24,513 bases of DNA from a virus: the IMG/VR virus record IMGVR_UViG_3300025000_000404, positions 1-24,513 of that record, one strand, 5' to 3'. Positions 1 to 24,513 of this stretch are shown here, one piece after another (the first letter of the stretch is position 1; the number at the start of each line of letters is the position of its first letter). A model generated the notes under the pieces. That model was not told where the DNA came from and ran no database searches. It worked only from the letters and a program-made list of their open reading frames with translations. The position numbers and the translations under genes are program-made.

Positions 1-1091
1 CCCGCCATTAATCCAATAGCTCCTGCAATAGCAATTTCAGGCACAGGTCTTGGAGCTGATTCAAATATAAATTGTGCAATAGCTCCACATAATCCTGGTG
101 GTGGATCAAATTTAAATGAGCCGTAAGCTGGTCCAGGCTTAACTGCTGGCACTTGCCTTAACTGGTGCGTGTTGACGCTCTCAGGAGCCTCCTGCTGCGC
201 CGGTTGAGCCTTAACTGTTGCTAGTTGCTGTTCGAGGTTGTTTCTGAGGCCGTCGAGGTCGAGTTCTTCAGGGCGATTATCAAAACATCGCTGAAGCATA
301 TAATTCATATACTGAGTTCTTTTAGCTTTATCTCTTTTACCTAAAGCACTAGCTCTGAATATACGAGTTATTTGTTCACGATTCTGTGTATAGTGCGCGA
401 TTATATTCACTAAGGCAAAATCAGCTTCGTTACAACTTACTTTATTAGGATCGTCGTCATAATATGTTTGCCAGCGTCCTTCATATAGGGCAATAAACTT
501 CTCACCGTTTACAGCTTGACTAGCCCAAGTAAGAATTGTATTATCATCTACAGTTTGAGGTTTGTTTACAGAACTTTCAACCTTTTCTTTAACTTCCATT
601 TCATTCCATAACTGCATTGCAAGTTCTTGGCATTCACGTATCGGTTCGTTCAAGTAAACGGCTCCGGTTGTTGCCATGTATCTACCTTCAGAATACATTT
701 CTACTTTTGAACGTCTACGTCCTGACGGTATGGTTGCTTTAATCCAAATATGATAACCTAACCCCGATTGTGAATACTCAGTATAAGAATTAAAAGCTTT
801 AATTATAGCTTGCTGTCTCGCTTGTTCTTCAGGATCATCTGTCGCATCAAGGTCTATACAGCAATACCCACAATTAGAATGTAAAACAACTCCAAGGCCC
901 GTTGCGCGTTCTTTAACAGAATAACATACGTCGAAAGCAGCCCATGTTTTAGGATTACTAACAGAAGCCAATTGCCCATTGTGGGGATTTATGGGAAGTT
1001 TTACGGGCTTTGTTTCGGGAGTTTCTTGATGCAACTGCCATAACAACCACGGCATATTTGCGCGAAGGTCTTCAGGAACGTTATAGTACAT
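1..1091 (-). CDS. Primase-polymerase (NrS-1-like PrimPol with DUF3987-like region), C-terminus cut by window edge
   Basis: The first 363 residues are visible and the C-terminus lies beyond base 1. The N-terminal part looks like an archaeo-eukaryotic primase (AEP) polymerase domain. A CIDLD motif (Asp80, Asp82) fits the metal-binding DxD. SQSGLGYHIWIKA (Ser109 to His114) fits the S-x-H nucleotide-binding motif, and VEMYSEGRYMATTG (130-143) fits the third motif region. Residues about 185-270 (NGEKF...LYEGRW...EADFAL...ITRIFRASAL) resemble the helix-bundle domain that follows AEP in NrS-1 phage polymerase. A Gln/Pro-rich linker (285-325) leads to PPGLCGAIAQFIFESAPRPV, the usual opening of a DUF3987-like helicase-associated domain. 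The ATG at 1089-1091 is preceded by AGGCGGGG, and an in-frame TAG lies just upstream, so the start is firm. The likely role is de novo priming and DNA synthesis at the phage origin. The gene is probably transcribed leftward with the PAPS-reductase-like gene, across a 113-base AT-rich spacer. Confidence 0.85.
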   Translation of the reverse strand, partial: MYYNVPEDLRANMPWLLWQLHQETPETKPVKLPINPHNGQLASVSNPKTWAAFDVCYSVKERATGLGVVLHSNCGYCCIDLDATDDPEEQARQQAIIKAFNSYTEYSQSGLGYHIWIKATIPSGRRRSKVEMYSEGRYMATTGAVYLNEPIRECQELAMQLWNEMEVKEKVESSVNKPQTVDDNTILTWASQAVNGEKFIALYEGRWQTYYDDDPNKVSCNEADFALVNIIAHYTQNREQITRIFRASALGKRDKAKRTQYMNYMLQRCFDNRPEELDLDGLRNNLEQQLATVKAQPAQQEAPESVNTHQLRQVPAVKPGPAYGSFKFDPPPGLCGAIAQFIFESAPRPVPEIAIAGAIGLMA

Positions 1092-1204
1092 TGCCCCGCC
1101 TATTATATCAAATTGAATTTTAAAGAGTATAAATGTAGTAAATAAAAATCAGTATAAATATTATTTGACAAATTTGACTAATTATATGAATAAGTGTTGC
1201 AATT
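1092..1204. other. AT-rich spacer between PrimPol and PAPS-reductase-like genes
   Basis: This is 113 bases of very AT-rich DNA with no convincing ORF. On the leftward strand TATAAT occurs just before the PrimPol ribosome binding site, but it is too close to the start codon to be an ordinary -10 box. A 7-bp inverted repeat (TATGAAT 1185-1191 / ATTCATA 1207-1213) has a 15-base loop and no T-run, so it is not a clear terminator. Co-transcription of both genes from the promoter near 2480 is the simplest reading. Confidence 0.4.
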
Positions 1205-2230
1205 TCATTCATAAGGCACGTTTATATAATTAAGAACTTCTTTAAGATTTAATTTGTTAATGCAATAGTCGTAATAATCAGGATGTGATAATTTCATGCG
1301 CTGAAAGCGATTAGGCTGTTTTTCCAAATGAACTCCAAACATGCAAAACATACATCCTGTTCTATGTTCGCCTGTTGTTCTATAAACGCCGTTTTCTAAA
1401 ACAATTTCACCGTAGATTTTACAATAAGAAACCCATTTGTTATACAAACATTCGAGAATGTCTTGCTCAGTCCAGAACGCTAACGGTAATGACACATGGC
1501 GTCCGTTAAAATTATTACAGCCTGTTTGCAAATAAGCACTCTCTCTCATTAGGCTATCGTCTGTCATGGTCCCAACAAACGGTACTCGTCCTGTTTCTTT
1601 TTCGTAAACTTTGCAAGGATTTTTTTTAATAAAATCACAGCATTTTTCAGATATTTTAAAAGGCGCATTTTTTAAGTAAACCCATTTATTAGATAGTTTA
1701 GATTGGTAAGCTCCCTGAGAGCCGTCCATTTTGATACCCGTAAGGCTTAGATTGTTAACGTTAAAATTTTTGTCGGTAGGATTTTGCAAATCTCTTATTT
1801 TTCTAGCTACGCTTTTACTAATCACAGGGTATCCATACTCGTTAATTACTTGTTTAAAATTCTTTTCAGGTTTAACCACTATTACGTTTTCAACAGTTCT
1901 TACAAATTCTTTTAATTCAGGGTATTCAAGTCCTGTATCAGCAAATACACAAGGAACTTCGGGATATATTGACCTGACTATATCCTTTAACACCGACGAG
2001 TCTTTACCGCCACTAAAAGCTATGTAAACTTTGCCGTCGTGTGCTTCATACCATTCAACAATTCGTCGCTTAGTCAAAGCAACTTTAACACTTAACGGTA
2101 AGCTTTGACGCTGCTTTAAATACATTCTACGCTGTTCAGGCGTTGCACCGTAAAATTCATCGTCTTGAATAGGTTTAACAACGGGGATCACAGGGACTAC
2201 GACCGGAATGTTTTCTATTTCATAAGTCAT
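1205..2230 (-). CDS. Phosphoadenosine phosphosulfate reductase-like PP-loop protein
   Basis: This 341-residue protein belongs to the adenine nucleotide alpha-hydrolase / PAPS reductase superfamily. The PP-loop SGGKDSS is at residues 73-79, after a beta-strand (KVYIAF), and a conserved DTG is at 98-100. Cysteines at 197-198, 206, 293 and 296 (the last two as GCMFCMFG) fit a possible iron-sulfur cluster, as in DndC-like and APS-reductase-type members. Phage members are common, but their substrate is usually unknown. Candidate roles are sulfur transfer to DNA or nucleotides, or cysteine/sulfur metabolism. No dndB, dndD or dndE partner is in the window, so phosphorothioation is not supported. The ATG overlaps the stop of the upstream HTH gene by four bases (ATGA), so translation is probably coupled. 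The length suits a stand-alone phage version, with an N-terminal extension of about 65 residues before the PP-loop. Confidence 0.88.
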   Translation of the reverse strand: MTYEIENIPVVVPVIPVVKPIQDDEFYGATPEQRRMYLKQRQSLPLSVKVALTKRRIVEWYEAHDGKVYIAFSGGKDSSVLKDIVRSIYPEVPCVFADTGLEYPELKEFVRTVENVIVVKPEKNFKQVINEYGYPVISKSVARKIRDLQNPTDKNFNVNNLSLTGIKMDGSQGAYQSKLSNKWVYLKNAPFKISEKCCDFIKKNPCKVYEKETGRVPFVGTMTDDSLMRESAYLQTGCNNFNGRHVSLPLAFWTEQDILECLYNKWVSYCKIYGEIVLENGVYRTTGEHRTGCMFCMFGVHLEKQPNRFQRMKLSHPDYYDYCINKLNLKEVLNYINVPYE

Positions 2231-2430
2231 ATCAAAGTTCGCTTTGATAGATATTCATACAAAGTAACTACTCTATCTGAACGTGCGTCAGACTTCATGC
2301 CCTGCTTGCTAAATGATTTTAGCCAAGGTAAAGGTAACTTGGTATCATTTGAAATTTCAGAAAGCGTCTTCCCTGGACCGCGTGAATTGAGTAAAGTAAC
2401 TGTAATAACTCGTAAATTTTTATTAAGCAT
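2227..2430 (-). CDS. Small helix-turn-helix protein (putative regulator)
   Basis: This is a 67-residue protein. Residues about 22-45 (KTLSEISNDTKLPLPWLKSF) read as a helix-turn-helix: a short helix, a turn, then a recognition-like helix with PWLKSF. The YEYLSKR ending is typical of small phage HTH proteins. I chose the ATG at 2428-2430 because GGAGAGGAA sits just upstream. A 19-codon upstream extension is open but would begin on top of the promoter -35 box. It is the first gene of the leftward operon, and its stop overlaps the PAPS-reductase-like start. It lies next to a divergent promoter pair with an inverted repeat, so it may regulate that switch; this is inferred from position. It could also be a structural DNA-binding or excisionase-type protein. 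Confidence 0.7.
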   Translation of the reverse strand: MLNKNLRVITVTLLNSRGPGKTLSEISNDTKLPLPWLKSFSKQGMKSDARSDRVVTLYEYLSKRTLI

Positions 2431-2458
2431 AGGTTCCTCTCCAAGCAAGATTTGGGTC

Positions 2459-2487
2459 AACCTACACCTCAAATAAAAAAATGTCAA
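2459..2487 (-). promoter_or_regulatory. Leftward sigma70-type promoter for the HTH / PAPS-reductase-like / PrimPol genes
   Basis: On the minus strand a perfect TTGACA -35 (2482-2487) is followed after 17 bases by TAGGTT (2459-2464), which matches TATAAT at 3 of 6 positions. The start codon of the HTH gene lies about 30 bases downstream. Placement, ideal spacing and the perfect -35 support it; the -10 is imperfect. Confidence 0.6.
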
Positions 2488-2508
2488 GAGATAAACTATT
2501 TTCTTGAC
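2483..2508. promoter_or_regulatory. Inverted repeat joining two divergent -35 boxes; possible operator
   Basis: GTCAAGA (2483-2489) and TCTTGAC (2502-2508) are a perfect 7-bp inverted repeat separated by 12 AT-rich bases. Each arm overlaps one of the two outward-facing -35 boxes, so a dimeric protein bound here could block or balance both promoters. The symmetry may partly follow from two TTGAC boxes lying back to back. Confidence 0.45.
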
Positions 2509-2532
2509 GGATAATAAACTATGCTGTATGTT
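2504..2532 (+). promoter_or_regulatory. Rightward sigma70-type promoter for the replication operon
   Basis: TTGACG (2504-2509) is followed after 17 bases by TATGTT (2527-2532). The first rightward gene starts at 2567, with AAAGGA before it. The box mirrors the leftward promoter, and nothing else in the gap could drive the long operon. Confidence 0.6.
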
Positions 2533-2566
2533 CCCTCTACAATTTAAACAAAGAAAGGATAAAGCT

Positions 2567-2812
2567 ATGCTGTTTAATGTAATTCCAGACGCAGTAATTA
2601 TTACACGTTCAAAAGGTGTATTTAATCAACGCAAGGTTTATGAAAGAAAAGGTTTTATTTATGCACAATACGGAAGCGGCTTTATTCGCGTAATGTCAGG
2701 CGGTGGAACCGCAATACCTAATCTTTACGTTGATAAAATTGATCTTGGCTTTGAACCGGCTTATACTCGTATGGGTTACATGGTTAGACAAGATCATCCT
2801 GAAGCAGTCTGA
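2567..2812 (+). CDS. Conserved hypothetical phage protein, first gene of rightward operon
   Basis: This is an 81-residue protein beginning MLFNVIPDAVIITRSKG. It has a beta-rich pattern with VYERKGFIYAQYGSGFIRVM and a glycine-rich GGGTAIPN. I recall similar small proteins near phage replication genes, but I do not know a function. I chose the ATG at 2567 because AAAGGA precedes it by a suitable distance. An upstream in-frame TTG at 2504 falls inside the promoter -35 and is unlikely. The stop shares one base with the next start (TGATG). There are no cysteines, membrane segments or catalytic motifs; it may fold as a small SH3-like beta barrel, but that is a guess. Confidence 0.7.
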   Translation: MLFNVIPDAVIITRSKGVFNQRKVYERKGFIYAQYGSGFIRVMSGGGTAIPNLYVDKIDLGFEPAYTRMGYMVRQDHPEAV

Positions 2813-3000
2813 TGATTAAACTCTGCCCAATATGCAAAGAATGGTTCTCAAAACCAAAAGGCAAAAGTAATAAAGTTTGGGAAGCTCAAGAATGCTGCGG
2901 CAAAGATTGTAGTGCAATATATAGAAGGGTAGAGAATCCAGTTAGAACAGATAGACGTAAAGAACTTATCCCAGGAGCAAGGAGGTTTGCGAGAGTATGA
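2812..3000 (+). CDS. Small zinc-ribbon-like protein
   Basis: This is a 62-residue basic protein. Cys5 and Cys8 (CPIC) pair with CCGKDC (28-33) in a zinc-finger-like arrangement, and the C-terminal half is rich in Arg. It probably binds zinc and perhaps nucleic acid; the specific role is unknown. Its ATG overlaps the upstream stop by one base and its TGA overlaps the next ATG, so it sits in a coupled chain. Other tiny Cys-rich genes occur downstream in the same operon. Confidence 0.6.
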   Translation: MIKLCPICKEWFSKPKGKSNKVWEAQECCGKDCSAIYRRVENPVRTDRRKELIPGARRFARV

Positions 3001-3314
3001 GCGAAGCCTACTTTAACGAGTTTGTAGCAAGACATGCGGAATGGACTGAAGCAACGTTTGGTCCAGGCCTTAGAACAAAAGGTATTACAAATCATATTCG
3101 CAAAGAACTTATTGAAATTGAAAATGAACCAACCAAACTTGAAGAATGGATTGACGTAATTCTTTTAGCTCTTGACGGAGCAAGACGAACCGGCGCTAAC
3201 GGCTCTGCAATACTTGATGAAATTGAACGCAAACACGCTTTGGTTAAAACTCGAACCTATCCTTTTCCAGAAAGTGAAGATCATCTTTCAGAACATATAA
3301 GAGGTGCAGCGTGA
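2997..3314 (+). CDS. MazG-like dATP/dGTP pyrophosphohydrolase domain protein (DUF550 family)
   Basis: This 105-residue protein carries the all-alpha NTP pyrophosphohydrolase signature. ExxE is at 37-40 in HIRKELIEIE and ExxD is at 50-53 in LEEWIDVILLALDGARRTG. The opening AEWTEATFGPGLRTKGI is characteristic of the DUF550 (dATP/dGTP pyrophosphohydrolase) branch of the MazG superfamily. Members hydrolyse dNTPs to dNMP and pyrophosphate. In phages this can reshape the purine dNTP pool; the MazZ enzyme of 2-aminoadenine phages is a relative. AGGAGG lies upstream, and the start overlaps the previous stop (ATGA). The next gene is a DUF1599 protein overlapping by four bases, which supports a shared role in nucleotide metabolism. 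No purZ-like gene is in the window. Confidence 0.82.
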   Translation: MSEAYFNEFVARHAEWTEATFGPGLRTKGITNHIRKELIEIENEPTKLEEWIDVILLALDGARRTGANGSAILDEIERKHALVKTRTYPFPESEDHLSEHIRGAA

Positions 3315-3598
3315 ACCACGAAGCTAAAATGAAAGCCTTGAAACAAATCTTTGATGATTGCCTACAAATTATGGACGCTAAAGGGCGTGATTATTCGGGT
3401 ACGACAAACGCTATGAGTAACTTTGAAGACTTTGGCTATAAAGGCATTGTCGTTCGTATAGGTGATAAGTATCACAGACTAAAAAATTTAACCAAATCAG
3501 AAGCGGCTGTAGATGAAAGCATTGAAGATACTTTAAAAGACTTACTCAGCTATTCGGCTTTAGCTTTAATAATGAAAGAAATTGAAGACTGTGGCTGA
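3311..3598 (+). CDS. Nucleotide modification associated domain 1 (DUF1599) protein
   Basis: This 95-residue protein matches the DUF1599 / NMAD1 pattern. AKGRDYSG (23-30) is followed by AMSNFEDFGYKGIVVRIGDK (34-53), then HRLKNL, then DESIEDTLKDLLSYSALALI (68-87). The fold is expected to be all-alpha and related to MazG-type enzymes. The family is found with phage enzymes that make or handle modified nucleotides. The biochemical activity is not established, and I infer a nucleotide-pool role. The start is GTG at 3311, overlapping the preceding TGA (GTGA), with AGAGGTG upstream. It is encoded directly after the DUF550 protein, so both may act on the same substrate. Confidence 0.8.
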   Translation: MNHEAKMKALKQIFDDCLQIMDAKGRDYSGTTNAMSNFEDFGYKGIVVRIGDKYHRLKNLTKSEAAVDESIEDTLKDLLSYSALALIMKEIEDCG

Positions 3599-3758
3599 TC
3601 CCGCAAAAGCTCCCAAAACTTCAATAGAGGACAAGCGCAAGCTAAACAAACAAGCTTGTATTAAAGTTCCTTGCAACAAAATTTATAACAAACTTGCTTT
3701 TCCTTGTACCTTTTGTCCGAATGAGAAAATCTGGTTAGCTTTGCATAAAAACTCTTGA
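3591..3758 (+). CDS. Short Cys-containing hypothetical protein (55 aa)
   Basis: A 55-residue ORF opens with GTG at 3591 inside the end of the DUF1599 gene (8-base overlap). It carries Cys23, VPC28, and PCTFCPN (38-44), a possible zinc-knuckle arrangement. It fills the gap to the ligase gene, and its stop lies inside the next predicted -35 box. Support is positional and compositional only. I recognise no family and give no function. The GTG start has no strong Shine-Dalgarno, so expression would depend on coupling. Confidence 0.45.
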   Translation: MADPAKAPKTSIEDKRKLNKQACIKVPCNKIYNKLAFPCTFCPNEKIWLALHKNS

Positions 3759-3783
3759 CAATCAAACTGAAGTATGAGATAAA
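3755..3783 (+). promoter_or_regulatory. Possible internal promoter upstream of DNA ligase
   Basis: A perfect TTGACA (3755-3760) lies 17 bases before GATAAA (3778-3783), which matches TATAAT at 4 of 6 positions. It sits in one of the few real gaps (57 bases) of the operon, just ahead of the ligase start at 3816. The -10 is weak, so this is tentative. Confidence 0.45.
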
Positions 3784-3815
3784 GAATTATACTTCATATT
3801 TGAAAGGCAAATAAA

Positions 3816-4754
3816 ATGAAACCAATGAAACCAGTAACAGTTGAAAACGATCAACTTAAAGACCTTCGCTTTCCACTCATAGCAAGCCTAAAACTTGACG
3901 GTATTCGTTGTGTGATTGTTGACGGAGAACCGCTGTCAAATACTTTAAAACGTATTCCGAATAATCACATTTACGAATCTTTAAAGAAATGGGGTTACAC
4001 AGGTTTTGATGGTGAACTGCTTCTTTGCAACGAAGATAACCCAAATCAACCGGGATTGCATAACTTCAATGATGTTCAATCTGCTGTAATGAACAAAGCA
4101 GGTACTCCAAACTTTATATTGTGGGTATTTGATGTTTTCGGTTGTTTACCTTCAATGCCTTTTGCTTCACGTTTAAATCTTGTTAAAGGCATTTCTGCGG
4201 CGCAACCTGCCAATTGCAAAAGCTTTATAAAGTTTCTTCCTCAAGTCCTGTGCAACACCCTGGCCGAAGTTATGGCATTTGAGGAATGGGCCTTGACAGC
4301 CGGTTACGAAGGAATTATGCTGCGCTCCTTAACTGGCACTTATAAATTCGGTCGTTCAACTTTCAAGGAACATTTTCTGCTTCGCCGCAAGCCATTTGTT
4401 ACTGAAGAATGCGTAGTGATCGGCTTTGTTGAAGCTCAAACGAACACGAACGAAGCATATCAAAACGAACTCGGTCATACTAAACGCAGTTCATCTCAAG
4501 ACGGGCTTGTTCCAGCCGGAACGCTTGGTTCGTTCATCGTTAAAAATAAGAAATGGGGTCAATTTACACTTGGTTGCGGCAAACTTACTCATGCTGAACG
4601 TCAATTAATTTGGGATGAAAAAGCGGCATATCTCGGCAATGTCGCAACGTTCAAATATCAGTCAATTGGAACTAAAGACAAGCCTCGTATCTTAACCTTT
4701 CAACACTTTCGTAATCAGGCTGATATGACGGCTGAACAACTTGCTTTACTGTGA
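3816..4754 (+). CDS. ATP-dependent DNA ligase
   Basis: This 312-residue protein is a compact phage-type ATP-dependent ligase, which seals nicks using an enzyme-adenylate intermediate. Motif I KLDGIR has Lys26 as the predicted AMP-linked residue. Motif III is FDGEL (64-68), motif IV is EGIMLR (165-170), and motif V-like LRRK is at 189-192. A C-terminal OB-fold with GTLGSFIVKNKKWGQFTLG follows. The length is that of minimal ligases without an extra N-terminal DNA-binding domain. The ATG is preceded by GAAAGG. The stop overlaps a GTG that opens a small zinc-ribbon ORF. It probably joins Okazaki-type or repair nicks during phage replication. Confidence 0.92.
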   Translation: MKPMKPVTVENDQLKDLRFPLIASLKLDGIRCVIVDGEPLSNTLKRIPNNHIYESLKKWGYTGFDGELLLCNEDNPNQPGLHNFNDVQSAVMNKAGTPNFILWVFDVFGCLPSMPFASRLNLVKGISAAQPANCKSFIKFLPQVLCNTLAEVMAFEEWALTAGYEGIMLRSLTGTYKFGRSTFKEHFLLRRKPFVTEECVVIGFVEAQTNTNEAYQNELGHTKRSSSQDGLVPAGTLGSFIVKNKKWGQFTLGCGKLTHAERQLIWDEKAAYLGNVATFKYQSIGTKDKPRILTFQHFRNQADMTAEQLALL

Positions 4755-4888
4755 CCCATTGCAATCAACCAATGCAGGTTCTTAACTATCGCAAAGTGAC
4801 TAAAACTATAGCTGTAATGACGTTAAGATGTAAAGTCTGCGGCGTAACTAAATCTCATACAACTGTTTTAAAAGGAGAAAGAAAATGA
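4751..4888 (+). CDS. Small zinc-ribbon-like protein (45 aa)
   Basis: The ORF opens with GTG at 4751, overlapping the ligase stop (GTGA), and closes with a TGA that overlaps the next ATG (ATGA). This double overlap is the main evidence that it is a gene. It has Cys4, then LRCKVCGVTKSH (25-36), half of a zinc ribbon resembling small phage proteins with a CxxCG knuckle. It is basic. The function is unknown; nucleic-acid or protein contact through zinc is plausible. Confidence 0.6.
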   Translation: MTHCNQPMQVLNYRKVTKTIAVMTLRCKVCGVTKSHTTVLKGERK

Positions 4889-5220
4889 GCAAACCTGAAA
4901 CGATCACCATCGACGAAGTAAAGTACGTAAAGGCTGATTCGATTAAACAAACCGAACCAAAAGGAAACATCAAAATTGTAATTTTGCCTCGCGGCTGGAA
5001 CATGATTGGCTATTTTTCAAAAGAAGGAACCGCTTGTAAACTTGAAAAAGCTGCTGTAATTCGTAGATGGGGAACTACAGCAGGGCTTGGCGAGTTGGCG
5101 TTAAAAGGACCGCTCTCTAATACCATATTGGATAAATGCCCCCTGCCAGTAGAATTTCATGAACTTAATGTTATTGCAACTCTTTGCTGTTCGGAGGATG
5201 TATGGAAAACTCAGCTTTAG
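4885..5220 (+). CDS. Conserved hypothetical phage protein
   Basis: This is a 111-residue protein. After a short acidic N-terminus (ETITIDEVKYVKAD) comes a beta-rich core IKIVILPRGWNMIGYFS, then AAVIRRWGTTAGLGELALKG and a C-terminal LPVEFHELNVIATL. Proteins with the RRWGTT...GLGELA pattern recur in phage replication regions, and I recall them as uncharacterised. It has a strong Shine-Dalgarno (AAAAGGAGAAA) before the ATG. The last 19 bases overlap the start of the Gly-Tyr repeat ORF. No catalytic motif is visible. Confidence 0.7.
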   Translation: MSKPETITIDEVKYVKADSIKQTEPKGNIKIVILPRGWNMIGYFSKEGTACKLEKAAVIRRWGTTAGLGELALKGPLSNTILDKCPLPVEFHELNVIATLCCSEDVWKTQL

Positions 5221-5300
5221 ATTCTGAAAACCAAACATCTTACGGGTACGGGTACGGGGACGGGGACGGGTACGGGGACGGGAACGGGTACGGGAACTGA
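5202..5300 (+). CDS. Gly-Tyr/Asp/Asn repeat peptide (32 aa)
   Basis: The ATG at 5202 lies ideally behind GGAGG and overlaps the end of the previous gene. The TGA at 5298-5300 ends one base before the Sak4-like start. After a 13-residue acidic/polar lead, the peptide is an alternating X-Gly run (X = Tyr, Asp or Asn) to its end. It is encoded by nine near-perfect 6-base units plus a half unit. Such a sequence should be disordered or form tyrosine-based condensate or beta-like contacts. I recognise no domain. The repeat may mainly serve the DNA or mRNA, for instance as a G-rich ribosome binding site for the next gene. Confidence 0.65.
   Translation: MENSALDSENQTSYGYGYGDGDGYGDGNGYGN
5241..5297 (+). 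repeat. Tandem hexanucleotide repeat, (T/G/A)ACGGG x 9 plus AAC
   Basis: The unit order is TAC, TAC, TAC, GAC, GAC, TAC, GAC, AAC and TAC, each followed by GGG, then a final AAC: 57 bases in all. Only the first base of each unit varies, so the frame and the Gly codons are fully kept. The unit-length periodicity suggests slippage-driven expansion. There are no spacers, so it is not a CRISPR. Confidence 0.95.
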
Positions 5301-5301
5301 T

Positions 5302-6147
5302 ATGTCAAACTTTCTAAGTCAAGTTACACAAACAGCCAACGCTCAAACAGGCTCTCGAATAGTCATTTGCGGCGTTGAGGGTGTAGGCAAGACCAGCCTT
5401 ATTGTCAGCGCTCCTAAACCGCTTCTTATTCCCCTGGAGATAGGCTTTATACCTAAACCTATTCCCAAAACCCCTATACTCAAAAGTTTTGATGAAATAC
5501 TATCCTTTCTTGACGAAGTGACAACTCTAGCTCAGAAAGGTAAGTTCCCACAAAAGAGCCTGTTGTTTGATAGTGCAACAGCACTTGAACGCCTTATACA
5601 TGAAAAAGTAGTAAGGATGGACCCGCAATATTCTCCTGGTAATAAGAAGACTGTTACAATGGATTCGGCTCTTGGTGGATACGGCAAAGCATACGATTTC
5701 AGCAACGGTTTGTTCGCTCAGTTCCTTGAAAAGTGTGATGCTCTTGTTGAGCATGGTGGTATAAACATTATAATGACTTGCCATGTGTTTGCTGACAAAG
5801 TTATTGATCCTTCTGCTGGTGAGTATAACACATGGAACTTACTATTGCATTCGCCTAAGAATCAAAAGACTTACGGTAAGCGCGAAATGCTTACCCAATG
5901 GGCTGACCTTGTAGGCTTCTTGCATGAACCTATCTTTGTAAGCAAGAACTCAGAAAACTTTGTTCAAGGTATATCTGCAAACAAAGGTAGAATACTCGGT
6001 TTAGAAAGAACTCCTGGTTATGTTGCAAAGAATCGCTTCAACATATGTGGGGAAATCTCAATTCCTAAAGAACAAAGCTGGAACTATCTTGCTGACGTTA
6101 TTTACAAATGTAGCGGAAGAGATTTATACAACAGGGAGTTAACTTAA
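5302..6147 (+). CDS. Sak4-like AAA/RecA-fold ATPase (phage recombination ATPase)
   Basis: This 281-residue P-loop ATPase has Walker A GVEGVGKTS (24-32) and a Walker B strand KSLLFDS with Asp90. ALGGYGKAYDF (about 124-134) and NIIMTCHVF (about 155-163) follow, the latter as a sensor-like strand. This layout matches the short AAA-24 / Sak4-type single-strand annealing or RecA-like ATPases of phages. They work with an SSB-like protein, and a DUF669-like protein is encoded three genes downstream. The likely role is ATP-dependent strand annealing or recombination during replication. The ATG follows the repeat peptide by one base. No classic Shine-Dalgarno is present except the G-rich repeat end (GGGTACGGGAAC). 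Confidence 0.8.
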   Translation: MSNFLSQVTQTANAQTGSRIVICGVEGVGKTSLIVSAPKPLLIPLEIGFIPKPIPKTPILKSFDEILSFLDEVTTLAQKGKFPQKSLLFDSATALERLIHEKVVRMDPQYSPGNKKTVTMDSALGGYGKAYDFSNGLFAQFLEKCDALVEHGGINIIMTCHVFADKVIDPSAGEYNTWNLLLHSPKNQKTYGKREMLTQWADLVGFLHEPIFVSKNSENFVQGISANKGRILGLERTPGYVAKNRFNICGEISIPKEQSWNYLADVIYKCSGRDLYNRELT

Positions 6148-6163
6148 AAGGAGGAAGATCAAA

Positions 6164-6289
6164 ATGCGTAAGTTTATAGCTGATAAAAGCAAACAGAAAG
6201 TTAATGACAGGGTTACTGTTGAATATCGTAAATGGCGCAAGAAACGTAATAAAGCAGCTAAGAAGGCAAGACTTAAAAATTCAAAATAG
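6164..6289 (+). CDS. Short, strongly basic hypothetical protein (41 aa)
   Basis: The ATG at 6164 is preceded by a very strong AAAGGAGG, and the ORF ends with TAG at 6287-6289. It is about 40% Lys plus Arg (for example YRKWRKKRNKAAKKARLKN) and likely one alpha helix that binds nucleic acid or an acidic partner. The next gene encodes a very acidic acyl carrier protein, so a direct contact is conceivable, but this is only inference. No family is recognised. Confidence 0.65.
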   Translation: MRKFIADKSKQKVNDRVTVEYRKWRKKRNKAAKKARLKNSK

Positions 6290-6304
6290 AAAGGGGGTTT
6301 ATTT

Positions 6305-6535
6305 GTGCAAGCAATTGAACAAAAGGTAATTGAAATTGTCAAAGCTGTATTTGACGCAGAGGATTTAACTGGCGAAACAACCTTTGAACAACTAAGTGCC
6401 GATAGCTTGCACATGGTTGAATTAGCAATGCACCTCGAAGACGAATTTGACATTACAATTGAAGACGAAGCTTGTGAAAATCTGGACAACGTACAAGGCT
6501 TTATTGATTTGGTAGTTAACTTAAAAGTAGCTTAA
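6305..6535 (+). CDS. acpP-like: Acyl carrier protein
   Basis: This 76-residue acidic, all-alpha protein has the usual ACP length. The phosphopantetheine site is ADSLHMVELAMHLEDEFDIT, with Ser34 in the DSL motif, helix II, and the recognition-helix acidic residues following. LTGETTFEQL upstream and a VQGFIDLV helix IV complete the fold. The start is GTG at 6305 behind AAGGGGG. Host ACPs carry acyl chains for fatty-acid, lipid A or secondary synthesis. Here no synthase, acyltransferase or PPTase is adjacent, so it would need the host's holo-ACP synthase. Phage ACPs are rare enough to note. Possible roles are diverting host acyl metabolism, acylating a phage product, or binding a host ACP partner. 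The fold assignment is firm; the role is open. Confidence 0.9.
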   Translation: MQAIEQKVIEIVKAVFDAEDLTGETTFEQLSADSLHMVELAMHLEDEFDITIEDEACENLDNVQGFIDLVVNLKVA

Positions 6536-6562
6536 AAGCTACAAACCACAAAGGAGAAATTA

Positions 6563-6739
6563 ATGAAAGTTGTTGAGTTTAAATTTGAAAGCGGTCAAAA
6601 GGTTTCAACTCCATTTGGAGAAGGTATTGTTGACGATGCAGCTTATTATTATGGAGTCGTTAAATACTTCATCCTGTTCTTTGACAAAGATGTAAAAAAT
6701 CTATGGGTTCACGAAGCCCAAATCCAGGAGGTAATTTAA
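6563..6739 (+). CDS. Small beta-rich hypothetical protein (58 aa)
   Basis: The ATG at 6563 sits behind AAAGGAG, and the TAA ends one base before the SSB-like ATG. GQKVSTPFGEGIV (11-23) and KYFILFFDKD with LWVHEAQIQEV suggest a compact KOW/SH3-like barrel. Its 3' end contains the AGGAGG that serves as ribosome binding site of the next gene. The function is unknown; it may help the adjacent SSB-like protein. Confidence 0.65.
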   Translation: MKVVEFKFESGQKVSTPFGEGIVDDAAYYYGVVKYFILFFDKDVKNLWVHEAQIQEVI

Positions 6740-6740
6740 T

Positions 6741-7361
6741 ATGGCAAACATCGGAATGGTATTTGACGCTACGAAGATCGAACCGGCAACAATCGGAGGT
6801 AATCAACTTCCTGTATCTGACAAGCTTGGGCATCCTGTAATTATCTCAGCTTCAGAAATGAAAGAAACGCAAGCAAAAGACGGCCAAGGTTATCTTGAAC
6901 TTACCCTTATGATTATCGAAGGTGAATTTAAAGGTGCTGAGGGTGCTTATCGCCTAAACATCTTTAACAAGAATGAAAAAGCACAGGAAATTGCTCATCG
7001 TCAGCTTTCGGCAATCTGTCACGCAACTGGCGTGTTTCAAGTTACAGATTCAGCAGCGTTGCACAACCGGCCTTTCAGGGCTGTAGTTGGCTTGCAAAAA
7101 GACCCTGAAGCACAAGCTAAAGGATTCACAGAAGTCAAGGGTATCTTGACTATCAACGGGGATCAACCTGGGAAGCAAGGAGCCTCTGCACCGCCTCCAG
7201 CACCAGCAGCCACACCTACCCCTGCGCCTGTAGCACAACAAGCACCACCGGCTGCATGGACGGCCCCTGCTGCGGCTCCTGAACCTGCTGCTGCGGCTGC
7301 ACCTGTTTGGAGTGCTGCACCGGCTGCGGCAACTGCCAGCACACCGCCTTGGGCTAAATAA
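6741..7361 (+). CDS. Single-stranded DNA-binding-like protein (DUF669-like)
   Basis: This is a 206-residue protein. Residues about 6-140 form an OB-like core with QLPVSDKLGHPVIISASEMK, GQGYLELTLMIIEGEFKGAE and RLNIFNKNEKAQEIAHRQLS. They are followed by AICHATG, the pattern of phage DUF669-type ssDNA-binding proteins. Residues 145-206 are a low-complexity Pro/Ala/Thr tail ending PPWAK. This resembles the flexible SSB C-terminal tail but lacks the usual acidic tip. It probably coats ssDNA and serves the Sak4-like ATPase, exonuclease and polymerases. A strong AGGAGG precedes the ATG. A hairpin follows 18 bases after the stop. The tail DNA is GC-rich simply from its Ala and Pro codons. Confidence 0.78.
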   Translation: MANIGMVFDATKIEPATIGGNQLPVSDKLGHPVIISASEMKETQAKDGQGYLELTLMIIEGEFKGAEGAYRLNIFNKNEKAQEIAHRQLSAICHATGVFQVTDSAALHNRPFRAVVGLQKDPEAQAKGFTEVKGILTINGDQPGKQGASAPPPAPAATPTPAPVAQQAPPAAWTAPAAAPEPAAAAAPVWSAAPAAATASTPPWAK

Positions 7362-7378
7362 AGTAGATATTAAGTTTG

Positions 7379-7402
7379 AAGCAGGGGCTACGGTCCCTGC
7401 TT
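7379..7402 (+). terminator. Hairpin after SSB-like gene; weak or partial terminator
   Basis: AAGCAGGG (7379-7386) pairs perfectly with CCCTGCTT (7395-7402) across an 8-base loop, and one more G-U pair is possible. Only three T residues follow the stem, so it may be an attenuating terminator or an mRNA-stabilising 3' end that favours high SSB expression. It lies in a 75-base gap of an otherwise packed operon. Confidence 0.45.
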
Positions 7403-7436
7403 TGCGCTGAGTAGCTAATTTTCCGAAAGGCTTTCT

Positions 7437-8330
7437 ATGACCCCCTCCGAACTTGCAACGCTTTCAACTCAAATTAAAAACGAAATAGATTCCTGGTGTT
7501 CCCACAAATGGAATGAAGGACCGCGTAGCCATTTAGGTGCAAGTGAAATAGGTCATTCCTGTAGTAAGTATTTGTGGTTAAAATTTAGATGGACTTTCTA
7601 CAAAGAATTTGACGGCAGGATGCAACGACTTTTGAATAGAGGTCACTTTGAAGAACCTCGTTTTGTACAATACCTTGAAGGCATTGGTTGTAAAGTAATT
7701 CAGTTTGACGAAGAAGCAATCGCAAGAGGTGAAACTGACAAAGGCAAGATGCAATTACGCATATCAGCTTGTAAAGGTCATTTTGGCGGTTCGCTTGATG
7801 CCGAAATAGAGTTACCCTCAAGATACGGTATTGTGGGTAAATTGCTTTGTGAAATGAAAACGCAAGGGCTTGGTAAGCAGGGTAATAAAGTTTCCAACTT
7901 TGATAAGCTGGTTAAAGACGGCGTTAAGCTTTATAAGCCTGTTCATTGGGCACAACAATGTATCTATGGGTATAAAAGAGGTCTTGATTACAGTCTTTAC
8001 ATGGCGGTAAGTAAAAATAATGATGACTTGCACATTGAAGCTATAAAACTAGATCACTTTCTTGGAGCTTCACTTGAACGCAAAGCAGAAATGATAATCT
8101 TCTCTGAAGTAGCTCCTAACGGTATAAGTGCAAGTCCAAGCTATTACGAGTGTTCTTACTGCGACGCCAAAGATATTTGTTTTGGTTCTGAGTTGCCTTT
8201 AAGAAACTGTAGGAGTTGTAGGTTTTGTTTTCCTGTTGATAATGCGAGTTGGTTGTGTCATAAACAAAATGCAATTATACCTAAAGAAGCAATTCCTTTT
8301 GAATATGAATGTTGGGAGTCTATAGTATGA
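7437..8330 (+). CDS. PD-(D/E)XK family exonuclease with C-terminal Cys cluster
   Basis: This is a 297-residue protein. The N-terminal motif LGASEIGHSCSKYLWLKFRW (33-52) is the usual opening of this phage nuclease group. The catalytic core has GGSLDAEIEL with Asp121 and CEMKTQ with Glu139 and Lys141, then a conserved Gln in HWAQQCIYGY (170-179). The C-terminus holds many cysteines (239, 242, 248, 258, 261, 264, 274) as CSYCDAKDIC and CRSCRFC. These may bind an Fe-S cluster or zinc, as in Cas4/AddB-like nucleases. It probably resects DNA ends for the Sak4/SSB annealing pathway. GAAAGG precedes the ATG. The stop overlaps the next start (ATGA). Confidence 0.82.
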   Translation: MTPSELATLSTQIKNEIDSWCSHKWNEGPRSHLGASEIGHSCSKYLWLKFRWTFYKEFDGRMQRLLNRGHFEEPRFVQYLEGIGCKVIQFDEEAIARGETDKGKMQLRISACKGHFGGSLDAEIELPSRYGIVGKLLCEMKTQGLGKQGNKVSNFDKLVKDGVKLYKPVHWAQQCIYGYKRGLDYSLYMAVSKNNDDLHIEAIKLDHFLGASLERKAEMIIFSEVAPNGISASPSYYECSYCDAKDICFGSELPLRNCRSCRFCFPVDNASWLCHKQNAIIPKEAIPFEYECWESIV

Positions 8331-8485
8331 AAGTTAGCAGATTAATTGAATATGAAGGTTCTGAGCAATGGGTACAGAGAACGTTAGATAAGTCTTTGCC
8401 TGAAGGTATAACTAAATTAGGCACTGAGTTTAGCATTACTATTACAACTTTGAAAGAAAATGAAGAAGCTAAGAGGATTAAATGA
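8327..8485 (+). CDS. Conserved small hypothetical protein (52 aa)
   Basis: The ATG at 8327 overlaps the nuclease stop (ATGA), and the TGA overlaps the helicase ATG (ATGA). It begins MKVSRLIEYEG and continues WVQRTLDKSLPEG, a pattern I recall in tiny phage proteins beside replication nucleases and helicases. It is mixed alpha/beta with no cysteines. It may be an accessory subunit of one of its neighbours, judging only from tight coupling. Confidence 0.6.
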   Translation: MKVSRLIEYEGSEQWVQRTLDKSLPEGITKLGTEFSITITTLKENEEAKRIK

Positions 8486-11187
8486 GTTTTTCACCTTGGC
8501 CTTTTCAAACTGAAGCTTTATACTCTGTCTTAAACTACTTCAAAGACAACGCAACTGGCAATCCAGTTGTATGTATGCCTACAGGATGCCACGCCAAAGG
8601 AACCAAAATACTTATGTATGACGGTTCTGTAAAAATAGTCGAAGATGTAAAAATTGGTGATAAACTAATGGGTCCAGACAGCGAACCTAGAACTGTTCTT
8701 AATTTAGCTAGAGGCAATGAACAAATGGTTCGCATTGTTCCCACAAAAGGAGAATCTTTTGAAGTAAACATAAGTCACATTCTTTCTTTATATAAGGTAA
8801 ACGAAAGATCGGAAAATAGCGGCAGAATATATGAGTCAACTGAACCAGCATTGTGCAATATTTCAATAAAAGATTATTTACAAAAATCTGCTTATTTTAA
8901 ACATCTTCATAAAATAAGACGTGCTGGTGTAGAATTTCAAAACAAATCGTTTTTACCACTACCTCCTTATTTTATAGGCTTATTTTTAGGAGACGGAGGT
9001 TATTCTGCAAATACGGTTAATTTTACTTCTATGGATGAAGTTTTAATGGATTATGTTAAAGAATTAATACTTTCAACAGGGGATACTTATTCAACAACAG
9101 TTAAAAAAAATAATAAAGCGTACAGTATTCAATTAAGAAGAGAAAAGAGAGATAGAACTAAAAAACCAATAATAGCCACACACTTAGAACGTTTAAGCTT
9201 ACAGGGGGTTACTTCTGGAACTAAGTTTGTGCCAACCTGTTATAAAATAACTACTAGGCAAAATAGACTTGAAGTGTTGGCTGGTTTAATTGATACAGAT
9301 GGACACCTTGACGGACACATGTACGATTATATAACTAAGTCCAAACTATTAGCCCTAGATGTTGTTTTTATAGCAAGAAGTTTGGGATTTGCCGCTTATG
9401 TCAAATCTTGTAAAAAAGCTTCCCAAACTGGTTTTGTCGGGGATTATTTTAGAGTTTCTATTAGCGGAAATGTTATTGAAATACCTTGCCGATTGCCTCA
9501 CAAAAGAGCAATGATTAGAAATCAAAAGAAAGGTGTTTTGATAACAAGCTTTAAGACTGAAATTTTACCTAACAATGACTTTTACGGCTTCGCTCTTGAC
9601 AAAGATCATTTATATTTAACAAGCGATTTCGTGGTTCATCATAATACAGGTAAAGGCAGTTTGATAGCAATGCTAATAGATTATATTCTTTACAATTGGC
9701 CTAATCAACGAATCTTGCAACTTGTTCACACTAAAGAACTTGTTCAACAAAACTACAACGATTTGTTGATGATAAACGCCTTATCTCCTGCCGGTATTTA
9801 TTGTGCGGGTCTTGACCGCAAGGAAAGTGCAAACTCTGTAGTATTTGGTTCACTTGGCTCGGTACGAACTAATGCCGAAGCATTTGGTTTCAGAGATTTA
9901 ATCTTGATTGACGAAGGACACGCTGTATCTCCTGACGAAGAGACAGGCTACAGGCAAATTGAAGCTACTTTACGGCTTATAAATCCTAACATTCGAGTAG
10001 TGGCTTTTACAGCAACTGACTACAGATTGGGACAAGGAAAACTTACAGACGGCGACAATCCGTTATTTACAGATGTATGTTTTGACATAACAAAGTTACA
10101 TTCGTTCAATAGACTTATTTCAGAAGGTTATCTTTCGCCGTTAATTGTTCCAAGTCAGTTAAAAACGCAACTTGATGTTTCAGGTGTTGCAATTAGCAAA
10201 GGTGAGTTCAACCAGGGACAATTGCAAAAGGCTGTTGATAAGCAGGAAATAACTTATGCTGCAATTCAAGAAGCTGTTAGATACGGATATGATAGAAACT
10301 GTTGGCTGGTATTTGCTTCTGGAATAGAGCATTGTGAACATATAAGCGACATGCTGCAAAGTTTTGGAATAAGCTCAAGCTTTGTTCATAGTAAAATTTC
10401 AGACGACGAACGCGACGAACGACTCGCTGCATTTAAGGAAGGAAAAATTAAAGCAATTGTAGGTTTTAGAATTTTAACAACTGGCTTTAATCATCCTCCT
10501 ATAGATTTAATTATTGATTTGTACCCTACTGTTTCACCTGTGATGCACGTTCAAAAGAACGGCAGAGGAACTAGAACTTATAACGGTAACAATCCTAACT
10601 TTCCATATATTAAATCCAACTGTTTGGTTTTAGACTTTAGTGGCAACACTAAACGTATCGGACCCGTGAACGATCCGATTATACCTAAGAAAAAAGGTGA
10701 TAAAACAGGCGATGTGCCTGTAAAGATATGCGCTGCTTGTGGGCTGTATAATCATTGTTCGGCTAGATATTGCGGCGGACACCCTGAAGCAAGTGCCGAA
10801 GGTTGCGGCGCTGAGTTCGAGTTTCAAACTAAATTGCTTAGAACAGCGGGAACAGCAGAACTCATAAAAGGTGATTATACAGAAGTACAATATGAAACTT
10901 ATGACGTAACTAAAGTTATATACCACAAACATCAAAAAATAGATAAAAAACCTTGCATTAAAGTTAGTTATTACAGTGGAATATTAAGATTTACAGAATA
11001 TTTATTTCCTGAATCAGTTGGCAGAATTAAAACCAATTTTGTACATTGGTGGCAACAAAGAAGTTCTTTAGAAGTTCCTGTAACAGTTGAAGACGCTTTA
11101 ATTTACTGTCAGCAATTGCGTTGTCCTAAAAAGATTAAAGTTCAAGTTGATAGTCAATTCAAAAATATCATCGGAGTTGAATGGTGA
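8482..11187 (+). CDS. DEAD/DEAH-type superfamily 2 helicase interrupted by an intein
   Basis: This 901-residue precursor loses 353 residues (36-388) on splicing, leaving a 548-residue helicase. The Walker A loop is split: PTG ends the N-extein, TGKGS begins the C-extein, and the two join as PTGTGKGS. Motif II is LILIDEGH (about 473-480), motif III AFTATDYR, and motif VI HVQKNGRGTR (about 689-698). A Cys-rich region CAACGLYNHC...CGGH...CGAEF (about 750-780) looks like a zinc ribbon. It is an ATP-driven duplex translocase or unwinding enzyme, probably helping replication or recombination. The host gene is inactive until the intein leaves, because the P-loop is broken. The ATG is behind AAGAGG and overlaps the previous stop. 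Confidence 0.92.
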   Translation: MSFSPWPFQTEALYSVLNYFKDNATGNPVVCMPTGCHAKGTKILMYDGSVKIVEDVKIGDKLMGPDSEPRTVLNLARGNEQMVRIVPTKGESFEVNISHILSLYKVNERSENSGRIYESTEPALCNISIKDYLQKSAYFKHLHKIRRAGVEFQNKSFLPLPPYFIGLFLGDGGYSANTVNFTSMDEVLMDYVKELILSTGDTYSTTVKKNNKAYSIQLRREKRDRTKKPIIATHLERLSLQGVTSGTKFVPTCYKITTRQNRLEVLAGLIDTDGHLDGHMYDYITKSKLLALDVVFIARSLGFAAYVKSCKKASQTGFVGDYFRVSISGNVIEIPCRLPHKRAMIRNQKKGVLITSFKTEILPNNDFYGFALDKDHLYLTSDFVVHHNTGKGSLIAMLIDYILYNWPNQRILQLVHTKELVQQNYNDLLMINALSPAGIYCAGLDRKESANSVVFGSLGSVRTNAEAFGFRDLILIDEGHAVSPDEETGYRQIEATLRLINPNIRVVAFTATDYRLGQGKLTDGDNPLFTDVCFDITKLHSFNRLISEGYLSPLIVPSQLKTQLDVSGVAISKGEFNQGQLQKAVDKQEITYAAIQEAVRYGYDRNCWLVFASGIEHCEHISDMLQSFGISSSFVHSKISDDERDERLAAFKEGKIKAIVGFRILTTGFNHPPIDLIIDLYPTVSPVMHVQKNGRGTRTYNGNNPNFPYIKSNCLVLDFSGNTKRIGPVNDPIIPKKKGDKTGDVPVKICAACGLYNHCSARYCGGHPEASAEGCGAEFEFQTKLLRTAGTAELIKGDYTEVQYETYDVTKVIYHKHQKIDKKPCIKVSYYSGILRFTEYLFPESVGRIKTNFVHWWQQRSSLEVPVTVEDALIYCQQLRCPKKIKVQVDSQFKNIIGVEW
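8587..9645 (+). mobile_element. Intein with LAGLIDADG homing endonuclease, in helicase Walker A
   Basis: The 353-residue insertion starts at Cys36 (CHAKGTKILMYDGSVK, splicing block A) and ends at HHN (386-388), followed by Thr as the +1 nucleophile. The stretch VNISHILSLY (about 95) resembles block B with its conserved His. NDFYGFALDKDHLYLTSDFV resembles block F. Two endonuclease motifs are seen: FIGLFLGDGG (from residue 164) and LAGLIDTDGH (from about residue 266), with acidic residues kept. The splicing and homing parts therefore look intact. The intein stretch appears more AT-rich than the surrounding exteins, which suggests separate origin. Confidence 0.95.
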
Positions 11188-11426
11188 GCAAACTTATAAA
11201 CAGATATTTACGCGAAACAATAGATAGACGACTTAAAAATGTATTGACAAATGCAACTTTAATCTGTAGCATGTTACCTGAAGAGATAGTTAAAAGTTGT
11301 ATTACTTGCGATAACTTCAACGAAGAAATCGAAGTTTGCAAAAAGTTTAACGCAAGACCTCCTGCTAGAATAATTGCTTTTAGTTGTGAAGGTTATGCAA
11401 ACATCAACGAGAAAATTCCCTTCTAA
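11181..11426 (+). CDS. Small Cys-containing protein (81 aa), zinc-binding-like
   Basis: An amphipathic N-terminal half (LINRYLRETIDRRLKNVLTN) is followed by SCITCDNFNEEIEVCKKF and RPPARIIAFSCEGY, with cysteines at 40, 43, 53 and 69. The pattern CxxC...C...PP..II...C is common in small phage proteins and probably binds one zinc. The ATG at 11181 overlaps the helicase stop by seven bases, and GGAG lies close upstream. A GTG at 11184 is an alternative start. The TAA shares a base with the next ATG. The role is unknown. Confidence 0.65.
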   Translation: MVSKLINRYLRETIDRRLKNVLTNATLICSMLPEEIVKSCITCDNFNEEIEVCKKFNARPPARIIAFSCEGYANINEKIPF

Positions 11427-11665
11427 TGAAACGTCAACGTAAATGGCAGCAAGATCAACTTACAAAAGGAAATTGTACTATTTGCGGTAAGAACTCTGAA
11501 GGTTTAACACGTTGTCCTGCTTGTACTGTTAAACAAACTGAACAAGATCGTGAGCGTACAGGTTATTCAGCTTGGCAAGAGGGCGGTAGAGGAAGACCGC
11601 CGAAGTATAAGGAACAAGGGGCGGCTTCCAGCGACTTGGTTATAATCCGTAGGAGGGGTAAATGA
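11426..11665 (+). CDS. Small zinc-ribbon protein (79 aa)
   Basis: GNCTICGKNSEGLTRCPACT (15-34) is a four-cysteine zinc ribbon (Cys17, 20, 30, 33). It is followed by a basic, Gly/Arg-rich tail (EGGRGRPPKYKEQ) with an AT-hook-like GRPPK core. That combination suggests DNA binding. It starts by a one-base overlap (TAATG) and ends by ATGA overlap with the next gene. No specific family or target can be named. Confidence 0.65.
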   Translation: MKRQRKWQQDQLTKGNCTICGKNSEGLTRCPACTVKQTEQDRERTGYSAWQEGGRGRPPKYKEQGAASSDLVIIRRRGK

Positions 11666-11985
11666 GATTGCATTGCAAAGAACACGGCTACATGGATGAA
11701 AAGACAGGGCCAATGTCAGAATGTCCGTACTGCGAAATTGACAGGCTGAACAAAGGTATCAAGGCGGCTTACGGGACGTTACAGATGTTTGGGGTGCCTG
11801 AACTGAGGGCAAAATCAGTGGCCAACGGGATCATGGTTCTGGTCAGCAGAATTGATAAAGAGTCTGAGTTTCAAGCACAGCACATTGCGCGGCTGAAAGA
11901 GGCACTGACTCCATTTGCAAATTACGCCTGTGACCCGCCTTGTGGATGTCACAACTGTAAGGCAAAAGAGGCATTAGGATTATAA
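11662..11985 (+). CDS. Hypothetical Cys-rich protein (107 aa), unlike neighbours in base composition
   Basis: The N-terminal Cys5/His8 and CPYC (21-24) and the C-terminal CDPPCGCHNC (90-99) make two possible metal-binding knuckles. They flank a helical middle (IDRLNKGIKAAYGTLQ, then AQHIARLKEALTP). A strong AGGAGGGG precedes the ATG. By eye its Leu codons are mostly CTG and its GC content is higher than that of adjacent genes, which prefer TTA and CTT. This suggests recent transfer from another phage. It is followed by a 74-base gap. I recognise no family. Confidence 0.6.
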   Translation: MRLHCKEHGYMDEKTGPMSECPYCEIDRLNKGIKAAYGTLQMFGVPELRAKSVANGIMVLVSRIDKESEFQAQHIARLKEALTPFANYACDPPCGCHNCKAKEALGL

Positions 11986-12002
11986 CATAGATTATACAGC
12001 CT

Positions 12003-12018
12003 GTTATGTCTGCATAAC
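12003..12018. repeat. Short inverted repeat (hairpin) in the leader of the clamp-like gene
   Basis: GTTATG (12003-12008) pairs with CATAAC (12013-12018) over a 4-base loop. The left arm can alternatively pair with ATAACA at 11982-11987. The repeated half-sites in this 74-base gap could be a weak mRNA hairpin or a protein site. There is no T-run. Confidence 0.3.
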
Positions 12019-12059
12019 CCGCTAATCAGATTTAAAGACAGAATGCAAGGAGTGTACCA

Positions 12060-13052
12060 ATGCCGCCGCGCAAAACCAAAAGCAAAACCTCCGAAGGTTT
12101 AATAGCAGCGTTATCTTTTATCTCTGTAGCTCAAAAGAAAGAAGACGATACAGCTTTTAAAACTCACTGTGTTCTGCATAACAATTGGGCTTTGGCCTAC
12201 GATGGTATTTTAACCGCTGGAGCTAAAATTGAAGAAAGTCTTGAAATTTGTCCGCAAACTTATAAACTTATCGCCGCCCTGGAGCGCACAACAAAGGACG
12301 TGTCGATTACTGAGCTGGAAGGTAGACTTTCGATCAAGTCAGGCTCGTTCTCCTGCTTCGTACCATGCTGGCATGAGGGTATGCCTGCCCTTGCACCCGA
12401 TCCCCCCTTGTGCGCTATCTCAGACGTTCTGAGAGACAGACTTGAACAGATAAGCGGTTTTACCGTAGATAATGACAAGAAACGTATCGTAGAATGCTCA
12501 ATTTTAGTACGTGAAAACTCCGTATTTGCGTCAGACGGAGCAATATTACTCGAAGGATGGCATGGCCTGAACCTGCCTACTTGTATACTTCCCAAAGCGT
12601 TTGTTACCGCAATAATCAATACGAAAAAGAAATTAACAAAGTTTGGACGTTCTGAAAATAGTTGCACAATTTACTTTGAAGACGAAAGTTTTATTCGTAC
12701 TCAGCTTTTTGAAGAGTCGTGGCCTGAAATTAACTTGATCTTAAATAAAGAATGTAGACCTGAACCGTTACCTAAAGGATTTTACGAAGCACTAAAAAAC
12801 ATAGAACCTTTTTCTAATGGAAAAGAAACTGAAAAATCTGTTTATTTCTTTGATGGAATGTTGCAGTCACACAGAGATAAATCTGAAGGTGCTTGTTGTG
12901 AAGTTCCAGGCATTAAGCATGGACCAGCTTTTAATATTAAAAGGTTAAAGAGAATTGAGCATTGTATTGAAAGTGTTGATTTTTATTCACATAACGTTAT
13001 GTTCTTCTTCGGCAACGGTGTGAGGGGAGCTTTGGCAGGGGTGAGGGTATGA
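12060..13052 (+). CDS. Putative sliding-clamp-like replication protein
   Basis: This is a 330-residue protein. The repeated layout of beta strands and helices looks like DNA polymerase processivity clamps. ICPQTYKLIAALERTTKDVS with LSIKSGSFSCFVPC (63-103) is followed by a second unit ILPKAFVTAIINTKKK with CTIYFEDESFIRTQLF and EESWPEINLIL (176-228). NNWALAYDGI (41-50) and FASDGAILL (157-164) resemble the strand turns of beta-clamp domains. It lies one small gene upstream of the family B polymerase, which supports a processivity role. It is shorter than the bacterial beta subunit and has no clear match to every domain, so it is a clamp-like candidate only. AAGGAG stands seven bases before the ATG. 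Confidence 0.6.
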   Translation: MPPRKTKSKTSEGLIAALSFISVAQKKEDDTAFKTHCVLHNNWALAYDGILTAGAKIEESLEICPQTYKLIAALERTTKDVSITELEGRLSIKSGSFSCFVPCWHEGMPALAPDPPLCAISDVLRDRLEQISGFTVDNDKKRIVECSILVRENSVFASDGAILLEGWHGLNLPTCILPKAFVTAIINTKKKLTKFGRSENSCTIYFEDESFIRTQLFEESWPEINLILNKECRPEPLPKGFYEALKNIEPFSNGKETEKSVYFFDGMLQSHRDKSEGACCEVPGIKHGPAFNIKRLKRIEHCIESVDFYSHNVMFFFGNGVRGALAGVRV

Positions 13053-13189
13053 ACGGTATTAAATATTGTCCTTTTTGTGGTAGTAACGAATTAAAATTTG
13101 TTCAAAGAGTTCCCAGGTGTATGACTTGCCGAACTGTTTTTCTTGTAACTTATAGTAGAAAACTTAGAAACGCAGCAAAACCTAAATGA
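13049..13189 (+). CDS. Small zinc-ribbon protein (46 aa)
   Basis: The ATG at 13049 overlaps the clamp-like stop (ATGA), and its TGA overlaps the polymerase start (ATGA). YCPFCGSN and RCMTCR (7-28) give a four-Cys zinc ribbon, followed by a basic tail (SRKLRNAAKPK). Sandwiched and coupled between a clamp-like protein and a DNA polymerase, it may be a polymerase accessory factor. That role is inferred from position only. Confidence 0.6.
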   Translation: MNGIKYCPFCGSNELKFVQRVPRCMTCRTVFLVTYSRKLRNAAKPK

Positions 13190-15135
13190 ACTTCTTCCCC
13201 CTCCCCAACGAACCAGCTAAACGCAAACAACGTACTAAAACAAGTACAGTTGCGTTGCATCGTGAAGATGTTCCTTACGAACTATTTACCGACGAAGAAC
13301 TTTATGCAGCAAAAGGAGGTATTCTTGCGTTCGATCTTGAGATTTACCCTAACTATTTTCTCGCTGCTTTTCGTTCTTATACTACTATGGCAGTTACCTA
13401 TTTTGAGTTATCTGCTACAGCAAAACTCGACATTCCAAAGCTACTTTGGGTCTTACATAATTTCTGCATTGTGGGTTTCAATTCTACAACTTTTGATTTA
13501 CCTCTTATCTGGCTTGCACTTAACAACGCTTCTACTGAAACGCTTAAACAAGTAACAAACTTTATAATTCGTGAAAATTGGCGTCCAGGTGACGTTGAAA
13601 GAGCTTACAAATTTAAGATGGGAAACATCAACCACGTCGATTTGATCGAAGTAGCCCCTCTTTCAGCTTCACTCAAGGCTTATGCTGCCCGTCTACACGC
13701 TCCCCGCTTACAAGAGCTACCTTTTTCGCCGGAAACAGCTCTCAGCCCTTCTGAGTGCGTCACAGTAAGAAATTACTGTTTTACCGATCTTGAGGACACT
13801 TTACTACTCTGCAAAGAACTTTGCCCACAATTAGAACTACGTCAACAGCTTTCAATTCAGTATAAACAAGACCTTCGTTCAAAAAGCGATGCACAAATAG
13901 CAGAAGCCGTTCTTTGTGGGGAAATCAAGGAAATGAATGGCTATTGGGCAAAGCGTCCTACTATCGAAGCCGGAACAGTTTATAAATACCAAGTTCCAGA
14001 CTTTGTTCAATATAAAACTCCAATGCTTCAGAAGATGCTAAATACAATAGGTGACTGTAAGTTTATTATTGCAGAAAACGGACAAGTTTTAGAACCTAAA
14101 GAATTTGAACAGCTAAAAGCACTTCAAATTGGTTCTTCAGTTTATCGTATGGGAATAGGCGGTTTACATTCTACAGAAGAATGTTGTAGTCACGTTGCAA
14201 CAGAAGATACGCTTCTTATAGATCGTGATGTAAATTCGTATTACCCTTCAATTATTCTTACGCAAGGTTTATACCCAAAACATCTTGGAGAAAACTTTTT
14301 AAATGTTTATCGTTCAATAGTTGAACGTAGACTTACTGCAAAGAAAAATAAGAATAAAGTCTACGCAGATTCGCTTAAAATTGTTTGTAATGGTTCCTTT
14401 GGGAAGCTAGGTTCAAAGTATTCTTCACTTTATTCGCCTGACTTAATGCTTCAAGTTACAATTTCAGGTCAACTTTGTTTGTTAATGTTAATCGAAGCTA
14501 TTGAACTAGCAGGTATACCTGTAGTTTCAGGCAATACAGACGGTATTATTTCAAAATGTTCTGTATATAAATACGAAGAATTAAATAACATAATAGCTGA
14601 ATGGGAAAAAACAACAGGTTTCGAGACTGAGGAAACTAGATACAAAGCAGTTTACAGCCGTGATGTTAACAACTTCATTATAGTTAAAGAAGATAATACT
14701 TGTAAAGTAAAAGGTTGTTATTCGGAAAGAGGTTCTGCTTTAAATAGTATTCTTTCCAAGAACCCGAACGCTTTAATTTGTTCAGACGCAGTACAAACAC
14801 TTCTTACAACAGGTGTACCTGTAGAAGAAACTATTCGCAATTGCAAAGATATTAAACGTTTTGTTTCCGTTATTAAAGTTACAGGAGGAGGTGAGAAGGA
14901 CGGTGTTTATTTAGGCAAGACTGTAAGGTTTTACTACGCAAAGGGTATTAAAGGTTGTATTAATAAAGTCGTTAACGGGAACAAAGTACCAAGTACAGAC
15001 GGTGCAAAGCCTTGTCAAGACCTTCCACCGTCCTTTCCTTTAGATGTTAACTTTAATCGTTATATCGAAGAAGCAAACAAAATACTCGTTGAAATAGGTT
15101 ACACCAAAACCGAAAAGCAACAAAAGTTCTTTTAG
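13186..15135 (+). CDS. Family B DNA polymerase with 3'-5' exonuclease
   Basis: This is a 649-residue protein. Exonuclease motif I is AFDLEIYPN (Asp50, Glu52), motif II is IVGFNSTTFDLPL (Asn99, Asp104), and motif III is YCFTD (197-201). Polymerase motif A is DRDVNSYYPSIIL (Asp348), motif B is KIVCNGSFGKLG (398-409), and motif C is GNTDGI with Asp452. All the catalytic residues expected for a proofreading family B replicase are present. Motif C reads NTDG rather than DTDS, a variant seen in phage PolBs. It is compact relative to phi29-like or T4-like enzymes and shows no terminal-protein domain. It is coupled to the small zinc-ribbon gene, has no strong Shine-Dalgarno of its own, and is the last rightward gene. 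Confidence 0.93.
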   Translation: MNFFPLPNEPAKRKQRTKTSTVALHREDVPYELFTDEELYAAKGGILAFDLEIYPNYFLAAFRSYTTMAVTYFELSATAKLDIPKLLWVLHNFCIVGFNSTTFDLPLIWLALNNASTETLKQVTNFIIRENWRPGDVERAYKFKMGNINHVDLIEVAPLSASLKAYAARLHAPRLQELPFSPETALSPSECVTVRNYCFTDLEDTLLLCKELCPQLELRQQLSIQYKQDLRSKSDAQIAEAVLCGEIKEMNGYWAKRPTIEAGTVYKYQVPDFVQYKTPMLQKMLNTIGDCKFIIAENGQVLEPKEFEQLKALQIGSSVYRMGIGGLHSTEECCSHVATEDTLLIDRDVNSYYPSIILTQGLYPKHLGENFLNVYRSIVERRLTAKKNKNKVYADSLKIVCNGSFGKLGSKYSSLYSPDLMLQVTISGQLCLLMLIEAIELAGIPVVSGNTDGIISKCSVYKYEELNNIIAEWEKTTGFETEETRYKAVYSRDVNNFIIVKEDNTCKVKGCYSERGSALNSILSKNPNALICSDAVQTLLTTGVPVEETIRNCKDIKRFVSVIKVTGGGEKDGVYLGKTVRFYYAKGIKGCINKVVNGNKVPSTDGAKPCQDLPPSFPLDVNFNRYIEEANKILVEIGYTKTEKQQKFF

Positions 15136-15536
15136 TCAAATGGTTTGTAAGAAGTTTTGTAAAACAAAGAAATCAATGAAAACTGTCGAGTTTCACCTGA
15201 ACCACTAACAGCATGGTCGCACAGATGTTCTAAGTTGATCCCAAAGCCTTTATACGCGTTTATGTCAAATCCTACTGTGTAAGCTATCCTGTCAGGATGA
15301 AATGAAAAGTCACTGTTCTGTCCTGTCATTTGCGTTTCATATCCTAAATAAACTCGAAGATAATTCTCTAAAAAGGTTTCTGAAACCTGAGTACCTTGAA
15401 CGTATTTAGGGTTTTCACTGCCTAATATTCCGGTATTCTTTTCACCGAAATATTGACCTGCATAAATGTTAAGGTCCAGGGCAAAAGCCTGTGTTGAAAT
15501 ACACATTATAAACAGAACAATAAACAGTTTTTTCAT
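15132..15536 (-). CDS. Small secreted protein with signal peptide, possible beta-barrel
   Basis: This is a 134-residue protein. MKKLFIVLFIMCISTQAFA is a classic Sec signal peptide with an AFA cleavage site at about residue 19. The mature part has alternating beta strands (LRVYLGYETQ, IAYTVGFDINAYKG, FGINLEHLCDH, FSLISLFYKTSYKPF) and ends in an aromatic residue region, as outer-membrane barrels do. I chose the ATG at 15534-15536 because AAGGAG lies six bases upstream; a TTG two codons earlier is unlikely. It is the last gene of the leftward tail operon and overlaps the polymerase stop by four bases. It could change the host surface, for example for superinfection exclusion or lysis; this is inference. 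No family is recognised. Confidence 0.7.
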   Translation of the reverse strand: MKKLFIVLFIMCISTQAFALDLNIYAGQYFGEKNTGILGSENPKYVQGTQVSETFLENYLRVYLGYETQMTGQNSDFSFHPDRIAYTVGFDINAYKGFGINLEHLCDHAVSGSGETRQFSLISLFYKTSYKPFD

Positions 15537-15555
15537 AGACAACTCCTTTTGAAAA

Positions 15556-18435
15556 TTAGGCTACAACCCCTCCGTTAGTTCCTACTACAATCCAGCCTAC
15601 CGAAGTCCATCGAAGTATACAACCTTTACCTAAAGGTGAAGCTGCAAAGGTAATTGTTGTACCGCCAAGCAAAGTTATTGGCGTTATTACTAAACTATCA
15701 CCTGCATTTGAAACAGCTTTGACGTACAGAGCTATTTCAGTTCCTACTGTAGTTCCGTCAGCCAACGAAGCAACAGCGGCACCAGTTGTACTTATTTCGC
15801 AGTTACTATTTGTTACAGGTATTGCCGATGTTGAACTTGTTACGGCTTTGGTTGAAGGGGTGTTGATAAGCAAACCTGTTGTAATAAGGTTGCCTGAATC
15901 GGCTTCAAGTGTCATTAACGAATTGCCAAATATTAAATTTCCCCAAGAAGAAGTGTCGTAGTCATATGCAAAAAAACGACCCCTGTTACCTCCATAAATA
16001 TCCATTCCCGCAACAAGACCTCGTCCAGGTTGAGCTATATAAGTTCCCCAACTCATAAAGCACGTAGCTATAGCAGTTCCGTTAACTTGAAGCGGATTAA
16101 TTGTATCATCGGTAATTGTATTTATTAAAGTATTAGAATCGAACGATTTAACGCCTGTTAAATTTTGAGTTCCGGTAGTAACCAAACCATTGACTGTAGC
16201 ACTCGCTGCACAAGTAGTTTCGGCAATGTCAAACACAGCACTTTCGCCAGCAGTTTTGCAAACAAGAGTTAAAGATTCATATTGAGAAACTAAACTTCTC
16301 GTCGTGCTTCCATCTATTGTGCAAGAAGTAGTTGAAACAAAAGTTACAGCCCCTGCGCCTGAATCAATTTTCTTAATAATGATTACTTGACCTACTACAG
16401 CAGCCGAGAGGTCAACTGTTCTTCCTAAAGCGCCTGTTGACATTTCAATTGTATGATCTGTGTATACCATTGTTGTATTAGCATCGGTTACAGTTCTAAT
16501 TGTAGGTACAAAACCTGGAACTCTAACAATACCTCGAAGAATTGTTTCAGTTATTGTAGAAGCGCCGAACACGGCTTGATTATTTGCTGTAGTATAAGAG
16601 TTTGCACCTATCGCTATAGAGTTATCAGCGGTAGTTAATTGACTTGCGTGAAAACCTGACCTATAACCAATAAACGTATTGTAGTCGCCGGTATCGCTTA
16701 CCGGATTTAACGTACCTCCTGCATAGTAACCGATTAAAGTATGTCCGTTTCTATTTTTAATAGTGTTTCCTGAATTATATCCGGCAAACGTATTGTAATC
16801 ACCATCGACTACTTGCGCTCCCGAACCCGAACCTCCCGCAAAATTAGAAGAACCTCCTGTCAAATTGATTAATGTGTTTACACCAAAAGCGCAATTTGCG
16901 TTACCTGTTATGTTGTGTTGCAACGACCCGTGACCAACACCAGTATTAGATGTACCGCCTGAAGTTTGTTCACCGCTAGAAACTCCTTTATACAAATTAC
17001 TAGCGCCATAGCGTTCTTCAGAAACGACTGTTCCCGAAGAATTGCATAAGGTTATTAAAGAGTCTGAACTGCTAGCTATTTCTTTTAACGAAAAACTAAT
17101 ATACGACACCCAAGTTCCGGCTGTCACCGTTACCGATATTCCAGCCGTAGAAACAGCTCTAAACCCGAATTTAACCGTGCCTGTAGTCGCTGCCCCTACT
17201 GTTCCTAAAGCAACCCCGCCTGCACTGATAGTAAAATTTGTTTGAGAGAGTCCTGTTTTAATCGCAGTTAACACGTAATAATGAGCAATTTCAGTAGCTG
17301 ACGAATGCGACAAAATATCAGCGTTTCCAGGTATGTTTCGCCACCCTGAAGTATTATCCCCGGTCCAACCTGTTGATGCCCAAGTTCCGCCCGTAAGCAA
17401 TTCACTCCCCAAAGTCGGCCCGTCAGTAGCGACCGTTCCTTGCACTGTAAGAACGTCCTCAAACGTTTTAGGTCCGGCAAAACTCTGCGCTTCAGTTGTG
17501 ACGTAACCTGCAACGGTATCACTTGCAGCCTGACTTGCAATTACCCTTTGAGCGTCGGTTAAACCAACAAACATAGGGGTCCAGTACGTTACATTTGTGG
17601 GCAACATCGCAAGTGATTCGAGAATACAAACATAAGTTGAACCGTCGTAAACAACTGCATCGTTGACATCGTATGTTGTTGCTTCACTCCAAGTACCTTC
17701 CCACAAATAGCCTATTCCATCAGTACCAGCTACGCCGTCAATGCCGCGTATTCCAGATAATGAAATGTTCCAATCGGTTAAAGCAGTAACTCCGTTAATA
17801 ACCTGAACGCTGACGGTTAAGGTAGTTCCTGAATACGACACAACCTGTCCGAATCCGTAGTTATCAATATTAGCGTTACTAACAATTGAAACCCATACTC
17901 CGGTAGTAAATAGCTTATCTGCATCGACTGTGAACGCCTTAGACTCAATGGCAGGGGTCCAGCTTGTCGTTGACGTGGTTATAAAGCCGTCGGCCATACC
18001 AAGCACAGCAGCTTCGCTTGCAGCAGCAGCAGCAGCGTCAAGAGCTGCGGCATCGGCATATTCCGATGCTTCTGCAAGCGCCCCCGTCAGATCGGCGATA
18101 GCAGGACCGGCAATTGTATCAAATTTACGGATAACACCCTGAGTGAGATTGTAGGCCCAATCTACGTCACCTGATGAAATTTCACTCAGTCCCAGGTTTG
18201 GTGTGAAGTCTCGTGTGATTTGATAAGCAACTGAACTTTGAGTGCTTCCAGCATAAGCAGGCGAAAGCGTCAAATGGGTATCGTCAAGAACTGAAGCTAT
18301 TTGGTAAATAGCATTCTCGCCGGTCACTTTGAAGGTATTACCAACGGCAACGTTTGCAACAAAAGCTGTGCCGATGCCAGTTACCGTTACTGAATTATTA
18401 ACTACCGTAGCTGTACCAGTTTTGTATTGTGCCAT
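15556..18435 (-). CDS. Tail fibre / receptor-binding protein
   Basis: This is a 959-residue protein. Residues 1-110 form a beta-rich attachment domain, followed by an Ala-rich coiled coil (about 111-150). A carbohydrate-binding-like module (about 243-288) has the CBM5/12-type pattern WEGTWSEATTYDVNDAVVYD, then STYVC and YW. A long stretch (about 497-625) holds repeated N-x-x-x-G-x-x-s-G turns (NTGVGHGSL, NCAFGVNTL, NTFAGYNSG, NTFIGYRSG, NSIAIGANS) that resemble trimeric adhesin-head or beta-prism repeats. The C-terminal about 320 residues have beta-sandwich repeats ending GKGCILRWTSVGWIVVG. It probably trimerises and binds a cell-surface glycan. AAAGGAG precedes the ATG. The J-like gene lies 12 bases upstream. 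Confidence 0.85.
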   Translation of the reverse strand: MAQYKTGTATVVNNSVTVTGIGTAFVANVAVGNTFKVTGENAIYQIASVLDDTHLTLSPAYAGSTQSSVAYQITRDFTPNLGLSEISSGDVDWAYNLTQGVIRKFDTIAGPAIADLTGALAEASEYADAAALDAAAAAASEAAVLGMADGFITTSTTSWTPAIESKAFTVDADKLFTTGVWVSIVSNANIDNYGFGQVVSYSGTTLTVSVQVINGVTALTDWNISLSGIRGIDGVAGTDGIGYLWEGTWSEATTYDVNDAVVYDGSTYVCILESLAMLPTNVTYWTPMFVGLTDAQRVIASQAASDTVAGYVTTEAQSFAGPKTFEDVLTVQGTVATDGPTLGSELLTGGTWASTGWTGDNTSGWRNIPGNADILSHSSATEIAHYYVLTAIKTGLSQTNFTISAGGVALGTVGAATTGTVKFGFRAVSTAGISVTVTAGTWVSYISFSLKEIASSSDSLITLCNSSGTVVSEERYGASNLYKGVSSGEQTSGGTSNTGVGHGSLQHNITGNANCAFGVNTLINLTGGSSNFAGGSGSGAQVVDGDYNTFAGYNSGNTIKNRNGHTLIGYYAGGTLNPVSDTGDYNTFIGYRSGFHASQLTTADNSIAIGANSYTTANNQAVFGASTITETILRGIVRVPGFVPTIRTVTDANTTMVYTDHTIEMSTGALGRTVDLSAAVVGQVIIIKKIDSGAGAVTFVSTTSCTIDGSTTRSLVSQYESLTLVCKTAGESAVFDIAETTCAASATVNGLVTTGTQNLTGVKSFDSNTLINTITDDTINPLQVNGTAIATCFMSWGTYIAQPGRGLVAGMDIYGGNRGRFFAYDYDTSSWGNLIFGNSLMTLEADSGNLITTGLLINTPSTKAVTSSTSAIPVTNSNCEISTTGAAVASLADGTTVGTEIALYVKAVSNAGDSLVITPITLLGGTTITFAASPLGKGCILRWTSVGWIVVGTNGGVVA

Positions 18436-18447
18436 TTGGAGGCTCCT

Positions 18448-21400
18448 TTATCGTTTTGATCCAATTAACGTAAGACCTCTAGAAAACGCACCACCGTTTG
18501 CACTACCGTCTGCAATGTATGCTGAAAAGTAATAAGTGTGAGTTCCGGCAGATGGTGTATCGCTTACATGAAATGAAAATGAGCTTGTGTTGTTATAAAC
18601 ACTATTTGGGCCAGCTACAAGGTCGCGCAAAACGGTGCTGTCTCTACTTATTCTCATTATCATTGATTGATTGGCGTTGTTTTGAGTACCGCAACTAACC
18701 ATAATAGAAACCGGAGTAGTTCCGTTCACAGTAATTACTGCCGATTGCAACGTAGTTACGCCAACTGTACCTACCACAACTGAACCTGAACTGTATGCCG
18801 AAACAGGAATAGTTACCGCGTTACCTGCAATCTGCAAAGTATCAACAGTAGCTTCGCCAATATAAGCGCGTTTAATATACATACCTGCTGATAATGTTAC
18901 TCCGTTAACTACAGTAGGTGTAGTTAAATAAAAGAACGGACTGTTATCATTGGCCGTAGGACTTGTTGCTACAGGTGCAATGCTAAATTTGTCGGCAACT
19001 ATAATAAACTCTGAAGTAGGCGCTGCGTTATTGTTGGTAGATATTAAACCGAAACCCGACACATAACCATTGTTATCTATTTTGACTGAATATTTACCAA
19101 GAATACCGTTAATACTTGTGGTCTGAGTAGCTATACTGGTTGTATGACTACCTACTGTAGATTGCAGCGTAGTTAAGCTTCCGGCTATAGCACTGTCAGC
19201 ATTTGCTCTTGTACTTGCTTCAGATACTATCGCCGCATTATTACTATTAACGCTTGAAGTTAAACTTGAAATTGACGAAGTATGAGATGAAACCGTACCC
19301 TGTACAGAAGATACATCAGACTCCAAAATAGTTACAGCAGAGGAAAGCGCACTAACTCCTGTACTTGGATCATCGACCGTGTTTATCAAAGCCACTATAT
19401 CAGAAGATTGCGAAATTATTGTACCTTCTGCTGTGGTAACTCTTGTATCCAAATCCTCAATAGCAACGGCTTGTGCCGCAACACCATCGGCCAAGGAAGC
19501 ATAAGCGCCAATCAATTCCCAATAAGTAGTGTTTGTCGGAAGTTCTGAAGGAGGTGTTGTTGCTAAAATACAACGATACAGGTTGCCTGTATAGCGAACC
19601 AGATCGTCAACATCATAAGCAACTGCTGTATCAAAATCGGTACTGAGCAACCCTGAAACTTGACTCGCAACTGAAGCCAACGAAGCGTTGGTAGCGGCAA
19701 GTAAATCAACAAGTCCGGTTCCTGAAGTATCTATCAAGTCAATTCGTGCTGTCAAATCCCCGTACAGTTGGCTCTCAGTAAGTTGTCCTGTTAAATCAGC
19801 AAGCATAATGTCTATTGTGGGCAACACACTTACTGTAACTTGATCGGACCAATTTAGGCCATCTTCACCAAAGCTATCATAAGCAGCAACTTTAACGAAC
19901 CAATCACCAACAGCCAGTAACGTATAATAGAAGCTGGTTTCAGGCCCACGATTAATTAAGGTTGTTTCGCCTGGAGTAAAGCCTGTAGTTTGACTTGCGT
20001 GAATCAGATAACCAGCAACGTCAAGTTCGGTTAAAGGGTCAAAACTAATTGAAAACGCACCAATTATTCGCTCAGTAACTATTCCGGTTAATGCTGAAGG
20101 TGAAGGATTGCTAACACTGAGTTTTGCGGCATTGGCAGAAACATCACCCCAAGTAGCAACAGCGCGAAGTTCAAAATTAAGACTTCTTTTAGGACTCCCT
20201 GCATTATCAATATAGTTATTTTCAAAAGTGTATGTATAACCTTCAACAGTTAAGTATTCAGTTCGTAACACAACTCCAGTTGAAGTCATTACTTTTAGTT
20301 CGTAATACTTCAACCAACCTTGATAAACTTCAGGAGCGGCAACGTCAGTAACAACATCACTGCTTCGAGGTGTTGGTTTGTTCCATTTCAAAACTACATC
20401 GCGACCAAGAAATTCAGTATTGTTACCTTGACCAAATAATTCAAAGCCAGTTATATCTGGAACAAGAGTGTCGGGGTTAGGAATGAAAATAGTAACTGCA
20501 TCTACCCACACGGAGGCAGCACCTAAACTATTCACTCCCCTGACTCTAACGTTATAATAACCTGTAGCCAGCGATTGAATTGTATACGAAGTACCACTTC
20601 CAACTAAAATTATGTCAGTCCAATCAGTGTTTATTAATGCATATTGAAGCTCGTAATTCAATTCTCCTGGACCGCCTGCCGTCCACGAAACCAGCAAGTC
20701 AACTCGGCTGGCAGTGCCACCGTTTGAGTCATAAACTATAGGTGTTAGCACTATTGCTGAAGGAGGCGACACAAACAGAGGGTCCGGCAGATTCGTTAAG
20801 TCTGGAGCTTCAAGCGGGGTGCTGTCACCAGGAATCCAATTATAAATATTAGGATCGTATTGCACCAATGACAACGAGGTTCCGCCCATAAACGAAAAAG
20901 ACCAATCCACAATACGGAACAAGCCGTTAATTCCCATCAAGTCGTTGGTAACAGTCACCACGTCCATTACATCAAGTTCAAACGCTTTATGATTACACGG
21001 ATACGACAAACTAAAACCACGTCTTGATTTTTCAAGAGCTATTTTAGCAAGCCGTTGTGCTTCAGAAGAGGTTATCGTAAACGGCAGAACCAAATTAGCG
21101 GTTAAAACTTCACCTCCATCTTCGGCCAAATAAGCGTTGGAAATTGGTACATAAACTAACGCTATATACACAACTCCTAAATTTTGAACTATTGAACTTT
21201 GAGCATAAGCAAGGCTGCTGTCGTAAGGATCAACAATAAGCCAATACGAAGCGTCGGGCGGGGGCGTTGCAACAGGTACGTCATTATACGCCTTATATAT
21301 CTTACCGGCCAACGAAACATAACTTCCGGTATTATAAGTATTGGCTGCGACGTATTGTGTCGGGGAAACAACTACAGCCCAATATTCACTATTAGGAGGC

Positions 21401-22656
21401 GAACTGACACCCAAAGGCAAAATTGGAAATTCAGTATCAGCCCAATAATCATTTGAATTGGTAAACGAACCTTTTGCAATATTTACCTTATCGCTTTTAT
21501 TGGCTCCACCTTTAAAACTAATTCCGCCATTCAACCAAGATTCATCAATAGTTGCAACGGAACTTGCTGTAGTGCCCACATAGAGTTTCCATTCGCCTGC
21601 TGAAAATACTGCATCACCAGCACAGGACGTAAGCATATCTCTGATAAACTGAGTCGGAGGACCGTCAAGTTTAATAATACCGTTCAAGGTGTAACGCGGT
21701 TCTTCGTTTAACTCCAAGCCACTATAAACTACTTCATCGCAGATATTAGCCGCTGCTAAAAACGAAGCTTCGTTTACTTCATCGCTATCAGCACCACATC
21801 CACCTAATTCAATTGAAGTCAACAGATAGTCACGAATACACAACGCATTATTAGAACTGAACGCTACAATTCCGGTTCGCGGGTCTTCTACTTTTTTTCC
21901 TCTAATTACTGCTTTAATCGCAGGTATTCCCGAAGGAAATAGAGTTTCGCTGTACTTCAGCCGAACTCTACAATAAGCAACACCTAACAACTTGTGGTTT
22001 GCGGTCCAAACTCCGTTCGATGCTGCTATTAACGTAACGTCTGCTGCGGTTTGACTTCCATCATAATAGGTAATAGTAACAAAGTCAGTAAACGGTGCTA
22101 AAATATCCCAAGCAGGTATTGAAGTAACTGTTTCTACATCTTCGTAATATGTTTCTGGTATTTGAACCGTCTCACCACCGTCGTTAAGTATGAGATTGCC
22201 TTCACCATCAACCAAATTGACATATCTGAAACGTTCTACACTAGCCGTAGTGGTTGTTGTAGTAACAGAAGATCGTGCAACACATTTATCGTCAAACCAT
22301 ATTTCATCATAGCCGTCAATTTCATGTCCTGCAAATATACAAATAGCGTCAAGATACTCGTTTTTAGTTCCAGAAGTACAAGCGTAAGCGAGTTGATTGC
22401 CAACACGAGTTCTACCGTAAATTACAGTTCTGGCATTCAACGCGCTTTGTGCTTGAACTTCACGATCACGCCGCATATCAGGTGTAATCATGTGTTTGAA
22501 TGCAGACCAGTATTCAGGCATTCTGCCGATGTTGCCGAAACTACCAGGAGTCCACGAAGCGCCTGAATACTTTACAGCAAAGTCGTCCATCAAAGCCAAT
22601 GAGCCGCTACCTGGATCAATAAAACCGGATACTATTACAGCAGCATCACAACCCAT
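18448..22656 (-). CDS. Tail-tip / host-specificity protein (J-like central hub)
   Basis: This is a 1402-residue protein. The N-terminal third carries the tail-hub core (MRRDREVQAQSALNARTVIY at 61-80; PPTQFIRDMLTSCAGD at 333-348). Next comes an insert of carbohydrate-binding-like repeats (about 411-510). The core resumes at AEDGGEVLTANLVLPF and AQRLAKIALEKSRRG. Fibronectin type III-like domains follow (about 633-725 and beyond). A second CBM-like module is AYDVDDLVRYTGNLYRC, then a Ser/Thr-rich coiled coil. The C-terminal region has YSVKIDNNGYVSGFGL and IIVADKFSI, as in lambda J (DUF1983 type). It is the probable tip protein that contacts the receptor. The ATG sits behind GGAGG and overlaps the preceding stop (TAATG). 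Confidence 0.9.
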   Translation of the reverse strand: MGCDAAVIVSGFIDPGSGSLALMDDFAVKYSGASWTPGSFGNIGRMPEYWSAFKHMITPDMRRDREVQAQSALNARTVIYGRTRVGNQLAYACTSGTKNEYLDAICIFAGHEIDGYDEIWFDDKCVARSSVTTTTTTASVERFRYVNLVDGEGNLILNDGGETVQIPETYYEDVETVTSIPAWDILAPFTDFVTITYYDGSQTAADVTLIAASNGVWTANHKLLGVAYCRVRLKYSETLFPSGIPAIKAVIRGKKVEDPRTGIVAFSSNNALCIRDYLLTSIELGGCGADSDEVNEASFLAAANICDEVVYSGLELNEEPRYTLNGIIKLDGPPTQFIRDMLTSCAGDAVFSAGEWKLYVGTTASSVATIDESWLNGGISFKGGANKSDKVNIAKGSFTNSNDYWADTEFPILPLGVSSPPNSEYWAVVVSPTQYVAANTYNTGSYVSLAGKIYKAYNDVPVATPPPDASYWLIVDPYDSSLAYAQSSIVQNLGVVYIALVYVPISNAYLAEDGGEVLTANLVLPFTITSSEAQRLAKIALEKSRRGFSLSYPCNHKAFELDVMDVVTVTNDLMGINGLFRIVDWSFSFMGGTSLSLVQYDPNIYNWIPGDSTPLEAPDLTNLPDPLFVSPPSAIVLTPIVYDSNGGTASRVDLLVSWTAGGPGELNYELQYALINTDWTDIILVGSGTSYTIQSLATGYYNVRVRGVNSLGAASVWVDAVTIFIPNPDTLVPDITGFELFGQGNNTEFLGRDVVLKWNKPTPRSSDVVTDVAAPEVYQGWLKYYELKVMTSTGVVLRTEYLTVEGYTYTFENNYIDNAGSPKRSLNFELRAVATWGDVSANAAKLSVSNPSPSALTGIVTERIIGAFSISFDPLTELDVAGYLIHASQTTGFTPGETTLINRGPETSFYYTLLAVGDWFVKVAAYDSFGEDGLNWSDQVTVSVLPTIDIMLADLTGQLTESQLYGDLTARIDLIDTSGTGLVDLLAATNASLASVASQVSGLLSTDFDTAVAYDVDDLVRYTGNLYRCILATTPPSELPTNTTYWELIGAYASLADGVAAQAVAIEDLDTRVTTAEGTIISQSSDIVALINTVDDPSTGVSALSSAVTILESDVSSVQGTVSSHTSSISSLTSSVNSNNAAIVSEASTRANADSAIAGSLTTLQSTVGSHTTSIATQTTSINGILGKYSVKIDNNGYVSGFGLISTNNNAAPTSEFIIVADKFSIAPVATSPTANDNSPFFYLTTPTVVNGVTLSAGMYIKRAYIGEATVDTLQIAGNAVTIPVSAYSSGSVVVGTVGVTTLQSAVITVNGTTPVSIMVSCGTQNNANQSMIMRISRDSTVLRDLVAGPNSVYNNTSSFSFHVSDTPSAGTHTYYFSAYIADGSANGGAFSRGLTLIGSKR
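21127..21426 (-). other. Carbohydrate-binding-like insert inside the J-like core
   Basis: Residues about 411-510 fall between two core pieces that are normally close together: DYWADTEFP and NAYLAEDGGE. The insert has one full CBM5/12-like unit (YVAANTYNTGSYVSLAGKIY, then a Pro-rich turn and ASYWLIV). It is flanked by a C-half unit (PPNSEYWAVV) and an N-half unit (SSLAYAQSSIVQNLGVVYIA). It was probably gained as tandem modules. Confidence 0.6.
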
Positions 22657-23108
22657 TACAGCACCTCCAGATAAGAGGTTTCAAACTGCTTTGCGCCTTG
22701 ACGTTCGTACAACAAACCACTTCTGTCTGCATCACCGGCAACACGAGAAGCATTCCATATTAAGAAGTTACAACCTTTAGCTTTTGCTAATTTTTTAGCA
22801 GCTTTCTTTAATTTCAAACCATGTCCTCGTGCTGCATTACTTACATAGAAACAACATTCGTTGGCAATTAAACCAGGACCAACGTGATTAAGCCGATATG
22901 ACAAACCTAAAAAGCCCATGACTATTTCATTTGATAGTAATACCAAAACGTCGCCGTTTCGCAAACGCAATTGATTCATGGTTTCCAGACCTATTTCAAT
23001 ATCAATAGGCAAACCATACTCAGCACCATGAGCTTCGGCAGCCCATTCTTCAGCTACCGGACGCAAAATGTTTATGTCGTCAACTTGGTCTAAAATAGCT
23101 ATTGACAT
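22656..23108 (-). CDS. GNAT-family N-acetyltransferase-like protein in tail module
   Basis: This is a 150-residue protein. The GNAT core shows DVLVLLSNEIVMGFLGLSYR (beta strands), ANECCFYVSNAARGHGLKLK with the acetyl-CoA loop ARGHGLKL, then KKLAKAKGCNFLIWNAS and LLYERQGAKQFETSYL at the C-terminus. This is a complete single-domain acetyltransferase order. The start is ATG 23106-23108, preceded by GAGGG, and it overlaps the previous stop (TAATG). A 13-codon upstream extension is open but less likely. It lies between tail genes, where lambda-like phages usually encode a NlpC/P60 tail peptidase. It may modify a tail or host protein, or be a tail-associated structural GNAT; the substrate is unknown. 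Confidence 0.78.
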   Translation of the reverse strand: MSIAILDQVDDINILRPVAEEWAAEAHGAEYGLPIDIEIGLETMNQLRLRNGDVLVLLSNEIVMGFLGLSYRLNHVGPGLIANECCFYVSNAARGHGLKLKKAAKKLAKAKGCNFLIWNASRVAGDADRSGLLYERQGAKQFETSYLEVL

Positions 23109-23689
23109 TAATCCCTCGGATCGGGCAAGAATGCAGCCCTTGGCCAAATGAGTTTTTTCTGTGACATTTGCGCTATAAACTCCATACCCAAATCACCTGG
23201 ATGAAGTTGCTGCTGCTGAACATTTGTATATAAAATCTTTTGAGGTCTTTCCCAATCAGCAAACCTCGATTTCAAAGTTACAGTAAAACCTGCACTTGCG
23301 CCCATATTGCCATTAATGCTATCAATAGAACCTTTAAACAATAGAACTGGAGTTTCGGTTACAGGTTGATCCCCTTCATCAAGCGGCATAAAGTGAACAT
23401 AAGCTTTTCTGTTAATATAAGCTTGACCTACAAGCAACGCTACTATCTCTTGCTTTATACCTGAAACACTTACGGTAACACCAGAAGCCTTAACACCGCT
23501 TTCTTCCTTAACAGGAGAAATGCTTGTAAGTTCGCCTGTACCCACATAAGTAACAGAGTCAAAAGAGTAATTACCAAAACCTGAATGCCAAGCTGCATTA
23601 CCTCCGTCAAAGCACAAGCGCACAAAGTAAATACCTCTAACTGTACTTTGAACCAATGCTGTAGAAATAGCCGAATCTAAAGTTCTCAA
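23108..23689 (-). CDS. Tail protein (DUF2163-like, tail-tip assembly)
   Basis: This 193-residue beta-rich protein has VRGIYFVRLCFDGGNAAWHS, VTYVGTGELTSISPVKEESG and GVTVSVSGIKQEIVALLVG. KGSIDSIN and LKSRFADWERPQ follow, ending HPGDLGMEFIAQMSQKKLIW. This order is typical of the conserved tail proteins just upstream of tail-tip genes. The first confident start is TTG at 23687-23689. AGGAGG stands seven bases upstream and the codon overlaps the previous gene's TGA (TTGA). An in-frame ATG at 23749 would make a 64-base overlap and lacks that signal. The stop overlaps the GNAT start. Confidence 0.75.
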   Translation of the reverse strand: MRTLDSAISTALVQSTVRGIYFVRLCFDGGNAAWHSGFGNYSFDSVTYVGTGELTSISPVKEESGVKASGVTVSVSGIKQEIVALLVGQAYINRKAYVHFMPLDEGDQPVTETPVLLFKGSIDSINGNMGASAGFTVTLKSRFADWERPQKILYTNVQQQQLHPGDLGMEFIAQMSQKKLIWPRAAFLPDPRD

Positions 23690-24285
23690 GCAAGAGCCTC
23701 CTGAACGGCAATACTTAATGCATAGATAGGCGTTGGTTGTGCTTGCCAACGGGCTTGATTTGCGTCTTTCAGCATCATGGTTACTTTGGGATCAGTTGTG
23801 GTGATTGCTGCGTTGTCGGCAGGGGAGGTACGTAAAGGAGGGGTGAAATTAAGGGTAGCGTTACCGCCTGAATCGCTATCTGCGTCAGCGGTCATTATTT
23901 TCAGTTCGCCGTTGACCTCGAAATAGTCACCAGCAAGCAAGATACCTGTCTGTGAAGGGGTCCAACCATCAGTAGCCAACGCCAAGCCTGTTTGAGAAGC
24001 CCCTTTGACTATGGGCGAACCTGGGGCGGTTCCGGCCTGCCGGTAGCCTGGAGGCGACAAATAAAAGCGGCCTGCTTGTCCTCGAAGTGAGGAAAGAAAA
24101 GCTCTCAAGATACGTGCTTCAGGATCAAATTTATTGCTAAAGGTAAGAACGCCGCTCCATACATCACCAGGAAGGGCAAGTGTTTGAACGGTTCCATCTA
24201 ATTCAGAACGTGTATTTTGGGTATTTGGTTGAAGACCCCAATCAACAGCGTTTGGCGTAATGTCAGGAAAGGTTAATGTGGGCAT
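23686..24285 (-). CDS. Conserved tail protein, probable distal-tail-like component
   Basis: This is a 199-residue protein. WGLQPNTQNTRSELDGTVQT, LALPGDVWSGVLTF, RAFLSSLRGQAGRFYLSPPG and LLAGDYFEVNGELKIMTADA are the recognisable blocks of a common, poorly characterised siphophage tail protein found after the tape measure gene. It probably shapes the ring between tail tube and tip, like lambda-type minor tail proteins. The ATG at 24283-24285 is preceded by AAAGGT. Its GC content is visibly higher than that of the fibre genes. The last four bases (TTGA) form the start of the next gene. Confidence 0.7.
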   Translation of the reverse strand: MPTLTFPDITPNAVDWGLQPNTQNTRSELDGTVQTLALPGDVWSGVLTFSNKFDPEARILRAFLSSLRGQAGRFYLSPPGYRQAGTAPGSPIVKGASQTGLALATDGWTPSQTGILLAGDYFEVNGELKIMTADADSDSGGNATLNFTPPLRTSPADNAAITTTDPKVTMMLKDANQARWQAQPTPIYALSIAVQEALA

Positions 24286-24336
24286 ATTATTTACCTTTTA
24301 ATTTGGATACGTGCATAACACAAAAAGCGGTCAAGG
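24286..24336. other. Intergenic gap after tape measure gene
   Basis: This gap of 51 bases holds the AAAGGT ribosome binding site of the 199-residue tail protein. No hairpin with a T-run or convincing promoter is visible. Confidence 0.4.
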
Positions 24337-24513
24337 TCAAGCTGCTTGTAACTGTCCACCCCTTTGAGCCTCCTGAACAGCCTGAACAGCCAATTGCTTG
24401 AACATTGGAGCCATGCGCCCTATCTCAGAACGAACTGTATCAGTGACACCCATGCTAAAATTATTAACCTGTGTTACTGAAGATTGACCGCGCCCATTGG
24501 CCGGAACATAAGG
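24337..24513 (-). CDS. Tape measure protein, C-terminal fragment (gene continues beyond window)
   Basis: Only 58 residues and the TGA (24337-24339) are visible. The segment YVPANGRGQSSVTQVNNFSM, then VTDTVRSEIGRMAPMFKQLA and VQEAQRGGQ, matches the usual end of lambda-type tape measure proteins: a Gly-rich turn, a beta strand, and a final amphipathic helix. The position before conserved tail proteins agrees. The N-terminus is outside the window. Confidence 0.65.
   Translation of the reverse strand, partial: PYVPANGRGQSSVTQVNNFSMGVTDTVRSEIGRMAPMFKQLAVQAVQEAQRGGQLQAA

Follow-up and report, generated by a model that had tools for sequence, protein, structure and literature searches.

Inteins that interrupt the ATP-binding P-loop have been reviewed for DnaB, UvrD and RecA (PMC5874633), and the position between the Lys and the Thr of this loop has been called a classic insertion point (PMC5050341). 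For example, the TerL1-a and TerL1-b inteins of mycobacteriophages lie in P-loops, and representative TerL inteins are reported to splice and have been the subject of endonuclease tests (PMC5050341). In addition, the P-loop intein of P. horikoshii RadA is stated in PMC6195587 to disrupt ATPase activity, and a helicase intein has been reported from E. coli phage Shashou (PMC6776780).

The window analysed here, a 24,513-base stretch of virus DNA (IMG/VR record IMGVR_UViG_3300025000_000404), carries what is almost certainly a PI-SceI (VMA1)-type class 1 intein at the PTG/xGK site of a phage SF2 helicase, and we expect it to splice and to home. Its anatomy can be read directly:

8482..11187, + strand: precursor open reading frame, a phage SF2 helicase (ResIII/Helicase_C, phrog_16) with intein, 901 aa
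8482..8586, + strand: N-extein, 35 aa, ending in VVCMPTG, the first half of Walker A
8587..9645, + strand: class 1 intein with nested LAGLIDADG endonuclease, 353 aa, C1 to N353
8767..8778, + strand: block B, N61-I-S-H64 (NxxH, the norm for the intein family)
8977..9000, + strand: LAGLIDADG motif 1 (block C), GLFLGDGG, with the invariant catalytic D136
9223..9243, + strand: block D-like K213-F-V-P-T-C-Y219, the Lys nearly invariant and the Pro invariant
9277..9303, + strand: LAGLIDADG motif 2 (block E), LAGLIDTDG, with invariant D236 and D238
9637..9645, + strand: block G, H351-H352-N353, the C-terminal splice junction, followed by the +1 Thr at 9646-9648
9646..11184, + strand: C-extein, 513 aa, beginning with TGKGS, the remainder of Walker A, and containing motifs DEGH and GRGTR

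The insert corresponds to residues 36-388 of the precursor, opens with CHAKGTKIL and closes with FVVHHN immediately before TGKGS. The sequence-only reading had placed a 353-residue insert, with Cys first, HHN last and Thr next, at these positions, and its boundaries proved exact to the base. The 548 residues of the joined exteins read VVCMPTG/TGKGSL across the junction, in agreement with its description of a helicase P-loop that is broken after PTG and resumes at TGKGS. Pfam assigns Hom_end_hint (6.5e-19) and LAGLIDADG_3 (2.3e-10) to the insert and ResIII and Helicase_C to the flanks, and because intein, endonuclease and helicase domains share one reading frame, a chance arrangement is excluded. 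The flanks also match the phrog_16 (phage DNA helicase) profile at 9.2e-70 and retain the helicase motifs DEGH and GRGTR. No second intein copy was found in the contig.

The helicase gene is part of a replication block with genes for a ligase, a Sak4-like annealing protein, an SSB, a Cas4-type exonuclease, a clamp and a DNA polymerase. Rhodobacter phage RcThunderbird has its recombinase, SSB, Cas4 exonuclease, helicase, clamp and polymerase genes in a comparable order, and its helicase is uninterrupted. Elsewhere in the window, the minus strand carries a phosphoadenosine phosphosulfate reductase-like gene (1205-2230; phrog_424, 2.3e-50) and, amid tail genes, an acetyltransferase-like gene (22656-23147; phrog_1249).

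The residues expected of a class 1 intein are all present (C1, block B H64, penultimate H352, terminal N353 and Thr+1), as are both LAGLIDADG motifs named in the earlier reading, each with an acidic catalytic residue (D136 and D238). Across an alignment of 48 family members, C1, H64, D136, D236, D238, H352 and N353 are invariant. Among 97 open reading frames with full-length matches to the intein, a set that includes the window's own and some duplicates, every intein starts with Cys, finishes with THN, HHN or NHN and is followed at +1 by Thr, Ser or Cys. A Hint fold is indicated both by the Hom_end_hint match and by the AlphaFold model (mean pLDDT 93.9), for which the top Foldseek match is PI-SceI (1ef0; E 1.6e-25, TM 0.80 by query length), followed after further PI-SceI entries by other inteins, Prp8 inteins among them, and by I-DmoI-type endonucleases. 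PI-SceI is also found by profile (E 1.9e-46). The proposal of an intein with a homing endonuclease in the Walker A loop is therefore upheld by its splice residues, by its PI-SceI-like fold and by the intein-free alleles described below. The sequence-only reading had also singled out block B, with Asn in place of Thr, as a variant worth noting. The NISH sequence is indeed there, but the novelty does not hold, since NxxH is found in 85 of the 97 family members, and N76 replaces the block B Thr in the VMA1 intein of yeast (PMC6805012).

By homology to class 1 inteins, splicing would begin with an N-S acyl shift at C1, aided by N61 and H64, and proceed through transesterification to Thr+1. Cyclization of N353 with the help of H352 would then leave a peptide bond joining PTG to TGK, and the predicted products are a 548-aa helicase and a 353-aa LAGLIDADG endonuclease. 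The latter would cut intein-free P-loop DNA in co-infecting phages, into which the intein would be copied by homing. Because the Walker A loop is split until splicing, the precursor is unlikely to bind ATP, and by homology to other P-loop inteins, such as that of P. horikoshii RadA, we infer that helicase activity requires splicing.

The ATP site is itself unusual after splicing, because the mature loop, PTGTGKGS (9646-9660 together with the PTG of the N-extein), has Gly at the Mg-coordinating position of GK[ST], whereas 70 of the 77 readable loops of its relatives have GKS (the others being five GKA, one GKG and one GKC, the last from an intein-interrupted loop). The absence of Ser or Thr directly after the Walker A Lys was overlooked in the first reading. 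The mature loop thus departs from the canonical GK[ST] of SF2 helicases, which is usual but not strictly defining in this helicase's family; the departure is outweighed by full-length identities of 45-61% to relatives. A single base change, AGC to GGC, would explain GKGS, and perhaps it reflects an assembly error. Loss of the Ser may be tolerated in this branch, since the nearest relative (L029) has GKA. Nevertheless, full ATPase activity of the spliced helicase is not assured, and the atypical GKGS allows some doubt about full helicase activity.

About 80 relatives of the helicase, collected from alignments (a related-locus search with the whole reading frame as query gave no match), read through the loop unbroken. 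These include L029, which is the best viral-contig match to the helicase at 61% identity and lacks the intein. In addition, the joined flanks share 48-49% identity over their entire length with the helicases of Lokivirus Shy, Pavpe01, RcThunderbird and KL1, in which PTGTGKS is unbroken. In a host tree of 92 helicases, from which intein sequence was left out, the window pairs with intein-free L029 (SH-aLRT 99), L111 groups with intein-free L047 (98) and L109 groups with four intein-free rows (99), and at least four changes of intein presence or absence are required. The distribution of the intein among phage helicases is sporadic. The insert is therefore a mobile element and not a helicase domain, as each of the three inteins (window, L109 and L111) falls among intein-free relatives.

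A comparison of alleles with and without the insert had been put forward as the way to separate an intein from a fixed, non-removable helicase domain of 353 residues. The in-frame position of the segment would suit such a domain, but the relatives uninterrupted at the same point favor an intein, as do the intein hallmarks and the presence of the same element in unrelated NTPases. A fixed domain is hardly conceivable, and it was rejected given that intein-free orthologs exist. A less remote possibility, albeit an unlikely one, is that the intein still splices while its endonuclease is dead, so that it is now inherited vertically without homing. A search for a recent homing event found none, the nearest intein being about 50% identical and the nearest helicase 61%, and this lack of a close allele with recent transfer is what a dead endonuclease would predict. 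The inteins of L109 and L111 also resemble their hosts in divergence (48-49% for the inteins, 45-50% for the hosts). Against this, both catalytic Asp residues, the block D Lys and the entire LAGLIDADG fold are intact, and the sporadic distribution argues for movement. Finally, perhaps the insert serves as a switch that, for instance through oxidation of C1, keeps the helicase off until conditions suit. There is precedent for conditional splicing in the P-loop intein DnaBi1 of M. smegmatis (PMC6195587), and the N-extein has an extra Cys at -5 (VVCMPTG), a position occupied mostly by Val in intein-bearing relatives and mostly by Ala in helicases that lack the intein. This Cys may, however, be neutral drift, and intein-free L046, L082 and L107 carry a Cys one position off; we regard such a switch as improbable. 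An intein competent for both splicing and homing is the reading that we prefer.

The family to which this intein belongs is already known, and the window adds one further phage P-loop intein. Relatives were detected in 514 phage records, several of them annotated as intein-containing helicases, and the insertion lies in or beside the Walker A motif at nearly all loci whose junctions were read. Two registers are evident among 92 distinct inteins, 61 lying before xGK (site-a) and 31 after GK (site-b), and the hosts include VirD4/TraG, VirB4/TrbE, SNF2, AAA, RecA, UvrD, DnaB with primase and several ResIII helicases. The intein tree requires only three register changes, whereas shuffled labels require 26 on average, a contrast to which near relatives add. 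The family appears to be specialized for ATP-binding loops across a wide range of unrelated enzymes, and the finding of one family in the Walker A loops of unrelated NTPases, with a tree sorted by register, is mildly novel. A DNA target stricter than the protein motif was sought in the 61 site-a and 31 site-b flanks, and because third codon positions are nearly unconserved there, no target was detected beyond the amino acid motif. We tentatively raise the possibility that the endonuclease of this lineage targets Walker A DNA and thereby moves across unrelated NTPase genes, in two register sub-lineages and with rare use of the look-alike AGKG/T of a tape measure gene.

That look-alike is found in Ruegeria phage vB_RpoS-V18, in which the tail tape measure protein is interrupted by a 139-aa mini-intein without LAGLIDADG motifs (3501-3917). 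The insertion is at AGKG/TLQMEEL, which resembles a P-loop, and over residues 1-66 the mini-intein shares 61% identity with the window intein. The interrupted tape measure match occurs in four Ruegeria phages (V18, V11, V7 and DSS3-P1), and the intein is missing from phage V16, whose sequence matches the joined flanks at 98.9% identity. In Salmonella phage JD02, the intein frame (2402-2641) ends once about 41 residues have matched, and the annotation splits the helicase into two open reading frames; either the intein is broken or has been deleted in part, or the break stems from sequencing error. A second intein-like region is present in addition to the P-loop intein in the hosts of Vibrio phage PS65A.1 (reading frame from 2375), L169 and L008.

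Since many phages carry relatives of this intein, the window is an ordinary case, correct as observed. It offers a clean intein allele with intein-free sisters, suitable for homing tests. Of greater interest than the window site are the mini-intein of the tape measure gene and the P-loop family with its sorting by register. The family bears on whether P-loop clustering of inteins reflects endonuclease target sequence or selection for hard-to-delete sites.

In comparison with known systems, the best fold and profile match is PI-SceI, the S. cerevisiae VMA1 intein (PDB 1ef0, 1vde, 1lws), which shares the Hint domain and double-motif LAGLIDADG endonuclease, C1, an NxxH block B (N76; PMC6805012) and the terminal HN. 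It differs in length (454 aa compared with 353 aa) and in sequence (22-24% identity in the fold alignment), and, unlike PI-SceI, the window intein has as its host a phage helicase interrupted at the Walker A loop. The TerL1-a and TerL1-b inteins share the P-loop site and differ in their terminase hosts and remote sequence. The "intein-containing helicase" inteins of Jerseyvirus and Jedunavirus, for the latter of which a literature search turned up no paper, belong to the same intein family and also lie in Walker A, but after GK (the GK/T register), two residues downstream of the window site. Those in the same register as the window, PTG/xGK, are the helicase inteins of Klebsiella phage YX3973, Listonella phage phiHSIC and Escherichia phage PJ16, along with those of contigs L109, L111, L110 and L121. 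The phage helicase inteins at this site are of the same length class and 42-49% identical to the window intein, although the hosts in YX3973, phiHSIC and PJ16 are more distant SF2 helicase lineages, and some of these inteins are followed by Ser or Cys at +1 where the window has Thr.
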